Shown here: piece after piece, positions 1-64,000 of the stretch
Position numbering within the stretch: the stretch's first letter is position 1
Layout: each line of letters opens with the position of its first letter
Origin: Limobrevibacterium gyesilva
Lineage (GTDB): Bacteria; Pseudomonadota; Alphaproteobacteria; Acetobacterales; Acetobacteraceae
Direction: 5' to 3'
DNA length: 64,000 nt
Assembly: GCF_025989185.1 (NCBI RefSeq)
Contig: NZ_JAPDNT010000026.1
Coordinates: 1 to 64,000 of the forward strand
Notes under the pieces: generated by a model
What the model saw: the letters and a program-made list of their open reading frames with translations, nothing else
Told to the model about the DNA's origin: nothing
The model's database searches: none
Translations under genes and position numbers: made by a program

Positions 1-153
1 CAGGCGCTGTATCCGGACCGCTGGGAGCTGATCTACCGCGACCCGAGCGTCTCGCCCGAGCTGCGGCTGTACCGCATCCGCGGCAACGACGCCAAGGTGG
101 CGAGCGAGGCCCGGCTGCTGGCACTGAGCGCGCCGCACGCGCTGGCGCAATAG
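1..153 (+). CDS. C-terminal end of GT39-type membrane glycosyltransferase (continues from 62448-64000)
   Basis: This open frame has no start in the window and stops at TAG 151-153. It encodes about 50 residues ending LALSAPHALAQ. Its first 17 bases are identical to the last 17 of the window and lie in the same codon phase as the frame starting at 62448, so both pieces are read as one protein of about 562 residues crossing the circle junction. This part is a soluble tail with no membrane segment. The joining is seen in the sequence; circularity is the inference that best explains it. Confidence 0.85.
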   Translation, partial: QALYPDRWELIYRDPSVSPELRLYRIRGNDAKVASEARLLALSAPHALAQ

Positions 154-307
154 GGATCGGCCTTGCATCGCCGTGACGGCAGGGTGGTGTTCGACTATGC
201 TGCGCGCCAGGCCGCGGCCGATGCCGGTCCGGTTTGCCTGTCCGTGCATCGCCATGATCCCGGGCGGACGCCGCCGCAGATGTCTCCACCATGCATCGGA
301 CGCCACG

Positions 308-523
308 ATGATCGACAACTTCACCATCCTGTTCAGCACCCTGGTCACGCTGTTCATCATCGTCCGCGCGGCCACGCTGGACCGCGTCCTGCCCTGGTTC
401 GAAACCAAGGCGCTGCATGAGCAGGCGAAGAAGCAGGAGGCAGCGGCGCGGGAGGCGGCGCAGCGTCGTCTCGGCGGCCCGAACCGACCCCAGCCTCGCG
501 ACCCGGCCGGCCCCCGGCGCTAG
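308..523 (+). CDS. small single-pass membrane protein of unknown function
   Basis: A 71-residue protein starting at ATG 308. Residues 5-20 form one hydrophobic helix, followed by a charged segment rich in K, E, A and R (residues 34-54) and a proline-rich tail. The longer frame upstream has an arginine-rich N-terminus that looks like shadow translation, so the internal ATG is preferred. It ends 35 bp before the O-antigen ligase-like gene and probably shares its transcript, 154 bp after the glycosyltransferase stop. I recognise no family. It may be an accessory membrane peptide of the polysaccharide machinery, but that is only context. Confidence 0.5.
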   Translation: MIDNFTILFSTLVTLFIIVRAATLDRVLPWFETKALHEQAKKQEAAAREAAQRRLGGPNRPQPRDPAGPRR

Positions 524-558
524 CCGGCGGACAGGGCCTCCCGGGAAGAGCTGCCGCG

Positions 559-1908
559 ATGCGCGACCTCTACATCGCCCTCATCTACGTATCGTTCTTC
601 GTCGTCGGCGCGACCACGCCCTTCGTCCTGACTCTCGGCTATCTCTGGGTCGATACGTTCTATCCGCAGTACATCAGCGACTTCGTCGCCATGATCCCGG
701 CCTCGATGGTCATCGGCGTCGCCGCGATCGCGGCCTATTTCATTGCCGACCGGCGCGCCCCGCCACGCTTCACCGCGCATGCCGCGATCACCCTGGCCTT
801 CGGCCTGTGGGTCACGCTGACCCTGCAATGGGCGGAAGTGCCAGACGCGGCCTGGATCAAATGGGACTGGGCCTTCAAGACCGTGATGTTCTCGGCGTTC
901 CTGACCCTGGTCATCCGCTCGCGCGTACAGATCGAGGCCTTCCTGCAGGTGTTCCTGTTCGGCGTGACGCTGCACATGATGCCCCTCGCCATCAAGAGCC
1001 TGATCTCGGGCAGCGCCTATGGGCGGGAGCTCGGCATCTTCAGGAACAATTCGCTGCTGGCCGAAAGCAGCACGCTGGCCTCGATCAGCATCGCGTTGAT
1101 CCCGATCATCCTGTACTTGCGCACCCACTCCATCCTGCTGCCGAAGTGGAAGCTGCGCGACCTCGGCTATTTCTGCATGGTCGGCGTGGCAATACTCTGC
1201 GCCATCGGGACATATGCGCGGACCGCTCTCGTCGGGTTCGTCGTCGTCGGCGTCTTCCTGTGGCTGCAGTCACGCCGGAAGATCCTGTTTTCGGCAGCCC
1301 TGGCGGTCGCGGTGGTCGCCTTCGGCGCCGTCACCTCGGACTCCTGGGACCAGCGCATCAGCACCACGACCGACTACCAGGAGGAGAGCTCGGCGCTGGG
1401 ACGGATCCTCGTGTGGAAATGGACTATCGCCTACGCGATGGAGCATCCGCTGGGCGGCGGCTTCGACAGCTACCGGATCAATCGCTTCGAATTTCCGGGA
1501 GTGGACGGCCAGCCCCCGCACATGGTCGCCGGCAAGGCCTTCCACAACATGTATATCGAGGTCCTGGGCGAGCACGGCTTCCCCGGCCTGATCATGTTCG
1601 TGTCACTGCAACTGATGAGCCTGCTTTACCTGTTCCGCGTCTCCCGGCGAACGCGCAATCAGCCGCATCTGCTGTGGCTGCATGACCTCTCGCGCACGTT
1701 GATGACGTCGCTGCTGACGGTGATGGCCTGCGGCTGCTTCATCGGCATCGGCTTCCAGGCCTCGGTCTGGTACTTCATCGCCCTGCCGGTCTGCGTGCGC
1801 GAATACCTGCACCGGGTCGAGAAACTCGAACAGGCGGCGGCGCGGGCGGCCGTGCCGGGCGGCACGGCCAGGGCGGCCATGCTGCCCGCGGCGGGATTGC
1901 TGCGGTAG
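559..1908 (+). CDS. exosortase A-associated O-antigen ligase / Wzy-like polymerase
   Basis: A 449-residue polytopic membrane protein with roughly 10-12 hydrophobic segments. The N-terminus (MRDLYIALIYVSFF) and overall pattern resemble the putative O-glycosylation ligases found with exosortase A systems, related to WaaL/Wzy. The conserved part includes ARTALVGF near residue 220 and a large periplasmic loop with HNMYIEVLGEHG near residue 330; Arg and His in these places are typical of the WaaL/Wzy superfamily. It would join or polymerise lipid-linked oligosaccharide on the periplasmic side of the inner membrane. The tail is alanine-rich. Ligase versus polymerase cannot be settled from sequence. 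Confidence 0.8.
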   Translation: MRDLYIALIYVSFFVVGATTPFVLTLGYLWVDTFYPQYISDFVAMIPASMVIGVAAIAAYFIADRRAPPRFTAHAAITLAFGLWVTLTLQWAEVPDAAWIKWDWAFKTVMFSAFLTLVIRSRVQIEAFLQVFLFGVTLHMMPLAIKSLISGSAYGRELGIFRNNSLLAESSTLASISIALIPIILYLRTHSILLPKWKLRDLGYFCMVGVAILCAIGTYARTALVGFVVVGVFLWLQSRRKILFSAALAVAVVAFGAVTSDSWDQRISTTTDYQEESSALGRILVWKWTIAYAMEHPLGGGFDSYRINRFEFPGVDGQPPHMVAGKAFHNMYIEVLGEHGFPGLIMFVSLQLMSLLYLFRVSRRTRNQPHLLWLHDLSRTLMTSLLTVMACGCFIGIGFQASVWYFIALPVCVREYLHRVEKLEQAAARAAVPGGTARAAMLPAAGLLR

Positions 1909-1929
1909 AGCGATACCGGCCAGAGCCCC

Positions 1930-2883
1930 CTACTGCACCTCGCCGTCGCCCTTCAGGGGCTCCACCGTGCCCGAGAGCTTGTTGCCTTTCAGCATCGCCT
2001 CGGTCGCGGTCATGTTGACGACGAAGGTGGTGGGGAAGTTGCCGGCGTTGCGGAAGCTGTTGTTGGCGATGGTGATCTCGCGGGTCATCTGGTTCACGCC
2101 CTCGGCGCCGATCGAGATCGCCGCCGAATGGTTCTCCGCCTTCGGTCCCTTCTCCAGCCTGCTGTCGCGCAGCACCAGCGAACCGCCGTTGGGGATATCG
2201 ATTTCGTAGCTCGCCGTGCCGTTCGGCCCGTCTGAGATGTCGCAGCCGATCACCTCGGTGCGGGCCGCGCGCGACTTGATGTGGTGGGCATTGCGCGTCT
2301 CCGTGAACTTCGAGTTCTCGATGCGCAGCAGCGCCAGCTCGTTCACGTAGATGCCGTGGGCGCAGGCCGGGTTGCAGGCGCCGTTGCGGATGAACTCGCT
2401 GTTGCGGATGATGATCTGTCCCTGCGGGGTCGGATTGGCGAGCAGGCCGTTCTGGTTGTTGACGAACTTGACCCGCTCGACGGTCAGGCCCTCGCCTTCC
2501 GACCGGATGCCGGCGCCGTTGCCGTCGGGCACGCGCGCACGGGTCAGCGTCAGGTTGCGGACGGTGATGTTCTTGCCCGTCGTCACCAGCAAGCCCTTGC
2601 CGCCACAGGTCTTGTCGGTCATCACCGCCGAGGCGTCCGGGCCCGTGCCCTCGATGGTGAGGTTGTTTGCCGGCACGATCGCGCAATCGAAATATTCCCC
2701 TGCGGCAATCAGAATCTTGTCGCCGTCCCCGGCCGCAGCGATGGCGGCCGATGGCAGCTTGTAGGTCTTGTCGGGCCCGACCTCGAGCGTCTTCGCGGCG
2801 ACGCTACATGACATCGCCGGCGCGAGTGCCAGGACAAGAAGCGGCGTGCGGGCGCGGCGCAACAGGCTGCTAGTGAGAGACAT
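1930..2883 (-). CDS. secreted right-handed parallel beta-helix protein
   Basis: A 317-residue protein with an N-terminal signal peptide (residues 1 to about 30, cleavage likely after SVAA; the AMSC before it is a weak lipobox). The rest consists of short repeats such as NITVRNLTLTRA, GLTVERVKFVNN and LRIENSKFTETR, the ladder of a pectate-lyase-like parallel beta-helix. Such folds occur in polysaccharide lyases, epimerases and surface proteins of polysaccharide clusters. No catalytic motif was identified, so substrate and reaction are unknown. It is convergent with the O-antigen ligase-like gene, 21 bp apart, and lies downstream of the glycosyltransferase at 3044, separated by a strong hairpin. 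Confidence 0.7.
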   Translation of the reverse strand: MSLTSSLLRRARTPLLVLALAPAMSCSVAAKTLEVGPDKTYKLPSAAIAAAGDGDKILIAAGEYFDCAIVPANNLTIEGTGPDASAVMTDKTCGGKGLLVTTGKNITVRNLTLTRARVPDGNGAGIRSEGEGLTVERVKFVNNQNGLLANPTPQGQIIIRNSEFIRNGACNPACAHGIYVNELALLRIENSKFTETRNAHHIKSRAARTEVIGCDISDGPNGTASYEIDIPNGGSLVLRDSRLEKGPKAENHSAAISIGAEGVNQMTREITIANNSFRNAGNFPTTFVVNMTATEAMLKGNKLSGTVEPLKGDGEVQ

Positions 2884-2981
2884 GGGAGCTCCTGATCTGT
2901 CCAGCGACGTGGCGCAGTCTAGAGCGTGATCGCCACAGGTGGAATCACACGGAGGCGTGAATCACGCGGCAAAGCAAAGAC

Positions 2982-3025
2982 CTGGAGCATGATCGGTGCT
3001 TCTGTCTGCACCGATCATGCTCCAG
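2982..3025 (-). terminator. 18-bp perfect inverted repeat, probable terminator
   Basis: Arms 2982-2999 and 3008-3025 are perfect complements with an 8-nt loop. Read on the minus strand, the structure lies 19 bp after the stop of the glycosyltransferase at 3044 and is followed by a moderately T-rich stretch (TCTTTGCTTT). It therefore fits a Rho-independent terminator separating that operon from the beta-helix gene. A second, imperfect pairing of GCGTGAT and ATCACGC lies between it and that gene's start. Confidence 0.6.
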
Positions 3026-3043
3026 ACCCGGTTACCGGCGATC

Positions 3044-4189
3044 TCAATCGGCGCGGGCGGCGGCAAGGCGGGCGGCGATGTGCCGGGCATTGCCGCGCCA
3101 AGTGTAGTCCCGCCGCTCCAGTTCCGCGCGGGCGGCGGCGCCGAGGCGGGTCCGCAGCCCGGGATCGTCGATCAGCCGCGCGATCGCCCGCCACAGCGCG
3201 CCATCCTCGGCGGGGTCGAACAGCAGGGCCGTGCGTTCGTGTTCCAGGATCTCGCGGATGTTCGGCTGGTCCGGTGCCACGATGGCACGGCCGGCGGCCA
3301 TGTAGTCGAAGATCTTCAGCGGCGAGGCATAGGCCACCACCTTCGGTTGCAAGGCGATGTCGAATTCGGCGACCAGGTCTGGCACGCGGTTGTGGTCGAC
3401 GAGGCCGGTGAAGCGGACGCGGCCAGCGATGCCCAGCTCCGCCGCCAGTTGCTCCAGATCAGCCCGCGCCGGTCCCTCGCCGATGACGACGAGCGAGACC
3501 GGCGGCGCGGCCGCGCCCTGTGCGGCGATCGCACGGATCACCGCATCGAGCCCGTGCCAGCTGCGCACGAAGCCGACGAAGCCCAGCACCAGCGGCCGCG
3601 ACGCGGCGGTGCCGGGGGCGAAGGGCGCGGGCAGGAAGCGGTCCAGCACCACGCCGTTCGGCACCACCTCGATGCGCGCGGCATCGGCGCCCGCCGCCGC
3701 GATGATGTCCTTCAGCACGCCGGTCACCGCCAGCACGCGGGTGGCCGAGCGCCAGACGCGGCATTCCAGCGCGTGCGCCAGGCGCCGCAGCCGCAGGCCG
3801 CCGAAGCGGATGCGCTCGTCGGCGAGCGGCGAATTGACTTCCAGGAAATACGGCAGCCCGGTCCGGCGGGCGAGCCAGGCGCCGGCGAGGTAGTAGAGGT
3901 TGTAGCGCTCGTAGATCAGGTCGGGCCTGAACTCCCGGCAGGCACGGCGCAGCCGAAGATAGGCGGGGATGTTGTAGGCAAGCTCGGCCAGCTCGCCCAA
4001 CGCCCCCGGCAGCAGCCGGCGCAGCGCGGCGACGGTGCTGCTGCCGCCGCCGAAGCCGGCATGCTGGTAGAAGCTGGGGCCGACCACGCGGACCTCGTGC
4101 CCCTCCTGCATGAACGCCGTCACCAGCTCCTCGACATGCACGCTCTGTCCGTCGCGCGACTGGATGCGGTGGCTGTAGAGGATGCGCAT
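3044..4189 (-). CDS. family 4 glycosyltransferase
   Basis: A 381-residue GT-B protein. The start is ATG 4189, preceded by AAGGACGG; the longer upstream frame is proline/alanine-rich shadow. The N-terminus MRILYSHRIQSRDGQSVHVEEL is the acceptor-domain opening of GT4 enzymes. VVPNGVVLDRF (about residue 180), FVGFVRSWHGLD, and the donor-site region IFDYMAAGRAIVAPD with a following E in NIREILEHERTALL are typical of nucleotide-sugar binding. It should add a sugar to a lipid-linked intermediate in the cytoplasm. It follows the GNAT/FemAB-like gene by 32 bp, probably in one operon with YdcF. Sugar specificity is unknown. Confidence 0.85.
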   Translation of the reverse strand: MRILYSHRIQSRDGQSVHVEELVTAFMQEGHEVRVVGPSFYQHAGFGGGSSTVAALRRLLPGALGELAELAYNIPAYLRLRRACREFRPDLIYERYNLYYLAGAWLARRTGLPYFLEVNSPLADERIRFGGLRLRRLAHALECRVWRSATRVLAVTGVLKDIIAAAGADAARIEVVPNGVVLDRFLPAPFAPGTAASRPLVLGFVGFVRSWHGLDAVIRAIAAQGAAAPPVSLVVIGEGPARADLEQLAAELGIAGRVRFTGLVDHNRVPDLVAEFDIALQPKVVAYASPLKIFDYMAAGRAIVAPDQPNIREILEHERTALLFDPAEDGALWRAIARLIDDPGLRTRLGAAARAELERRDYTWRGNARHIAARLAAARAD

Positions 4190-4221
4190 GCGGCCGTCCT
4201 TGGTGTCGTGTTGGACGCGTA

Positions 4222-5313
4222 TCAGGCGCGCCGATGCGCCGTCCAGCGGCGGGCGCGGCCGAGCAGGTGGCGGGCGAGCAGCGCGAGCCCGCGCGGCCGC
4301 CGCGGGTTGATCAGCAGCACGCCGACCCGCTGGCGCCGCTGCCCGGCCCAAAGCTGCTTGTAGGGATCGTCGCCGCGGCCGAAATCCAGCTCGGCGACAT
4401 GCTCCTGGTCCAGCAGGTCGCGGATCATCAGCGCGGTCAGCAGCGTGCCCGGCGACAACGCCTTGAACGCCTCGTCATGCGCGAGCTTCAGCACCGCCGC
4501 CTGCCCGTTCATGACGATCCAGATCTGTGCCGCGACCGGCTGCCCCGCGGCGCGCAGGATGCCCAGGCGCAGGGCGCCGAGCTCGGCCGCGTGGCGCATC
4601 ATCTGCGCGTTGAACCGCGGATAGGGCTCGGGAACCTTCCAGCTGCGGGCATAGACGTCCTCGTACGCGGCGATGCCGGCGGCGAGGCAGCCGGGATCGG
4701 CCACGACCTCGTGCGCCACCTCCCCGGCGCGGCGCAGCTTGCGGCGGATCGTCTCGCGCAGCGCGCCGTGCCGCGTGTGCAGGTATTGCGCCCAGGACAG
4801 GCCGGCCACCGGCTCGTGCCAGTTGCCGAAATGGTCGAACGGGGCTGTGACGATCCCGGCACTGCGCATGCCCGCCAGCAACGCCGCCAGACCGGCGTCG
4901 TCGCGGTCCAGCGCATCCAGCCGCACCGCGGGCCACCCCCGGCAATAGCGGCCGAGCGCCGCCCCGGCCCGGTGCAGCGCCGCCGCGTCGCGCCCGGGCG
5001 GCAGCACCGGCCGGTACAGGCAGGTATAGGGGTTGGTCAGGCTTTGCAGCGTGCGCCCGCCGTCCAACGCCAGCATCGGCAACAATGCGGCCGGCGCGCC
5101 GCTGTCACGGCACAGCAGGAAGCGCGGCGCCGCGCCTTCAGGCAGCCCGGCCTCCTGCATGGTCCGCCACCACGCCCGCGTGGCGAAGAATCCCGCCGCC
5201 GATCCGGCGTCGAGCAGCGCCGCACAGTCCGGCGGCACGGCGTCGAGGCTCGCGAAGACTTCGACGCCGGTGCTAGCGGCGCAGGGCGTAATAGGCACAG
5301 CCGATCCACTCAT
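4222..5313 (-). CDS. FemAB/BcsL-like GNAT acyltransferase
   Basis: About 363 residues from ATG 5313; ATG 5349 is also possible. The start overlaps the end of the YdcF gene by about 41 bp, suggesting translational coupling. The C-terminal half carries an Acetyltransf_6-type GNAT fold, with RETIRRKLRRAGEVAHEVV, LRLGILRAAGQPVAAQIWIVMNG and VAELDFGRGDDPYKQLW. Relatives (FemAB, CelD/BcsL) transfer aminoacyl or acyl groups in envelope polysaccharide synthesis. A role in substituting the exopolysaccharide repeat unit is inferred from context. It is one of three such proteins in the window, with 6165 and 48964. Confidence 0.7.
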   Translation of the reverse strand: MSGSAVPITPCAASTGVEVFASLDAVPPDCAALLDAGSAAGFFATRAWWRTMQEAGLPEGAAPRFLLCRDSGAPAALLPMLALDGGRTLQSLTNPYTCLYRPVLPPGRDAAALHRAGAALGRYCRGWPAVRLDALDRDDAGLAALLAGMRSAGIVTAPFDHFGNWHEPVAGLSWAQYLHTRHGALRETIRRKLRRAGEVAHEVVADPGCLAAGIAAYEDVYARSWKVPEPYPRFNAQMMRHAAELGALRLGILRAAGQPVAAQIWIVMNGQAAVLKLAHDEAFKALSPGTLLTALMIRDLLDQEHVAELDFGRGDDPYKQLWAGQRRQRVGVLLINPRRPRGLALLARHLLGRARRWTAHRRA

Positions 5314-6037
5314 GCATCGCGAAATAGCTGTACAGCCAGGACGAGGCATGCGGCACGAATTCGTCGAACTCGAACCGGGGCAGCCGGGCGAAGCGCAGCG
5401 GCGCCGGCGTCACGGCGATGCCGAAATGCGCGAAGGCGATCCGGGCGCGGCGCAGGTGCCAGGCATTGGTCACGACATAGACGGAGCGAATGCCGGCCGC
5501 CCGCAGGATGGCCGCGCTGAACTTGGCGTTCTGCCAGGTGTCGGCCGAGATCGGCTCGATCCAGCGCACCGGGGTCGAGAACTCGTCCTGCAGGCTGCGC
5601 GCCATCTGGGTGGCGATCGGCGCCGCGCCGGGTTCAAGCTGACCACCGCTCACCAGCACGGGCAGGCCGGTCCGCCGGTGCAGCACGGCGCCGGCGCGCA
5701 TCCGGTCCAGCGTCATGGCGCCGATGCCGCTGCCCGGCAGAATGCCGCCGGTGCCGCCATAGGCCGCGTCGCCACTGAGGATGACGATCGCCTCCGGCGG
5801 ATCGGGCGCGGGATCGGCCGGCGGCACCGGCGTGCGCGCCAGCCCCGCTTCCAGCGAGGCGATCAGCAGCAGGCTCGTCACCGGCAGCGAGAAGACGAAC
5901 AACCCGACCGCCGACAGGCCGCACAGCAACCGCCCGAGCCGTGGCCAGTGCCGCACCAGCGCCAGCCCGAAGACGCCGGCAACGGCCAGGTTCAGCGGCG
6001 GTATCAGCAGCGCTAACGGCAGGGAATTGAGCGACAC
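5273..6037 (-). CDS. YdcF/ElyC-type DUF218 membrane protein
   Basis: A 254-residue protein from GTG 6037, preceded by GAGGG at suitable spacing; upstream ATG 6175 would give an arginine/proline-rich extension unlike the family. Two N-terminal hydrophobic helices (about residues 5-25 and 35-60) precede a DUF218 domain with AIVILSGDAAYG near residue 82 and VTNAWHLRRA near residue 188, the family's signature. ElyC and SanA members affect envelope polymer assembly, probably through undecaprenyl-phosphate carriers; the chemistry is unsettled. It is divergent from the FemAB-like gene at 6165, so 6038-6164 should hold both promoters. Confidence 0.8.
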   Translation of the reverse strand: MSLNSLPLALLIPPLNLAVAGVFGLALVRHWPRLGRLLCGLSAVGLFVFSLPVTSLLLIASLEAGLARTPVPPADPAPDPPEAIVILSGDAAYGGTGGILPGSGIGAMTLDRMRAGAVLHRRTGLPVLVSGGQLEPGAAPIATQMARSLQDEFSTPVRWIEPISADTWQNAKFSAAILRAAGIRSVYVVTNAWHLRRARIAFAHFGIAVTPAPLRFARLPRFEFDEFVPHASSWLYSYFAMHEWIGCAYYALRR

Positions 6038-6164
6038 GCGGCCCTCGGGGTTCGGGGCCCGCGAAACTGCACGATGCGGCGCCGCAGGAAAAGGCAGCCC
6101 GCCCACCGCCGGATCGTTGCCTCCGATTGACAAACCCGTGCGCCGCCGCTTCGGTCGGCGTCCA

Positions 6165-7298
6165 ATGCTCAGCATCACCCTGTCCGCGCCCGGCACGTTC
6201 GCAGCGGTCGGCGAACTCTGGCTGGCGCTGCAGGCGCGGGCGGCCTGCTCGTTCTTCCAGAGCTGGACCTGGGTCGGCTGTCTGGCCGAGCGCCGGTTTC
6301 CCGATCCCGTGTTGCTGCAGGCCCATGACGGCGGGCGCCTCGTCGCATTGGCGCTGTTCAACCGCCGCCGCGCCCCGGCCGGCCCGGACACGCTGTGGCT
6401 CGGCGCCAGCGGGCTTCCGGCGCTCGACGCCGTGTTCGTCGAGCACAACGGCGTGCTGACGGAAGCGGGCCAGGGCCACGCGATCGCTTCCTGCCTGCAG
6501 GCGGCCCTGCGCGCGCCGATCGGCGGCCGCGCCCCGCGTTTCGGCCGGCGCCTGGTGCTGGGCGGCGTGGACGCCGCACATCTGCACGCGGCCGCGCAGT
6601 GCCCCGGCATGGTGCTGCACGCCCATATCGCCCGCCCAGCCCCGTTCGTGGACCTCGCCCGCATCCGCGCCGGCGGCACGGACTACCTGGGCAGCCTCAG
6701 CGCCAATGCGCGCTACCAGATCCGCCGTTCCGCCCGCCGCTACACCGCGGCCGGGCCGCTCGCGGTGCGCCGCGCCGCCACGCTGGCGGAGGCGCATGAT
6801 TTCCTCGACGCCCTGGCCGCGCTGCACCAGATCACCTGGACCGGCCGCGGCCGGCCGGGCGCCTTCGCCAATCCGGATTTCGTCGCCTTCCACCGCGCCC
6901 TGATCGAACGCGCCATGCCGGCGGGCGAAGTCGACCTCTTGCGGGTGAGCGCCGGCGGCCGGGTGGTCGGCTATCTCTACAATTTCCGCTTCCGCGACCG
7001 CGCGTACGCCTACCAGAGCGGCTTCGACTACGCCGTTTCCGATCCGCACCAGAAGCCCGGCCTTACCTGCCATCACCTCGCCATCGAAATGTACGCCGCC
7101 GAGGGCATGGACCGGTACGACTTCCTCGCCGGTGGCGACCGCTACAAGACCAGTCTCGCCAACGCGGAAACCATGCTGCACTGGGCGGAGTTGTCGCCCT
7201 GGTGGTCGGCGCGGGCGCTGCTGGCCGCCGCGCGCGATCTTTCCCTCCGCTGGCGGCGCACGGGTCCGCCGGCACCGGCGGCGGCAAGGTCTGATTAA
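6165..7298 (+). CDS. BcsL/CelD-like GNAT-family protein
   Basis: A 377-residue protein starting at ATG 6165. The C-terminal half has the Acetyltransf_6 pattern: LSANARYQIRRSARRY, VDLLRVSAGGRVVGYLYNF, HHLAIEMYAAEGMDRYDFLAGGDRYKTSL. The family includes cellulose-biosynthesis BcsL/CelD proteins and FemAB relatives and is thought to acylate or aminoacylate polysaccharide intermediates; substrates are mostly unknown. It is followed 46 bp later by a 60-residue membrane peptide. It is distantly similar to the products at 4222 and 48964, which points to several substituents on the polymer or on its carrier. Confidence 0.7.
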   Translation: MLSITLSAPGTFAAVGELWLALQARAACSFFQSWTWVGCLAERRFPDPVLLQAHDGGRLVALALFNRRRAPAGPDTLWLGASGLPALDAVFVEHNGVLTEAGQGHAIASCLQAALRAPIGGRAPRFGRRLVLGGVDAAHLHAAAQCPGMVLHAHIARPAPFVDLARIRAGGTDYLGSLSANARYQIRRSARRYTAAGPLAVRRAATLAEAHDFLDALAALHQITWTGRGRPGAFANPDFVAFHRALIERAMPAGEVDLLRVSAGGRVVGYLYNFRFRDRAYAYQSGFDYAVSDPHQKPGLTCHHLAIEMYAAEGMDRYDFLAGGDRYKTSLANAETMLHWAELSPWWSARALLAAARDLSLRWRRTGPPAPAAARSD

Positions 7299-7344
7299 TC
7301 ATTCCGGGGGCATGCTGCGGGGTGCCACCCCGGAAGCGAAGCCG

Positions 7345-7527
7345 ATGAGTCACACGCATCTCTATCTGGACCAGCCGGACGTTGCCGCTCCGCAACCTCA
7401 GGTCGAGAGCGTCCTGCCATTGCAACTGGCCGTGCCGTTCATCCTCGCCCTGTCGCTGGCGTTGTGGGTCGTGTTGTGGAAGCTCGGCGCCTGGAGCCTT
7501 GCCGTCGTGAACGCCTGGTTGGGCTGA
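7345..7527 (+). CDS. small single-pass membrane protein of unknown function
   Basis: Sixty residues from ATG 7345, with GGAAGCG about 8 bases upstream. One hydrophobic segment (about residues 27-52, LQLAVPFILALSLALWVVLWKLG) follows a short polar N-terminus. ATG 7312 in the same frame is an alternative. It lies directly downstream of the BcsL-like gene and ends 11 bp before the convergent DprE1-like gene. I recognise no family; similar tiny membrane proteins accompany polysaccharide acylation genes, but that is only an analogy. Confidence 0.5.
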   Translation: MSHTHLYLDQPDVAAPQPQVESVLPLQLAVPFILALSLALWVVLWKLGAWSLAVVNAWLG

Positions 7528-7538
7528 CGCCAGGCCCG

Positions 7539-8867
7539 TCACAAGCCCAGACGCTGCGACTGCAGCGACGCGAACCTGCCCTGCGGATCCGTGCGATCGC
7601 GCACGCTCGTAAACGCCGCGAGGCGCGGATAGCCGCGCCGCACCATCGCAGCACCCGTGCGGGCGTCCTTGGCCAGGTAGATCCGGCCGCCATGGTCGGC
7701 GACGATCGCATCGAGCTCCGTCAGCAGCGCCAGCGCCGCCGGCGTCGCACGGAAATCCAGCGCCAGCGTGTAGCCTTCCATCGGGAAGGACAGCATCCCG
7801 TCCTGCGCCCCGAACAGCTTCAGCACCGCCAGGAACGAGCCGGTGCCGGCGCGCGCCACACGGTTCAGGATGGCGGTCAGCCCAGCCGCGCTGGCGGCTT
7901 TCGGCAGCACGCACTGGTACTGCACGAAACCCGAGCGCCCGTAGATCCGGTTCCACTCCAGCAACGCATCCAGCGGATAGAAATACGTGTCGTAGTCGAT
8001 CAGCGCCTGGCCCGGCCGGCCGTTGCGGAAATACAGCTCGTTGAAGGCGCGCACGCTCCAGCGGTTCAGCACGAAGCTCGGGAAATCCACGGGAACGCGG
8101 CGCGGCTGCTTGTGGATCGGCTGCAGCCGCCCCTCTCCCCGGGGCAGTTCCCTGCGCCGCGCGTGCTCGCCCAGATAGAGCAGCGAGCGGCCAAGCGCCG
8201 CCCCGCGCGCCAGGCAGTCGATCCAGGCCACCGAATAGGTCCAGCCTTGCGACCGCTCGAACAGCGCCATCACCTCTTCGAGGTTGGCGGCGCGAAGCGT
8301 CTGCTGGCGGATGACGGCGGTCTCGATGGGGATCAGCCGGAACGTGGCGGACAGGATGACGCCGGTGAGTCCCATGCCGCCACGCGTGGCCGCGAACAGC
8401 TCGGCATTCTCCGCAGGCGAGCAGCGGACGACGCTGCCATCGGCCAGCGCCAGCTCCAGCCCCTCCACATGGTCGCCGAAGGAGCCGGCAACGTGATGGT
8501 TCTTGCCGTGCACGTCCGCCGCGATCATGCCGCCCACGGTCACGAACTTGGTGCCGGGCGTCACCGGCACGAACCAGCCGCGCGGCAGGATCGCGTCGAT
8601 GATGTCGCCCAGCAGCGCGCCGGCCTCGCAGGTCAGCCGCCCGGCCTCGGCATCGAAGGCGACGATGCGCCGGCGCGGCAGCATCGACAGGGTGGCGCGC
8701 GGATTGAGCGCGGCGTCGCCATAGGCGCGGCCGTTGCCGCGGGCGATCAGGCTGTCACACGCGCGGATGGCCGCAAGCACCGTTTCGACGTCCCGCGCGC
8801 TGACGAGTTCCACCGCCGCGCGTGGGTAGTTGCCCCAGCCCGACAGGATCGACCTCCTGCCCGGCAT
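7539..8867 (-). CDS. DprE1-like FAD-dependent oxidoreductase
   Basis: A 442-residue protein. The N-terminal FAD-binding PCMH-type domain has ARGNGRAYGDAALN and the stretch VTPGTKFVTVGG, then HGKNHHVAGSFGDHVEGLEL. The C-terminal part ends with GGRIYLAKDARTGAAM, matching the region of mycobacterial DprE1 that contributes the active-site lysine. DprE1 oxidises decaprenyl-phospho-ribose at C2 on the way to decaprenyl-phospho-arabinose. The start codon overlaps the stop of the HAD-UbiA gene (TGATG at 8865-8869), so the two are translationally coupled, which supports a polyprenyl-phospho-pentose route. No clear stand-alone DprE2 reductase was seen. Confidence 0.85.
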   Translation of the reverse strand: MPGRRSILSGWGNYPRAAVELVSARDVETVLAAIRACDSLIARGNGRAYGDAALNPRATLSMLPRRRIVAFDAEAGRLTCEAGALLGDIIDAILPRGWFVPVTPGTKFVTVGGMIAADVHGKNHHVAGSFGDHVEGLELALADGSVVRCSPAENAELFAATRGGMGLTGVILSATFRLIPIETAVIRQQTLRAANLEEVMALFERSQGWTYSVAWIDCLARGAALGRSLLYLGEHARRRELPRGEGRLQPIHKQPRRVPVDFPSFVLNRWSVRAFNELYFRNGRPGQALIDYDTYFYPLDALLEWNRIYGRSGFVQYQCVLPKAASAAGLTAILNRVARAGTGSFLAVLKLFGAQDGMLSFPMEGYTLALDFRATPAALALLTELDAIVADHGGRIYLAKDARTGAAMVRRGYPRLAAFTSVRDRTDPQGRFASLQSQRLGL

Positions 8868-10333
8868 CAGATGCTGGCCAGGACGATCAGCGCCATCAGC
8901 CCGGCGCAGACGAGGCTGGTGCGGTCCCTGGCCGCGAACAGCACGGGATCGTCATGCATCTCGCCACGCTGCGTCAGGATCATGATCCGGCTGATCCAGT
9001 ACAGCAGGATCATCGGGATCAGCCATAATTTCTCCGGCGAGGCATAGAGCGCCGCGACGGTCGGACTGTTCACGTACAGCACGAACACCAGCACCGAGAC
9101 ATAGCCGCTGGTGCTTGCCATGGTCTGCAGGATCGGCAGGTCGTCCAGGCGGTAGCTGCGGCCCGGCGGATCGCCGGCGCCCTTCTTCAGGCGGTCGATC
9201 AGCTCGGTGCTGCGCTTCACCAGCGCCAGGCACAGGAAGAAGAAGATCGAGAACATCAGCAGCCAGGGCGACAGCGCGACCGATATCGCCACGGCGCCGG
9301 CCAGCAGGCGGATGCCATAGAGGCAGGCGAGCGTGAGCACGTCGATCGTCGGCTGCCGCTTCAGGAAGACCGAGTAGCCGGCGCTCAGCGTGTAATACGC
9401 GGCCAGGACGGCGAGGAACTTCCACGGCAGGACCAGACCGATCAGCGTCGAGACCAGGACCGTCGCGAAGCACAACCGGATCCCCGCGACCAGGTCGAGC
9501 GTGCCGGCCGCGAACGGGCGATGGCGCTTGGTGGAATGGGCGCGGTCGTTGCGCAGATCCAGCAGGTCGTTGAGCAGATAGAGGCCGGAGGCGCCAAGGC
9601 TGAAGCTGGCGAAGGCGGCGAAGCAGGCCAGCGCGGTCGGAACATCGAACTGATGGGCGGTGAAGGCGGGCACGAAGATCAGCAGGTTCTTCAGCCACTG
9701 GTGCACGCGAATGGCCTGCAGGTAGTCCTGCAGCCGCGTGGCGCGCGGATCGAGGATGACGGCGCCGGGAAACCGCGCCTTGACCGTGCGGATCAGGCCG
9801 GGCGAGGCGTTGACGGCGACGACCCCGCCGGCGTCCTTCCACACCTCCAGGTCGGCCGGCGAATTGCCGGCATAGTCGAATCCGCCCTGGCCGAAAGCGG
9901 CGCACAGCGCGCGGGATTTGGCCGCACCCTTCAGGTTGGTCTGCCCGTCCGAGGCGAACACCGCGTCGAACAGGCCGGTATGCGCGGCGATGGCGCGTGC
10001 GTAGCTCTCATGCGCGGCCGAGGCCAGGACAAGGCGCCGCCCCCGCGCCTTCTCCGCCTGCAGATAGGCCAGCAGCTGCGGATTGAGCGGCAGGCTGGCG
10101 ACATCGAGCGCCACCTGCTCGGCCACCCGCGCCTTGAACGCCGCCCGGCCGCCGCGCAAGGCCGCCAGCGCATCGGGCCCGCGCAGAGGCATGGTGGACA
10201 ACAGGACGGAGAAGGATTCGACCAGCAGGTCCGACTTGATCAGCGTGCCGTCGAGATCGACGACGAGCGGGCGATCGATCGCGGCGCTGTCGCCGGAATT
10301 CGTTGTGGGGGTGGGACTGTCCATCGGCGACAT
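8867..10333 (-). CDS. HAD phosphatase-UbiA prenyltransferase fusion
   Basis: A 488-residue protein from ATG 10333, chosen for GGGAG just upstream; GTG 10345 is also open. The N-terminal about 200 residues are a HAD domain with VVDLDGTLIKSD, LVLASAAHESYA and the DYAGNSPADLEVW aspartate motif. The rest is a UbiA domain with about eight membrane helices and the prenyl-binding motif NDLLDLRNDRAHSTKRHRP. In mycobacteria a UbiA enzyme transfers 5-phosphoribosyl from PRPP to decaprenyl phosphate and a separate phosphatase acts next. Here the HAD domain could supply that phosphatase step. It is coupled to the DprE1-like gene. Confidence 0.85.
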   Translation of the reverse strand: MSPMDSPTPTTNSGDSAAIDRPLVVDLDGTLIKSDLLVESFSVLLSTMPLRGPDALAALRGGRAAFKARVAEQVALDVASLPLNPQLLAYLQAEKARGRRLVLASAAHESYARAIAAHTGLFDAVFASDGQTNLKGAAKSRALCAAFGQGGFDYAGNSPADLEVWKDAGGVVAVNASPGLIRTVKARFPGAVILDPRATRLQDYLQAIRVHQWLKNLLIFVPAFTAHQFDVPTALACFAAFASFSLGASGLYLLNDLLDLRNDRAHSTKRHRPFAAGTLDLVAGIRLCFATVLVSTLIGLVLPWKFLAVLAAYYTLSAGYSVFLKRQPTIDVLTLACLYGIRLLAGAVAISVALSPWLLMFSIFFFLCLALVKRSTELIDRLKKGAGDPPGRSYRLDDLPILQTMASTSGYVSVLVFVLYVNSPTVAALYASPEKLWLIPMILLYWISRIMILTQRGEMHDDPVLFAARDRTSLVCAGLMALIVLASI

Positions 10334-10396
10334 TCTGGCTCCCACCTGGTCGATGCGTTTTCGTTACCGTCCGCTTTCGTTCCGGTCAAGCCCGCG

Positions 10397-11530
10397 TCAT
10401 TCCGCCTGCACCTGCCGCTGCGCATGGCTGCCGGGCCGGCTTCCCAGCACGATGCGGACGAACGTCTCCATCGCCAGCAGCAGGACCAGCGGCAGGATCT
10501 CGAAGATCACCCGCAGCTCGCGCTGCACGCCGCCGGTGACGAACAGCAGGAACCACGGGATCATGATGATGCTGGCCCGGCGCAGCGTCTCCTGCTTGTT
10601 CGGGAAGTCGTAGAACACGGCCAGCAACCCCCCCACCATCAGCATCAGCATCGGCAGGTTGATGTGTTCGGTGAAGAAATAGATCTGTTCAGGGAGGTAG
10701 TATTCGTGCCCCGCGCCCGCGTTCCCGGCGAAATGCGCCCGCACCGCGCCGTGGACGATGACGAACAGCGCCAGCTGCGCCAGGAAGTAGAGCAGGTTGC
10801 GCGCGAGCGGCATCCGGCCGATGTTCACGAAGAAGAACGTTCCCGCATACAGGATCAGCGTCTCCTTCATCAGATAGGCCGGCACGAGCAGCAGCAGGAA
10901 CACGAGGTTCCAGCGGTATTCCAGGCACAGCAGCAGCAGGGTGCCGAACAGCAGCACGCCGAAATCGTAGATATGGGACAGGCCCAGCAGCAGGATGGCG
11001 TTCACCGCCAGGAAGGAGAAGCCGAGCGACGCCAGGGCGATCAGGGGGTTGCCGAACAGCCTTTCCGACAGGACGTAGACCGTCATCAGGAACAGGAAGA
11101 AATAGGCGCCCGCGACAGCCGCATAGGCCACCACGCTGTCGCATGACGGCGCCGGTTCCGAGGTCGCCCTGGCGCACAGCACCGCCGTCTTGGCCTTCAG
11201 CACGTCCGGCAGCAGGGCGGGGACGTGCACCTGGTCCCTGGCGAAATTGACCAGCACCGGCGTCAAATATCTGTAGGCGAACGGGCGCGCCGCGGTACCG
11301 TCCAGGTAGCGCGCCAGGCTGACGCGGTCCTCGCCCAGGACGGTGGTCTCGGTGATCTGGTTGGAGACGGCCTTGTAGCTCAGGAAGGCGGCAACGCAGG
11401 CCGCCAGCAAGAAAATAACGGGCCGTATGGCGCTGATCGGGATGAGCCTGCCCCACTCCCTGTTCTGAATCAGCGAAACAAGAGAGGAAGAACCCGCCGG
11501 GTAGGCTGCAGCGCTGCCGAATTGTGCCAT
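10397..11530 (-). CDS. polytopic membrane protein of unknown function
   Basis: A 377-residue protein with about nine or ten hydrophobic segments and short loops. A luminal-type stretch RPFAYRYLTPVLVNF (about residues 82-96) and ILLLGLSHIYDFGVLLF mid-protein are the most distinctive parts. I do not recognise a named family; the arrangement resembles membrane glycosyltransferases or polymerases of polysaccharide clusters. It lies 63 bp upstream of the HAD-UbiA gene on the same strand and may act in the same polyprenyl-phospho-sugar route, for example as a transferase using that donor. That is inference. Confidence 0.6.
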   Translation of the reverse strand: MAQFGSAAAYPAGSSSLVSLIQNREWGRLIPISAIRPVIFLLAACVAAFLSYKAVSNQITETTVLGEDRVSLARYLDGTAARPFAYRYLTPVLVNFARDQVHVPALLPDVLKAKTAVLCARATSEPAPSCDSVVAYAAVAGAYFFLFLMTVYVLSERLFGNPLIALASLGFSFLAVNAILLLGLSHIYDFGVLLFGTLLLLCLEYRWNLVFLLLLVPAYLMKETLILYAGTFFFVNIGRMPLARNLLYFLAQLALFVIVHGAVRAHFAGNAGAGHEYYLPEQIYFFTEHINLPMLMLMVGGLLAVFYDFPNKQETLRRASIIMIPWFLLFVTGGVQRELRVIFEILPLVLLLAMETFVRIVLGSRPGSHAQRQVQAE

Positions 11531-11666
11531 CTGATCCGCTTCTCGATGCGTAGAACCACGTTTTCAGTCGCGCCTCACGACGCTGTTTATTCTTGGCCTT
11601 CCCAGTATAGGCAGAATGTTAGTGTAACGCCCGAAACATTCCCGCGACAACGCCCGAATGCGGCCC

Positions 11667-12758
11667 CTACCCCGGCCCGTCGAACAGCGCCGCGTAGGCG
11701 CGGAACATGTCCTCCTGGTCGAAATCCCGCTCGGCCTTGGCACGGTTGGCCGCACCGATGGCGCGGCGCAGCTCCGGCTGCGTGGCGAGCGTTCCGAGGG
11801 AAACGGCCAGCGCCGCATCGGTGGGCGGCGTCACCAAGGCGCGGTTGCCGTCGCACAGCATGTCGCGGATGTCCCCCACATCGGTCGCCGCCACCGGCAG
11901 CCCCGCCGCCATCGCCTCCAGCACCGATAGCGGCATCTGCTCGGTGTCCGATGACAGGGCGAACACGTCGAACCCGCGATAGAGATGTTGCGGCTCGCTG
12001 ACATGGCCGATGAAGCCGACGCGATCGGCAAGCCCCAGCTCCGCCGCAAGTGCCTCCAGCCCCGGCCGCTCCGGCCCGTCGCCGGCAATGACGAGGCGGG
12101 GCGGGGCCGCATCCGCCGCCATGGCATCGGCCATCAGCCGGAACGCCCGCAGCAGCCGGCCGAGATTCTTCTCGGCGCGCAAAGCCGCGACGGTGCCGAC
12201 GACCAGCCCGTCGCGTGGGGCGTGGTCCGTCACCTGGAACCGTGCGAGATCGATGCCGTTCGGGACATAGCGAACGCGCCGCACATCCAGTCGCCAGGTC
12301 CCGGTGGCGATGCGCCACAGCACCCGCGACGGCACGACGACCGTGGCGCGGCGCAGGAACAGCCGGCGCAGCAGCACCCGCCGCGGAATCTGCGCCGCCC
12401 GCTCCTCCGGCCCGAACCCGTCCTCGACATGGATATGGCGGGCGAGCGGCAGCGCATTGGCCATGGCCCACTCGATCGAGCCCCAGTTGCTGGTGATCAG
12501 CGCGTCCGGCCGCAGCGCGCGCAGCATTGCCCGGAAGCGCCGGACATTGCCGAGCGTGTCGCCCTTGCGGATGTCCACCCGCGGAAACGCGACGTCGAGC
12601 CCGGGCGATAACCGCTCCCGGCAGGCGAGATCGCCGTCCATGGCGACGATCGCGTGGCGCCAGCGCCGCCCGAACCGGTTGGCGACGGCGGCGAAGCGAA
12701 CCTGCGGCCCGCCCACCGCAAAGGTCGCGTAGACATGCAGCAGCAGTGGTGCCGCCAT
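11667..12758 (-). CDS. family 4 glycosyltransferase
   Basis: A 363-residue GT-B protein from ATG 12758, which overlaps the stop of the oxidoreductase-epimerase fusion (TGATG), so it is translationally coupled. The N-terminal part contains LLHVYATFAVGGPQVRFA, a GT4 acceptor-domain opening. VRYVPNGIDLARF, VGTVAALRAEKNLGRLL, LVIAGDGPERPGLE and VFALSSDTEQMPLSVLEAMAAG are the classical donor-side motifs, with the catalytic-region glutamates in the last. It probably uses the sugar made by its coupled partner. The same frame stays open far upstream on the antisense of the partner gene; that extension is a GC artefact. Confidence 0.9.
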   Translation of the reverse strand: MAAPLLLHVYATFAVGGPQVRFAAVANRFGRRWRHAIVAMDGDLACRERLSPGLDVAFPRVDIRKGDTLGNVRRFRAMLRALRPDALITSNWGSIEWAMANALPLARHIHVEDGFGPEERAAQIPRRVLLRRLFLRRATVVVPSRVLWRIATGTWRLDVRRVRYVPNGIDLARFQVTDHAPRDGLVVGTVAALRAEKNLGRLLRAFRLMADAMAADAAPPRLVIAGDGPERPGLEALAAELGLADRVGFIGHVSEPQHLYRGFDVFALSSDTEQMPLSVLEAMAAGLPVAATDVGDIRDMLCDGNRALVTPPTDAALAVSLGTLATQPELRRAIGAANRAKAERDFDQEDMFRAYAALFDGPG

Positions 12759-14848
12759 CAGGGCGCGTGCACCAGGATGGCGCGGCGCCGGAACAGCTCG
12801 GTATCGGACACCGGCTGCCAGCCGAGGTCGCGCACGGCATCGGCGCAATCGAACCTCGCCTGCATGCCGCGTGAGAGGAAATCGCGCCGCGCCGGCGCCG
12901 GCACGCGGCGGCCGGTCGCGCGCTTGACCACCCACTTGCCGAAATCCTCCAGCCATAGCCAGGTCGTGGATTGCGGGTGATAACGCAGCGGCCGCCCCAG
13001 CGCCTGCGCGAGATCGGCGACATAGCGCCGCGCGTCCGGCCGCACGTCGCCCACGAGGTTGTAGCAGCGGCCCTCGATCCCCTCGGCGCGGCAGGCCTGC
13101 AGGATCGCCGCGGCCACGTCCTCCACCAGCACGAAGGGCAGCGCGTTGCGGCCGTCGTTCCAGCCGATGCAGTGCTGCTCGTTGTTGTAGAGCCCGACGC
13201 CGCTGTGGAAGGGCGAGCTCCCCTCCCCCACCACCAGCCCGGGCCGCAGGATCACCACCGGCAGCCCTTCGCGCGCATGCAGATCCAGCAGCAGGCGGTC
13301 GCACAGCACCTTCGCGCGCGCATAGTCGCCGCGCTTGTGCTCCTGCGGGTCGGGCGGCGTGGCGCCGGTCACGGCAGCCGGTTGCGGGCCGAGATACAGG
13401 GCGGCGATGGAGCCGACATGGACCAGCCGCCGCACGCCCTTGTCGCGGCAGACCTTCGCCACCGTCTCGGCGCCGCCGACCATGGCCCGGCGCACCTCCT
13501 CGAACGAGCCGCCGCCGCCGCCATGCGCGAGATTGACCACGACGGGGGCGTCGCCGATCGCACGCGCCACCGCTTCGGCATCGCCGATATCGCCGCGATG
13601 CAGGGTCGCCCGCGGATCGTCGAACACGGCGGGCAGGTTGCGCAGGCTGCGGGCCATGACGGCGACGCGCAGGCCGTCGGCCACGAACCGGCGGACGACG
13701 TGGGTGCCGATGAAGCCGGTGCCGCCGAGCACCGCCACGTCGCACGGCCCCACGGCCTCTGCCTTCGCCGGCCGCGGCGTGGGCCTCGGCATCACCTGGT
13801 CGCGGATGGTCTCGCAGACCGTCACGAGATCCGCGCCGAAGTGCCCATCCAGCGCCGGGACGGCGCCGGCGTCGAGTGCTGCGTGGAACGCCGCGATGCT
13901 GGCGCGCATGCTGACGAAGAACGGATCGCTGCGCCCCTTCAGGCGCAACGTGGAAGCGGCATAGTCCGCCATCCCGCGCGCGGCGTCGCGGGCGATGCCG
14001 CCGGCGGTGGCAAGGCCGGAAACCATGCCGTCCAGCGCTTCCAGCCAGCGCGAGCGGCGATAGCTGAACATCCGGTTGGCGAGGATGTCCGCCACCGCCA
14101 CGCCGTCGTCGCAGATCACCGTCACCTGCCAGAACGGAAAGGACTGGCCGACGGCGAAGCGCAACTGCGCCGGCAGCGCCCGGCAGGTCAGCGACACATC
14201 GAGCGCCGGCGTGAACGGCAGCCCCGGCGCGATCTCGACCGGCGGCCCGGCCAGCGCCCGCACCTCCTGCACCGCCCCGGCCAAAGCGACGATCTGCGAC
14301 AACGGGTGCACGGCCTGCTCCAGCAGGATGTTGCCGGGCTCGCGGAACATCCAATGGCCGAACTGCCGCGCCGCCATCTGCCGCAGCGGCACGTTGTAGA
14401 GGCAGGAGACATGGTTCGGCCGCCCGAGCGTGCCGGCATCCAGCAGCCGGCGCAGCCGGGCAAAGGCAGGGTGATGGACGAAGTTCTGGTTGACGCCGAG
14501 TGCCGCACCGGAGGCCGCGGCGGCCTCCAGCAGCGCTCGGCACTCCGCACTTCCGGCCGCCAGCGGCTTTTCCAGCAGCACCGCCTTTCCGGCCTGCAGC
14601 AGCGTCAGCGCCACCGGGGCATGCAGGTCCGGCGGCACCAGCACATGGGCACGGTCGAAGGCATCGGCGGCGAGCGCGGCCTCGACCGACGCGAACACGT
14701 CACCGGCGCCAATATCGCGCGCAAGCCGCGTCGCTGCGGCCTCGTTCGGATCGACGATGGCGGTGATGCGATGGTCCGGGATCGCCTTCAACGCATCTGC
14801 ATGGACCCGCGAAATGTAGCCGGCGCCCACCAGACAGATACGGCTCAT
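12758..14848 (-). CDS. fused Gfo/Idh/MocA oxidoreductase and NAD-dependent epimerase/dehydratase
   Basis: A 696-residue two-domain protein. Residues 1-350 are a Gfo/Idh/MocA dehydrogenase with the Rossmann motif GAGYIS (8-13) and the EKP signature at 93-95. Residues 370-696 are an extended SDR with GGTGFIG (375-381) and a YARAK segment fitting the YxxxK catalytic pair. A fusion of two sugar-nucleotide enzymes suggests consecutive oxidation and reduction or epimerisation of one nucleotide-sugar. It is coupled to a glycosyltransferase downstream and lies 65 bp after the flippase, so it probably feeds a rare sugar into the repeat unit. Substrate unknown. Confidence 0.85.
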   Translation of the reverse strand: MSRICLVGAGYISRVHADALKAIPDHRITAIVDPNEAAATRLARDIGAGDVFASVEAALAADAFDRAHVLVPPDLHAPVALTLLQAGKAVLLEKPLAAGSAECRALLEAAAASGAALGVNQNFVHHPAFARLRRLLDAGTLGRPNHVSCLYNVPLRQMAARQFGHWMFREPGNILLEQAVHPLSQIVALAGAVQEVRALAGPPVEIAPGLPFTPALDVSLTCRALPAQLRFAVGQSFPFWQVTVICDDGVAVADILANRMFSYRRSRWLEALDGMVSGLATAGGIARDAARGMADYAASTLRLKGRSDPFFVSMRASIAAFHAALDAGAVPALDGHFGADLVTVCETIRDQVMPRPTPRPAKAEAVGPCDVAVLGGTGFIGTHVVRRFVADGLRVAVMARSLRNLPAVFDDPRATLHRGDIGDAEAVARAIGDAPVVVNLAHGGGGGSFEEVRRAMVGGAETVAKVCRDKGVRRLVHVGSIAALYLGPQPAAVTGATPPDPQEHKRGDYARAKVLCDRLLLDLHAREGLPVVILRPGLVVGEGSSPFHSGVGLYNNEQHCIGWNDGRNALPFVLVEDVAAAILQACRAEGIEGRCYNLVGDVRPDARRYVADLAQALGRPLRYHPQSTTWLWLEDFGKWVVKRATGRRVPAPARRDFLSRGMQARFDCADAVRDLGWQPVSDTELFRRRAILVHAP

Positions 14849-14913
14849 CGCGGTGCCTTCGATTCCAGAATGGACGGATACCTAATCGTCAACGAAACAG
14901 GGCTCAATCGATT

Positions 14914-16431
14914 TCAACCCGCCCGCAGCCGCGCCGCCGCCTGCCCGAGCAGGCGCCGCAGCAGCGCCAGGGCATCCAGCTCCGCCCCCGCCGGCCGGCC
15001 CGCGGCCAGCCAGCTCGCCAGCAGGACCGCGACATAGACCATGGCGCCGAGCACCACACCCAGGCCCAGGCCGGTCGCGGGCGGCCAGCCGCCGGCGCCT
15101 GCCCGATGCCAGCCCAGGCCCGTCGCGTGCAGCGCGATTGCCATCGCCGCCGTCGCCAGCAGGCTGCGCCAGGTTGCCCGCAGCAGGTCGCCGGGCCGCA
15201 GGTCGAACTGGCGGAAGGTGACGCGGGCATACAGCCCCTGCTCCACCGCCATAGCCACCGCCACCGCCACGGCAGCGCCGACCAACCCGGCCGCCTGCAC
15301 GCCCGCGGCGATCAGCACCACTCGCAGCAGCAGCGCCATGGCCTCGATGCGGAACATCCCGGCCATCAGCCCATGCACCTGGAACAGCGTGGCGCTCATG
15401 CTGCCGAGCACCGTCACCGTGCCCGCCAGCGCCAGGATCTCGATGAGCGGCGCGGTCTGCGCCCATTGCGCGCCGAAGGCCAGCGCCACCAGCGGCTCGG
15501 CCACCAGCGAGATCCCGACACCCGCCGGCAAGGTCAGCAGCGCCATGGTGCCGATGATGCGCAGATAGGTGCCGCCCGGCGTCTGCTCCACATGGCGACC
15601 GGCGGAAAACCCGGAAAAGGCGGCCCGGCACAGCGGCAGCACCAGCTCCGTCGTCGGCAGGGCGGCGATCTCGGCCCCCACCGAATAGATGCCCACCTGG
15701 GCCGGGTTCAGCATGCGTCCGATCAGGATGGTGTCGGCGCGGTTGCGCAGCAGCCCGACGCTGCTGATCGCCCAGGTCCACAGCGAATAGCCGAGCATCC
15801 CCCGCCATGCCTGCAGGGACAAACGCGGCCGGTACGGATGCATGACATAGCTGAACGCGACCCGCAGGACCCGCTGCGCCAGGATGCCCGCGATCAGCGC
15901 CCAGTAGCTGTGGAACATCGCCGCCAACGCCAGGGTCAGCACGATCCCGGCCAGCCGCGGCAGGATCCAGAGCTGGAATTCCTTGCGAAAGGCGAATTCG
16001 CGCCGGAAATCGACGATGCCGATGTTCTCGACCCCATCCAGCGCGATCACCAGCGCCAGCACCATCAGCACCTCGACCATGCGCGGCTCGGAGAAGAACG
16101 ACCCGGCCGGCCAGGCCAGGCCGAGGATCACCGCGCCGCTGACGAGGCCGCGGATCATGTTCAGCGTGAAGGCGGTGTCATAGACCTTCCGCGGCGGATC
16201 CTTCTCGCGGATCACCGCCTCCTCGATGCCGAGCCAGGAGAACGCCTCGATCGCCTGGGCGAAACTCGTTGCCAGCGCCACCAGGCCGAAATCGGCGGGC
16301 ATCAGCAGGCGCACCAGAACCAGCGTGCTGACCAGGCCGAGTGCGCGCGTCGCCAGCCGCCAGCCGATGATCCAGCCGGTGCCGGTCGCCGTCTTCAGCA
16401 ACAGCGAAGCCGGCGCCGCCTCGTCGGTCAT
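14914..16431 (-). CDS. Wzx-type oligosaccharide flippase
   Basis: A 505-residue protein with 12-14 hydrophobic helices typical of the MOP/PST flippase family (TGWIIGWRLATRALGLVSTLVLVRLL at the start, RNRADTILIGRMLNPAQVGIYSVG in the middle). It should move lipid-linked oligosaccharide across the inner membrane. The start ATG 16431 overlaps the stop of the ribbon-helix-helix partition gene as ATGA (16428-16431), so a polysaccharide gene appears co-transcribed and translationally coupled with plasmid partition genes. A second flippase lies at 56820. Confidence 0.9.
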   Translation of the reverse strand: MTDEAAPASLLLKTATGTGWIIGWRLATRALGLVSTLVLVRLLMPADFGLVALATSFAQAIEAFSWLGIEEAVIREKDPPRKVYDTAFTLNMIRGLVSGAVILGLAWPAGSFFSEPRMVEVLMVLALVIALDGVENIGIVDFRREFAFRKEFQLWILPRLAGIVLTLALAAMFHSYWALIAGILAQRVLRVAFSYVMHPYRPRLSLQAWRGMLGYSLWTWAISSVGLLRNRADTILIGRMLNPAQVGIYSVGAEIAALPTTELVLPLCRAAFSGFSAGRHVEQTPGGTYLRIIGTMALLTLPAGVGISLVAEPLVALAFGAQWAQTAPLIEILALAGTVTVLGSMSATLFQVHGLMAGMFRIEAMALLLRVVLIAAGVQAAGLVGAAVAVAVAMAVEQGLYARVTFRQFDLRPGDLLRATWRSLLATAAMAIALHATGLGWHRAGAGGWPPATGLGLGVVLGAMVYVAVLLASWLAAGRPAGAELDALALLRRLLGQAAARLRAG

Positions 16432-16712
16432 TCGCGCCGGCGCGGCGTGCGGTCCTCGAGATCGGCCGGCGCCACGGCAAGCCCGGCGGCGGCCAGAGCC
16501 CGGCACACCACCTGCTTCTGCGTCAGGCCCTCGGCCCTGGCCTGCGCGGTCAGCGCCGCCACGGTGCTGCTGCGCAGGCGCAGGTTCAGCGTGGTCGGCC
16601 GGTCCGGCGAGGCGATCTGCGCGGGCGGCAGCGATGGTGTCTGCAAGGCGGTGATGCGCAGCGCCTCCTCGGCGGACGGCCGGGCGGCGCTGCGGGGTTT
16701 GAGAATCTTCAT
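16428..16712 (-). CDS. ribbon-helix-helix partition protein (ParB-type partner of ParA)
   Basis: Ninety-four residues. The basic N-terminal tail (residues 1-38) is likely disordered and is followed by a ribbon-helix-helix segment TTLNLRLRSSTVAALTAQARAEGLTQKQVVCRALAAAGL (about 40-78, described here by its ends TTLNLRLR and VVCRALAAAGL). This layout, a small RHH protein right after a short ParA, matches type Ib partition cassettes such as ParF/ParG and delta/omega, where the RHH protein binds tandem short repeats and represses its own operon. An array of 8-bp repeats (16715-16754) sits directly in front of its start. Known relatives bind 7-8-bp periodic sites. Confidence 0.8.
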   Translation of the reverse strand: MKILKPRSAARPSAEEALRITALQTPSLPPAQIASPDRPTTLNLRLRSSTVAALTAQARAEGLTQKQVVCRALAAAGLAVAPADLEDRTPRRRE

Positions 16713-16714
16713 GC

Positions 16715-16754
16715 CACTTCTCTACGTCGTTACGTCGCCACATACCCACGTCAT
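16715..16754 (+). repeat. octad array A, in front of the RHH partition gene
   Basis: Five tandem 8-bp units at 16715, 16723, 16731, 16739 and 16747 with cores CACT, TACG, TACG, CACA and CACG. It lies between the RHH gene start (16712) and the parA stop (16751-16753), slightly overlapping the latter. Position and 8-bp period suit an operator or centromere site for the RHH protein. Confidence 0.75.
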
Positions 16755-17383
16755 CGCGGCAGCCAGCCGCGCTCGCGCAATTCCGCGAGCAGGCCCGCGA
16801 TCTCGATCACGGCCGGGCCGATCTGCGGAATGCGCCCGGAATAGGACAGCTCGCCATACGCCACGAGGTCGCTGAGCGACGCCTCTAGCCGCGGCAGGCC
16901 GGCGACCTGGATCTCGTGGGCCGCGTGCCGCGCGAGCTGCGTGCGCCGCACCTTGTTCAGCAGCACGGCCGTCGGGATCTCGCGCCGCGCCGCCCGCGCC
17001 AGCCCTTCGGCCAGCCGCACGGTCTTCTCCGCCTCGGTCACGTCGGCCTCGCCGCTGAGCGTGGGCACCAGCACCGCGTCCGCACTGGTCATGGCGACCG
17101 CCGCGGAGCGGTTGCCGAAGCCTGCGGTGTCCACGATGACGATGTCAGCCTCACCGGCCTTGCTGTCAATCAGGTACGCAAGCCGCGTCTCGTCGGATTC
17201 CGCATGGGTCTCGAAGGTCGGGCCCTCATAGGCATTGGCGGCCCAGCGGCTGAATGCCTGGGTAGGGTCGGCATCCAGCGCCACGACCTTGCGGCCCTCG
17301 GCGGCCAGCGAGCCCGCGAGCAGCATGGCGACCGTGGTCTTGCCGGGCCCGCCCTTGGAACTGGCGATCGTCAGCACGGGCAC
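16751..17383 (-). CDS. parA: ParA-family partition ATPase
   Basis: A 210-residue ParA without the N-terminal HTH extension, hence the short type Ib class (ParF-like). The deviant Walker A motif KGGPGKTT is at residues 10-17, with the signature lysine at 10; VVALDADPTQAFSRW and VIVDTAGFG supply the Walker A-prime and B regions. The start is GTG 17383 with AGAGGAG six bases upstream. It would form ATP-dependent structures on the nucleoid that position the plasmid, stimulated by the RHH protein encoded 38 bp downstream. An 8-bp repeat array (17396-17451) covers its promoter region. Confidence 0.9.
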   Translation of the reverse strand: MPVLTIASSKGGPGKTTVAMLLAGSLAAEGRKVVALDADPTQAFSRWAANAYEGPTFETHAESDETRLAYLIDSKAGEADIVIVDTAGFGNRSAAVAMTSADAVLVPTLSGEADVTEAEKTVRLAEGLARAARREIPTAVLLNKVRRTQLARHAAHEIQVAGLPRLEASLSDLVAYGELSYSGRIPQIGPAVIEIAGLLAELRERGWLPR

Positions 17384-17395
17384 GGGCGACTCCTC

Positions 17396-17451
17396 TACGG
17401 CATTACGTCGCGATGCGTATACGGCGATACGTCGTTACGTGTCCACATGTG
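17396..17451 (+). repeat. octad array B, in front of parA
   Basis: Seven tandem 8-bp units at 17396, 17404, 17412, 17420, 17428, 17436 and 17444, with cores TACG, TACG, GATG, TACG, TACG, TACG and CACA; the commonest unit is TACGTCGY. It begins 13 bp upstream of the parA GTG. It is the longest of the eight arrays and the best candidate for the primary centromere and par operator. Confidence 0.8.
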
Positions 17452-17467
17452 ACGCCGCACCCGAAGA

Positions 17468-17590
17468 TGTCGGTAGAGTCCCCACCCTGGGCGGCTCAAA
17501 TTTCCCGCAGGACAAGACCGGTCCGGGAAAAGGCGGCAATTCTGTTTCGGAATCAGACAGATGGGCCGGCAGGTGGGGACTCTACCGACA
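17468..17590. repeat. pair of iterons in inverted orientation downstream of rep
   Basis: The 19-bp sequence at 17468-17486 (core GTCGGTAGAGTCC) recurs as a perfect reverse complement at 17572-17590. The 85-bp segment between them, which has no gene, could form a large loop. It lies between the rep stop (17602) and the par promoter region. The same core appears four more times upstream of rep, so these two copies may titrate RepA or allow handcuffing; that role is inferred from other iteron plasmids. Confidence 0.75.
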
Positions 17591-17601
17591 CCCCGCCCGC
17601 C

Positions 17602-18543
17602 TCAGCCGCGGGCGATCTGGCGTTCGGGCACCGGCGGGCGCGACGGCAGCAGCCGCAGCCCGTCATCCTCCATCTCCACCCCGGCCTCGGGATAGACCGC
17701 CAATGCGAGCTTGAGGTTGCTGATGAAGGTCGGCTTGAACTGCCGCAGGCTCTTGAATCCGGCGCCGAATTGCTGGTGCAGCCGCGGCCAGCGGATCGCG
17801 GTCGGCTTCTGCAGCACATGCAGCCGGTAGGCGAGCCAGACATACAGGTCCAGCCCCATGGAGTTGTTCTGGATGGCCCGGATCGCCGGTTCCCACAGCG
17901 GCACGGGATGCCGGCTCAGCGCCTCGTAGAAGGACTGGCTGATCCGCACCGTCTCCACGAACATGTGCGCCTGGCGCTCGTCGTCGCCGTTCGGTTCCAG
18001 GAACAGCACACCGTCATCGACGATACGCTCGCTGCTGAACCCGGTTCCGCCGTTCGCGTTCTGGTAGAAGAAGGTCAGCTTGCAGATCGAGAGGCGCGTG
18101 GCCTGGTCGCGGACTTCGCGGATGCTCTTGCCGCCCTGCGCGATCCCCATCCGCCGCAGCCAGTCGCGCATGGACCGGCCGAGCTCCACCTCGCGCGACC
18201 GCGACCGCAGCGCCTGGGTCTGCAGATACAGCAGGATCAGCCGGGCGCGGCTGCCATAGGGAACGCCGACGAACTCCCCTTCGCTCGTGCCCGGGCGGAT
18301 CAGCCGGCCGGGTTCGATCATCAACGTCAGCCGCTCGCTTTGCCGGATCCACTCCTTGTCGGAGGGCAGCCGCTTGTGCGGCAGCGAGGCCTGGCAGAAG
18401 CCGCTATAGGTCACGCCGATCGCATCATCGTCCTCGGCCAGGATGTCGGCGGCCACGCGCACAAGGTGGCGCTCGGCCGGATCGACCTTCTTCAGCGCCT
18501 CTTCCCTGCCATGCTCGATCACAAGCCGATGAACGGTTCCCAC
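17602..18543 (-). CDS. repA: plasmid replication initiator RepA
   Basis: A 313-residue protein resembling the plasmid RepA family of alphaproteobacterial iteron plasmids (RepA_C type): YSGFCQASLPHKRLPSD, VPYGSRARLILLYLQTQA, SMRDWLRRMGIAQGGKS, MGLDLYVWLAYRLHVL. GTG 18543 is chosen as start because AGAGG stands five bases upstream. The frame stays open to GTG 18663, but that extension reads through an iteron and is arginine/serine-rich, so it is less likely. It should bind the iterons at 18.65-18.78 kb to open the adjacent AT-rich segment. The N-terminal start remains uncertain. Confidence 0.85.
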   Translation of the reverse strand: MGTVHRLVIEHGREEALKKVDPAERHLVRVAADILAEDDDAIGVTYSGFCQASLPHKRLPSDKEWIRQSERLTLMIEPGRLIRPGTSEGEFVGVPYGSRARLILLYLQTQALRSRSREVELGRSMRDWLRRMGIAQGGKSIREVRDQATRLSICKLTFFYQNANGGTGFSSERIVDDGVLFLEPNGDDERQAHMFVETVRISQSFYEALSRHPVPLWEPAIRAIQNNSMGLDLYVWLAYRLHVLQKPTAIRWPRLHQQFGAGFKSLRQFKPTFISNLKLALAVYPEAGVEMEDDGLRLLPSRPPVPERQIARG

Positions 18544-18648
18544 GCAGACCTCTTCGCTGTGAGCCGAGTTCGCCACGGACTCGGTTCGCCGTGAGCAAGC
18601 CTTGCTTCGGCGCCGTTTATACCGTCCGGCGCAGGCTTTTGTCGCCGG

Positions 18649-18810
18649 GGACTCTACCGACACAAGCTATTAGGAAGATTATTTGAATCTTCTATTAGTA
18701 TGTGTCGGTAGAGTCCTCGGGATAACCGCATTTTTCCCCGAGTCGCGTCGGTAGAGTCCCCACTTGCGTCGGCAGAGTCCTCGGGATAACCCCGCCGGCC
18801 TGTGGATAAC
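18649..18810. other. probable replication origin: iterons, AT-rich segment, DnaA box
   Basis: Four iterons with core GTCGGTAGAGTCC lie here: reverse at 18649-18661, direct at 18704-18716, 18747-18759 and 18768-18780 (one mismatch). The direct copies are spaced 43 and 21 bp, close to whole helical turns. Between the first two is a 42-bp AT-rich segment containing the inverted repeat GAAGATT/AATCTTC (18674-18692), a candidate unwinding element. A perfect DnaA box reads TGTGGATAA at 18801-18809, and GGGATAAC occurs twice. It sits directly upstream of repA, as expected for oriV. Confidence 0.8.
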
Positions 18811-18875
18811 TTTGTCACGGTGGCGCTTTCGTTCGGATTATGCTGGATGTCTCGGCTCGAAGAAGGAGTCGAGCG

Positions 18876-20189
18876 TTGCGCATCGCGATGATTGGCGGCG
18901 GTTACGTGGGCCTGGTGTCCGGGGCGTGTTTCGCCGAGTTCGGCGTCGAGGTGGCGGTGGTGGAGGCCGATGCGGCGAAGCTGGCGGCGCTGCGCGCCGG
19001 CCGCATGCCGATCTACGAGCCCGGTCTGGAGCAGCTGGTGGCCGACAACGTGGCCGCCGGCCGGCTCAGCTTCGGTGACGACCTCGCCGCCGCGGTCGCC
19101 GAGGCCGAGGCGGTGTTCATCGCCGTCGGCACCCCCACCCGCCGCGGCGACGGCCATGCCGACCTCAGCTACGTCTATGCCGCGGTCGAGCAGGTGGCGC
19201 GCGCCCTGCGCGGCCCGGCGGTGATCGTCACCAAGTCCACGGTGCCGGTCGGCACCGGCCGACGCATCGCCGAGCTCGTCCGCCAGGTCCGCCCCGAGCT
19301 CGATTTCGACGTCGCTTCCAACCCGGAATTCCTGCGCGAAGGCAACGCCATCGGCGACTTCATGCGGCCCGACCGGGTGGTGATCGGCTGCGAGAGCCCG
19401 CGCGCCCAGGAGGTGCTGCGGCGGCTGTATCGGCCGCTCAACCTGATCGAGGTGCCGATCGTGTTCACCGCGATCGAGACCGCCGAGCTGATCAAATACG
19501 CCGCCAACGCCTTCCTGGCGATGAAGGTGACGTTCATCAACGAAATGGCGGATCTGTGCGAGCGCGTCGGCGCCGACGTGCACGACGTCGCCCGCGGCAT
19601 CGGGCTGGACGGGCGGATCGGGCGCAAGTTCCTGCATCCCGGCCCCGGCTTCGGCGGCAGCTGCTTCCCCAAGGACACGCTGGCGCTGATGCGCATCGCC
19701 CAGGAGGCGGGCGCGCCGAGCCGGCTGGTGGAGGCGGTGGTGGCGGTGAACGACGCGCGCAAGGCGGGCATGGCGGCACGGATCGTGGCGGCCTGCGGCG
19801 GCTCGGTGCGCGGGCGCACGGTGGCGGTGCTGGGGCTGACCTTCAAGCCGGAGACCGACGACATGCGCGACAGCCCGGCGCTGCCGATCGTCGCCCGGCT
19901 GGTCGAGGACGGGGCCCAGGTGCGCGCCTTCGACCCGGCGGGGATGGAACAGGCGCGCCCGCTGCTGCCGCACGGCGTGACCTATTGCCACGACGCGCTG
20001 GACGCGGCGGCGGGGGCGGACGCGCTGGTGGTGGTCACCGAGTGGAACGAGTTCCGCGCCCTCGCCCCGGCCCGGCTACGCACGGCCATGCGCGGCAGTG
20101 TCCTCGTCGACCTGCGCAACGTCTACGACCCCGTCGCCATGACCCAGGCCGGCTTCAGCTATCACGCCATCGGACGGGCGCGGACGTAA
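18876..20189 (+). CDS. ugd: UDP-glucose 6-dehydrogenase
   Basis: A 437-residue UDP-glucose/GDP-mannose dehydrogenase. TTG 18876 is taken as start because AAGGAG lies 7-8 bases upstream and the protein then begins directly at the Rossmann strand with GGGYVG at residues 7-12. Further marks are STVPVGTG, SNPEFLREGNAI and the catalytic thiol in GGSCFPKD (Cys263). ATG 18840 or ATG 18888 are alternatives. It oxidises UDP-glucose to UDP-glucuronate with two NAD+, a precursor for acidic exopolysaccharide. It stands between the origin and a terminator-like hairpin, apart from the other polysaccharide genes. Confidence 0.93.
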   Translation: MRIAMIGGGYVGLVSGACFAEFGVEVAVVEADAAKLAALRAGRMPIYEPGLEQLVADNVAAGRLSFGDDLAAAVAEAEAVFIAVGTPTRRGDGHADLSYVYAAVEQVARALRGPAVIVTKSTVPVGTGRRIAELVRQVRPELDFDVASNPEFLREGNAIGDFMRPDRVVIGCESPRAQEVLRRLYRPLNLIEVPIVFTAIETAELIKYAANAFLAMKVTFINEMADLCERVGADVHDVARGIGLDGRIGRKFLHPGPGFGGSCFPKDTLALMRIAQEAGAPSRLVEAVVAVNDARKAGMAARIVAACGGSVRGRTVAVLGLTFKPETDDMRDSPALPIVARLVEDGAQVRAFDPAGMEQARPLLPHGVTYCHDALDAAAGADALVVVTEWNEFRALAPARLRTAMRGSVLVDLRNVYDPVAMTQAGFSYHAIGRART

Positions 20190-20199
20190 GCCCGGCCGG

Positions 20200-20228
20200 G
20201 GCCGGGAAAGTCTTGTACATTCCCGGCC
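20200..20228 (+). terminator. GC-rich hairpin after ugd
   Basis: GGCCGGGAA (20200-20208) pairs with TTCCCGGCC (20220-20228) across an 11-nt loop, with further pairing outward interrupted by one bulged base. It lies 10 bp after the ugd stop. There is no T-tract, so termination is plausible rather than certain. Confidence 0.45.
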
Positions 20229-20281
20229 CGGCGTGATTCACTGTCCTCGGCAGACACCGCTTCGCGGCGGAGGAGGGCAGC

Positions 20282-20614
20282 ATGATGGCGGAGCTCATGA
20301 TCGAACTGGAGGCTCGCGATCCCGCGCGCAACCGCTTCCGCGCCTGGCGGATCGAGGCCGGGCGGGACCTGTTCGGAACCTGGACCACGCAGCTGCGCTT
20401 CGGCCGCATCGGCTGCCAGGGCAGGGTGCTGACGCGCGCCTTCGACAGCGAAGCCGAGGCACAGGCGTTCATCGGCGCCGGGCTGCGCCGCCGCGCCTCG
20501 GCGCCGGCCCGGATCGGCGTGCCGTATCGCTGCGTGCGCGCCACGGGTGCCGCGGACGCGTTGCTGCGCGCGGTTAACATAGTTACGAATCTACGTAACG
20601 ACGGCACTACGTAG
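20282..20614 (+). CDS. WGR-domain protein
   Basis: A 110-residue protein with a single WGR-type domain (RNRFRAWRIEAGRDLFGTWTTQLRFGRIGCQG, residues 16-47, given here by the ends RNRFRAWRIEAG and RFGRIGCQG), followed by the helix SEAEAQAFIGAGLRRRAS. Stand-alone WGR proteins are common on alphaproteobacterial plasmids; the domain binds nucleic acid in other contexts, but no function is established for these. The last twelve or so residues and the stop are encoded by an 8-bp repeat array (20576-20615), so the C-terminus may owe its sequence to the DNA site. Confidence 0.75.
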   Translation: MMAELMIELEARDPARNRFRAWRIEAGRDLFGTWTTQLRFGRIGCQGRVLTRAFDSEAEAQAFIGAGLRRRASAPARIGVPYRCVRATGAADALLRAVNIVTNLRNDGTT

Positions 20615-20615
20615 G
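20576..20615 (+). repeat. octad array C, at the 3-prime end of the WGR gene
   Basis: Five 8-bp units at 20576, 20584, 20592, 20600 and 20608 with cores AACA, TACG, TACG, GACG and TACG. The array overlaps the last codons and stop of the WGR gene and ends about 50 bp before the aroQ promoter, at the edge of the aroQ-TetR cassette. Confidence 0.7.
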
Positions 20616-20662
20616 CCCGATAGCGTGCCGGCCGGATTCCTGCCGGAGAATTTCGATTCGCG

Positions 20663-20691
20663 TTGACATGAAGTAAACGGTTACTTCATAA
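20663..20691 (+). promoter_or_regulatory. aroQ cassette promoter with overlapping palindromic operator
   Basis: A consensus -35 TTGACA (20663-20668) is followed at 17-18 bp by TCATAA/CATAAA (20686-20692) as -10. Between and over them lies a perfect palindrome, ATGAAGTAA at 20668-20676 and TTACTTCAT at 20681-20689, separated by ACGG. Its size and position suit repression by a TetR-type dimer, and a TetR gene lies at the other end of this cassette (23675-24403). Confidence 0.7.
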
Positions 20692-20729
20692 AGCGCCCAG
20701 AAACGAAACCAGCGCAGGAGGAAAGGCCC

Positions 20730-21200
20730 ATGTCCGCTACCCATCCGGCCGGCACGCGCACCGTCTTCGTCCTCAACGGCCCGAACCTGAACCTCCTCGG
20801 CAAGCGGGAGCCCCACATCTACGGGCACGAGACCCTTGCCGACGTCGAGGCGGAATGCCGCCGCGTGGCGGGCGAACTCAGCCTCGACATCCGCTTTCAT
20901 CAGACCAACGCCGAATTCCAGCTGATCGACTGGATCCACGAGGCCCGCGAACAGGCGGCCGGCATCGTCATCAACCCTGCCGCCTTCTCGCACTACTCGG
21001 TCGCCGTCCTGGACGCGCTCAAGGCCTGCAGCTTCCCCATTCTCGAAGTGCACATCTCCAACATTCATCAGCGCGAGGAATTCCGGCACCATTCCTTCGT
21101 CTCCCACGTCGCCGCCGGCGTGATCTGCGGCTTCGGCACGCAGGGCTACGTCTTCGCGCTGCAGCGCCTCGCGCGCCTGCTCGCCAAACCCGCGACGTAA
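20730..21200 (+). CDS. aroQ: type II 3-dehydroquinate dehydratase
   Basis: A 156-residue Aro[19 protein letters not shown] (residues 15-32) holds the catalytic Arg26 and Tyr31, followed by [17 protein letters not shown] and [17 protein letters not shown], whose Asn, His and Arg bind substrate. The N-terminus has a short extra segment. AGGAGGAAAGG precedes the ATG. It interconverts 3-dehydroquinate and 3-dehydroshikimate. Its position in front of an MFS transporter and a Gfo/Idh dehydrogenase, behind a TetR-type operator, points to catabolism of quinate or shikimate rather than to aromatic amino-acid synthesis. Confidence 0.93.
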
Positions 21201-21293
21201 CCCGCTCGGGCCACCGGCCCCCACATTTTCCGCCTCGCTACGCCGTGCCGGACATCGCCAGCACTTCATCTCGATCACAAGGGAGGAACGTCC

Positions 21294-22622
21294 GTGCAGT
21301 CCCAAGCCACAGCAACGCAGCCACCCCCCACGGCCGCCGCCGCGCAACGCCCGACCCGTGCGCGCTTCGCCATCCTGGCCCTCATCGCCGTCGGCACGAT
21401 GATCAACTACCTGGACCGCACCGTGCTCGGCATCGCCGCGCCGCGGCTGAGCGTGGATCTCGGCCTGACCCCCGCGGTCATGGGTGTCGTGTTCTCCGCC
21501 TTCGCCTGGACCTACGCGGCAACGCAGATCCCCGGCGGCGTGTTCCTGGACCGCTTCGGCGTGAAGCTGACCTACTTCCTCTCCGTCAGCTTCTGGTCGC
21601 TGTTCACCCTCCTCCAGGCATTCGCGACGGGTCTCTACTCCCTCCTGTTCTACCGGTTCGGCCTCGGCGTCTCGGAAGCGCCCTGCTTCCCCGCCAACAG
21701 CCGCGTCGTCGGCACCTGGTTCCCGCAGCAGGAACGAGCGACGGCAACCGGCATCTACACGGTGGGCGAGTATATCGGCCTCGCCTTCTTCAGCCCGATC
21801 CTGTTCTGGATCATGGGCGCCTTCAGCTGGCATGCGCTGTTCATCGTCGTCGGCGTCCTCGGCGTCGCGTTCGGCATCGTCTGGTGGTTCTGCTACCGCG
21901 AGCCGCATGAGAGCCGGGCGGCGAACCAGGCCGAGCTGGACTACATCGCGGCCGGCGGCGGCCTCGCCCCGAAATCCGCGGAGAAGGTCCCGTTCTCCTG
22001 GAAGAACGTCGGCCACCTGCTTTCCTATCGCCAGATCTGGGGCGCGGCGCTGGGGCAGTTCGCCGGCAATGCGACCCTGGTCTTCTTCCTGACCTGGTTC
22101 CCGACCTATCTCGCGACCGAGCGCCACATGGGCTGGGTCAAGGTCGGCTTCTTCGCCGTCATGCCGTTCATCGCCGCCGCGATCGGCGTGCTCGCCGGCG
22201 GCTGGTTCTCCGACCTGCTGCTGAAGCGCACGGGATCGGCGAACATCGCCCGCAAGCTGCCGATCATCGCCGGCCTGCTGCTCGCTTCCCTGATCATCGC
22301 GGCCGACTACGTGAATACCGACATGACCGTGATCGCGATCCTGTCCGTCGCCTTCTTCGGCCAGGGCATGGTCGGCCTGGGCTGGACCGTGATCTCGGAC
22401 ATCGCCCCCAAGGCGCTGATGGGGCTGACCGGCGGGCTGTTCAACTTCGCGACCAATCTCGCGGGCATCATCACGCCGATCGTGATCGGCGTCATCATCG
22501 GCACCACCGGCTCGTTCGCCTGGGCCCTGGCCTTCGTCGGCGCGATCGCCCTGGCGGGAGCGCTGTCCTACATCTTCATCCTCGGCGACATCCACCGTAT
22601 CGAGCTGGAGCCCGCGACGTGA
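21294..22622 (+). CDS. MFS transporter of the anion:cation symporter family
   Basis: A 442-residue transporter with 12 predicted helices; GTG 21294 follows GGGAGGAA. The signature MINYLDRTVLGIAAPRLS at the first helix, the loop GGVFLDRFGVKLTY and SEAPCFPANSRVVGTWFPQQERATATG match the ACS family, which carries hexuronates, glucarate and related organic acids. In this cassette it may import quinate, shikimate or a similar hydroxy acid. Its TGA overlaps the GTG of the next gene (GTGA at 22619-22622). Confidence 0.85.
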   Translation: MQSQATATQPPPTAAAAQRPTRARFAILALIAVGTMINYLDRTVLGIAAPRLSVDLGLTPAVMGVVFSAFAWTYAATQIPGGVFLDRFGVKLTYFLSVSFWSLFTLLQAFATGLYSLLFYRFGLGVSEAPCFPANSRVVGTWFPQQERATATGIYTVGEYIGLAFFSPILFWIMGAFSWHALFIVVGVLGVAFGIVWWFCYREPHESRAANQAELDYIAAGGGLAPKSAEKVPFSWKNVGHLLSYRQIWGAALGQFAGNATLVFFLTWFPTYLATERHMGWVKVGFFAVMPFIAAAIGVLAGGWFSDLLLKRTGSANIARKLPIIAGLLLASLIIAADYVNTDMTVIAILSVAFFGQGMVGLGWTVISDIAPKALMGLTGGLFNFATNLAGIITPIVIGVIIGTTGSFAWALAFVGAIALAGALSYIFILGDIHRIELEPAT

Positions 22623-23662
22623 CCCACCCTGCCCGCATCGCCGTCGTCGGCGCCGGCCTGATCGGCCAGGCCCATATCCGGCGCATCATCGATGAGCCGG
22701 ACGCGGCGCTGGCGGGCATCGCCGATCCGTCGCCGCGGGCGAAGGAACAGGCAGGCGCCCTGGGCGTGCCGTGGACTGCGGACATCGAAACGATGCTGGC
22801 GAAGGCGAAGCCCGACGGCGTCGTCATCGCCACACCGAACCGGCTCCACGTCGCCGGCGGCCTGGCCGCCGTCGCGGCCGGCGTGCCGATGCTGCTGGAG
22901 AAGCCGGTCGCGGACGACGTGGCAGGCGCCCTCAGGCTGGTCGAGGCGGCGGAGCAGACCGGGGTGCCGATCCTGGTCGGCCACCACCGCCGCCACAGCC
23001 CCCTGATCCAGCGGGCCAAGGAGATCGTCGCCTCCGGGCGCCTGGGAAAGATCACCGCCGTGACCGGCCTGTGCTGGTTCCTCAAGCCGGCGGACTATTT
23101 CGAGGGCAAGGGCTCCTGGCGGCGCGAGCCCGGCGCCGGGGTCGTCCTGATCAACCTGATCCACGTCGTCGACGACCTGCGCAACATCTGCGGCGACGTG
23201 GCGAGCGTGCAGGCCGCCCAGTCCAATGCCGCGCGCGGCTTCCCGGTCGAGGACACGGCGGCGATCATCCTGCGCTTCCGCAACGGCGCGCTGGGCACCC
23301 TCACGATCTCGGATTCGGCCGCCGCCCCCTGGAGCTGGGAACTGACTTCGGGCGAGAACAAGGCTTATCCGCACACCGACCAGTTCTGCTACCTCGTCGC
23401 GGGGACGGAGGGCTCGGTGACGATCCCGCGGCTCGATGTCTGGCACTACGGGGCGGAGCAGCACTGGTGGGCGCCGCTCGAAGCGCAGCGGAGCTTCGTG
23501 CCGGAGCAGGATCCGCTGACCTTGCAGATGCGCCATTTCTGCGCGGTGGCGCGCGGCACGGCCAAGCCCCTCCTGGATGGCCGCGAAGGCACGCGAACGC
23601 TGGAGACGACGCTCGCGGTGAAGCGGGCGGCGGCGACGGGAGAGGTCGTGCACCTTGGCTGA
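22619..23662 (+). CDS. Gfo/Idh/MocA-family dehydrogenase
   Basis: A 347-residue oxidoreductase. The nucleotide-binding motif is VGAGLIGQAHIRRI (residues 9-22), with EKP in MLLEKPVADD and HHRRHSPLIQRAKE after it. The family oxidises polyols, inositols and sugar acids with NAD(P). It is translationally coupled to the MFS transporter and closes the plus-strand operon, so it probably oxidises the imported compound to a substrate for AroQ, for example quinate or shikimate. That link is inference; the enzyme could act on another cyclitol. Confidence 0.85.
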   Translation: MTHPARIAVVGAGLIGQAHIRRIIDEPDAALAGIADPSPRAKEQAGALGVPWTADIETMLAKAKPDGVVIATPNRLHVAGGLAAVAAGVPMLLEKPVADDVAGALRLVEAAEQTGVPILVGHHRRHSPLIQRAKEIVASGRLGKITAVTGLCWFLKPADYFEGKGSWRREPGAGVVLINLIHVVDDLRNICGDVASVQAAQSNAARGFPVEDTAAIILRFRNGALGTLTISDSAAAPWSWELTSGENKAYPHTDQFCYLVAGTEGSVTIPRLDVWHYGAEQHWWAPLEAQRSFVPEQDPLTLQMRHFCAVARGTAKPLLDGREGTRTLETTLAVKRAAATGEVVHLG

Positions 23663-23674
23663 ACCCGGTCGGTA

Positions 23675-24403
23675 TCAGGCCTTCCGGCGCGCCCCCTGAG
23701 GCTGCCGGCCCTGATGCGGCGCCGGCGCCGTCGCGCCTGCCTGCAGATAGCCGAGGACCGAAGCGACGGCCATTTCCTTGTGTGCCGCCCGCAGCGCGGG
23801 CGAGAGCGGGTCGTCCCGGAAGATCGTGCCGAGCGTGTAGCGGTTCGACACGCGGAAGAAGCAGAACGCCGTCATCAGCATGTGCAGGCCCAGAGGCGCC
23901 GCGTCCTTGCGGAAGACGCCCTGTTCCTGGCCGCGCTCCAGGATCGCCGCCAGCGCTTCCATCACCGTCGCATTCTGCTTCTGGATCGTCTCGGACACAG
24001 CGAGGTGCCTGGCGCGATGGATGTTCTCGATGCTCACCAGGCGCGTGAACTCGGGGTGGGCTTCCTGGTAGTCGAAGACGAACTCGACCAGCCGCCGGAT
24101 GGCGTCGGCCGGCGCCAGGCCGTGCAGGGCGAGCCCCGCCTCCGCCTTGCGCATGGCGCCATAGGACTGCTCCAGCACCGTGCGGTACAGCCCTTCCTTG
24201 CTGCCGAAGTAGTAGTAGATCATTCGCACCGTGGTGCGCGTGCGCGCGGCGATGGCATCCACACGGGCGCCGCTCAGCCCGTGCTCCGAAAACTCCGCGA
24301 TCGCCGCGTCAAGGATGTCGCGCCGCGTCTGCTCGGGGTCGCGCGAGCGCCGGCGATTCTCGTCCCCGGCATTCGCCTGCATTTCGGCTTCGGGCACAGG
24401 CAT
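23675..24403 (-). CDS. TetR-family transcriptional regulator
   Basis: About 242 residues from ATG 24403; TTG 24424 is an alternative. The N-terminal HTH reads RRDILDAAIAEFSEHGLSGARVDAIAARTRTTVRMIYYYFGSKEGLY (given by the ends RRDILDAAIAEF and YYYFGSKEGLY, about residues 27-72), typical of TetR. The C-terminal ligand domain resembles TetR_C proteins of aromatic-compound regulators. It converges on the aroQ-MFS-dehydrogenase operon, 12 bp from its end. The palindrome over the aroQ promoter is its most likely operator; I saw no copy in front of the tetR gene itself. Confidence 0.88.
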   Translation of the reverse strand: MPVPEAEMQANAGDENRRRSRDPEQTRRDILDAAIAEFSEHGLSGARVDAIAARTRTTVRMIYYYFGSKEGLYRTVLEQSYGAMRKAEAGLALHGLAPADAIRRLVEFVFDYQEAHPEFTRLVSIENIHRARHLAVSETIQKQNATVMEALAAILERGQEQGVFRKDAAPLGLHMLMTAFCFFRVSNRYTLGTIFRDDPLSPALRAAHKEMAVASVLGYLQAGATAPAPHQGRQPQGARRKA

Positions 24404-24639
24404 TTTCCGAATTAAGCGCTTCAATCATCATAGGGAGTCCGAGCTCCCTGCGGGAGGGGCGGACGCACAACAATGCGTCAAGGCCTTTGCTCCCGGCGCA
24501 AAAGCGCAGCCGCCCATGGTCCCTCCATGGGCGGCCGAGACTGGTGTCCTGCCCCCGAAGTTCGCCGCATCTTGCGGCGGACGCAGGGGCCAGCAGGCCA
24601 CTGAAAACAAAGGACACTAGCCGTGACGATGTAACGCCG
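24404..24639. other. noncoding stretch with stacked hairpins
   Basis: No gene is seen. It contains a perfect 11-bp hairpin (24509-24519 with 24525-24535, 5-nt loop), a 7-bp hairpin CGCCGCA/TGCGGCG (24563-24579), GGGAG/CTCCC around 24433-24447, and an outer pairing GTGTCCT/AGGACAC (24544-24550 with 24611-24617). It looks like a mosaic of palindromic intergenic elements between two operons; no transposase remnant was recognised. Confidence 0.5.
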
Positions 24640-24649
24640 TCACGACGTA
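24618..24649 (-). repeat. octad array D, at the end of the ABM-monooxygenase gene
   Basis: Read on the minus strand, four units start at 24649, 24641, 24633 and 24625 with cores TACG, GACG, TACA and CACG. The first unit is identical to a unit of arrays A, B and F (TACGTCGT). It overlaps the stop of the ABM gene and lies at the boundary with the aroQ-TetR cassette. Confidence 0.65.
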
Positions 24650-25356
24650 GGGCCGTGAAGCCGCCCAGGATCGCGAGGGGTGTCCGCCGGACAGGAGAGC
24701 GGCGGATAGTATTGCGGCGCCTCGCGGCGGTCGAACATGCCGTAGTCCCGGACGATCCGGACCCGGCGGCGGCGCCCGGCAGCGGGCGAGCCGTGCCGCT
24801 CCGCCGCGTCCGCCGCCGCCGCCGCATCCCGCCAGGACGACAGCAGGAGCAGGTCGCCCGGCGTCAGGACGGCGTCGAACACGTCCCAGTCCGTCAGCCC
24901 CGCGCCGCTCGTCGGCGCCCCGAGGCTGGCGGCGATCGTCTCGGGCGGCGCGTCCACGGGCAGACCCGGCGGCTGCCTTGCCTCGACGATGCCAACCAGC
25001 TTCGCCGGGCCGACTTCGGTTTCGTCCAGGGACCACTCCCGCACGGCGTGGCCCGAAGGCGGATGGGTGTCGGCCGCCACCGCGCCGACGCGCAGATGGT
25101 AATCCCCGAACACCTCCGACCGCCCCCGCACCTGCACCTCGTGGTGCAGGGCATGCGTGCGCCAACGCACCAGCGCTTTCTCGTCGCGCCAAGTCGACAG
25201 CGAGAGCACATAGCCGGGCCGGCGGAGCGAGCGGTAGCGGATGTTGTCGATGAAGCCATCCACCCGCACCAGTTCCGGCCGCAGCAGGGCGGCGAGGCCA
25301 AGGTAGTCATCCCACCGGTCGGGCCGGGGCAGGACCTCGAAGATGACGCAGAACAT
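24640..25356 (-). CDS. tandem ABM-domain (antibiotic biosynthesis monooxygenase-like) protein
   Basis: A 238-residue protein with AGGAGA in front of ATG 25356. The first half (MFCVIFEVLPRPDRWDDYL, then FIDNIRYRSLRRPGYVLSLSTWRDEKALVRWRTHALHHEVQ, abbreviated here to its ends FIDNIRYRS and THALHHEVQ) fits a dimeric alpha-beta barrel ABM domain. The second half (GPAKLVGIVEA, then LLLLSSWRDAAAAADAAERHG) repeats the pattern more weakly. ABM proteins are small oxygenases or structural relatives with varied substrates. It follows an alpha/beta hydrolase by 19 bp in a two-gene operon, suggesting breakdown or detoxification of a small molecule, unidentified. Confidence 0.7.
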   Translation of the reverse strand: MFCVIFEVLPRPDRWDDYLGLAALLRPELVRVDGFIDNIRYRSLRRPGYVLSLSTWRDEKALVRWRTHALHHEVQVRGRSEVFGDYHLRVGAVAADTHPPSGHAVREWSLDETEVGPAKLVGIVEARQPPGLPVDAPPETIAASLGAPTSGAGLTDWDVFDAVLTPGDLLLLSSWRDAAAAADAAERHGSPAAGRRRRVRIVRDYGMFDRREAPQYYPPLSCPADTPRDPGRLHGPTS

Positions 25357-25398
25357 GCGGGGTCTCCTGAAGCTGTGATGTGGGAAAGGGGATGGCGC

Positions 25399-26379
25399 TC
25401 AGCCGCGCTCGCCCCCGAGCAGGAAGGTCTCGGTCTCGCGATACAGCGCGTGGCGGCCCTCCTCCAGATGCAGCAGATGCGTGGCGCGCCCGATCTTGAT
25501 GTCGCGCTTCAGCGGCGCCGCGGTCAGCGCATCGAACAGCCAGCGTGCATCCGCGTCGGTCGTCAGGCTGTCCCATTCGCCGCGGATGATGCAGGCCGGC
25601 GCCTGAATGCGGCCGGGGTCGTAGGCGAGCCGGCCGTGCCAGGCGTCCTGGATATCGGCGCGCGGCCCGCCGGGAATGGCGACCGAAGGCGGCGTGCGGG
25701 TGCCGCTGTCCGGGTCGTTGGCGAGGTACAGCGCCGCCCACGCCGCGAAATGCCGCCGCGACAGCACCGGTGGATGGCCGGGCGGCACGTCCTCGACGAA
25801 ACGTCTCCATTGCGCCTCGACGGTCACAAGTGCCCAGGCCGCGAGCGTGACGGGATCGCCGGGGCCATGTCGTTGGGTGATCGGCCCGAACAGGACCAGC
25901 CTTTCCACGAGTTGCGGCTGCAGCGTCGCGAACAGGCCGGCGGCGATGGTGCCCCAGGAATGCGCGACCACGTGGACGGACGCCACGCCGCAGCGTTCCG
26001 TGATGAAGCGCGCGACGCGCTCGATCTGCTGCGCCGCGTCGGATGCCCGGCCCGGCGGAGCGTTGCGGTCCGCCGCCATGCGCATGGCGGGATAGCGGCC
26101 GGACCCGCCATAGCCGAGGCAGTCGAATGCCCAGACATGGAAGCCCGCATCGGCCAGCGCGTCGCGCCAGGACCGGCCGTCGAAGCGATGCGCGACCGAG
26201 AGGGCGGACGGGAAGGTGGCTCCATGGACATACAGGACCGCCCGCGGTGGCCCGGCAGCCTGCGCCGGCGGCGGCAGATGGCGCAGGAGGAGATGCAGCC
26301 CGTCATGCTGGCTGGGGATGCGGAACAACTGCTCGCGCGGGTCGAGCCTGTTGTCGGCGGCGCAGTTGGTTTCGGTCAT
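25399..26379 (-). CDS. alpha/beta hydrolase
   Basis: A 326-residue enzyme from ATG 26379; a further open stretch to 26487 looks like shadow. The oxyanion region is VLYVHGATFPSA (residues 48-59), the nucleophile elbow AHSWG puts Ser at 141, an acidic residue lies in GEWDSLTTDADA, and the likely catalytic His is in RATHLLHLEEG. No signal peptide, so it is cytoplasmic. It shares a transcript with the ABM protein. Esterase, lactonase or C-C hydrolase activities are all possible. Confidence 0.8.
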   Translation of the reverse strand: MTETNCAADNRLDPREQLFRIPSQHDGLHLLLRHLPPPAQAAGPPRAVLYVHGATFPSALSVAHRFDGRSWRDALADAGFHVWAFDCLGYGGSGRYPAMRMAADRNAPPGRASDAAQQIERVARFITERCGVASVHVVAHSWGTIAAGLFATLQPQLVERLVLFGPITQRHGPGDPVTLAAWALVTVEAQWRRFVEDVPPGHPPVLSRRHFAAWAALYLANDPDSGTRTPPSVAIPGGPRADIQDAWHGRLAYDPGRIQAPACIIRGEWDSLTTDADARWLFDALTAAPLKRDIKIGRATHLLHLEEGRHALYRETETFLLGGERG

Positions 26380-26493
26380 CGGCAGGGCGGTAGCTCCGGT
26401 TCGCGATCGGCCGTGCGAAGGAGCGCCGGCTGTCGTCACTCGATCGCATGCCGGCGCGCGCCAATGCTTCGGCCCCGGCCGAAGCATCCCGGG

Positions 26494-26533
26494 TTCATGT
26501 CGCTACGTAACATCATCGCTACGTATGGTCGTA
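26494..26533 (-). repeat. octad array E, between the hydrolase operon and ccdAB
   Basis: On the minus strand five units start at 26533, 26525, 26517, 26509 and 26501 with cores TACG, TACG, GATG, TACG and GACA; TACGTAGC occurs twice. It lies in a gene-free gap (26380-26578), 115 bp upstream of the hydrolase start and 46 bp beyond the ccdB stop. Confidence 0.7.
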
Positions 26534-26578
26534 TCGCCCTTGGTGGTCCGCGCCAGGGGCGAGCAGGGGGCTATGCGG

Positions 26579-26887
26579 TCAGACGCCAGCCAGCAGCACG
26601 TCGATGGCGCCGATCACGACCTCTCGCTGGTCGCGCAACGAGGCGATGCGAACGCCCAGGCCGGTGCGTTTGACGGCTGCGACAAGGTGGGTTGCCATCA
26701 CGACGTCCTGGCCTTCCACGTTGAACAGCGGATGCAGCCGTTCGGCTCGGCGTCCGAAAACGCGGGCGTGGACCAGCGGCACGACGACCCGCGTATCGAG
26801 GTCGTCCAGCAGGTCGGCCTGCACGTCGAGGAGAAAGGGCGCGTAGTCCCGGGAGTCGCCGGGATTCCGATGGACGTCGCACTGCAT
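26579..26887 (-). CDS. ccdB: CcdB-type gyrase-targeting toxin
   Basis: A 102-residue protein that follows the family over its whole length: MQCDVHRNPG, FLLDVQADLLDDLDTRVVVPL, LHPLFNVEGQDVVMATH, and the C-terminal VIGAIDVLLAGV corresponding to the terminal helix that contacts gyrase in F-plasmid CcdB (which ends GI). Length equals the F-plasmid protein. Its ATG overlaps the ccdA stop (TGATG at 26885-26889), so toxin translation is coupled to antitoxin. The module kills or arrests plasmid-free daughter cells. Confidence 0.9.
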   Translation of the reverse strand: MQCDVHRNPGDSRDYAPFLLDVQADLLDDLDTRVVVPLVHARVFGRRAERLHPLFNVEGQDVVMATHLVAAVKRTGLGVRIASLRDQREVVIGAIDVLLAGV

Positions 26888-27135
26888 CAGAACTGCCGCT
26901 GCCCGTCGCTCCAGAGGCCGCGTTCGGCGAGGAACGCGTTGGCATCGGCCAGGGCGCCACGGTTCGCGGCCAGCCAGCGCTGCCGGCGCCGCTCCGCCAC
27001 CACCTCGCGCAGCCGATTCTCCAGCGTGGCGGACAGGTTGATGTCCAGCGCGCGGGCCTGGTCCAGCAGCTCGGCGTCGATCGAGACGTTCGTGCGGGCC
27101 TTGAGGGGCATCTTCCCGACTTTCGTGTGCATCAT
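26887..27135 (-). CDS. ccdA: CcdA-type antitoxin
   Basis: An 82-residue protein (starts at 27135, 27132 or 27111 possible). ARTNVSIDAELLDQARALDINLSATLENRL is the ribbon-helix-helix DNA-binding region (given by the ends ARTNVSIDAE and LSATLENRL), and the C-terminal helix WLAANRGALADANAFLAERGLWSD is the CcdB-binding tail, typically ending in W/F near residue 75. It neutralises CcdB and with it represses the operon; GTGTG and CACAC flank the start codons (27125-27143) and could be part of an operator. The 8-bp array F lies about 80 bp upstream. Confidence 0.9.
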   Translation of the reverse strand: MMHTKVGKMPLKARTNVSIDAELLDQARALDINLSATLENRLREVVAERRRQRWLAANRGALADANAFLAERGLWSDGQRQF

Positions 27136-27216
27136 CTACACACACGATATCGGCACATCCCGGCCTGTTCAAGGAATGCCGCCGCATGGCGAGACCGTTC
27201 GCGCCGGCCATCACAC

Positions 27217-27256
27217 TACGTCGTTACATACCTACGAACTTACGTCTTCACATGAT
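27217..27256 (+). repeat. octad array F, upstream of ccdAB and over the recombinase stop
   Basis: Five units at 27217, 27225, 27233, 27241 and 27249 with cores TACG, TACA, TACG, TACG and CACA. The last two overlap the final codons and TAA of the serine recombinase. It is the most regular copy after array B. Confidence 0.75.
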
Positions 27257-28139
27257 CCAGCATGCCCGCCTTGGCGGCCCGTGCCAGCAGATGCGCGACC
27301 GAGGAGGACGCCCAGCGCAGCGAACCGCGCGGCGTCCGCTCCCGCATCGCTTCCAGCTGGGCGGCGATGGCCCGCAGCGACAGCGTGGGGTTGGCGCGGG
27401 CGATGCCGGCCGCGATCGCCACCAGCCGGTCCGGCGGGCGGCGGCGTGGGGCAGGGATCAGCAAGGCGGCATCGGCCAGCCCCTCGGCGACGAAGCGGCG
27501 CACCGCGCGGATCAGCCGCGCCTCGCTCCAGCGTGCCCGCCCGGGATCGAGCCCACTGTTCAGGACCTGGACAACGTCGCCCCAGGGGTGGTCCGGGCGC
27601 AGGCGCCGCACCGTGGGCAGCCAGTTCTCGGCATCCGCGATCAGCCCCGCCAGCGTCGCATCCCGCCGCGCCGCCGCCACGCGGCGCAGGGCGGCGGGAT
27701 CGCGCGCCCGCAGCCCGGGATTGCCACCGATCCGGCCCCGCGCCCGCGCGGCCGCGAGCCCGGCGCGGGTACGCTCGCGGATCAGTTCCCGCTCAAACTC
27801 CGCCGCCGCCCCCAACACCTGCAGCGTGAACAGCCCCTGCGGGCTCGACGTGTCGATGGGGTTGCCGAGGGAGCGGAAATGCGCGCCGCGCGCCCGCAGG
27901 CTCTCGATCACCGCCAGCAGATGCGACAGCGAGCGGGCCAGGCGGTCGATGCGCACCACCATCAGTGTGTCGCCGCGGCCAACCCGGGCCAACGCGCGAG
28001 CAAGCTGGGCGCGCGTCCTGCTGCCGCCCGAGGCACGCTCCTCGAAGACCTCGTCACAACCGGCGGCGCGCAGGGCGTCGGTCTGGACGTGGATGGTCTG
28101 GTCCTCGGTGGACACACGCGCATAGCCAATCATCGTCAT
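27240..28139 (-). CDS. serine recombinase (resolvase/invertase family)
   Basis: About 299 residues from ATG 28139 (ATG 28133 equally possible). The resolvase domain begins MTMIGYARVSTEDQ with the catalytic serine at residue 10, then DTLMVVRIDRLARSLSHLL with the conserved arginines, and GAAAEFERELIRERTRAGLAAARARGR, the E-helix entering DNA. The C-terminal half is longer than in Tn3 resolvases and contains further helix-turn-helix-like segments. It may resolve plasmid multimers or be a remnant of a mobile element; no transposase or obvious inverted ends were found nearby. Confidence 0.88.
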   Translation of the reverse strand: MTMIGYARVSTEDQTIHVQTDALRAAGCDEVFEERASGGSRTRAQLARALARVGRGDTLMVVRIDRLARSLSHLLAVIESLRARGAHFRSLGNPIDTSSPQGLFTLQVLGAAAEFERELIRERTRAGLAAARARGRIGGNPGLRARDPAALRRVAAARRDATLAGLIADAENWLPTVRRLRPDHPWGDVVQVLNSGLDPGRARWSEARLIRAVRRFVAEGLADAALLIPAPRRRPPDRLVAIAAGIARANPTLSLRAIAAQLEAMRERTPRGSLRWASSSVAHLLARAAKAGMLDHVKT

Positions 28140-28238
28140 GTAATTGTTTTGCCAGCGATTTATGACACTGTCCAATATCCAGGATCATCAGAGGCCGCCC
28201 GTTTGAATGCGTGCCTCAATGGGGCAGCGCGGGAAAAA

Positions 28239-28307
28239 AGGCCGAATACGAGGGTATTGCGCGTGACATCCGGCGGATGACTCGCAGAAAAGCAGGGTAT
28301 TCGGCCT
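28239..28307. promoter_or_regulatory. inverted repeat upstream of the DUF1612 gene
   Basis: AGGCCGAATAC (28239-28249) and GTATTCGGCCT (28297-28307) are perfect 11-bp complements 47 bp apart, in the gap between the divergent recombinase and DUF1612/HTH genes. It could be an operator for the HTH protein or part of a recombinase site; nothing distinguishes these. Confidence 0.45.
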
Positions 28308-28395
28308 GTGGGATTCGTTCGGCCCATTTCCACTAAGATAGAGAAGAAAAGGAGAGACTTGCCTCTGGATCGGGAAATTCCTCACTATTCTTCCG

Positions 28396-29424
28396 ATGAA
28401 TAACGAACCAGATGCCATACCCCGGGAAACCGGCGCCGAGGCATGGCGCACCCTGCTGCAGCCGCTCGCCCGCGCCCAGGATGCGCTGGCGCGGCTGGAA
28501 GCAACGGCCGCCGCCGTTTCGCCGGACGTCCGGGAGGGCCTGCGCGCGCGGCTTGCCTATCGCGAGGCCGCCGGCTGGCTCGCCCATCACGGCCACTGGA
28601 TCCACCCCGTCGACCTCGCTCTGCGCGATGCCGGGCTGACCGGCTCCTATACCGCCGCGCGACTGGGCGCGCGCCTGCCGTCGGTGCTGCCAGTCACCAC
28701 CCGCGACGCCGAGGCGGGGGAAGGCGAGGCCGACGTGCCCGAGGACCAGGATGTCGCCCTCGCGCTGACGGTCGCGCGGCTCTGGCGCCGGCTGGCGGAG
28801 CTGCGCACTTGGCAGCCGCTCGAATCCGCGGAAGCCCTGGCGGCGGCGCTCGCGCCGCTCGGCGGCGCGGCCGGATCCTTCGCCGCCTTGCAGGATCTCC
28901 TGGCCACCGCCGATCTGCCGCCGCTGCTCGTCGCCGGGATCGTCGTGCGCGACTGGAGCGTGGGCAGGGCAGGGCAGGGGGAGCGCCGAGATCGGCTCGC
29001 CGCCCCTGGGATCCTTGTCGCCGCCTGCATCTGGCGGGCGCAGGACGGCCGGGGTGATCCGGGCCTCCCGGTCTGGTCCGCCCCGGTGCAGCGGCTGCAC
29101 CGTCTGGCGCTGCAGCCGCGCGCGCTCTGGCTGCCGGGCTTCCTCGACTGCGTGGCCGAGGCGGCCGGGCTGGCCGCGCGCGAACTGGCCCGGCTGCGCC
29201 AGGCGGAAGCCCGTGCCGCCACGCTGGAGCGCACGGCGCGCTCGCGCCTGCCCCAGGCGGCGGCACTGGCCCTGCGCCATCCCGTCATCTCCGCGCGCCT
29301 GCTGGCGGACCGGCTGCGGATCAGCCATCGCGCCGGCCTCGACCTGACGCGGCAGATGGTGGACGCCCGGCTGATCCGCGAGGCGACGGGGCGCGAGTCC
29401 TGGCGGGCCTTCGTCGTCGTTTGA
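28396..29424 (+). CDS. DUF1612/HTH plasmid protein (RHE_PE00001 family)
   Basis: A 342-residue protein matching the DUF1612 plus helix-turn-helix family widespread on alphaproteobacterial plasmids: EAAGWLAHHGHWIHPVDLALRD near residue 57, ARLWRRLAELRTWQPLESAEALAAAL, and the C-terminal winged-helix ALRHPVISARLLADRLRISHRAGLDL (given by the ends ALRHPVISARLL and RISHRAGLDL). The C-terminal region resembles a Fic-associated winged helix. Its role is not established; a DNA-binding regulator of plasmid functions is likely. Confidence 0.8.
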   Translation: MNNEPDAIPRETGAEAWRTLLQPLARAQDALARLEATAAAVSPDVREGLRARLAYREAAGWLAHHGHWIHPVDLALRDAGLTGSYTAARLGARLPSVLPVTTRDAEAGEGEADVPEDQDVALALTVARLWRRLAELRTWQPLESAEALAAALAPLGGAAGSFAALQDLLATADLPPLLVAGIVVRDWSVGRAGQGERRDRLAAPGILVAACIWRAQDGRGDPGLPVWSAPVQRLHRLALQPRALWLPGFLDCVAEAAGLAARELARLRQAEARAATLERTARSRLPQAAALALRHPVISARLLADRLRISHRAGLDLTRQMVDARLIREATGRESWRAFVVV

Positions 29425-29517
29425 TCCTGTCCGGGCGGGGGCTTTGCTATATCAAGCGGTTGACGCCCCTTGCAGAATGCAAGCAGGCGATGGCGCAGCA
29501 CGGCCGCAGGGCAACGA

Positions 29518-30597
29518 ATGAACCGCGAAACCTCCATCTACCTGGACCTCGTCCGGATCGCGGCCGCCAGTCTCGTCTTCCTCTCGCATGCGTCCTGGCA
29601 GCAGAACTCCGGCGGCGTCCTGTGGCAGTTGCAGGGGCACGGGCGGGAGGCCGTGGACGTCTTCTTCGTCCTGTCCGGCTTCGTCATCGGCCATGTCGTG
29701 GAGACGCGCGAGCATTCCGCCCTGACCTACACGGTGCACCGGGCGGCGCGGGTCTGGTCGGTCGCCCTGCCGGCGCTGCTGATCACCTTCGCCCTTGACC
29801 GGGCCGGCCAGTCCCTGCGGCCGGAGCTGTACCAGGAATGGTGCTGCGAAGCCCACCATGGCGGCATCTGGAGCTTCGTCGCCGGGGCGTTCTTCCTCAA
29901 CGATATCTGGACCCATCACGCCCCGCCCGGCTCGAACGTGCCTTACTGGTCGCTGGGCTACGAGGTCTGGTACTACGTTGCCTTCGGCGTCGCAGTCTTT
30001 GCGCGGCCGCCATGGCACCTGCTGGGTCCGGTGCTGGTCATGGCCGCGGTCGGGCCTGGGATCGCCGCACTGTTCCCGCTCTGGCTGCTCGGCCGGCTCT
30101 GCTATCGGCTGTGCGTGCGGCATGTCCCCGGGCCGCGTTTCGGGGCTATGCTGCTCGCGCTCGGCATCGTCGGCTTTGCGGTCTACGAGACCGAGGCGGT
30201 CCGCTACCACGAGATCTACGACCCGTTCGAACTCACGCCCACGCGCCTGCACGACTACGCCCTCGACCATCTCGTGGGCGTGCTGTTCGCGGTGCATCTG
30301 CTGGGTTTTCGCGCCCTCTCCGCGACGGTTCCGGGGATGCTGGACCGGTTGGCCGGGCCGGCGCGCTGGCTCGGGGGCGCCACGTTCACGCTCTACCTGC
30401 TGCATCTGCCGCTGATCCATGCGCTGGTCGCCGTCTCGCCCTGGCCGGTCACGTCCTGGGCCACGCGCGGCCTGGTCTTCATGGCGCCGCCGGTCATCGT
30501 GCTGGCCCTGGCGGAGGTGACCGAGCGGCGCAAGCACGCCTGGCGGGAGCGCCTGGCGGGGCTCCTGCGCCTGGCGGTCAGGGCAACGTCAGGCTGA
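29518..30597 (+). CDS. acyltransferase 3 family membrane protein
   Basis: A 359-residue integral membrane acyltransferase from ATG 29518 with about ten helices. IYLDLVRIAAASLVFLSHAS (residues 6-25) contains the conserved Arg and His, and VDVFFVLSGFVIG follows. WSLGYEVWYY is a second family mark. Such proteins O-acetylate or O-acylate polysaccharides at the membrane. It converges with the glycosyltransferase at 30589, overlapping it by 9 bp tail to tail. A second acyltransferase 3 lies at 58808. Confidence 0.85.
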   Translation: MNRETSIYLDLVRIAAASLVFLSHASWQQNSGGVLWQLQGHGREAVDVFFVLSGFVIGHVVETREHSALTYTVHRAARVWSVALPALLITFALDRAGQSLRPELYQEWCCEAHHGGIWSFVAGAFFLNDIWTHHAPPGSNVPYWSLGYEVWYYVAFGVAVFARPPWHLLGPVLVMAAVGPGIAALFPLWLLGRLCYRLCVRHVPGPRFGAMLLALGIVGFAVYETEAVRYHEIYDPFELTPTRLHDYALDHLVGVLFAVHLLGFRALSATVPGMLDRLAGPARWLGGATFTLYLLHLPLIHALVAVSPWPVTSWATRGLVFMAPPVIVLALAEVTERRKHAWRERLAGLLRLAVRATSG

Positions 30598-31767
30598 CCG
30601 CCCCAGCACGCGGCGGAACAAAGCGAGCTGGCCGGCGCTGGTCTCGTCCCAACCGAACCGCTCCGCATAGGCGCGGGTGGCCGCGCGATCGGGCAGGGCA
30701 GCGAACAGCCGCCGCACCCCGGCGGCGATGCCGGCGGGGGTGTTGCTCTCGACGACCAGCCCGGCCTCCGGCGCCCGCACGACTTCGGGGTTGCCGGGGA
30801 TGTTGCTGGCGACCACTGGGGTGCCGCAGGCCATGGATTCCAGCAGCACGTTCGCCCAGCCCTCCCGGCTCGACGCCAGCACCATCGCATCCGCCGCCCC
30901 GTAGAATAGCGGCAGCCGCGCATGCGGCTGGGCGCCGAGGAGGCGGACGCGGGGGGAGAGGCCGAGTTTCGCAATTTGCGATGCGAGCTTTTCCCGATCC
31001 GGCCCTTCCCCGACGATGATCAGGTCGAAGTCCGGCAGTTCGGTCATGGCCGCGATGGTGCGGTCGTGGCCCTTGCGTTCGATCAGCAGGCCGACCGAGA
31101 TCAGGGTCGGGCGGGTCAGGCCCAGGGCAGCGCGGGCGGCGGCGCGGTCGACGGGGCGGAAGGTTGACGTATCCACGCCGTTACGTAACGTCGTAACCTT
31201 GTCCGGGGCGGCGCCCAGCGCGATCATGCGGTCGCACAGGGCCGAACTGACGCCGATCAGGCCGTCGGCACGCGCCAGCGCGGTGCGAATGAGCCGCCTG
31301 GGTATGGCGTGGCCGGGAAGCTGGGTCACGTCCGAGCCGCGCGCGGTGATGACCACCGGCTTGCCGAAATGCCGGCCCAGCCACACCGCGGCGACGCCGT
31401 CGGGGTAGGCGTAATGGGCGTCGATCACGTCGAAGCGGAGCCCGTCCGCGACCAGCCGGCGCAGGGCGCGCCGGCTGGCGAGGTAGAGCAGCAGCGGGGC
31501 CGCGGACATGCCGAGCTTCGGGATCACGCCGTAGCGGGGATGATGGATCGTCAGCCCATGGCGCGCCTCCTGGGCCGGCACCCGGGCGAACCGGCTCCAG
31601 GCGCCGAAGCGGGCGCCCGTGAACGGGAACCAGGGAGTTGGCGCCATCACCACGCTCGTGGCCTCGCCGGTCGCCACCAGGTGGCGCAGGCGGTTCTCGA
31701 CGAAGATCCCGTGATTGGGCCGCTCGCTGTCGGGAAACAGCGTGGTGAAGGTCAGCAGCCGGATCAT
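30589..31767 (-). CDS. family 4 glycosyltransferase
   Basis: A 392-residue GT-B enzyme from ATG 31767, overlapping the prsT stop as ATGA. It opens MIRLLTFTTLFPDSERPNHG and includes DVIDAHYAYPDGVAAVWLG, ITARGSDVTQLPG, TLRNGVDTSTFRPVD, LISVGLLIERKGHD, and donor motif LASSREGWANVLLESMACGTPVVAS with two glutamates. It is linked to the XrtA regulator genes by operon structure. An 8-bp repeat array (31164-31195) lies inside the gene over codons for VTTLRNGVDT, using TTA, CGT, TCA and GTT, which are unusual in this GC-rich DNA. Confidence 0.9.
   Translation of the reverse strand: MIRLLTFTTLFPDSERPNHGIFVENRLRHLVATGEATSVVMAPTPWFPFTGARFGAWSRFARVPAQEARHGLTIHHPRYGVIPKLGMSAAPLLLYLASRRALRRLVADGLRFDVIDAHYAYPDGVAAVWLGRHFGKPVVITARGSDVTQLPGHAIPRRLIRTALARADGLIGVSSALCDRMIALGAAPDKVTTLRNGVDTSTFRPVDRAAARAALGLTRPTLISVGLLIERKGHDRTIAAMTELPDFDLIIVGEGPDREKLASQIAKLGLSPRVRLLGAQPHARLPLFYGAADAMVLASSREGWANVLLESMACGTPVVASNIPGNPEVVRAPEAGLVVESNTPAGIAAGVRRLFAALPDRAATRAYAERFGWDETSAGQLALFRRVLGRSA
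31164..31195 (-). repeat. octad array G, inside a glycosyltransferase gene
   Basis: On the minus strand four units start at 31195, 31187, 31179 and 31171 with cores TACG, TACG, GGCG and TACG. The site is within the coding sequence of the conserved NGVD motif and uses low-GC synonymous codons, suggesting selection on the DNA sequence itself. Confidence 0.65.
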
Positions 31768-34541
31768 TGGCCCCGCGAGAGGTCGTTCAGCAGCCGCGCC
31801 GCGGCGGCACGGTCCTCGAAATCGACCAGCCCCTGCACGATCGGCCGCAGCACCCGGATCGATTCCTCGCGCCGCCCGGTGTCCTTCAGGGCGACCGCCA
31901 GATGGTACTGCACCGTCGGGTCGCCGCCGATCTGGGCGCTGGCCTGGCGCAGCAGCGACAGCCCGGTCGCGGCATTGCCGTCGGTGGTCAGGATCCATCC
32001 CAGCGTGTCCGCGGACTGCGGGGTCGGCGACACCAGATAGGCCTTCTGCGCCGCCGCCCGCGCGCGCGGGTCGCCGCGCTGCTGATAGACCCAGGCGAGG
32101 TTGTTGAGCGCGCCGGGATCGCCGGGGCGCTTGCGCAGGACGACCTGAAGATGCGCCTCGGCGTCGAAGAACCGGCGGGCGATGATGTCCATCGACGCCA
32201 GCCCCTCGGCGGCCATGTCGTCGGCGGGGTGGTTGACCAGCCAGTCGCGCAGCGTCTGCGTGGCCTGCTCCGTTCGTCCGGAGGCGTTCAGCGCGCCGAC
32301 CAGACGCAGCAGCAGCGTGGTGGAGGAATCCGCCCGCATCTCGCCCGCATACACGGCCGCGGCGTCGGCGAAGCGGCCGGCGAGCATGTAGATGTCGCCC
32401 TTGAGCCACCGCGCCGCCGGCAGGTTCTTCGGATCGCGTGCGAGCTGCTCGGCGCTGGCCAGCGCCGCGTCCAGGCCGTCGGTCTTGTAGACCGTGCTGC
32501 CATAGGACTGCAGCAGGGCGCCGTCACCCGGAGTCACCTTCAGCCCGTCCGTGATCACCGTCTTCGCGGCGGAGCCGTCTTTCGCGGCGACGAGAAGCTC
32601 GGCGAGCATGCGCCGCGTCGGCACGTCGCCCGGCGCCTGGTCGAGAATCTCGTGATAGGTGGCGCGCGCCTCGGCCGGCATGCCCAGCGCGGCCTGGACC
32701 CGCGCCTTGGCGCCCAGCAGGGTGGTGTTGCCGGGCTGGTCCTTCAGCACCTGGTCGACCAGCGCCAGCCCTTTCCTGGCCGCGCCGGTGCGGACATACA
32801 GGTTGGCCAGGCCGATGGCGATGTCGGTGTCCTTCGGCGCGGCGGCGTGCGCGCCTTCCAGCAGCGCCACGGCCTGTGCCGCCTTGCCGTCGCCCAGCAG
32901 CAGCGAGACCATGTTGGCCAGCGCCGTCGGCTCGGTCGGCTGGCGTTGCAGCACCTCCGTGAGCACCTTCTGCGCGTCGCCTGCCTTGTCCTGCAGCACC
33001 AGCACCTTCGCCAGGTTGATGCGCGGCTGGATCGCGTCCGGGTACTGCCCGATCGTCTCGTTCAGGGTGGCCACCGCGCCGGGCAGGTCGAGCTGGGCCA
33101 TCCGGATCAGCGCCGTCAGGTTGCCGACCGTCTCGGTGTTCCCCTGCGCCTTGCGCAGCCGTTCCAGCGCGACCACCGCGCGATCGATCTCGCCGGCGGA
33201 AATGGCGGCGATGACCAGCGCCTCGCCGGCGCCGGCCTGGGCCGGCGACAGCTCCAGCGCGTGCTCCAGGTCGCCGGTGGCGCGCACGGCGTCGCCCATG
33301 CCCATGCGGACCGCCGCCAGCCGGGTCAGGATGTCGGCATTGTCGGGCGACAGGGCGGCGGCGCGCTCCATGCTCTGCACCGCCTGCTCGGGCTTGCCGG
33401 CCAGCACATAGGCGCGGCCGAGCAGGTCGAGCATCTCGGAATCGGCGGCACCGCCGGCGGCGGCCTTGCCGAGCACCTCGATGGCGCGGGTGCTGCGCCG
33501 CCCGGCCAGCTCGATCTTCGCGAACAGCTTGATCGCATCCGGATCGTCCGGGTTGCGGGCCAGGAAGCGGTTGGCGGCCTCGGTGGCCTGCTCGGCCTGG
33601 CCCAGGTTGTATTTGGTGATCGCCTGGAAGAAATAGCCGCGCGGGAATCGCGGCAGCAGCGACGTGATCTTGGTGAACGAGGCATCCGCGCCCGTGTAGT
33701 CCTCGGCTTTGACCTGCAGGACCCCCTGCAGATAGATCCCCATCGCACTGCGCGGCTCGAGCTTCAGGGCGGCTTCCACGTCCTCGCGCGCGCGCGTGTC
33801 CTGGCCGTTGATCAGCAGGATGTTCGCCCGCTCCAGCCGGGCCGCGAGCAGGTTCGGGTTCAGCGCCAGTGCGGCATCGAACGCTTCGAGCGCGCGCACG
33901 CGATCGCCCTTCAGGTTCAGCAGCTGGCCCTTGAGCAGCAGCGCGTCGGTGGAGCGGGAATTGATCTGCAGCGCGCGACCGACCTTCTGTTCGGCCGCGG
34001 GGAAGTCGCGGCGGGCGATGGCGACGCGGGCGGAAGCGATGGCCGCGTCCACCGATTGCGGCTGCAGCCGCTCGGCCTCGGCGGCCGAGGCCAGCGCCGC
34101 CGCCGGATCGCCGACCGAAAGCTGCGCCATCGCCCGCATCACCAGCAGCGGCACCGCTTGGTCCGCCGGCAGGCCCTGCGGCGAGAAGTCGCGCAGCAGA
34201 TCCTTGTAGCGGCCCTGCGCCATGTAGGCCTGGGCCAGCAGCGGGTTCACCGCGCGGGCGTCGAAACCCATGTCGCGCGCGACCTTCAGCTCCTTCTCGG
34301 CGGCGACCGGATCGCCGAGGCGGAGCTGCACCTGGCCGAGGCGGAAATGCGCGGCGCTGTTCTGCGGATTGGTGCGCACGGCGTTGCGCAGCTCGATCTG
34401 CGCGCTCTTGAGGTCGCCGCGGTCCAGCATCCGCTGGGCGAGGGTGTAGGAATCGGGAGCGCGGCCGTACTTCCACCAGACCGCGCCGGCGATGGCGCCG
34501 ATGAAGAGCACGGGGAGCAGGATCAGCAGAAGCTTCTTCAT
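31764..34541 (-). CDS. prsT: PEP-CTERM/XrtA system TPR protein PrsT
   Basis: A 925-residue protein made of about 20 TPR-like repeats (for example LAQRMLDRGDLKSAQIELRNAV, LDRGDLKSAQIELRNAVRTNP at the start), matching the XrtA-associated TPR protein PrsT in length and position beside prsR and prsK. The N-terminal hydrophobic segment (MKKLLLILLPVLFIGAIAGA) is a membrane anchor or signal; no lipobox cysteine follows, although the family is usually described as a lipoprotein. It probably scaffolds periplasmic or outer-membrane parts of exopolysaccharide export. The glycosyltransferase at 30589 follows by ATGA overlap. Confidence 0.9.
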   Translation of the reverse strand: MKKLLLILLPVLFIGAIAGAVWWKYGRAPDSYTLAQRMLDRGDLKSAQIELRNAVRTNPQNSAAHFRLGQVQLRLGDPVAAEKELKVARDMGFDARAVNPLLAQAYMAQGRYKDLLRDFSPQGLPADQAVPLLVMRAMAQLSVGDPAAALASAAEAERLQPQSVDAAIASARVAIARRDFPAAEQKVGRALQINSRSTDALLLKGQLLNLKGDRVRALEAFDAALALNPNLLAARLERANILLINGQDTRAREDVEAALKLEPRSAMGIYLQGVLQVKAEDYTGADASFTKITSLLPRFPRGYFFQAITKYNLGQAEQATEAANRFLARNPDDPDAIKLFAKIELAGRRSTRAIEVLGKAAAGGAADSEMLDLLGRAYVLAGKPEQAVQSMERAAALSPDNADILTRLAAVRMGMGDAVRATGDLEHALELSPAQAGAGEALVIAAISAGEIDRAVVALERLRKAQGNTETVGNLTALIRMAQLDLPGAVATLNETIGQYPDAIQPRINLAKVLVLQDKAGDAQKVLTEVLQRQPTEPTALANMVSLLLGDGKAAQAVALLEGAHAAAPKDTDIAIGLANLYVRTGAARKGLALVDQVLKDQPGNTTLLGAKARVQAALGMPAEARATYHEILDQAPGDVPTRRMLAELLVAAKDGSAAKTVITDGLKVTPGDGALLQSYGSTVYKTDGLDAALASAEQLARDPKNLPAARWLKGDIYMLAGRFADAAAVYAGEMRADSSTTLLLRLVGALNASGRTEQATQTLRDWLVNHPADDMAAEGLASMDIIARRFFDAEAHLQVVLRKRPGDPGALNNLAWVYQQRGDPRARAAAQKAYLVSPTPQSADTLGWILTTDGNAATGLSLLRQASAQIGGDPTVQYHLAVALKDTGRREESIRVLRPIVQGLVDFEDRAAAARLLNDLSRGQ

Positions 34542-34610
34542 CCGGATTCAGTCCATGTTCGCCCCGCCAGGGGGACTGTTTGGCCGGTCGGGGATAGGCC
34601 GGAACGAGGC

Positions 34611-36023
<1,413 letters not shown>

Positions 36024-36616
36024 GGTGCTTCCTGTCGAGGCGGGCGCGAAGTTCGGATTGCTCGCGGCAGCGTGATCGGCGTCATGACGTGCTTCTGCCA
36101 CGTCCTGCGCCGGATCGCACGATTTCGTGGGGGCTGACTGCACCCGGCCGGCCGGATGCGGCGGCACATGATGGAATAGGGCGCCGGCTGGACGACGTTA
36201 CGCACCGATGTCTTTACATGCATACGTCAACTGCAACCCGCCTTGCCTCGCCGTTTCCCCGCGGCCGGGACCGCCAACGTCGCGCGGTCGAAATCTTTTC
36301 GGAGAGCGGCGAACATACAAGAAGCCCGCTTCCAGACCAATCCCACGCCCGCTCCGGGCGGGCGCGGAAACCGGTACGGGACTGCGCGGAAGAATTTCAT
36401 GCCGAATGAGCACCAAGCCCGGCCGACGAGCCTCGGTGCGTGGCGACACCCGATCTGGCCGAGAAAATCACATGATGTCAGCGCGTACTCGGCGTACGCC
36501 CGAGTGCAATTCTGCTGTCAGTGTGTTGCGCGCCCGCAGGGCCGGCGGACGAGATGCGATTGCGCTCCGGTCCGTCCCGCTTAAAGTGAATTCGGCCTCC
36601 GTCCTACGGCATGCCC
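36024..36616. other. 593-bp gene-free stretch upstream of prsR
   Basis: No credible gene is seen on either strand; short open frames here are arginine-rich shadows. It holds the prsR promoter region, octad array H (36191-36230), short local dyads such as GCCCGCTCCGGGCGGGC near 36350 and GTACTCGGCGTACGCCCGAGT near 36485, and somewhat more AT than its surroundings around 36200-36500. A regulatory RNA cannot be excluded. Confidence 0.4.
36191..36230 (+). repeat. octad array H, upstream of prsR
   Basis: Five units at 36191, 36199, 36207, 36215 and 36223 with cores GACG, TACG, GATG, TACA and TACG. It lies 168 bp upstream of the prsR start and is the last array before the long polysaccharide operon. 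Confidence 0.7.
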
Positions 36617-37294
36617 CTACCAGATCAGCGGGATCAGGCGGTAGCGCACACGCGCGGCATAGGCGGCGTAGCCCTCCAGCTCGGCGCTGAGCATGCGCTC
36701 CTCCAGCACCGCACGCAGGGCGATCAGGGCAATCAGCGCCGGCACCAGCGCAAGCCCGTACCAGGAGCCGAGCAGCAGCGGCGTGCCGAGGAAGAACAGG
36801 ATGGCCCCTGCGTACATCGGGTGGCGCACGTAGCGGTAGGGACCGGAGGAAATCACCGTCTGCCCGCGCGCCGCCTGGATCTTCACCACCGGGGCGGCAT
36901 AGCTGTTCGCCTGGAACACCAGAGAGACAACGGCGATCGAAATGAAGATCAAGGCCGCGCCCACGCCCTGCACCCAGGGCGACACCGCCGACCAGCGGTA
37001 TCTCGCGGCATCCAGCGCCATCAAGACGAGCCAGAAGCAGAACAGCGCCGTCACGCCCGCCATGAACACCTTGTCCCAGCCCTTCTGCGCACGCTGCACC
37101 GGAGAGGCCAGGCGCTCGGCCAGCAGCGCCGGATCATGCATGGCAAGCCAGAGCCCGACGACAATGGAGAGCACGCCGGTTTCCGCCAGGAACAGCCAGG
37201 CCCCAGGCCAGTCAACCCGGCCGGCGGGCAGGAACAGCAGCACGGCCATGACGGCCAGCCACAGCACGGTCTGGACAAACAGCCTCGTAACCAT
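36617..37294 (-). CDS. isoprenylcysteine carboxyl methyltransferase-like membrane methyltransferase
   Basis: A 225-residue membrane protein with about six helices from ATG 37294. The C-terminal part contains SSGPYRYVRHPMYAGAILFFLGTPLLLGSW (given by the ends GPYRYVRHPMYAG and GTPLLLGSW), the hallmark of the ICMT/PEMT family, with ERMLSAELEGYAAYAARVRYRLIP at the end. Members methylate lipids or isoprenoid-linked groups using S-adenosylmethionine. It is flanked by hairpin-rich DNA (37295-37522) and by the gap upstream of prsR, so it may be a later insertion between prsR and prsK. Confidence 0.85.
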   Translation of the reverse strand: MVTRLFVQTVLWLAVMAVLLFLPAGRVDWPGAWLFLAETGVLSIVVGLWLAMHDPALLAERLASPVQRAQKGWDKVFMAGVTALFCFWLVLMALDAARYRWSAVSPWVQGVGAALIFISIAVVSLVFQANSYAAPVVKIQAARGQTVISSGPYRYVRHPMYAGAILFFLGTPLLLGSWYGLALVPALIALIALRAVLEERMLSAELEGYAAYAARVRYRLIPLIW

Positions 37295-37522
37295 TTCGGC
37301 CGCCTTTCTTGAAGGGCAGGGCTCTGCCCTGCACCCGCCAAGGGCCATTCGGCCCTTGGATCCCGCGACTCTCTTGGCTGCGTCAGCAGCCTTCAGATGA
37401 TATCGGATATCAATTGAAGGCTGCTGACGCAGCCAAGAAAGTAAAGGATTGCAAAGGCTCCGCCTTTGCTGGGGTCCTCCGTCGCGCGCCTTCGCGCGAT
37501 GTGGGGCAAAGCCACTGGTCTT
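37295..37522. repeat. mosaic of palindromic repeats including a 24-bp-stem hairpin
   Basis: Perfect 24-bp arms 37372-37395 and 37415-37438 enclose a 19-nt spacer that itself contains the palindrome TGATATC/GATATCA (37398-37412). Nearby are CAAGGGCC/GGCCCTTG (37339-37358), GCAGGGC/GCCCTGC (37316-37332) and GCAAAGGC/GCCTTTGC (37450-37469). No open frame is supported. The modules resemble dispersed palindromic elements; they separate the methyltransferase from prsK and may end transcription from both. Confidence 0.65.
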
Positions 37523-39571
37523 TCACGCCGTTGCCGTGGCTGCTTGCGGGGCCGGGGCTTCGACCAGCGGCAGCAGCAGCCGCATGGTGGTTCCGCCGCC
37601 TGGACGGCTGGTCACCAGCAGGTCGCCGCCGGCTTCGCGCAGCAATTCGCGGGCCTGGAACGCGCCGATGCCGCTGCCGTCGGGCTTGGAGGTGCGGAAC
37701 GGGCGGAACAATTCGTCGCGGATGAATTCGGGGGTCATGCCGGGCCCGTTGTCGGCGATGTCGATCAGCGCGCGGCGTGCTTCGTGGCGCAGGGCGATGC
37801 GCACGGGCTCGCCGGCTTGCGCCTCGCGCATCGCCTCGATGGCGTTGTCGAGCAGGTGGGTCACCACGGCGTCGAAAGCCGGCGGCGCCATGGCGACGCC
37901 GGCGGTGCGGCCGTCCTGCTCCAGCTCCACCGCGGCGCCGCGCAGGCGCCGGCAGTTGGCGACGATCGCCTCCAGTCGTTGGCCGGGCATGATGACGGCC
38001 TGGCTGATCTGGCTTTCGGGCGCCTGCAGCCGCTTGATCAGGGCGCCGATCTTCTGCACCGAGGCGCGGATGGTCGCCAGCATGTCGCGCTGGAATTCCG
38101 GGTTCTCCAGATGCGTCTCGGCGTTGGACAGCAGCAGCGAGAGCTGGCTGGACACGTTCTTGATGTCGTGGGCGACAAAGGCGAAGCGCTTGCCGTATTC
38201 GTGCAGCTGGCGGGTCTGCAGCAGCACCTCGGTGGCGCGCTGCTCGGCGACGTAGGTGGCGACCTGGCGGCCGACGATGCGCAGCAGGTCGAACACCTCG
38301 CGGTCCAGCTTGAAGGCGGCGCGCGGCGGGGCGACGAGGACGAAGCCGGTGAGGTGGCCGCCATGGTTCAGCGGCACCGCGAGCCAGGCGCCGGAAAGGT
38401 CGGGGACGACGGGTGCGGTCTCGACGATCCAGTCGCCGTCGCGGAAGGCCGCGATCAGGGGGTGGTCGTCCATCACCGGCGCGACGGCCGCCGGCATGTT
38501 CCAGGAGCCCACCCACTGGAACGCCGCCTCATCGCGCTCGCGCAGGAACAGCACGCCGCCGGGACTGTCGGCGATCTCCGCCAGCGCGCGGATGACGCGG
38601 GTATGCAGGGCGACATAGGCGTCGGGCGCGGACAGCGTGGCGATGCAGCGCATCCACTCGCGACGATAGTCGTAGCGGTGGCTGAAGAAGTGATCGACCA
38701 GCAGGATGCGCAGATGCGAGCGCGCCGAGCGCGAGGTGAGCAGCACGGCGATGGTGACGATGCCGGCGAAGATCAGGCTGACCTCGGCGACGCCGCCCCA
38801 GTCGGCGCCGATGTAGCGGAACGCCTCGCCGGCGGCGACCAGGCCGAGCAGGAAGATGCCGGAGACCACCAGTGTCGCGCTGTGGAACACGGCGGTGCGG
38901 GAGACGTGGATGTTGACGTCCCAGTCCGGCTTGTTGCGCGCCGCGGCGATGGCCAGCAGCGGGGCGACGATGGCGGTGGCGAGCGCGCGGCCGTCGTACA
39001 GCGCCGGCGAGATCTGGCGGAACAGCAGCGTGTCGCCGGACAGCGCGATGTCGTAGACGGACAGGGCGCCGAGGGCCACGCAGGGCAGGTTGATGTGCCA
39101 GCGCGCGTCTTCCGGCGTGTTCAGGTACAGGTTCTCGATCAGCAGCACGTTGCAGACGGCGAACCCCAGCCGTCCGACCACCCAGATGGACCAGAGCGAG
39201 ACGGCGCCGCCCGGCGAGACGCGGCCGAGCAGCAGCATCACCGACGCCACCAGGACGGCGACCATGCCCATCATCATGAAGGCCTGACCGCGCTGGCGGC
39301 CGCTTTTCACCGCGCGCCGATACAGATGCAGGATGAAGACGCACCAGGCGGCGGGGCGCAGCAGGTCGAGGATGCCGGCGATCAGGCCGAACGGGGCGTG
39401 GCTCGCCATGGCCGCCGCAGCGGCCCAGCCGGCGGTGACGATGCAGGCGCCGGCCAGCAGCGTGCCGGTGCGGCTGAGCCGTGCCTGGGTGAAGATCAGC
39501 ACCGTCAGCGCCGCATAGAGGGCCGCGCAGCCGCCGTGCAGCAGGGTCGTGGCGTTCATCCAGGCGGACAT
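37523..39571 (-). CDS. prsK: XrtA/PEP-CTERM system histidine kinase PrsK
   Basis: A 682-residue kinase. About eight to nine N-terminal membrane helices (residues 1-290) precede a GAF-like region (SPGGVLFLRERDEAAFQWVG onward, about 345-440), the H box FVAHDIKNVSSQLSLLLSNAE with the phospho-histidine near residue 468, and the ATPase motifs LLDNAIEAM, DNGPGM and GSGIGAFQARELLREAGG. This is the architecture of PrsK, partner of PrsR. It probably senses an envelope or metabolic cue. The TIGR03013 sugar transferase gene lies 85 bp upstream on the same strand. Confidence 0.93.
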   Translation of the reverse strand: MSAWMNATTLLHGGCAALYAALTVLIFTQARLSRTGTLLAGACIVTAGWAAAAAMASHAPFGLIAGILDLLRPAAWCVFILHLYRRAVKSGRQRGQAFMMMGMVAVLVASVMLLLGRVSPGGAVSLWSIWVVGRLGFAVCNVLLIENLYLNTPEDARWHINLPCVALGALSVYDIALSGDTLLFRQISPALYDGRALATAIVAPLLAIAAARNKPDWDVNIHVSRTAVFHSATLVVSGIFLLGLVAAGEAFRYIGADWGGVAEVSLIFAGIVTIAVLLTSRSARSHLRILLVDHFFSHRYDYRREWMRCIATLSAPDAYVALHTRVIRALAEIADSPGGVLFLRERDEAAFQWVGSWNMPAAVAPVMDDHPLIAAFRDGDWIVETAPVVPDLSGAWLAVPLNHGGHLTGFVLVAPPRAAFKLDREVFDLLRIVGRQVATYVAEQRATEVLLQTRQLHEYGKRFAFVAHDIKNVSSQLSLLLSNAETHLENPEFQRDMLATIRASVQKIGALIKRLQAPESQISQAVIMPGQRLEAIVANCRRLRGAAVELEQDGRTAGVAMAPPAFDAVVTHLLDNAIEAMREAQAGEPVRIALRHEARRALIDIADNGPGMTPEFIRDELFRPFRTSKPDGSGIGAFQARELLREAGGDLLVTSRPGGGTTMRLLLPLVEAPAPQAATATA

Positions 39572-39656
39572 GCGTGGCCTTCTGCCACCGACGCCTGCAG
39601 CATGACAGCACCGTTCCCGTCCTGGTTGCAGAAATGGTCCATCCTGACGCGCGCCC

Positions 39657-41030
39657 CTACCGGGCGCCTTCCTGGAACAGGATCACGCGCACGGTGGCGA
39701 GCAGGATCAGGATGTCGAGGAACAGGCTGCGGTGCTTCACGTAATAGAGGTCGTAGGACAGTTTCTGCCGTGCATCCTCGACCGAGGCGCCATAGGGGAA
39801 ATTGACCTGCGCCCAGCCGGTGATGCCCGGCTTCACGCTGGCGCGGTCGCGGTAGAAGGGAATGACCTCGGCGAGCTGGTCGACGAAATGCGGCCGCTCC
39901 GGCCGCGGGCCGACGAAGCTCATCTCGCCGCGCAGGACATTGACCAGCTGCGGCAGCTCGTCGATGCGCGTGCGCCGCAGGAAGGCGCCGATGCGGGTGA
40001 CGCGCGGGTCCTTCTGCGCGGCCCAGGCGGGCCCGCGCGCTTCGGCGTCGACGCGCATGCTGCGGAACTTCATCAGGGTGAAGACACGGCCCTGCAGGCC
40101 CACGCGCTCCTGGCGGTAGAGGATCGGCCCGGGGCTGTCGAGCCGGATCAGCACCGCCGCGAGAGCCATTACCGGAAGTGTGGCGACCAGCAGCAGCAGG
40201 CTCACGAGGATGTCGCCGGCGCGGCGCAGCGCCTGCTCGATGCGGCCGCGCGACAGGCCGTCGGCGAACAGCATCCAGTCCGCTTCGAGATGGTCGAGAT
40301 CGATGCGGCGCAGCTGCTGCTCGCGGAACTCGACGTCGCTGAAGATGCGCACGCCGGCGTATTTGCAGCCCAGCAGCTCGGCCCGCGGCACCGCGCCGCG
40401 CGCCTCGGCGGTGACGACGACGCCCCAGATCCGTTGCTGCAGCAGCGCCGCGGGCGCGAGCAGGGCGGCGTCGTGGGCGGAGGCGATGCCGGCGACGGTG
40501 AAGAAGCCGCGGCGCAGGGCGCGGACCGCCTCCTCGGTGCGCGCCGCGTGCTGCGGGGCGCCGATGATGAGCACGCGACGCGACAGCAGGTTCAGCCGCA
40601 TCGCCACGCTGAAGGCGAGCCGGGTGGCGAACAGGAACAGGATCCAGGTGAGCAGGAATTGCAGCGGCCGCAGCGGGCTGTCGCCGAGCAGGAAGCTGGT
40701 GTCGATGCCGGCCGCCTCGCCGACCGCGAGCACCGCGGGGAAGGCCAGCACGCCGGCGACCGCGGTGTTGACCAGCAGGCGGCGCGTCTGCAGGCAGATC
40801 TCGGGGCGGTAGAGTCCGATGCAGATCGAGGTCAGGCCGATCGTGAGCGCCAGGATGACGGCATGGTTCACCGCCGCGAGATCGATCCAGCCGGCGGATC
40901 CGCCCGGCGCCTGCGCCACCAGCACATAGATGGCCAGGAAGCACGGCACGAATTCCAGCAGCCAGAGAAAGAACATCTCCAGCGCCACGTAATGCCCGAA
41001 GATCCGTGTCATCGGCGGCGCATCCGCCAT
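39657..41030 (-). CDS. TIGR03013-type XrtA system sugar-phosphate transferase (initiating glycosyltransferase)
   Basis: A 457-residue polyprenyl-phosphate sugar-1-phosphate transferase. Four to five N-terminal helices, a soluble middle domain and the C-terminal bacterial sugar-transferase domain are all present: [57 protein letters not shown] and [18 protein letters not shown]. It transfers a sugar phosphate to undecaprenyl phosphate and starts repeat-unit synthesis. The start may be ATG 41030 or ATG 41012. It is divergent from the export operon across a 700-bp region containing a tRNA-like gene. Confidence 0.92.
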
Positions 41031-41572
41031 GGCGGCGCGCTCACGGCCACGTGTGCCTGTGGATGGGGCGCCCGGCCGGAGCCCTCACCATCGCACCGCG
41101 TTCGCCGTGATCGTCTCATGGGGCGTCCTGGACAAGGCGTCCTGGCGGCAGACATCTCGCCACAGGCCGCCGGGATGGCATGCCCGCGTTCGACGCCCGG
41201 TCAGGCTGTTGACGGAAAATACCCGAAGCTGCCGAAAGCTCGATTAATCAAGACGGTAACGGAGGATTAACGGGACGGTCAAGTCACATTCGATGCGAAC
41301 GGGTTCCGGGTCCGGTTTTATTACCTTTTAGTTACTGTCGCGGAACCTGTCGATCGCTCATATAAGTGTTATCCGGCGATCCGCGGATGGACGATGAATG
41401 CACGTGCCGTCGTGTCAAAATAGCAGCGAGGACTACCGGGGGTTGCGAACAATCTCGCGCATCTGCAAGATTCTAAACGCGATCTTTACGCTAGAATGAT
41501 AGCGGTGCTACATGGCTTGCGTATGCGGTCGCGGTCGGATGGGGCAGGTCCGGTGACGGACGCGATCGATGC
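41031..41572. other. gene-free divergent regulatory region ahead of the export operon
   Basis: No open frame is supported. A strikingly AT-richer part (about 41195-41510) contains candidate promoter elements, among them TAGAAT at 41492-41497 and TTGACG at 41213-41218, but no pair with good spacing. No GG-N10-GC sigma-54 element convinced me. The region should carry the promoters for the sugar transferase gene, the tRNA-like gene and the export operon. Confidence 0.4.
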
Positions 41573-41644
41573 AGGCGTGTAGCTCAGTGGCAGAGCGCTG
41601 TCATTACATGGCAGAGGTTGGGGGTTCGATTCCTTCCGCGCCTA
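41573..41644 (+). tRNA. tRNA-Val-like gene, anticodon TAC
   Basis: A 72-nt cloverleaf. Acceptor arms AGGCGTG and CGCGCCT pair over 7 bp with one G-T; D arm GCTC/GAGC with a loop containing GG; anticodon stem CTGTC/GGCAG around the 7-nt loop ATTACAT, giving anticodon TAC after the invariant T33; T arm GGGGG/CCTTC with loop TTCGATT. The discriminator base is A and no CCA is encoded. Several G-T pairs make it weaker than a housekeeping tRNA, so a divergent or decaying gene is possible. It lies 86 bp upstream of the export operon. Confidence 0.75.
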
Positions 41645-41730
41645 TGGCTCTCGCGTGTTTCGCCGGAAATCCCGTGCGTTTCGTTGGCGTTCCTTCGCGT
41701 TTCGTTGGGTAAGGTGGAACCGGGACTGGC

Positions 41731-42399
41731 ATGATCATTACACGACGCATGACTTGGCTCTTTGGCCACTTTATTGCGATTCTGCTTATGGCCGGTTGCG
41801 CGGTTGCGCCGGGGCCGAAGAACATGGCAACCGCCGACAGCGCGGCGGCCATGAACGAGGCCGACACCGCCGCGAACGACCCGACGAAGAACACGCAATA
41901 TGTCATCGGCGCCGGCGACCAGCTGGGCATCTCCGTCTATCGCGCGCCGGAGCTGAGCGTGCCGAGCCTGCCGGTGCGGCCCGACGGGCGCATCTCGATG
42001 CCGCTGATCCCCGATATCGTCGCCGCCGGCAAGACGCCGACGCAGCTGGGCAAGGAGCTGGAAGAGCGGCTGAAGGAATACGTGAAGGACCCGATCGTTA
42101 CCGTGATGGTGACGAATTTCGTGGGTCCGTTCAGCCGCCAGGTCCGGGTGATCGGCGAGGCCACGGAGCCGCAGGCGATCCCCTATCGCGACCACATGAC
42201 CGTGCTCGACGTCATGATCGCCGTGAAGGGGCTGACCAAGTTCGCCGCCGGCAACAGCGCGGTGATCGTGCGTCGCGTCGGCGACAAGCGGGAGTCCATC
42301 AAGGTCCGTCTTTCGTCCCTGTTGAAGGATGGCGACATCGACCAGAACGTGGAGATGCTGCCGGGCGACACGCTGATCATTCCGCAAAGCTGGTTCTGA
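41731..42399 (+). CDS. XrtA-associated polysaccharide export lipoprotein (Wza-like)
   Basis: A 222-residue outer-membrane export protein. The signal peptide ends in the lipobox LLMAGC with Cys23 as lipidation site. YVIGAGDQLGISVYRAPELSVPSLPVRPDGRISMPLI (given by the ends YVIGAGDQLGISVY and VRPDGRISMPLI) is the polysaccharide export domain and RQVRVIGEATEPQAIPYRD begins the SLBB domain. It matches the short Wza-type exporters of XrtA systems and opens the plus-strand operon. AAGGTGG precedes the ATG. It forms the periplasm-to-surface channel with the chain-length protein encoded next. Confidence 0.93.
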   Translation: MIITRRMTWLFGHFIAILLMAGCAVAPGPKNMATADSAAAMNEADTAANDPTKNTQYVIGAGDQLGISVYRAPELSVPSLPVRPDGRISMPLIPDIVAAGKTPTQLGKELEERLKEYVKDPIVTVMVTNFVGPFSRQVRVIGEATEPQAIPYRDHMTVLDVMIAVKGLTKFAAGNSAVIVRRVGDKRESIKVRLSSLLKDGDIDQNVEMLPGDTLIIPQSWF

Positions 42400-42411
42400 A
42401 GGTCTGCGGGC

Positions 42412-44115
42412 ATGGGCACGCTTCTTGTCCTGGTGCGCCGCATCCTGGTGGCGGCATGGCGCTATCGCTGGTCCGCGGTGGCGCTGGCCTGGATCGTCTG
42501 CGGCGGCGGCTGGGCCTATGTCTACATGATCCCCAACCAGTACGAGGCGAGCGCCAGGCTGTACGTGGACGCCGACGCGGTGCTGACGCCGCTGCTGCGG
42601 GGACTGGCGATCGACAACTCGCTGGGCAGCCAGCTCGACGTGCTGCAGCGCACGCTGCTGAGCCGGCCGAACCTGGAGAAGCTGGTCTCCAACACCGATC
42701 TCGATCTCACCATCACCGGGCCGGCCGATCTCGAAACGCTGGTCGGCCGGCTTGCCAACGACATCAAGATCACGCCGCAGACGCGCAACCTGTTCACCAT
42801 CACCTATCGCAACACCAGCCCGAAGCTGGCGTTCGACGTGGTCCAGACCATCCTGACGACCTTCATCGAGAGCAAGACCGGCAACAACCGCTCGGAGATG
42901 GAGAACGCGCAGCTGTTCCTGCAGCAGCAGATCGCGGCCTATGAACGCCAGTTGCGCGATGCCGAGAAGAAGCGCGCGGAGTTCCGTTCGAAGTATCTCG
43001 ATCTGCTGCCAATGGGCGACACCGGGGGCACCCGGCTCGACCAGGCGGAGGCGGCGCTGCGCCAGTTGCAGGGCCAGCTCGCCGACCTGTTGTCCAGACG
43101 CGAGATGCTGAACCGCGAGCTGACCACGACATCGCCGCTCGTGGTGACGGAGACCGAGCTGCTTGCCGCCGCCGGCGGGCCAGCGGTGGTGGCGCGCGAC
43201 CCGCGGGTCGAGGCGGCGCAGCACGAGCTTGACGATCTGCGGCTGCGCTACACCGAGAACCACCCCGATGTGATCTCGGCACGCAAGCGCCTCGAGGTGG
43301 CCAAGGCCGCCGCCACCGAGCAGGCGGCCGCGCTGGCTGCGGCCCGGGCGGGGGCGGCCCGTACGGCATCGGCCGGGGCAAAGACCATCGGCCTCAGCCA
43401 CCAGACCCTTTCGGCCGCACCAAAAGGGGCTGGCGGGACGGCAGCCGGGGCGCCGGCGGAGACAGGGGCGACGGCGGCAGCCGATGCCGCTGCCACTGCC
43501 ACCGTGTCGCGCCCCAGCCGTTCGCTGCCGAACCCGATCTACGAGCAGCTGAAAGTGCGCATGCTCGAAGTCGAGGCATCCATCGCCTCGCTGCAGCGCC
43601 AGATCGCGGACGCCACGCGCGACCGCGACCGCCTGGATGAGATGGCGCGCAGCGCGCCGGGCGTGCAGGCCGAGTACCTGAACCTCAACCGCGACTACGA
43701 GGTGCTGCGGCGCAACTACGACGAGCTGCTGAGCCGGCGCGAGTCCATGCGCATCGCCACCGCGGCCGAGGCGGATGCGGACAAGATCAAGATGCAGGTC
43801 ATCGATCCGCCGCAGGTGCCGCAGAATCCGGTGGCGCCGAAGCGGGCGCAGCTGCTCTCCGCCGTGCTGGTGGCCGGACTGCTCTCCGGCATCGGCCTTG
43901 CGGTGCTGCTGGTGCAGTTCGACCAGTCGTTCCACACCATCGACGAGTTGCGCGATCTCGGCCTGCCGGTCGCCGGCGGCGTCTCCATGCTCAACGTGTC
44001 GGTGACGCGCGGGCGGGTGGCCGCGGTGTTCGCGTTCGGCCTGTCGCTGATCCTGCTGGGGGCCGTCTATGCCGGCCTTGTCTATCGCATGCTGCACACG
44101 CCGGGCGTGGTCTGA
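42412..44115 (+). CDS. XrtA system polysaccharide chain-length determinant (Wzz/PCP family)
   Basis: A 567-residue polysaccharide co-polymerase with an N-terminal helix (residues 18-40), a long periplasmic domain rich in coiled coil (EMENAQLFLQQQIAAYERQL, then DRLDEMARSAPGVQAEYLNLNRDYEVL) and a C-terminal membrane segment after the PQVPQNPVAPKRAQLLSAV proline-rich motif. An alanine/glycine/threonine-rich low-complexity stretch (about residues 315-365) is longer than usual. It controls polymer length and bridges to the exporter. It starts 12 bp after the export gene. Confidence 0.93.
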   Translation: MGTLLVLVRRILVAAWRYRWSAVALAWIVCGGGWAYVYMIPNQYEASARLYVDADAVLTPLLRGLAIDNSLGSQLDVLQRTLLSRPNLEKLVSNTDLDLTITGPADLETLVGRLANDIKITPQTRNLFTITYRNTSPKLAFDVVQTILTTFIESKTGNNRSEMENAQLFLQQQIAAYERQLRDAEKKRAEFRSKYLDLLPMGDTGGTRLDQAEAALRQLQGQLADLLSRREMLNRELTTTSPLVVTETELLAAAGGPAVVARDPRVEAAQHELDDLRLRYTENHPDVISARKRLEVAKAAATEQAAALAAARAGAARTASAGAKTIGLSHQTLSAAPKGAGGTAAGAPAETGATAAADAAATATVSRPSRSLPNPIYEQLKVRMLEVEASIASLQRQIADATRDRDRLDEMARSAPGVQAEYLNLNRDYEVLRRNYDELLSRRESMRIATAAEADADKIKMQVIDPPQVPQNPVAPKRAQLLSAVLVAGLLSGIGLAVLLVQFDQSFHTIDELRDLGLPVAGGVSMLNVSVTRGRVAAVFAFGLSLILLGAVYAGLVYRMLHTPGVV

Positions 44116-44117
44116 CG

Positions 44118-45230
44118 ATGAGTTCCGACCCTTCGCATCTGGTCGAGCGCGTGGCCGAGCGGTTGCGCGGCGTCGGTGGCCTGACGGCGCCCGAGCCCGC
44201 CCCGGAGCGCGATATCCGGCGGGTGGTGCGGCGCGAGGTGGAGCGCAAGCCGGCACCGCATCGTCCGGCGCCGCCGGACGATGCGCTGGCGCCCGGGTCG
44301 TTGCATGCGGACGACCTGGCGCCCGATGCCGCAACAACCGGGGGCGACGCCGCCGGCCAACTGCCGCACGCCGTCCCGGTCGACCTGCCGGGCGATGACG
44401 GCGGCGCCGACAGCGCGCAGGCGGTGGTGGACACGGCACGGCGCGCGCCGCCGGTCACGGCCGACGGCAACACCGCGCTCGCCGTCCCCGAGGTGCCGCG
44501 GCTGCCGCCGCTGGACATGGCGTCGCTGGAAAAGGCCGGGCTGGTGGTGGGGCACAAGGTGCGCACGCGCATCTCCGAGGAGTTCCGCATCACCGTCGGC
44601 CACATCCTGCGTTCAATGCACGCCAACTACAGCCCTGGCCGGGGTGCGCCGAACGTGATCATGGTCACCAGCGCGCGGCCCGGCGAGGGCAAGACCTTCT
44701 CCAGCCTCAACCTGGCCGGCAGCATCGCCCAGCACACCCAGCGCGAGGTGCTGCTGGTCGATGTCGACGCCAAGCAGCGCTCGATCTCGGCCGAACTCGG
44801 CCTGGCCGATCGGTCCGGCCTGCTCGACCTCAGCACCAACACCTCGCTGCGGATCGAGGACGTGATCATCCGCACCGCCATCCCGCATTTGTCGATCATC
44901 GCGATCGGCTCCGGCCACACCGTGGGCATGGAGATCTCGCCCACACGCCCGGTGACGACGCTGATCGAGCGCATCGCCCGGCGCTTCCCCAACGCCGTCG
45001 TGCTGCTCGACGCGCCGCCTTGCCTGTCGACCAGCGATCCCAGCACCCTCGCGCCGTTCGTCGGCCAGATCGTCATGGTGGTCGAGGCCGAGCGGACCCA
45101 GCGCAACGAGATCGTGGCGGCGCTGGACCTGGTCAAGGCCTGCCCCTCCGTCACCCTGATGCTGAACAAGATCCGACTCACGACGAGCTATACGTTCGGT
45201 GCGTATCATTATTTCGGGACGTACTCGTAG
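44118..45230 (+). CDS. XrtA-associated tyrosine autokinase (BY-kinase)
   Basis: A 370-residue bacterial tyrosine kinase starting 2 bp after the chain-length gene. The first 150 residues are a low-complexity linker. The kinase domain has Walker A ARPGEGKTFSS (near 187), Walker A-prime LLVDVDAK and Walker B VVLLDAPP; the C-terminal cluster YTFGAYHYFGTYS supplies autophosphorylation tyrosines. It regulates polymerisation by cycling on the cytoplasmic end of the chain-length protein. Confidence 0.92.
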   Translation: MSSDPSHLVERVAERLRGVGGLTAPEPAPERDIRRVVRREVERKPAPHRPAPPDDALAPGSLHADDLAPDAATTGGDAAGQLPHAVPVDLPGDDGGADSAQAVVDTARRAPPVTADGNTALAVPEVPRLPPLDMASLEKAGLVVGHKVRTRISEEFRITVGHILRSMHANYSPGRGAPNVIMVTSARPGEGKTFSSLNLAGSIAQHTQREVLLVDVDAKQRSISAELGLADRSGLLDLSTNTSLRIEDVIIRTAIPHLSIIAIGSGHTVGMEISPTRPVTTLIERIARRFPNAVVLLDAPPCLSTSDPSTLAPFVGQIVMVVEAERTQRNEIVAALDLVKACPSVTLMLNKIRLTTSYTFGAYHYFGTYS

Positions 45231-45240
45231 CAGCCCGATT

Positions 45241-45279
45241 CCCTGGTCCGGTCCGCCGGCAAGGGGGGCCGGACCAGGG
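45241..45279 (+). promoter_or_regulatory. intercistronic hairpin after the tyrosine kinase gene
   Basis: CCCTGGTCCGG (45241-45251) and CCGGACCAGGG (45269-45279) are perfect 11-bp complements with a 17-nt loop. It lies between the kinase stop and the outer-membrane protein start, with no T-tract, so it is more likely an attenuator or RNA-stability element than a full terminator. Confidence 0.5.
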
Positions 45280-45317
45280 GGCGGCACATGGGGTGGCAAT
45301 GCATGGAATGGCGGGGC

Positions 45318-46949
45318 ATGACACAGCACCCGCGCAGGCGGCCGGCGATGCGCGTGATGCGCCGGGGCATCGGCATGGCCGCGGCCGGGCTGGGCGCCTG
45401 GTTCGCCTGCGGCCAGCCGGCGCAGGCGCAGGGCGTGCTGCCCGCGGTCGGGCCGGACCTGCGGATCGGCGACCTGCGCAGCCAGTTCCAGCAGGGCATC
45501 CTGCCCCCGGTCGGCGCGGCCGAATGGACCTTCACGCCGACCCTCGACGTCAGCGAGACGTTTGACACCGGCGTCCTGCTGCGCAACGGCAGCACGGGAA
45601 CGGACCTGATCACCCGGATCTCGCCGGGCTTCATCCTCACCGGCTCGTCGGCACGGCTGAACGCCAACATCTTCTACGCGCCGACCCTCAATATCTACGC
45701 GAAGAACGGCAACCTGAACGGCGTCGGGCAGAACCTCAATGCCAGCGCCACCGCGACGCTGGTGCAGGACCTGCTGTTCGTGGACCTGCGCGGCTTTGCG
45801 GGACAGCAATCGCTGACCGGCGGGCAGCCCCAGCCCGGCGTCATTCCGCTGAACCAGCAGAACGAGGTACAGACACTCTCGTTCTCCGCCGCGCCCTATC
45901 TGCGGCACAGGTTCGGCGGCATCGGCACGCTGGAGATCGGCTACAGCATCTCGCGCACGGTGCAGAGCACGAACAAGCCGACCCTGCCGCCCTCGCCGTT
46001 CGCGCCGACGCCCATCAGCGGCAACCTGACCACCCACCAGGAGCATGCCTCGTTCACCACGGGCGAGGATTTCGGCCGCATCCAGAACACCTTGACCCTG
46101 CTGGCCACCCAGTATGTCGGCACCGGCCTGCTGGCCGGCGCGCGCAACGACTCGGTCAACAACCAGGTCAGCTATGCGCTGACCCGCTCGATCGCCCTGA
46201 CCGGCTCGATCGGCTACGAGAGCATCGTCTACAAGGACGCGGCGCCGGGCGTTAACATCAACGAAATGACCTGGAGCGGCGGCGTTCTCCTGACGCCGAA
46301 CGCGGACAGCAGCATCAGCATCAGCTATGGCCGGCAACAGGGCACGACGTCGTGGCTGGTGAACGCCAGCTATGCGCCGACCGCGCGCACCCGCATCTAT
46401 GCCACCTATTCCGAGGGGATCGGCACCAACCTGCAGACCGCACAGAGCACTGCCGCGGGTTCGGTCGTCAATTCCAGCGGCGTCTCGATCAATCCCATCA
46501 CCGGCGCGCCGATCCAGCTGGTCAACAACTTCTTCGGCACCCAGGCGGCGCTGTACCGCACGACGCAGTTCTCGCTGACCGGCGCCGTCCTGTACGAACG
46601 CGACACGATCGCGCTCACGGTGCAGCATGACGACAACACCCTGCTCTCCGGCGGCACGCCCAGCATCACCGGCACCGCCAATTCCGGCGCCACCGGCACC
46701 ATCACGTGGACGCACAACCTCTCGGAAGCGCTGACCAGCAACGCCTTCTTTCAATACGGCCAGCGCAGCGCGGCGGGCATTGCCAACAGCAACCAGAGCA
46801 CGTACTCGGCCAGCCTGATCCTCAACTATGCCTTCAGCCCGACGCTGTCAGGCTATACGCAGGTCGCCCATACCGGCATCGGCGGCAACACGTTCGGCCA
46901 GCCCGCGAACCGCGAGATCGTGGTCGTCGGTTTGCACAAGGCCTTCTGA
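45318..46949 (+). CDS. XrtA/PEP-CTERM-associated outer-membrane beta-barrel protein (TIGR03016 type)
   Basis: About 543 residues from ATG 45318; ATG 45288 gives ten more. The signal peptide ends QPAQAQ. The mature protein alternates polar and hydrophobic residues in many antiparallel strands (LGTLEIGYSISRTV, ALTRSIALTGSIGYESIVY, SISISYGRQQGTTSWLVNASY) and ends in REIVVVGLHKAF with a terminal phenylalanine, the outer-membrane insertion signal. Its place between kinase and ATPase matches the TIGR03016 family. It probably forms part of the outer-membrane export apparatus. Confidence 0.88.
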   Translation: MTQHPRRRPAMRVMRRGIGMAAAGLGAWFACGQPAQAQGVLPAVGPDLRIGDLRSQFQQGILPPVGAAEWTFTPTLDVSETFDTGVLLRNGSTGTDLITRISPGFILTGSSARLNANIFYAPTLNIYAKNGNLNGVGQNLNASATATLVQDLLFVDLRGFAGQQSLTGGQPQPGVIPLNQQNEVQTLSFSAAPYLRHRFGGIGTLEIGYSISRTVQSTNKPTLPPSPFAPTPISGNLTTHQEHASFTTGEDFGRIQNTLTLLATQYVGTGLLAGARNDSVNNQVSYALTRSIALTGSIGYESIVYKDAAPGVNINEMTWSGGVLLTPNADSSISISYGRQQGTTSWLVNASYAPTARTRIYATYSEGIGTNLQTAQSTAAGSVVNSSGVSINPITGAPIQLVNNFFGTQAALYRTTQFSLTGAVLYERDTIALTVQHDDNTLLSGGTPSITGTANSGATGTITWTHNLSEALTSNAFFQYGQRSAAGIANSNQSTYSASLILNYAFSPTLSGYTQVAHTGIGGNTFGQPANREIVVVGLHKAF

Positions 46950-46958
46950 CGAGCACAA

Positions 46959-47990
46959 ATGTACGAGAAATTCTACGACTTCACGGGAATGCCGTTCCAG
47001 CTGACGCCGGACAGCCGTTTCTTCTACGGCAGCAAGGGGCACAGCCGGGCGATCGCGCATCTCATCTATGGCCTGTCCCAGGGCGAGGGCTTCATCATCG
47101 TCACCGGCGAGGTGGGCGCGGGCAAGACCACGCTGGTCGAGCGGCTGTGGTCCGAGCTCGACCGCGAGACCTATACGCTGGCGCGCATCAACACCACGCA
47201 GGTTTCCGGCGAGGACCTGTTCCGGCTGACCATGAATGCCTTCGGCATCAACAGCGCCGGCCTGGACAAGGCGACGCTGCTGCGCGACTTCGAAGACATG
47301 CTGCGCGCCTACGCCGCCGGCGGGCGGCGCTGCCTGCTGGTGGTGGACGAGGCCCAGAACCTGTCGCTGCAGGCGCTGGAGGAGCTGCGCATGCTCTCCA
47401 ACGTCAGCGTCGAGGGCCATGCGTCGCTGCAGACCATCCTGCTCGGCCAGCCGCAATTCCGGCGCAAGCTGGCGAGCCCCGACCTCGACCAGCTGCGCCA
47501 GCGCGTGCTGGCGTCGTACCATCTGGGTCCGCTGTCGGACGAGGAGACCCGGGCCTATATCGAGTACCGGCTGAACGCGGTGGGCTGGCACGGCAACCCG
47601 GCCTGGACCGACGGCGCCTTCACCGCGGTCTATCGCTACACCGGCGGCATCCCGCGCCGCATCAATCGGCTGTGCTCGCGCGTGCTGCTGTACGGCGCGC
47701 TGGAGGAAAGCACCACGATCACCGGCCCGATGGTGGACAACACCGCCAACGAGCTGCAGCACGACCTGGAAGGCCTGCCGGCAGCGCAGGCACGCGCACC
47801 GGGCGACGACCTTGCCAGCCAGATCGGCGCCGCGATCGGCGCCTCGGCCAGCGACGGGGACGAGCGGGGGCATTCCTATGCCGATCTCGCGCATCGCGTG
47901 CAGGTGCTGGAGGAAACGGTCGCCCGGCGCGAGCGCGTGTTCCAGCGCCTGATCGACGTGTTCAGCGGCTTCAACGCGACGCGCCGATGA
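46959..47990 (+). CDS. XrtA/PEP-CTERM-associated ExeA-like ATPase
   Basis: A 343-residue AAA ATPase opening MYEKFYDFTGMPFQLTPDSRFFY, characteristic of the XrtA-linked ATPases. Walker A GEVGAGKT is at residues 50-57, Walker B LLVVDEAQN near 125-133, and YTGGIPRRINRLCSRVLLYG forms the lid region. The C-terminal part (SYADLAHRVQVLEETVARRERVF) is a coiled coil. It starts 9 bp after the outer-membrane protein. Related ExeA proteins drive secretin assembly, so an assembly role for the exporter is likely. Confidence 0.93.
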   Translation: MYEKFYDFTGMPFQLTPDSRFFYGSKGHSRAIAHLIYGLSQGEGFIIVTGEVGAGKTTLVERLWSELDRETYTLARINTTQVSGEDLFRLTMNAFGINSAGLDKATLLRDFEDMLRAYAAGGRRCLLVVDEAQNLSLQALEELRMLSNVSVEGHASLQTILLGQPQFRRKLASPDLDQLRQRVLASYHLGPLSDEETRAYIEYRLNAVGWHGNPAWTDGAFTAVYRYTGGIPRRINRLCSRVLLYGALEESTTITGPMVDNTANELQHDLEGLPAAQARAPGDDLASQIGAAIGASASDGDERGHSYADLAHRVQVLEETVARRERVFQRLIDVFSGFNATRR

Positions 47991-47998
47991 GACGCCCC

Positions 47999-48026
47999 GA
48001 TGAGACTGGCACGATGAGACTGGCAC
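47999..48026 (+). repeat. 14-bp tandem duplication at a start region
   Basis: The 14-bp unit GATGAGACTGGCAC occurs twice in a row (47999-48012 and 48013-48026), followed by GATGA of the deacetylase start. Each copy brings an ATG, but the 14-bp step shifts frame, so only ATG 48028 opens the deacetylase frame. Confidence 0.75.
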
Positions 48027-48027
48027 G

Positions 48028-48951
48028 ATGACCGCCGCGGCGACCGAGACCGGGGCCAGCCCCGCCGGCGGCACCGCCCCCCTTCGTGACGCCCACCTTG
48101 TCCGCAACGTCATGAGCGTGGACGTCGAGGATTATTTCCAGGTGCAGGCCTTCGCCGCGGTCATCCCGCGCGAGAGCTGGGACGGGTTCGCTTCAAGGGT
48201 CGAGGCGAACGTGGACCGCATCCTGGCGCAGTTCGCCGACGCCGGCGCCGCCGGCACCTTCTTCACCCTCGGCTGGGTCGCCGAACGGCATCCCGCCATG
48301 ATCCGGCGCATCCTGGCGGCCGGGCACGAGCTGGCCAGCCACGGCTACGGGCACGCCCCCGTGCACATGCTCGGCGCCGCGGCGTTCCGCGCCGACATCC
48401 GGCGCGCCAAGGCCGTGCTGGAGGATGCCGGCGGCGTGGCCGTGACGGGCTATCGCGCGCCGACCTTCTCGATGGGATCGCGCACGCCCTGGGCCTATCA
48501 GGTGCTGGAGGAGGAAGGGCACCGCTACAGCTCCTCGGTCTTCCCGATCCGCCACGACCTGTACGGCGAGCCGGCGGCGCCGCGCTTCCCCTATCGCCCG
48601 GCCGGCAGCACGCTGTGGGAACTGCCGATGACGACGGTGCGCCTGGCCGGCCGCAACCTGCCCTGCGCCGGCGGCGGCTATTTCCGGCTGCTGCCCTATC
48701 GGCTGTTCCGCATGGGGTTGCGGCAGGTCAACGCCGGCGAGCACAAGGCCGGGATCTTCTATTTCCATCCCTGGGAGATCGATCCCGGGCAGCCGCGCAT
48801 CCGCGACTGCAGCCGCATGTCGCGCTTCCGGCATTACGTGAACCTCTCGGCCATGTCGGGGCGGCTCGACCGGCTGCTGCACGACTTCGCCTGGGACCGC
48901 ATGGACCGCGTGTTCGCCGCCCTGCTTTCCCCCTCCTCTTCCTCGCTCTGA
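48028..48951 (+). CDS. XrtA system polysaccharide deacetylase
   Basis: A 307-residue NodB-type deacetylase. VDVEDYFQVQAF (about residues 31-42) has the catalytic and metal Asp pattern, HELASHGYGHAPVHML the metal-binding His residues, and YRAPTFSMGSRTPWAYQVLEEEGHRYSSSV (given by the ends YRAPTFSMGS and GHRYSSSV) and FYFHPWEID complete the fold. It matches the XrtA-locus deacetylase family. No signal peptide, so it presumably acts on cytoplasmic lipid-linked intermediates, removing N-acetyl groups. A 14-bp tandem duplication lies just before its start. Confidence 0.93.
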   Translation: MTAAATETGASPAGGTAPLRDAHLVRNVMSVDVEDYFQVQAFAAVIPRESWDGFASRVEANVDRILAQFADAGAAGTFFTLGWVAERHPAMIRRILAAGHELASHGYGHAPVHMLGAAAFRADIRRAKAVLEDAGGVAVTGYRAPTFSMGSRTPWAYQVLEEEGHRYSSSVFPIRHDLYGEPAAPRFPYRPAGSTLWELPMTTVRLAGRNLPCAGGGYFRLLPYRLFRMGLRQVNAGEHKAGIFYFHPWEIDPGQPRIRDCSRMSRFRHYVNLSAMSGRLDRLLHDFAWDRMDRVFAALLSPSSSSL

Positions 48952-48963
48952 TCGGACGCGGCC

Positions 48964-50019
48964 ATGGCGCTTGCCTGCAAACCGCTCGATACCGCCGGCG
49001 AGCCCGCCTGGGACGCCTTCGTGCGGGCGCGGCTGGACGGCACGTTCTTCCACCTCGCCGCCTGGCGCCATGTCATCGCGCGCGCCTTCGGCCATGCCAC
49101 CCATTATGTCCTGGCCGAGCGCGACGGCGCGGTCGTCGGCGTGCTGCCGCTGGCGCAGGTGAAGACGCGGCTGTTCGGCAATTCGCTGATCTCCGTGCCG
49201 TTCTGCGTCTATGGCGGCCCGCTGGCAGCCGACGCCGAGGCGGCGGCGGCGCTGCAGGCCCATGCCGCCGCGCTGATGCGGCGGCTCGACGTGCCGGTGC
49301 TGGAGTTCCGCTGCCGCGATCCGCAGACGCTGACGGCGGCGGGGCTGGACCCGGCGGAATGGCAGGCGCGCAGCGACCTGTACGTGACCTTCCGCAAGCC
49401 GTTCACCGGCGACGATGCGGCCAACCTCAAGGCCATTCCGCGCAAGCAGCGGGCAATGGTGCGCAAGGGCATCGATCGCGGCCTGGCCTCGGTGATCGAC
49501 GGCTCCGCCGGCCGGCTGCACCGCATCTATGCCGAGAGCGTGCGCAACCTCGGCACGCCCGTGTTCGCGCGGCGCTATTTCGACATCCTGCTGGAGGCAT
49601 TCGGCGATGCCACCGACATCGTCACCGTGCTGGACGGCGAGACCGCCATCGCCTCGGTGATCAGCTTCTATTTCCGCGACGAGGTGCTGCCCTATTACGG
49701 CGGCGGGCGGGCGATCGCGCGCGAGCGCCACGGCAACGATTTCATGTACTGGGAAGTGATGCGCCGCGCCGCCGCGCGCGGCTACCGGCTGTTCGATTTC
49801 GGCCGCAGCAAGCTGGGCACGGGGTCCTTCGCGTTCAAGAAGAACTGGGGCTTCACACCGGAGCCGCTGCAGTACTGCTTCCGCCTGGCGCCGGGCGCGT
49901 CGATCCCGGACACCAACCCGCTCAATCCGAAATACCGGCTGTTCATCGCCGCCTGGAAGCGCCTGCCTTTGCCCCTCGCCAACGCCATCGGGCCGCATAT
50001 CGTGCGGGGCGTGGGCTGA
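48964..50019 (+). CDS. FemAB family XrtA/PEP-CTERM-associated protein
   Basis: A 351-residue FemAB/GNAT protein in the usual place between deacetylase and glycosyltransferase. AWDAFVRARLDGTFFHLAAWR opens the first GNAT-like domain; IPRKQRAMVRKGIDRGLAS, GETAIASVISFYFRDEVLPYYGG and GYRLFDFGRSKLGTGSFAFKKNWGF mark the second. Family members transfer aminoacyl groups from charged tRNA in peptidoglycan synthesis; here the acceptor is probably an amino sugar freed by the deacetylase. That order of reactions is inference. Confidence 0.93.
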   Translation: MALACKPLDTAGEPAWDAFVRARLDGTFFHLAAWRHVIARAFGHATHYVLAERDGAVVGVLPLAQVKTRLFGNSLISVPFCVYGGPLAADAEAAAALQAHAAALMRRLDVPVLEFRCRDPQTLTAAGLDPAEWQARSDLYVTFRKPFTGDDAANLKAIPRKQRAMVRKGIDRGLASVIDGSAGRLHRIYAESVRNLGTPVFARRYFDILLEAFGDATDIVTVLDGETAIASVISFYFRDEVLPYYGGGRAIARERHGNDFMYWEVMRRAAARGYRLFDFGRSKLGTGSFAFKKNWGFTPEPLQYCFRLAPGASIPDTNPLNPKYRLFIAAWKRLPLPLANAIGPHIVRGVG

Positions 50020-50023
50020 CGCG

Positions 50024-51313
50024 ATGCGCAGCATGCTGTTCCTTTGCCACCGCATCCCCTATCCGCCCGACAAGGGCGAGAAGATCCGCGCCTGGAACCT
50101 GGTGAAGCACCTGGCGGCATCGCACCGGCTGCATCTCGGCTGCCTCATCGACGACCCGGCGGACTGGCAGCACGTCTCGCGGCTGCAGGCGCTGTGCGCG
50201 GATTTCGCCGCCTTCGGCATCGACCGGCGGCGGCAGAAGCTGCGGGCGCTGGCCCGCTTCCGGCCCGGGCGGCCGCTGATGCTGGATTACTACGGCCATG
50301 CCGGGCTGCGGCGCTGGACGCGCGAGACGCTGGCGCGCGACACGATCGACGTGGCCTATATCTGCTCGGCGGCCATGGCGCCGTATGTTCTGGAAGCCGG
50401 CCGCATGCCGAAGCCCGCGCCGCGGCGCATCCTGGACATGCAGGACGTCGATTCGGAGAAATGGACCGAATATGGCCGCAAGGAGGGCTGGCCGATGCGC
50501 CTGGTCTGGGCGCGCGAGGGACGCACCCTGCTGGCCTATGAGCGCAAGGCGGCGCTGGCCTGCGAGCGCACGCTGTTCGTCTCGGAGGCGGAATGCCGGC
50601 GCTTCGGCGAACTGGCACCGGAGACGCGCCCGCGCCTCGACTGGGTGGAGAACGGCGTCGACCTCGACCGCTTCTCGCCGCAGCGTGTGTTCGACACCCC
50701 CTTTCCCGACAGCGCCCCGCGGCTGGTGTTCACGGGACACATGGATTACTGGCCGAACGCCGATGCGGCAGAGTGGTTCGCGCGCGAGGTGATGCCGATC
50801 CTGCGGCAGAGGGTGTCGGGCCAAGGGACAGCGGGCCAGCGTCGTCCGGCGCCGCGTTTCGTCGTGGTCGGCGCCAATCCCGGGCCCGGCGTGGCGGCGC
50901 TGGCCAAGCTGCCGGACGTGGACGTCACCGGCCGGGTGGCCGATGTGCGGCCCTATGTCGCGCACGCCGCCGCGGTGGTGGCGCCGCTGCGCATCGCCCG
51001 CGGCATCCAGAACAAGGTGCTGGAGGGCATGGCGCTGGCCCGGCCCCTGATCGCCACGCCGCAGGCCTTCGAGGGCGTGCGCGCGCAGGCCGGGCAGGAC
51101 GTGCTGGTGGGCGACGGCGCCGATGCGCTGGCCCGCCTGGTCGGCGAAGTGCTGGACGGCGCGCATCCCGGCCTGGGCGAAGCCGGCCGGCGCGCGGTCG
51201 AGCGGAACTATCAATGGGCCGCGACGCTGCGCAAGCTCGACCGGCTGCTGGCGGACCGTCCCTGCAGGGAACCGGTGCCCAACGAATACACGCCCAGGGA
51301 ACTCACACCATGA
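50024..51313 (+). CDS. TIGR03087-type XrtA system glycosyltransferase
   Basis: A 429-residue GT4 enzyme opening MRSMLFLCHRIPYPPDKGEKIRAWN, the signature of this XrtA-linked family. ILDMQDVDSEKWTEY, VENGVDLDRFSP, LVFTGHMDYWPNADAAEWF and APLRIARGIQNKVLEGMALARPLIAT give the acceptor and donor sites. It starts 4 bp after the FemAB gene, and its TGA overlaps the ATG of the exosortase (ATGA at 51310-51313). Confidence 0.93.
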   Translation: MRSMLFLCHRIPYPPDKGEKIRAWNLVKHLAASHRLHLGCLIDDPADWQHVSRLQALCADFAAFGIDRRRQKLRALARFRPGRPLMLDYYGHAGLRRWTRETLARDTIDVAYICSAAMAPYVLEAGRMPKPAPRRILDMQDVDSEKWTEYGRKEGWPMRLVWAREGRTLLAYERKAALACERTLFVSEAECRRFGELAPETRPRLDWVENGVDLDRFSPQRVFDTPFPDSAPRLVFTGHMDYWPNADAAEWFAREVMPILRQRVSGQGTAGQRRPAPRFVVVGANPGPGVAALAKLPDVDVTGRVADVRPYVAHAAAVVAPLRIARGIQNKVLEGMALARPLIATPQAFEGVRAQAGQDVLVGDGADALARLVGEVLDGAHPGLGEAGRRAVERNYQWAATLRKLDRLLADRPCREPVPNEYTPRELTP

Positions 51314-52866
51314 CCGCGCCTTCGTCGGTTGCCGGCCCGAGCCTGCGGGATGCCTGGGCCATGGTTCGCGCGCCCGTGCCCGCGCTGTTGCTCGGGCTGG
51401 CGCTGCTGGGCCTCGCCTTCCATGCCGAGGCAGCGGCGGCCTACCGGGTGTGGATGGAGTCCACCGCCTACAGCCACTGCTTCTTCGTGCTGCCGATCGC
51501 CGCCTACATGGCCTGGGAACGGCGCCACGCCCTGGCGAGCGTGCCGGTCGCGCCGGCGCCGTGGGCGGTGGCGCTGGTGCTGCCGCTGGGCGTGGCCTGG
51601 CTGGCGGCGGAGCGGCTGGGCATCATGGAGGGCCGCCAGCTGGTCGCCGTCGCGATCCTGGAGGTGCTGTTCCTGGCGGTGCTGGGATGGCGGATGTTCC
51701 AGGCCCTGGCGGCGCCGCTGCTGTACCTGTTCTTCCTGGTGCCGTTCGGCGCGTTCCTGACCCCGGCGCTACAGGACTTCACCGCCGTGTTCATCGATGT
51801 CGGCCTGGACGTGCTGCGCATCCCGCATTTCGTCGATGCCTACATCATCGAGATCCCCGCAGGGCGCTTCTATGTGGCCGAGGCCTGTGCCGGGCTGCGC
51901 TTCCTGATCGCCTCGATCGCGTTCGGGGTGCTGTACTCGGTGCTGATGTATCGCAGCATCGGGCGGCGGGTGGCCTTCATTGCGGCGTCCATCGTCATTC
52001 CCATCATCGCCAACGGAATGCGCGCGCTGGGCATCGTGGTGCTCGGCCACGTGCTCGGCAGCGCCGAGGCGGCCGCGGCCGACCATATCCTCTATGGCTG
52101 GCTGTTCTTCTCGGTGGTGATCCTGCTGCTGATCGTGGCCGGCCTGCCGTTCCGTCAGGACCTGGCCAAGGCCGCGCCGGCACCAGCGGCGCCGCCGGCG
52201 GTGTCGCCGTGGCGCCCCGCGCTGGCGGCCGGGCTGGTCGGCGCGGTCGCCCTGGCCGGGCCGGCCGTGTCGGCCGTGCTGGACCGTGCGGCGGAGACGG
52301 CGTTGGAAGCCCCGGCCCCGCGCCTGACCACCCCGCGCGACTGCCGCCCGGCGCCGCTGGGGGCCGTGCAATCCGACCTCACGGGCACGCCCGGCGCGAC
52401 GGTGCTGGGATATGCCTGCCCGCAGGGATTGCTCACGGTGGTCGTGCAGGTCTTTCCGGCGCAGTCGAACCCGGCGCGCGTGATCTCGGCACAGCGCCGG
52501 GCCACCGGCGAGTTCAAGGCCGAGGAGGCCGTGATCTCCAGCATCAGGATCCCGGGCATGGAGCCGGACCAGTGGCGGCTGGTCACCACCTACACCCCCG
52601 CGAGCGCGACCGCGACGGCACTGTGGGTCGATGGCCGGCCCGCCAAGGGTGGGATCGCCGGCCGGATGCTCCTGGCGCACAACAGCGTCTTCGGCACGGC
52701 CCATGCGCCGGTGCTGGTGGCGGTCGGCGTGCGCGCGGCGCGGCCGCAGATGACGCCCGAGGAGGATCAGCTGGCGCGCCACATGATCGCGAACTTCCTG
52801 GTGGCGCAGACCGCGCTGCCCGCCGAGATCGCCAGGTTGTCCAGCGAAGCCGCCAGCAGGCGGTGA
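51310..52866 (+). CDS. xrtA: exosortase A fused to EpsI-type domain
   Basis: A 518-residue protein. Residues 1-295 form an exosortase with about eight helices and the catalytic triad Cys193 (AEACAGLRF), Arg238 (ANGMRALG) and His259 (DHILYGW). Residues 300-518, after a proline/alanine linker and another helix, form an EpsI/DUF3485 domain (IRIPGMEPDQWRLVTTYTP, GRMLLAHNSVFG). Exosortase A cleaves PEP-CTERM tails at the inner membrane; EpsI is usually encoded next to it or fused in this way. It closes the XrtA operon. No PEP-CTERM protein was recognised in the window. Confidence 0.95.
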   Translation: MTAPSSVAGPSLRDAWAMVRAPVPALLLGLALLGLAFHAEAAAAYRVWMESTAYSHCFFVLPIAAYMAWERRHALASVPVAPAPWAVALVLPLGVAWLAAERLGIMEGRQLVAVAILEVLFLAVLGWRMFQALAAPLLYLFFLVPFGAFLTPALQDFTAVFIDVGLDVLRIPHFVDAYIIEIPAGRFYVAEACAGLRFLIASIAFGVLYSVLMYRSIGRRVAFIAASIVIPIIANGMRALGIVVLGHVLGSAEAAAADHILYGWLFFSVVILLLIVAGLPFRQDLAKAAPAPAAPPAVSPWRPALAAGLVGAVALAGPAVSAVLDRAAETALEAPAPRLTTPRDCRPAPLGAVQSDLTGTPGATVLGYACPQGLLTVVVQVFPAQSNPARVISAQRRATGEFKAEEAVISSIRIPGMEPDQWRLVTTYTPASATATALWVDGRPAKGGIAGRMLLAHNSVFGTAHAPVLVAVGVRAARPQMTPEEDQLARHMIANFLVAQTALPAEIARLSSEAASRR

Positions 52867-52871
52867 GGCGG

Positions 52872-54374
52872 TCAGCCGCGCCGGTCGTAGCGCAGCACGA
52901 TCATCGATCCGACATGCCGTTCGTAGCCCAGCGACCAACCGTCCGGCTGGCCGGCGAGATCGACCGCGGCCGCCTCGCCCTCCGGCAGCACGACCCAGTT
53001 GCGCGCGTTCCCGGCCGCCGCCGCTGCCGTGCGGATGAGCCGGTCGCCGTCGCGCGAGGCGTCGAGCCCGGCGACCCGGCCGGCGGCCGGCTGCAGGTAG
53101 TAGGCGATGCCGAAGCGCGACGAGGCGGCGGCGCTGAAGATGATCCCGTCGCCCGGCTTTGCCTCGGCCCCGATGAGCCCGGCAACGGCATCGAGCGGCG
53201 GCGGCGAGGTCGCGTAGTAGTTGCGCAGGCCCCACAGATTCATCAGCACGAACACGCCGAGGGCGCCGGCCTGCACGGTGCGGATGCGGATCGCGGCGAT
53301 GCCGGCGGCGATCAGGATCGTGTACGGGACCAGGATCCAGTTGAACGTGTAGACCACGTAGCCGAACACCGGATTGACCAGGAAGAAGCCGAGGGCGCAG
53401 ACGGCGAGCGGCGCCGCCAGGGTCAGGATGAACGGGGCGCTGCCGGCGTGGTGGCGGAGTGTCTGCCACGCCCCCCACGCCGCCATGGCCATGTACAGCA
53501 CGAAGGCCGGTGTCTGGACGCGCCACAGCATGGAGACGCTGAACAGGTCGACGAGGATCCGCCAGAACGCCAGCGGCGTGATGAGGAAGATGGCATGGCG
53601 CTGGGCGATCCGGTCCGGGGCCAGGTGCTCGGCATACTGGATGAGGAATTCCGGCAGCCACAGCAGCCAGATCCCGATCAGAACGAGCTGCGCCACCACC
53701 CAGTTGAGCAGCAGGACCCTGGCCCTGGCGCGGTCGCGCAAGATCGCCACCGCCATGGCGCAGTTGCAGCCGAGGACGAAGAACCCCGCCGGGTGCTGCG
53801 CCAGCATCGCGAGCCCGCCGCCGGCGGCGTAGGCCAGCCAGGCCAGGTCCGTGCGCGCCGCTTGCGGCCGCCGTTCGCGCAGCGCGGCCGCGAACCCGCC
53901 GCCCAGCGCGCGGGCGCGGGCATCGGCGGAGCGCAGGATCGTGGCGAAGCCCCAGAACGCGATGGCGACCAGCATCGTCTGGAACGCGTAGGGCCTGGCC
54001 TTCTGCGCCCACATCACGCAATGCGGGGCGATAGCGAACAGGGCCATGGCGATCAGGGCGGTCTTGCGATCGAACAGCTCCCTGCCGGCGGCATGGACGA
54101 AAGCGAGGGCAACGAGCATGGAGGCGGCCGACAGGCTGCGCAGTGCTGTGACGCCGTGGCCGAGATCCAGCCAGAAGGCAAGGGTCAGGTAGTAGAGCGG
54201 CGGCTGGGTATCGTTCTCGATCCAGTGCAACATGTCGCGCACGCCGCCGGCGGCGACGAAGAAGCTGAATCCTTCATCGTTCCAAAGCGACGGGCCGGAT
54301 ATGGCATGGAAATACAGGAAGGCGCCGAGCAGAGCGATCGGGATGAACAGGAATTTCCGAGGAATTGCGTGCAT
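52872..54374 (-). CDS. GT39-type membrane glycosyltransferase
   Basis: A 500-residue protein with about ten to eleven helices. The first periplasmic loop has SLWNDEGFSFF (residues 29-39) with the acidic pair DE expected for GT39/ArnT-type enzymes, followed by NDTQPPLYYLTLAFW. It should transfer a sugar from a polyprenyl-phosphate donor on the periplasmic side. It converges with the exosortase gene (5 bp apart) and is divergent from the deacetylase at 54479. A polyprenyl-phospho-pentose from the DprE1/UbiA pair would be a possible donor; this is speculation. Confidence 0.8.
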   Translation of the reverse strand: MHAIPRKFLFIPIALLGAFLYFHAISGPSLWNDEGFSFFVAAGGVRDMLHWIENDTQPPLYYLTLAFWLDLGHGVTALRSLSAASMLVALAFVHAAGRELFDRKTALIAMALFAIAPHCVMWAQKARPYAFQTMLVAIAFWGFATILRSADARARALGGGFAAALRERRPQAARTDLAWLAYAAGGGLAMLAQHPAGFFVLGCNCAMAVAILRDRARARVLLLNWVVAQLVLIGIWLLWLPEFLIQYAEHLAPDRIAQRHAIFLITPLAFWRILVDLFSVSMLWRVQTPAFVLYMAMAAWGAWQTLRHHAGSAPFILTLAAPLAVCALGFFLVNPVFGYVVYTFNWILVPYTILIAAGIAAIRIRTVQAGALGVFVLMNLWGLRNYYATSPPPLDAVAGLIGAEAKPGDGIIFSAAASSRFGIAYYLQPAAGRVAGLDASRDGDRLIRTAAAAAGNARNWVVLPEGEAAAVDLAGQPDGWSLGYERHVGSMIVLRYDRRG

Positions 54375-54478
54375 ATCGTGATACGTGTCGTCCCGGGCCG
54401 ATTGAGTGTCGATTCATGCCGTCGCAGTGCTGTTCCGCCTTGTTGTGATGACGTGCTGACATCTATCAGGCTATTTCC

Positions 54479-55504
54479 GTGAAATCCCGCTTTTTCGCCG
54501 CCACGACGCCCGCCGTCACGCGCCAGAACCGTCCTGTCTGCACGCTGGTGATCGACGCCGAGGAAGACTTCGACTGGGACGTTCCGATCCAGGGCACATT
54601 GCACTCGACCGCGCACATGAAGAACGTCCGCGTCCTGCATGGCATCCTGTCGTCGTACGGCATCGTTCCGGCCTATCTGCTGACCTATCCGGTGCTGGAA
54701 GATCCGGATGTCGTGCGCATCGTCCGCCGGCAGCTGGAGCAGGAGCATTGCGCGGCCGGCGTGCAGCTGCATCCGTGGGTGACGCCGCCATTCGACGATG
54801 TGATGGCGCACCGCACCTCGTTCTCCGGCAATCTCGAGGCGAATTTCGAGGAACGCAAGCTGCTCGCCCTGAAAGCCAAATTCCGCGAGGTGTTCGGCTT
54901 CGAGCCGACCGTCTACCGCTCCGGCCGCTACGGCCTCAGCAGCCACACCGGCCGGCTGCTGGAAAAGCACGGTTTCCTGATCGACACCAGCGTGGCGCCG
55001 CGCACGAACTTCACGGTGGAAGGCGGCCCCGACTATTCCGACCACGACTACGAGCTGTTCTGGTTCGGCGAGCAGCGCGACCTGCTGGAGATCCCGCTGT
55101 GCCGGAGCATCGTCGGCTGGGCCGGCCCGCTGGCGCCGGCGCTGTATCATGGCCTGTCCGGCCCGCGCCTGTCCGGGCTGCACGTGCCCTCCGTGCTCAC
55201 GCGGTCGCGCTGCGCGGAACGGATCACCCTCTCGCCCGAGGGCAACGACGTGGCGGCGATGCGGCGCCTGCTGCTGGGGCTGCTGGCGCGCGGGCAGGAC
55301 GTGTTCGCGCTGAGCTTCCACAGCTCGTCGCTGCAGGCCGGGCGCAATCCGTATGTGCGCACCAAGGCCGAGCTGCACGGCTTCTATGACCGGCTGTCGG
55401 AGATCCTGGACTTCATGGCCTCGGCGCTGGCCGTCCGTTTCGCCAGCATCCTGGAGATTCCCGGGGTCCTGGACCGGCCGGCGCGGCGGGCGGCGCCGGC
55501 ATGA
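54479..55504 (+). CDS. polysaccharide deacetylase family protein
   Basis: A 341-residue NodB-like protein from GTG 54479. VCTLVIDAEEDFDWD (residues 20-34) carries the metal and catalytic acids; GVQLHPWVTPPF supplies a His, and VYRSGRYGLSSHTGRLLEKHGFLIDTS matches the later barrel strands (given by the ends VYRSGRYG and HGFLIDTS). It differs from the XrtA deacetylase at 48028 and resembles WalW-like proteins. It overlaps the next glycosyltransferase by ATGA (55501-55504), so both act in one pathway, perhaps deacetylating the sugar to be extended. Confidence 0.8.
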   Translation: MKSRFFAATTPAVTRQNRPVCTLVIDAEEDFDWDVPIQGTLHSTAHMKNVRVLHGILSSYGIVPAYLLTYPVLEDPDVVRIVRRQLEQEHCAAGVQLHPWVTPPFDDVMAHRTSFSGNLEANFEERKLLALKAKFREVFGFEPTVYRSGRYGLSSHTGRLLEKHGFLIDTSVAPRTNFTVEGGPDYSDHDYELFWFGEQRDLLEIPLCRSIVGWAGPLAPALYHGLSGPRLSGLHVPSVLTRSRCAERITLSPEGNDVAAMRRLLLGLLARGQDVFALSFHSSSLQAGRNPYVRTKAELHGFYDRLSEILDFMASALAVRFASILEIPGVLDRPARRAAPA

Positions 55505-56754
55505 CGCTGCCCGGCAAGGTCCTGCTGATCGCCAACAACTTCCCGCCGGTGCGCGGCGGGTCGGCGGTGGTCTACGACAACCTCGCCCGCTATTCCGGCG
55601 GCAAGGTGGTGGTGGTGGCGCCGCGCATCTCCTATGTCGACGGTCTGCCGATGATCGGCTGGCGGGAGCATGACCGGCGGGTGCAGTACCATGTCATCCG
55701 CCTGAAGCTGCTGCGCACCGTGCTGCGGCCGGTGCCCTGGCGCGGCATGCTCGGCAAGCTGGCGTTCCGCGCCTCGGACCTGGTGATGCGGGTGCGGCTG
55801 GCCGCCACGCTGCTGTGGCTGGTCCGCGCCGAGCGCGCCTCAGTGGTGTGCATCGGCGAATTGCTGGCCAGCAGCTGGGTCATCGACCTGTTCCACCGCT
55901 TCACCGCCGTGCGCACGGTGGTCTACGTGCATGGCGAGGAGATCACCACCGAGGACCCCTACGACCCCGAGCACCAGCGCGCCCGCCGGGCCTTGCTGGC
56001 CGCCGACCGGATCATCGTGGTCAGCCGGTTCACGCTGGGCGCCGTGCGCGCCCTGCTGGGGCCGGCCGCCGACGGCAAGACCAGCCTGATCGAGAACGGC
56101 GTGGACACGGCGCGCTTCCGCCCGGCCGGCAAGCGCCCGGACCTGGTCGAGCTGTACCGGCTGCAGGACCGCTTCGTCTTCGTCTCGGTCTGCCGCCTGC
56201 TGGAGAAGAAGGGCATCGACAACGCCATCCGCGCCTTTTCGCGGGTGGTGGCGCGGCATCCGGATTGCCGCTACCTCGTAGTCGGCACCGGTCCGTACGA
56301 GGAGGCGCTGCGCACGGCCGCGGCGCAGGCCGGCGTGGCCGACAGCGTGGTCTTCGCCGGCGACGTCTCCGACGAGGACCTGGTTGCGCATTATTGCCTC
56401 GGCGACGTCTTCGTGATGCCCAATCGCGAGCTTGCGAACGGCGATACCGAGGGCTTCGGCCTGGTGTTCCTGGAGGCGAACAGTTGCGGCCTGCCGGTCG
56501 TCGCCGGCAGTGACGGCGGCAGCCGCGACGCGGTGCAGGACGGCGCCAACGGGCTGGTGGTGGATGGCAAGTCGGTCGACGAGATCGCCGCCGCCATGCT
56601 GGGGCTGCGCGAGGACGCGGCGCTGTACGACGCCATCCGCCGCCGCGCCCTGATGATCGCCGCGGCCGCGGACTGGAAGGGCAAGGCCGAGCAGTTCCTG
56701 AAGATCTGCACCGACCCCGACCCGATGCGGCCCGCCGGGATGCTGGCCGGCTGA
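55501..56754 (+). CDS. family 4 glycosyltransferase
   Basis: A 417-residue GT-B enzyme. VLLIANNFPPVRGGSAVVYDNLARY is the acceptor-domain opening; VVYVHGEEIT, SLIENGVDTARFRPAGK, FVSVCRLLEKKGID, YLVVGTGPYEEAL and MPNRELANGDTEGFGLVFLEANSCGLPVVAG give the donor domain with its two glutamates (the last given in part: DTEGFGLVFLEAN). It is translationally coupled to the deacetylase. It converges on the flippase at 56820, 65 bp apart. Confidence 0.92.
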   Translation: MTLPGKVLLIANNFPPVRGGSAVVYDNLARYSGGKVVVVAPRISYVDGLPMIGWREHDRRVQYHVIRLKLLRTVLRPVPWRGMLGKLAFRASDLVMRVRLAATLLWLVRAERASVVCIGELLASSWVIDLFHRFTAVRTVVYVHGEEITTEDPYDPEHQRARRALLAADRIIVVSRFTLGAVRALLGPAADGKTSLIENGVDTARFRPAGKRPDLVELYRLQDRFVFVSVCRLLEKKGIDNAIRAFSRVVARHPDCRYLVVGTGPYEEALRTAAAQAGVADSVVFAGDVSDEDLVAHYCLGDVFVMPNRELANGDTEGFGLVFLEANSCGLPVVAGSDGGSRDAVQDGANGLVVDGKSVDEIAAAMLGLREDAALYDAIRRRALMIAAAADWKGKAEQFLKICTDPDPMRPAGMLAG

Positions 56755-56819
56755 TCCCGGCGGCGCGCAAGACGAAGATTCATGCCAGGGCCAGTCTGCA
56801 TGACCCTTGGCCCGATATC

Positions 56820-58349
56820 TCAGGAGCGGAACGGCGCCAGCCGCATCGGGAAGACGCGCCGCACGGCACCGAGGGCGATCCCGAGCGCGCGCGATTCCGC
56901 GCCTTCCGGGCTGCCCGATGCGCGCCACAGCAGCAGCTGCACGCCGACATGGACCACCGCGCCGAGCAGCGTGAAGACCAGCAACTGGAGTGCCAGCAGC
57001 GGATAGCCCTGCCCCACCGGCCAGAGCCGGCGCAGCGGCAGCAGGACCAGCACCATCACCGTGCAGGCGGCGCATGTCCGCCACACCACCCGCCACAGCG
57101 CCATGGCCGGCACCTCGATGATGGTGAGCGATGCGCCGAGCCAGAAGAATGCGCCGATGACCGCCGTCACGGCCATGCCATAGACGGCGCCGATCGCCCC
57201 GGCGACATAGCCGCCATAAAGCGCCGCCGGGACCCGCACGGCGAGGAACAGCACATACAGCAGAATCTGCCGCCGCTGCCGGTTCATTACGACGAACAGG
57301 TTGTGCGTGTAGTGGCCGTAGGCATCGAACAGGGCATAAAAGACGATGACCTGCATGATCGGCGTGGCATCCGCCCATTGCGGCCCGAGTGCCAGCGGCG
57401 TGATGAGATCCGCGATCGCGAATATGCCCAGGGACATGGGCGTGATGATGAAGAACAGGAATCCGAACCCGTCCACATAGGACTTTGCCAGGGCGGGCCG
57501 GTTGTGGAGCAGCTTGGCATAGCCCGCATAGAGCGGCTGGCGGATCGGCGCCGCGATCTCGCTGGCTGGCAGGGCCGCGATCTGATACCCGACCTGATAC
57601 AGGCCCATTGCCCGTGCGCCCCCGAACCAGCCCATCAGGAAGTTGATGCTGTAGGAATCGATGACGGCCAGGAAGCTCGCCATCACGACCCATTTCGAGA
57701 AACCGAATATCTCCCGCCATGCCGAGAGCGTCAGGCGGGGGCGGTACGGCCGCAGCATATAGCTGTAAATCGTCATGATCGCCGTCGTCAGCAGCGACGA
57801 CAGGATCAGCGCCCAGTAGCTCCGCAGAACGACGGCGAGCAGGATCGTGGCGAGGAAACTCACGATCCGGGTGATGAACTGGTAGCGGAAGACGGTTCCG
57901 AAATCCAAGGCGATCTGGAACTCCACCAGCCGGATGTTCTCGAACGACTGGACGATCGCGGTCGCGGCCAGGATCCAGAGGATCGGCTCGACCCGCGGCT
58001 CTGCCATCGACGACGCCACATAGCTGGCGGAAGCCAGGACCACGGCCGCGATGATCAGGCCGCGCAGCACCGCTATCGTCCATGCGGTATCGAAATGCTC
58101 CCGTTGCGGATCGCGCATCCGGATCAGTGCCGCGCCGAGCGAGCATTCGCTCACCAACTGCACAACGTTGAGCACCGAGGTGCCCAGCACGACGATTCCG
58201 AAATCGTCCGGGGTCAGGAGGCGTGCCAGGATCGCGGCACTGAATACGCCGATGAAGCGGGAAACCCCCCGCATGCCCACCATGAGCGTCGCGCCGCGCG
58301 CCACCGATGTCGGGCGTTGCTCGGGTTCCTTCGTCGCTGGCGCGGTCAA
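56820..58349 (-). CDS. Wzx-type oligosaccharide flippase
   Basis: About 509 residues from TTG 58349, which follows a GGGG stretch; ATG 58457 would add a cysteine/arginine-rich extension (545 residues in all) that is unlike the family. There are 12-14 hydrophobic helices, with SVARGATLMVGMRGVSRFIG at the start and GFSKWVVMASFLAVIDSYSINFLMGW in the middle, typical of the MOP/PST family. It is the second flippase in the window and shares a layout with the one at 14914, including a YRPRL segment after about 200 residues. The two may serve different polymers. Confidence 0.88.
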   Translation of the reverse strand: MTAPATKEPEQRPTSVARGATLMVGMRGVSRFIGVFSAAILARLLTPDDFGIVVLGTSVLNVVQLVSECSLGAALIRMRDPQREHFDTAWTIAVLRGLIIAAVVLASASYVASSMAEPRVEPILWILAATAIVQSFENIRLVEFQIALDFGTVFRYQFITRIVSFLATILLAVVLRSYWALILSSLLTTAIMTIYSYMLRPYRPRLTLSAWREIFGFSKWVVMASFLAVIDSYSINFLMGWFGGARAMGLYQVGYQIAALPASEIAAPIRQPLYAGYAKLLHNRPALAKSYVDGFGFLFFIITPMSLGIFAIADLITPLALGPQWADATPIMQVIVFYALFDAYGHYTHNLFVVMNRQRRQILLYVLFLAVRVPAALYGGYVAGAIGAVYGMAVTAVIGAFFWLGASLTIIEVPAMALWRVVWRTCAACTVMVLVLLPLRRLWPVGQGYPLLALQLLVFTLLGAVVHVGVQLLLWRASGSPEGAESRALGIALGAVRRVFPMRLAPFRS

Positions 58350-58807
58350 GCCGGTACCCCGCAGGATGTCTCGGCCGATCCGGCGCGGCGGCCGCTGCGC
58401 GGAATGGCGTGAGGAGACGGTGGGCAGGTTCGCAAAGCATCGAAGGGCGCAATGCATCCCGAACCCGGCACCATGCCACCTGAATGACAGCCGGGACAGG
58501 CACGTCGTGGCTGGACCGCTCGCTTCGACACCATATTCTTGTGAGTCTGGGGCGGGGTGCGACCGTCCGTCAACCAGGAGCGCATCGTCACATCGGTCTG
58601 CCGGGGTCGGGAAGTTTATTCCCGGTCCGGGTGCCGCCGGGCACTATGTTCTCGATCCCGGCGCATCGATTGCCCTATACGAACGATTCATGGAGGCGCC
58701 GCCGCGTCCTGTCTTGCGGGCCGGCTGCACTGCGATCGACGAGAAGGACGTCCCGGGCAAGACATGCCATATCCATCCGGTAGAATGGCGAAAAGCCTCG
58801 CGCGCCC
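58350..58807. other. gene-free stretch between flippase and acyltransferase
   Basis: No gene is supported between these divergent genes. A 99-codon plus-strand frame at 58484-58783 is arginine- and serine-rich without a recognisable domain or ribosome-binding site. The stretch has ordinary GC content, a short dyad TTCCCGACC-like pairing near 58610-58632, and presumably the promoters of both neighbours. Confidence 0.4.
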
Positions 58808-59977
58808 GTGAACGCATCCGGTTCGGAGTATCAATACATCAATTGCGTGCGTGGCTATGCCGTACTGATGGTCATCACCACGCATGTCACCAGTGCCTTT
58901 CCCGACCTGCCCTACCCGCTGCACCGCCACACCATCATGGGATGGCACGGCGTGCAGATGTTCTTCCTGGCCAGTTGCGTCACCCTGCTCATGTCCTGGA
59001 ATGCCGAGAGGCGCCGCAACGGCCGCGCTGACGCCGGCAGCTTCTTCATCCGGCGCATATTCCGCATCGCGCCGGCCTATTATCTGTCGGGCATTCTGTA
59101 CTTCCTCCTGGCGCCGCCGCCCGGCGGCTTCGATGTCTGGCAGGCGCTGGCGTCGGCGACGTTCGTCAACGCCTGGCATCCGCAGCTGATGCCGACAGTC
59201 GAGAACGGATGGTCCGTGGTGCCCGGCGGGTGGAGCATATCGGTCGAGTTCGCGTTCTATTTCCTCTTTCCGGTCTACGCGGCACTGGCCACCTCGTTGC
59301 GCCGGGCATGCTGGGCGTTCCTGGCCGCCGTGATCGCCGGGGCGGTCCTGAACCAGGCCGCGCTGCGGATGCTCTCGCCGGCCAATACGCCCGAAAGCGT
59401 CGCGAATTTCCTGTTCTTCTGGTTCCCCAACCAGATGAGCGTGTTCGCCCTGGGCGGCGTCCTGTATTACGCGATCGGACGGATCACGACCGGCGACGGC
59501 GTACCGGGGCGGATCGCCGCCCGCTACGGCACGCCGATCGCGCTGCTGTCGGTGATCCTGTTTCTGGGGCTGGCGTATCTGCCGGTCGGGCGGTTTGTCG
59601 GCGCTTACCCCATCCTCCCTTCCACCCTGGCGGCCAGCCTGGTCATGGCGCTGTTCATCCTGTCCTTGTCGTTCGATCGCGGGCCGTTCGTGAACCGGTA
59701 TGCCGCCGCGTTCGGAACCGTGAGCTTCAGTGCCTATCTGCTCCATTTCGCGGTGCTGGAATTCGTCGCGGCGTTTCCGGAGGTCTTCCAGACACGGGCC
59801 ACGGGGGTCCGCGCACTCCTCGCCTTCCCGGTGGTGTGGCTGGTCGTGGCGGCCGTCACGTTCGTGCTGTCATGGAGCACGTATCGCGCGATCGAACTGC
59901 CCATGATCAACGCCGGCAAGGCCCTCATACGGATGCGCAGGGCGCGGCTCGTGCTGGTCCGGCCGGATGCGTCCTAG
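58808..59977 (+). CDS. acyltransferase 3 family membrane protein
   Basis: A 389-residue integral membrane acyltransferase from GTG 58808. INCVRGYAVLMVITTHVTSAF (residues 11-31, given in part as INCVRGYAVLMVITTH) has the conserved Arg and His; HGVQMFFLASCVTLLMSW, FFIRRIFRIAPAYYLSG and SVEFAFYFLFPVYAA follow. About ten helices. It probably O-acetylates the exopolysaccharide. It stands alone on the plus strand; its end is 70 bp from the convergent glycosyltransferase at 60048. Confidence 0.88.
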   Translation: MNASGSEYQYINCVRGYAVLMVITTHVTSAFPDLPYPLHRHTIMGWHGVQMFFLASCVTLLMSWNAERRRNGRADAGSFFIRRIFRIAPAYYLSGILYFLLAPPPGGFDVWQALASATFVNAWHPQLMPTVENGWSVVPGGWSISVEFAFYFLFPVYAALATSLRRACWAFLAAVIAGAVLNQAALRMLSPANTPESVANFLFFWFPNQMSVFALGGVLYYAIGRITTGDGVPGRIAARYGTPIALLSVILFLGLAYLPVGRFVGAYPILPSTLAASLVMALFILSLSFDRGPFVNRYAAAFGTVSFSAYLLHFAVLEFVAAFPEVFQTRATGVRALLAFPVVWLVVAAVTFVLSWSTYRAIELPMINAGKALIRMRRARLVLVRPDAS

Positions 59978-60047
59978 ACCATGAGCGGCGCTGCCAGAGG
60001 CATCGACATTGCCCCATGCCCCTCGTTCTCGTTGACCTTTGCGGAGT

Positions 60048-61151
60048 CTACCTGGCGTCCGCCGTCACCCTGATCCCGGGGCGTTCCGGGCACGCGAGCG
60101 CGCGGATACAGGCCGCGTAGCGGTCGGCGAAGGCGGTCATGGACAGATGCGTCTCCAGGTGCCGCCGCGCGTTCGCGCCGATCCGCCGCTGCTCGTCCGG
60201 CCGCGCCAACAGACCTGCAATCGCATCCCGCATGGCGTCGGCATCGCCGACAGGCACGAGCAGCCCGGTCTCGCCGGGAACGATGAACTCGCGGGTCATC
60301 GGCACATCCGATGCGACAACCGGCTTGCCCATCGCCATCGCCTCGAACAGCGACGTGATGCCGCCGGGGTGGTCGCTCGGGCAGAGCGGAACTACCACCA
60401 CGCTGGCGGACGCATAGAGGTCGCGCAGTTTCGGGAACGAAAGCCGCTCCCGGATGATCTCGACCGTGGCGACCATGTCGGGTGGAAGGGCGACGGCGCG
60501 CCGGGTTTTCAGAACAGCGGGCGCCGGCAGGCCCCGAAGGGCTGCGACGAGGGTCGGATAGTCGCGCGCGACATCCTCGCCGACCGACAGCACGTAATCG
60601 GCGCCGCGGCAGAAAGCCGGATGGTAGAAATCCTCGTCGATGGCGTATCCGATGACATCGGCGGGCGCGCGCAGACGATAGCGCCGTTGCGTTGCCGTCT
60701 TCTGCTGCCGGGTCAGCGCCAGCAGCTTGTCGATGCGCGGCAGCACCAGGTTCAGGGCGAAGCGCCGGGGGCGCCAAAGACTGTCTTCGCTGACATCCCA
60801 CAGCGCCACGGGCGGCCTGAAGAAGAACAGGCGGCGCAGCAGCAGCAGGACGACGGCGCCGCTCTCGAAGACGGAGATCACCAGATCGGCCGAGCGGTGG
60901 CGAAGCAGGACGATCAGGGCGCGCAGCGGATCAAGGCCGGCAAAGAACGGGTGCGCGCGGCCCCACGGGTTGTAGGGAGAAGGCAGCGGATCGACGACCA
61001 CGAAGTCGATGCCCCGCTCGGCCAGCAGCCGGTGCAGGCGACCGGGGTCAGGGGCCTCGTCCGGCCGGAATGATTCCATATAAGGCTGCCATGGCAGGTT
61101 CGGCAGCACGACCACCCGCAGGCGGCGAAGGGATGGGCCGCTGGTTGTCAT
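60048..61151 (-). CDS. family 4/1 glycosyltransferase
   Basis: A 367-residue GT-B protein. LRVVVLPNLPWQPYMESF opens the N-terminal domain; GADYVLSVGEDVARDYPTL lies at the domain boundary, and VVVVPLCPSDHPGGITSLFEAMAMGKPVVAS (given in part: DHPGGITSLFEAMAMG) is the donor motif, with the glutamate typical of the EX7E pattern. The usual PNGVD motif is replaced by VIGYAIDEDFYHPAF. It is downstream of the GT2 gene on the same strand, 81 bp apart. Confidence 0.87.
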   Translation of the reverse strand: MTTSGPSLRRLRVVVLPNLPWQPYMESFRPDEAPDPGRLHRLLAERGIDFVVVDPLPSPYNPWGRAHPFFAGLDPLRALIVLLRHRSADLVISVFESGAVVLLLLRRLFFFRPPVALWDVSEDSLWRPRRFALNLVLPRIDKLLALTRQQKTATQRRYRLRAPADVIGYAIDEDFYHPAFCRGADYVLSVGEDVARDYPTLVAALRGLPAPAVLKTRRAVALPPDMVATVEIIRERLSFPKLRDLYASASVVVVPLCPSDHPGGITSLFEAMAMGKPVVASDVPMTREFIVPGETGLLVPVGDADAMRDAIAGLLARPDEQRRIGANARRHLETHLSMTAFADRYAACIRALACPERPGIRVTADAR

Positions 61152-61208
61152 TGCGCATCATCGCCCGGTACGACTGCAGCAGATAAGCAGGCCGCCCGAC
61201 CCGCCGCC

Positions 61209-61241
61209 ACAGGAAACCGCTACAGGAAACCGCTACAGGAA
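61209..61241. repeat. 13-bp tandem repeat at the GT2 stop
   Basis: The unit ACAGGAAACCGCT is at 61209-61221 and 61222-61234, with a partial third copy at 61235-61241. The stop codon of the GT2 gene falls within it, so copy-number change could alter the C-terminus by a few residues. Confidence 0.75.
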
Positions 61242-62195
61242 TCCATGCAATGCCAGGCGCGCGAGATGCCGGGGGCTCGCGGCCCTGGCGCCGTGCCCCG
61301 CGCGGAGAGCCAGGCTGGCTGCCCGCCAATACGCCGGAAGGCTGGTTCGCGACGCATTGTACAGATAGCCGTCGAGGGCCGTCGAGAACGCTTCCCGCAG
61401 CGCCGCGGACTGTGCGGCCGACAAGCCCGGCCACTCGGTCATCTTGGCCAGCGACAGCGCGGTGCCACGGCAGAAGGCCAGCTTGTGGCGTTCGTGCGAC
61501 AGGTTGTCGTCGTGCACGCGCTTGTGCGTCACCACATCGCGCGAGAACACGAAACGACCCGTGAGCGCGAGGCGCAGGAAGAAATCCGTGTCCTCGCACT
61601 GCATCATCGTCTCGTCGAACAAGCCCGCGGCGAGCGCCGCCTCGCGCCGGAACAGGCAGGCGGAGGTGCCGAACACGCCGTTGCGCAGCAGGGCCGTGAA
61701 CATGCCCTCGCCGAGCGTGAAGCAGCCCGGCGCGATCGCGGTGGCCGGCAGTGCCGCCACCCCGCTGACGGCGAAGAAGCTCTCGACCAGCATCGCCGCA
61801 TCGTCAAAGGCGCTCTGGCCTTTGAAGACGGTGGAGTCTCCGAAGCCGAGTACCGCGTCCTTCGCCGCGTCCAACGCCCGCAGCAGCGTCGCGTGATGGC
61901 CGGGTGCCAGGATGTCGTCGGCGTCCAGCAGGGCGATGCAGGCGGCGCTGCTTTGCCGGATCGCCGTGTTGCGGGCCGCCGACGGTCCGCGCGGACCGGC
62001 GTTGCGCAGCACCTGGATGGCAATCCGGTCACGCAACTCGGCCGCGCAGGCCTGCGCCACGGCGATTGTGTCGTCGGTGCTGGCATCGTCGACGACAGTG
62101 ACCTGCCCGGGGCGAACGGTCTGTGCCGCCACGCAGTGCAGGGTTTCCCGCAGGAAGCGGGCGGCATTGTACGCGGGAATGACGACTTCGATCAT
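61233..62195 (-). CDS. family 2 glycosyltransferase
   Basis: A 320-residue GT-A enzyme. MIEVVIPAYNAARFLRETL is the classical start, VVDDASTDDT (residues 34-43) binds the nucleotide, LLDADDILAPGHH has the DXD-type motif near 90, and QCEDTDFFLRLALTGRFVF supplies the ED region with the catalytic base. It probably acts on the same lipid-linked intermediate as the neighbouring GT4. Its stop lies in a 13-bp tandem repeat. It is divergent from the GT39 gene at 62448, with 252 bp between, AT-rich near 62340-62440. Confidence 0.92.
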   Translation of the reverse strand: MIEVVIPAYNAARFLRETLHCVAAQTVRPGQVTVVDDASTDDTIAVAQACAAELRDRIAIQVLRNAGPRGPSAARNTAIRQSSAACIALLDADDILAPGHHATLLRALDAAKDAVLGFGDSTVFKGQSAFDDAAMLVESFFAVSGVAALPATAIAPGCFTLGEGMFTALLRNGVFGTSACLFRREAALAAGLFDETMMQCEDTDFFLRLALTGRFVFSRDVVTHKRVHDDNLSHERHKLAFCRGTALSLAKMTEWPGLSAAQSAALREAFSTALDGYLYNASRTSLPAYWRAASLALRAGHGARAASPRHLARLALHGFL

Positions 62196-62447
62196 ATCGA
62201 GGACCCTTGCGGCGATCCGCGCGTTCCGCGCCGCCGCCGATCATGGCAGGTGACACCGGTATGCCGGCGTCCGGCGCCGGGGGCCAGCCATTATCGCGAT
62301 CGCACCGCCCGGCCTGGCGGCGCCGCATCCGGAGCAATCCGTAATTGCAAAATACGAATTAAATATTCTGTAAGTTGCGCTGAATGTTGCGATTCGATTG
62401 TGCTCTCGCTTGTCATTCTACAATTCGTGAAACGAGAAACACGACTT

Positions 62448-64000
62448 ATGGCCCTCAACGGATCTTCGGCCAGGGGCGTCGGCACTCCCTCGGCGGGAAG
62501 CGGGCTCCGGCCGATCGGCCTGGCCGAGCTTGCGACCGCGGTTCTCGTGCTGCTTGGATTCGTCGTCCTGCTGCAGATCCATGACGGCGCATACGCGGCG
62601 GATTTCGATTTCGATGCGGATTCGCATTATGTTTCCGGGCTGATGATCCACGACTTCATCACCTCGCTGCGGCTGCAGTCGCCCCTCGCGTTCCTGAAGA
62701 ATTTCCACAGCCATTACCCGATCATCGGCATCGGGCACTGGGGGCCGCTCTACTACGTCGTCGAGGGCCTCTGGATGATCCCGTTCTCGACCGGGATCGT
62801 CTCGGTGCTGATGCTGTCGGCCGTCGTCACCGCGGCCACGGCCGCCATCACCTACAAGCTCGCCGCCGAACGCTTCGGCCGCCTTGCCGGGATCGCCACG
62901 GCGCTGATCTTCGCTGCCGCCCCGGTCATCCGAGAGAGCAGCAACGCAGTGATGCTCGATGGCGCCATTGCATTGCTGTGCGTCGGTGCGGCGCTCGCCT
63001 ACATCGCCTATCTCAGCTCCGGCCGGGCGCTCCATTCGGTCCTGTTTGGTCTGATCGCGGCGGCGGCCATGCTGATCAAGGGCAATGCTGCCTGCCTTGC
63101 CCTGCTGCCGCCCTTCGCCGTCCTGATCGGGCGGCGCTTCGATCTGCTCCACAGGCCCTCGTTCTGGATCCCGGTTCCGGTCGTCGCCACCCTGGCAGGA
63201 CCGTGGGTGCTGTTCACCTACGGGCAGGTCGCCCAGGGTTTCCGCTATAGCTGGGGACTGACCTATCTGGGTCTCGCGACGGCCTATAACGGCCACGCAT
63301 TGATGGTCGTCCTGGGTGGGGCCGTGGTGGCGTTGGGCACCGCCGGCTTCGCCTGCGTCGCCCTGGGGCGGCGGATCTGGCAACATGATAACGGCCTCGT
63401 CGGCCTGGCATCGCTGCTGGCTGCGGTCTGGGTGTTCCAGTCGGTCATGCCCGCGGCGTTCCAGGACCGCTATCTGATGCCGATGCTGCCGCCCCTGCTG
63501 ATTCTCGCCCTCGTGCCCGTCCAGGCCGTGGCCGCGTGGTTTGCCGCGAAAGCCGGCGCGGAGCGGGCGTTACTGCGCGACCCTCGGCGGATGATGGCCG
63601 CGGCATCGGTCATCCTGGCCGGCACCTTCGCGCTCGGCACGCGCGCCATCGAACCCCCGCCGGATTTCGGCTTCCGGAGAGCGGCGCAGCAGGTCTGGGC
63701 GAACCGGATCAGCACCAACCCGTCGGTGCTGATCGGTGCCGAGCGGGAAGGGTCGGCGATCGCGGCGCTGGCCATGGCCGATCCGCACCGGCCGAGCCTG
63801 TTCGCGGTGCGCGGCTCCCGGTTGCTGGGCGGCGGCGGCTACAACCAGCAGGACTACGCCCCCCGCTTCGCCACCGCGCGGGAAGTGATGGCGGCGATCG
63901 ACGAATACGCGATTCCGCTGGTGCTGCTGCGCGTCACCGGGCGCGCCGGCGAATGGCAGCATCTGCGCCAGCTCGCCGAGGCGCAGGCGCTGTATCCGGA
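62448..64000 (+). CDS. GT39-type membrane glycosyltransferase, main part (continues at 1-153)
   Basis: From ATG 62448 the frame stays open to the window end (517 codons plus two bases) and, joined through the 17-bp terminal overlap, continues to the stop at 151-153, about 562 residues in all. The first membrane helix is followed by a periplasmic loop FDFDADSHYVSGLMIHDF (about 53-70) carrying the acidic residues of GT39-like enzymes. About ten helices end near residue 390, then a soluble periplasmic domain (VLIGAEREGSAIAAL, AIPLVLLRVTG). It should use a polyprenyl-phospho-sugar donor. It precedes the genes at 308 and 559. Confidence 0.85.
   Translation, partial: MALNGSSARGVGTPSAGSGLRPIGLAELATAVLVLLGFVVLLQIHDGAYAADFDFDADSHYVSGLMIHDFITSLRLQSPLAFLKNFHSHYPIIGIGHWGPLYYVVEGLWMIPFSTGIVSVLMLSAVVTAATAAITYKLAAERFGRLAGIATALIFAAAPVIRESSNAVMLDGAIALLCVGAALAYIAYLSSGRALHSVLFGLIAAAAMLIKGNAACLALLPPFAVLIGRRFDLLHRPSFWIPVPVVATLAGPWVLFTYGQVAQGFRYSWGLTYLGLATAYNGHALMVVLGGAVVALGTAGFACVALGRRIWQHDNGLVGLASLLAAVWVFQSVMPAAFQDRYLMPMLPPLLILALVPVQAVAAWFAAKAGAERALLRDPRRMMAAASVILAGTFALGTRAIEPPPDFGFRRAAQQVWANRISTNPSVLIGAEREGSAIAALAMADPHRPSLFAVRGSRLLGGGGYNQQDYAPRFATAREVMAAIDEYAIPLVLLRVTGRAGEWQHLRQLAEAQALYP

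Follow-up and report, generated by a model that had tools for sequence, protein, structure and literature searches.

Why does a glycosyltransferase gene on a plasmid of Limobrevibacterium gyesilva spell out part of a conserved protein motif as a run of four 8-bp repeats, using several codons that are scarce in the neighboring genes? We have addressed this question in a window of 64,000 bases (the whole stretch of DNA that was analysed), corresponding to bases 1-64000 of the 64,106-base contig C19 in a genome totalling 5.37 Mb.

Results

The plasmid and its partition locus

The two ends of the contig share 123 bases; the replicon is thus circular, a plasmid of about 63,983 bp. Its cargo includes many polysaccharide-synthesis genes, a CcdB homologue (26579-26884, with the start inferred from the Pfam match) and a serine resolvase, and a tRNA-Val gene (anticodon TAC) is found at 41573-41644. 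The replication initiator gene repA (17602..18663, minus strand; RepA_C match at 2.1e-24) encodes a protein 47-53% identical to its best relatives among the matches listed, which are plasmid RepA proteins of Azospirillum, Komagataeibacter and Roseomonas. Repeats of GTGTCGGTAGAGTCC flank repA at 17470-17590 and 18650-18780; they are probable replication iterons, and similar repeats surround the RepA gene of a related contig (L224, 7880-9130).

The parA gene (16751..17383, minus strand) encodes a Walker-type ATPase of 210 residues, which starts with MPVLTIASSKGGPGKTT and contains the motif KGGPGKTT but no N-terminal DNA-binding domain or helix-turn-helix (HTH). Its Pfam matches are VirC1, AAA_31 and CbiA, and its top NCBIfam match is ParA_partition (2.6e-32), with 112 bits, under that model's cut-off of 180. 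Directly downstream and in tandem, parB (16428..16712, minus strand) encodes a putative octad-binding protein of 94 residues, referred to here as ParB1, with weak matches to ribbon-helix-helix (RHH) proteins. A ParA of about 200 residues with a Walker motif and without an N-terminal HTH, and a short-repeat centromere beside parA (arrays A and B, described below) are features expected of type Ib ParABS systems, which combine a small ParA with an RHH ParB. A repABC or HTH-ParB system is not indicated, since ParB1 has only 94 residues and no ParBc match in Pfam at E 1, and since the initiator is of the RepA_C type.

In ParB1 a pair of helices is predicted at residues 48-61 and 65-76, with the segment TTLNLRLR in front of it. 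The single-sequence structure model is of low confidence (mean pLDDT 64), and the structures it matches best, at weak scores (best Foldseek E 0.57), are those of RHH proteins (antitoxin Rv0298, CopG and Arc); the best RHH profile match is also weak (E 0.046), and in Pfam ParB1 has no RHH match at E 1. On these predictions the C-terminus of ParB1 is likely to adopt the RHH fold.

Eight octad arrays between 16.7 and 36.2 kb

The plasmid carries eight clusters of 8-bp units led by TACG, between 16.7 and 36.2 kb, each comprising four to seven octads. Array A (16723..16754, plus strand; four octads) lies at the parA-parB junction and reaches four bases into the 3' end of parA, while array B (17396..17451, plus strand; seven octads) is directly upstream of parA and is the probable main centromere and operator. 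Three arrays are found at the 3' ends of genes: array C (20576..20615, plus strand; about five octads) in a WGR-domain gene (20282-20614, plus strand), array F (24618..24657, minus strand; four to five octads) in an ABM-domain gene (24640-25356, minus strand) and array E (27217..27256, plus strand; five octads) in the serine resolvase gene (27240-28175, minus strand). Array D (26494..26533, minus strand; about five octads) separates ccdB from an alpha/beta hydrolase gene, so that ccdB is located between arrays D and E, and array H (36199..36230, plus strand; four octads) is upstream of an NtrC-type regulator gene (34611-36167, minus strand).

Array G (31164..31195, minus strand) consists of the four octads TACGACGT TACGTAAC GGCGTGGA TACGTCAA and lies within the codons for VTTLRNGVDTS, specifying part of KVTTLRNGVDTST, in a GT4-family glycosyltransferase (GT) of 392 residues (30589..31767, minus strand; Pfam Glycos_transf_1 at 2.4e-37). 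The named relatives of this GT among the best matches listed belong to the Acetobacteraceae or the Rhodospirillales. Array G alone is embedded well inside a coding sequence, where it occupies codons 190-201 of 392. Three of its four units, read from 31195 down to 31164, keep TACG in 8-bp phase, in agreement with the preliminary description of this DNA; the third octad departs from the consensus.

A first position matrix was built from 26 octads of five arrays, with arrays G, F and H outside the training set. The three untrained arrays scored 28.9 (G), 28.9 (F, at 24.6 kb) and 27.1 (H, at 36.2 kb), against a ceiling of 19.2 in 60 simulated sequences (first-order Markov, as long as the window) searched on both strands, where a score of 16 is reached about 0.05 times per window. 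The held-out score of array G thus bears out the earlier claim that an octad array is written into the GT codons. With a 24-base pattern and at most two mismatches, 10 matches were obtained in the genome, all of them on the plasmid between 16.7 and 31.2 kb, compared with 2 for the reversed control.

The arrays might instead be operators for ParB or a relative of it, with array G acting as a roadblock or operator in a polysaccharide operon and having no role in partition. RHH ParBs do also repress transcription, the omega sites of pSM19035 overlap promoters according to the available part of the source (PMC9499535), and arrays A, B, D and H are in or near the upstream regions of genes. Against this, arrays C, E and F are at the 3' ends of unrelated genes, array G sits in mid-gene rather than at a promoter, and the GT array follows par-bearing genomes rather than the presence of the GT (see below); we consider the operator explanation unlikely.

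In three related plasmids, namely the one described here and those of G020 and G282 (L056, 7295; L216, 8875), an array comes immediately after the resolvase gene, at its 3' end. This suggests that the position is conserved or that partition and the resolution of multimers are connected.

Codon usage of array G

In 17 genes of the window (7,467 codons), TTA accounts for one of 851 leucine codons, and this sole TTA is the one in array G. Other codons of the array are also scarce in these genes: GTT is used for 9 of 562 valines (1.6%), CGT for 23 of 637 arginines (3.6%) and TCA for 7 of 357 serines (2.0%). The earlier proposal that the array is made of rare codons therefore holds for TTA, GTT, TCA and CGT and fails for GAT, which encodes 86 of 378 aspartates (23%). 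The same proposal called for a codon count along the GT gene itself, and this count agrees with it: TTA occurs at one of 45 leucines, with no other instance in the gene, and TCA at two of 19 serines, that is, once outside the array.

When the whole GT gene was redrawn with synonymous codons according to its own codon usage, none of 20,000 redraws reached 28.0, the score of array G under a second matrix (seven arrays, G excluded), and the best redraw scored 23.4. The 17 genes and the seven training arrays of this matrix were picked by hand, and array G was outside the training of both matrices. Applied to the other six homologues with an array (described below), this test gave one success in 5,000 redraws for G282 and none in 5,000 for each of the other five. 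Each of the seven array-bearing GT genes has exactly one TTA among its 37-50 leucine codons, and the leucine of the motif is encoded by TTA in all seven, versus one of the 104 other GTs. A scan of excess synonymous identity along the GT alignment does not single out the array, whose window ranks fourth of 380, as common codons dominate this measure.

Neither chance nor codon drift withstands the tests made with Markov sequences, redraws and control genes. It is strongly supported by these comparisons that the codons of array G reflect selection at the DNA level, as the preliminary description had suggested; for the function behind that selection, we infer ParB loading for partition. Taken alone, the codon evidence is compatible both with partition and with regulation by the same protein.

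Array-bearing homologues of the glycosyltransferase

A GT homologue (E 1e-80) is present in 136 of 397 genomes of the family. At the codons matching array G, 112 GT loci were scored: eight reach 21.1-23.9, and 104 score 9.1 or less. The eight high-scoring loci represent six contigs, two of which were counted twice; the 112 loci include some contigs two times, as each of the two collections contributed them. A GT-specific pattern allowing up to two mismatches occurs once in each of seven of the 397 genomes (G000, which is the genome described here, G020, G282, G315, G083, G075 and G332), and its reversed control gave no match among the genomes listed; this pattern represents one spelling, and arrays spelled otherwise would escape the count. 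G075 is the same genome as G473 and G332 the same as G472, with identical contig numbers and positions. The GT alignment retained 111 sequences (7 with the array and 104 controls), after omission of homologues that did not span residues 10 to 370.

The carriers include three pairs (G020/G315, G282/G083 and G332/G075) with 83-89% nucleotide identity. Between the three carrier lineages, the agreement of synonymous codons is just 42-64%, and the residues around the array also vary by lineage, with V or L before it and T, A or V inside it.

A second small ParB family

Some relatives encode another small ParB, ParB2 (95-165 residues in close members), which has a conserved start (PDLSxFPIPRKG) and a conserved end (RRxIQxxxxEALDEW) and no detectable sequence similarity to ParB1. 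It is found together with parA in G083:C61 (L228, 9623-11082) and G075:C31 (L227, 3973-5177), and in both cases octads are present at the parA-ParB2 junction, overlapping parA codons. This family was defined post hoc, after the array carriers had been examined. In PLSDB, neither ParB1 (E 0.01) nor ParB2 (E 0.001) found a match, while a ParB1 relative used as query (the ParB of G376) retrieved four records.

Covariation of the array with par systems

Relatives of ParB1 (E 1e-6 or better) were detected in at least 29 of the 397 genomes and ParB2 in at least 10; up to 13 and 11 first-look candidates per genome, respectively, were scored in these searches, and weak ParB genes may escape them. All seven array carriers encode one or the other. 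ParB1 with at least 73% identity is found in four genomes (G000, G020, G282 and G315, our own included), and all four are array carriers; the other three carriers (G083, G075 and G332) have ParB2 and no ParB1 match. The GT co-occurs with ParB1 or ParB2 in at least 18 of the 136 GT-bearing genomes (10 with ParB1 and 8 with ParB2), including all seven carriers, as compiled by intersecting the lists by hand. The hypergeometric probability of this overlap is 2.2e-7; this value takes no account of phylogeny and is optimistic, as the ParB2 set counted in it was defined post hoc. It had been predicted that homologues from replicons lacking this par system would be free of the rare codons; the prediction is borne out in that the array pattern occurs in none of the 118 GT-bearing genomes in which neither ParB was matched at E 1e-6, but it needs amendment for the three carriers which have ParB2 in place of ParB1.

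Physical linkage was judged by a shared contig, a criterion that fragmentation of the assemblies weakens in most cases. Where GT and ParB are on one contig, the array is present in four of five cases (G000, G020, G282 and G075). The exception, a GT found on G332:C258 (193.8 kb), shares only 50% identity with the query and has neither the LRNG motif nor an array (best score -2.9); since it lacks the motif, it leaves the odds of the explanation presented below unchanged. In G083, G315 and G332 (array-bearing GT on C380), GT and par are on separate contigs and yet the array is present. Eleven par-bearing genomes have the GT on another contig and no array, including assemblies with few contigs (G446 with four and G087 with three). 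In G359, octads accompany ParB2 and a sister GT is present, but no GT array.

Octads at the par loci of relatives

Sites scoring at least 14 were found within about 1.5 kb of the ParB gene at 16 of 28 ParB1 loci (a count which includes the window's own locus, part of the matrix training) and at 10 of 11 ParB2 loci, while shuffled copies gave 0.25 and 0.00, respectively. The window-trained matrix found no site at the other 12 ParB1 loci, several of which are near-identical to each other, or at one ParB2 locus. In seven relatives with a ParB, a strict array pattern gave 4 matches and its reversed control 26, and the pattern thus does not fit the octads of those relatives. With a looser version (two mismatches), none of 12 genomes gave more matches than the reversed control did; it provides leads only, among them the ParB2 locus of G083 and the site at 184360 of G332:C258 described below. 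Dense octad arrays are seen beside ParB1 relatives in G397 (L256, 450-710), where they are near-continuous, and in G376 (L250, 339-670).

The contig of G020 has six sites scoring at least 15, and that of G282, which is circular (141-bp end overlap), has five; the GT array is among them in both. On G332:C258 there are three such sites versus 0.25 expected, two of them adjoining the ParB2 gene. The third (184360-184391, L283; score 18.4) is isolated, about 167 kb from the ParB2 gene, and may be a real satellite. It lies downstream of a TPR gene in a polysaccharide cluster.

On the complete plasmid pKB16680_2 of a cultured strain, Kozakia baliensis NBRC 16680, 12 sites scoring 22.1-33.7 are found in the 1.2 kb before parA, and a thirteenth match (15.3) is located elsewhere in the 8.2 kb scanned. 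The 12 sites belong to a tandem block with a period of about 179 bp (L272, 2069-3202), in which octad clusters alternate on both strands. In the PLSDB table, no gene is given for the ParB relative of this plasmid. For the ParB relative of Gluconacetobacter diazotrophicus, no octad sites were found; these two species account for the two of four PLSDB records that were inspected.

The octads could also serve another plasmid protein which travels with the par genes, for example a resolvase accessory factor or a compaction protein. The arrays at the resolvase 3' end in our plasmid, G020 and G282 speak for this possibility, which is nevertheless quite improbable given that octads adjoin the ParB gene in 26 of the 39 ParB1 and ParB2 loci and are found directly upstream of parA in Kozakia.

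Origin of the array in the glycosyltransferase gene

With the array columns masked, we built a quick tree from the 7 carriers plus 33 close neighbors, chosen by hand among the 104 controls; in it the carriers occupy three places. Forcing them into a single clade costs 114 log-likelihood units and is rejected (AU p 5.7e-5), and the site has thus been gained repeatedly or has moved. The masked tree needs four changes, of which the starred branches force at least three; in such counts gains are not separable from losses. An unmasked FastTree of all 111 GTs also separates the carriers, with low support around the L. gyesilva sequence.

Among about 2,270 positions ranked for the ease of building four octads by synonymous changes, the motif holds rank 1 or 2 in all seven carriers, and rank 1-7 in ten other GTs examined. 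Given this top rank, repeated use of the spot needs no special function of the spot itself. The array in the GT has probably evolved more than once among these relatives.

Two other histories are to be weighed against this one. According to the first, the codons are shared by descent or by chance within one GT lineage, with no selection on the DNA. The 83-89% nucleotide identity within carrier pairs speaks for such descent; the low synonymous agreement between lineages, the rejection of a single clade and the 0 of 20,000 redraws make it extremely improbable. In its simple single-lineage form, this reading is already refuted by the tree and redraw results. The second history involves a single origin followed by transfer of the GT segment between plasmids. 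It overlaps with our main explanation, differing from it as to origin only, for the ParB site would still be selected. In its favor, the array-bearing replicons are related to each other, being polysaccharide plasmids or plasmid-like contigs, and could recombine; against it, the flanking codons and residues differ by lineage, and we regard such transfer as rather unlikely.

Discussion

Based on the evidence presented here, array G is quite probably a satellite centromere unit of a partition system made of a ParA and a probable RHH ParB, lodged within the coding sequence of a passenger gene and built mostly through synonymous codons. We infer that ParB binds this array, that the array participates in partition and that it confers a selective advantage. 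ParB dimers would bind contiguous octads side by side. As ParBs of the RHH type reportedly do not spread, ParB, and through it ParA, would be loaded independently at every cluster of about four contiguous octads; the clusters of four to seven octads seen here fit such loading units. A low-copy plasmid would benefit from additional clusters near par, and selection would retain those arising at the cheapest positions. The GT4 motif V-T-x-L-R-N-G-V-D-T would be such a position, as it places near-TACG tetramers 8 bp apart in advance, and a few silent changes would finish the array; this presetting would account for the reuse of the same spot in several GT lineages. A wider scheme, to which we give somewhat less than even chances, is that of a scattered modular centromere made up of four-octad units for ParB loading. 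Passenger genes retained by the plasmid would be silently recoded, at their one or two cheapest places, to the point of bearing such a unit, and the dissimilar ParB1 and ParB2, having either converged on the octad or preserved it, would drive the same recoding.

A close comparison is offered by the delta/omega system of pSM19035, in which an RHH ParB, as ParB1 probably is, is combined with contiguous short-repeat arrays at several places of the plasmid (six parS), according to the part of the source available (PMC9499535). The same text reports that this ParB does not spread and that at least four contiguous heptads are required for full activation of ParA (PMC9499535). The pSM19035 repeats are 7-bp WATCACW heptads overlapping promoters, whereas the period here is 8 bp, the units are led by TACG and one array lies deep in a coding sequence; ParB1 and its octads are thus distinct from the omega system. 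Furthermore, delta and omega are described as separate transcription units in the accessible part of PMC5016525, in contrast to the parA-parB tandem found here.

Kozakia pKB16680_2 resembles our plasmid in organization, with a ParA, an adjacent RepA, octad clusters upstream of parA and a ParB relative sharing 67.5% identity with the query, the ParB of G376. Its clusters, as far as the 8.2 kb scanned show, form the tandem block and are not dispersed in genes, unlike those of our plasmid. The parH box of plasmid TP228 is ACTC. The ParF/ParG/parH system of that plasmid pairs a ParA with an RHH ParB, and has degenerate tetramer boxes with spacers, as far as the available text of PMC7308502 goes. 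It differs in its box sequence, in its AT-rich spacers and in that parH is described as continuous (PMC5016525, in the part available).

Dispersed parS sites, some of them within open reading frames, are also known from repABC replicons, such as pAMI4 of Paracoccus and others (PMC9040568, available portion). The same portion proposes that the extra parS are positively selected even in coding sequences, whether they arise de novo or are imported (PMC9040568). Those sites are 16-bp palindromes, whereas here we have octad arrays and a small ParB, together with codon, covariation and phylogenetic tests. Among the titles and abstract openings listed from the open-licence literature, we found no report of such octad arrays or of RHH parS inside a coding sequence. 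We read array G as a sequence-tested case of selection for a parS within a coding sequence, in a different class of partition system. It would thus represent a natural experiment for the hypothesis published for repABC replicons, extending it to small-ParB (RHH-type) systems, and it makes testable how a working partition complex is formed from a ParB that does not spread. It would also be a clear case in which a DNA site, and not translation, accounts for codon usage, the motif of the host protein fixing where the site can form.
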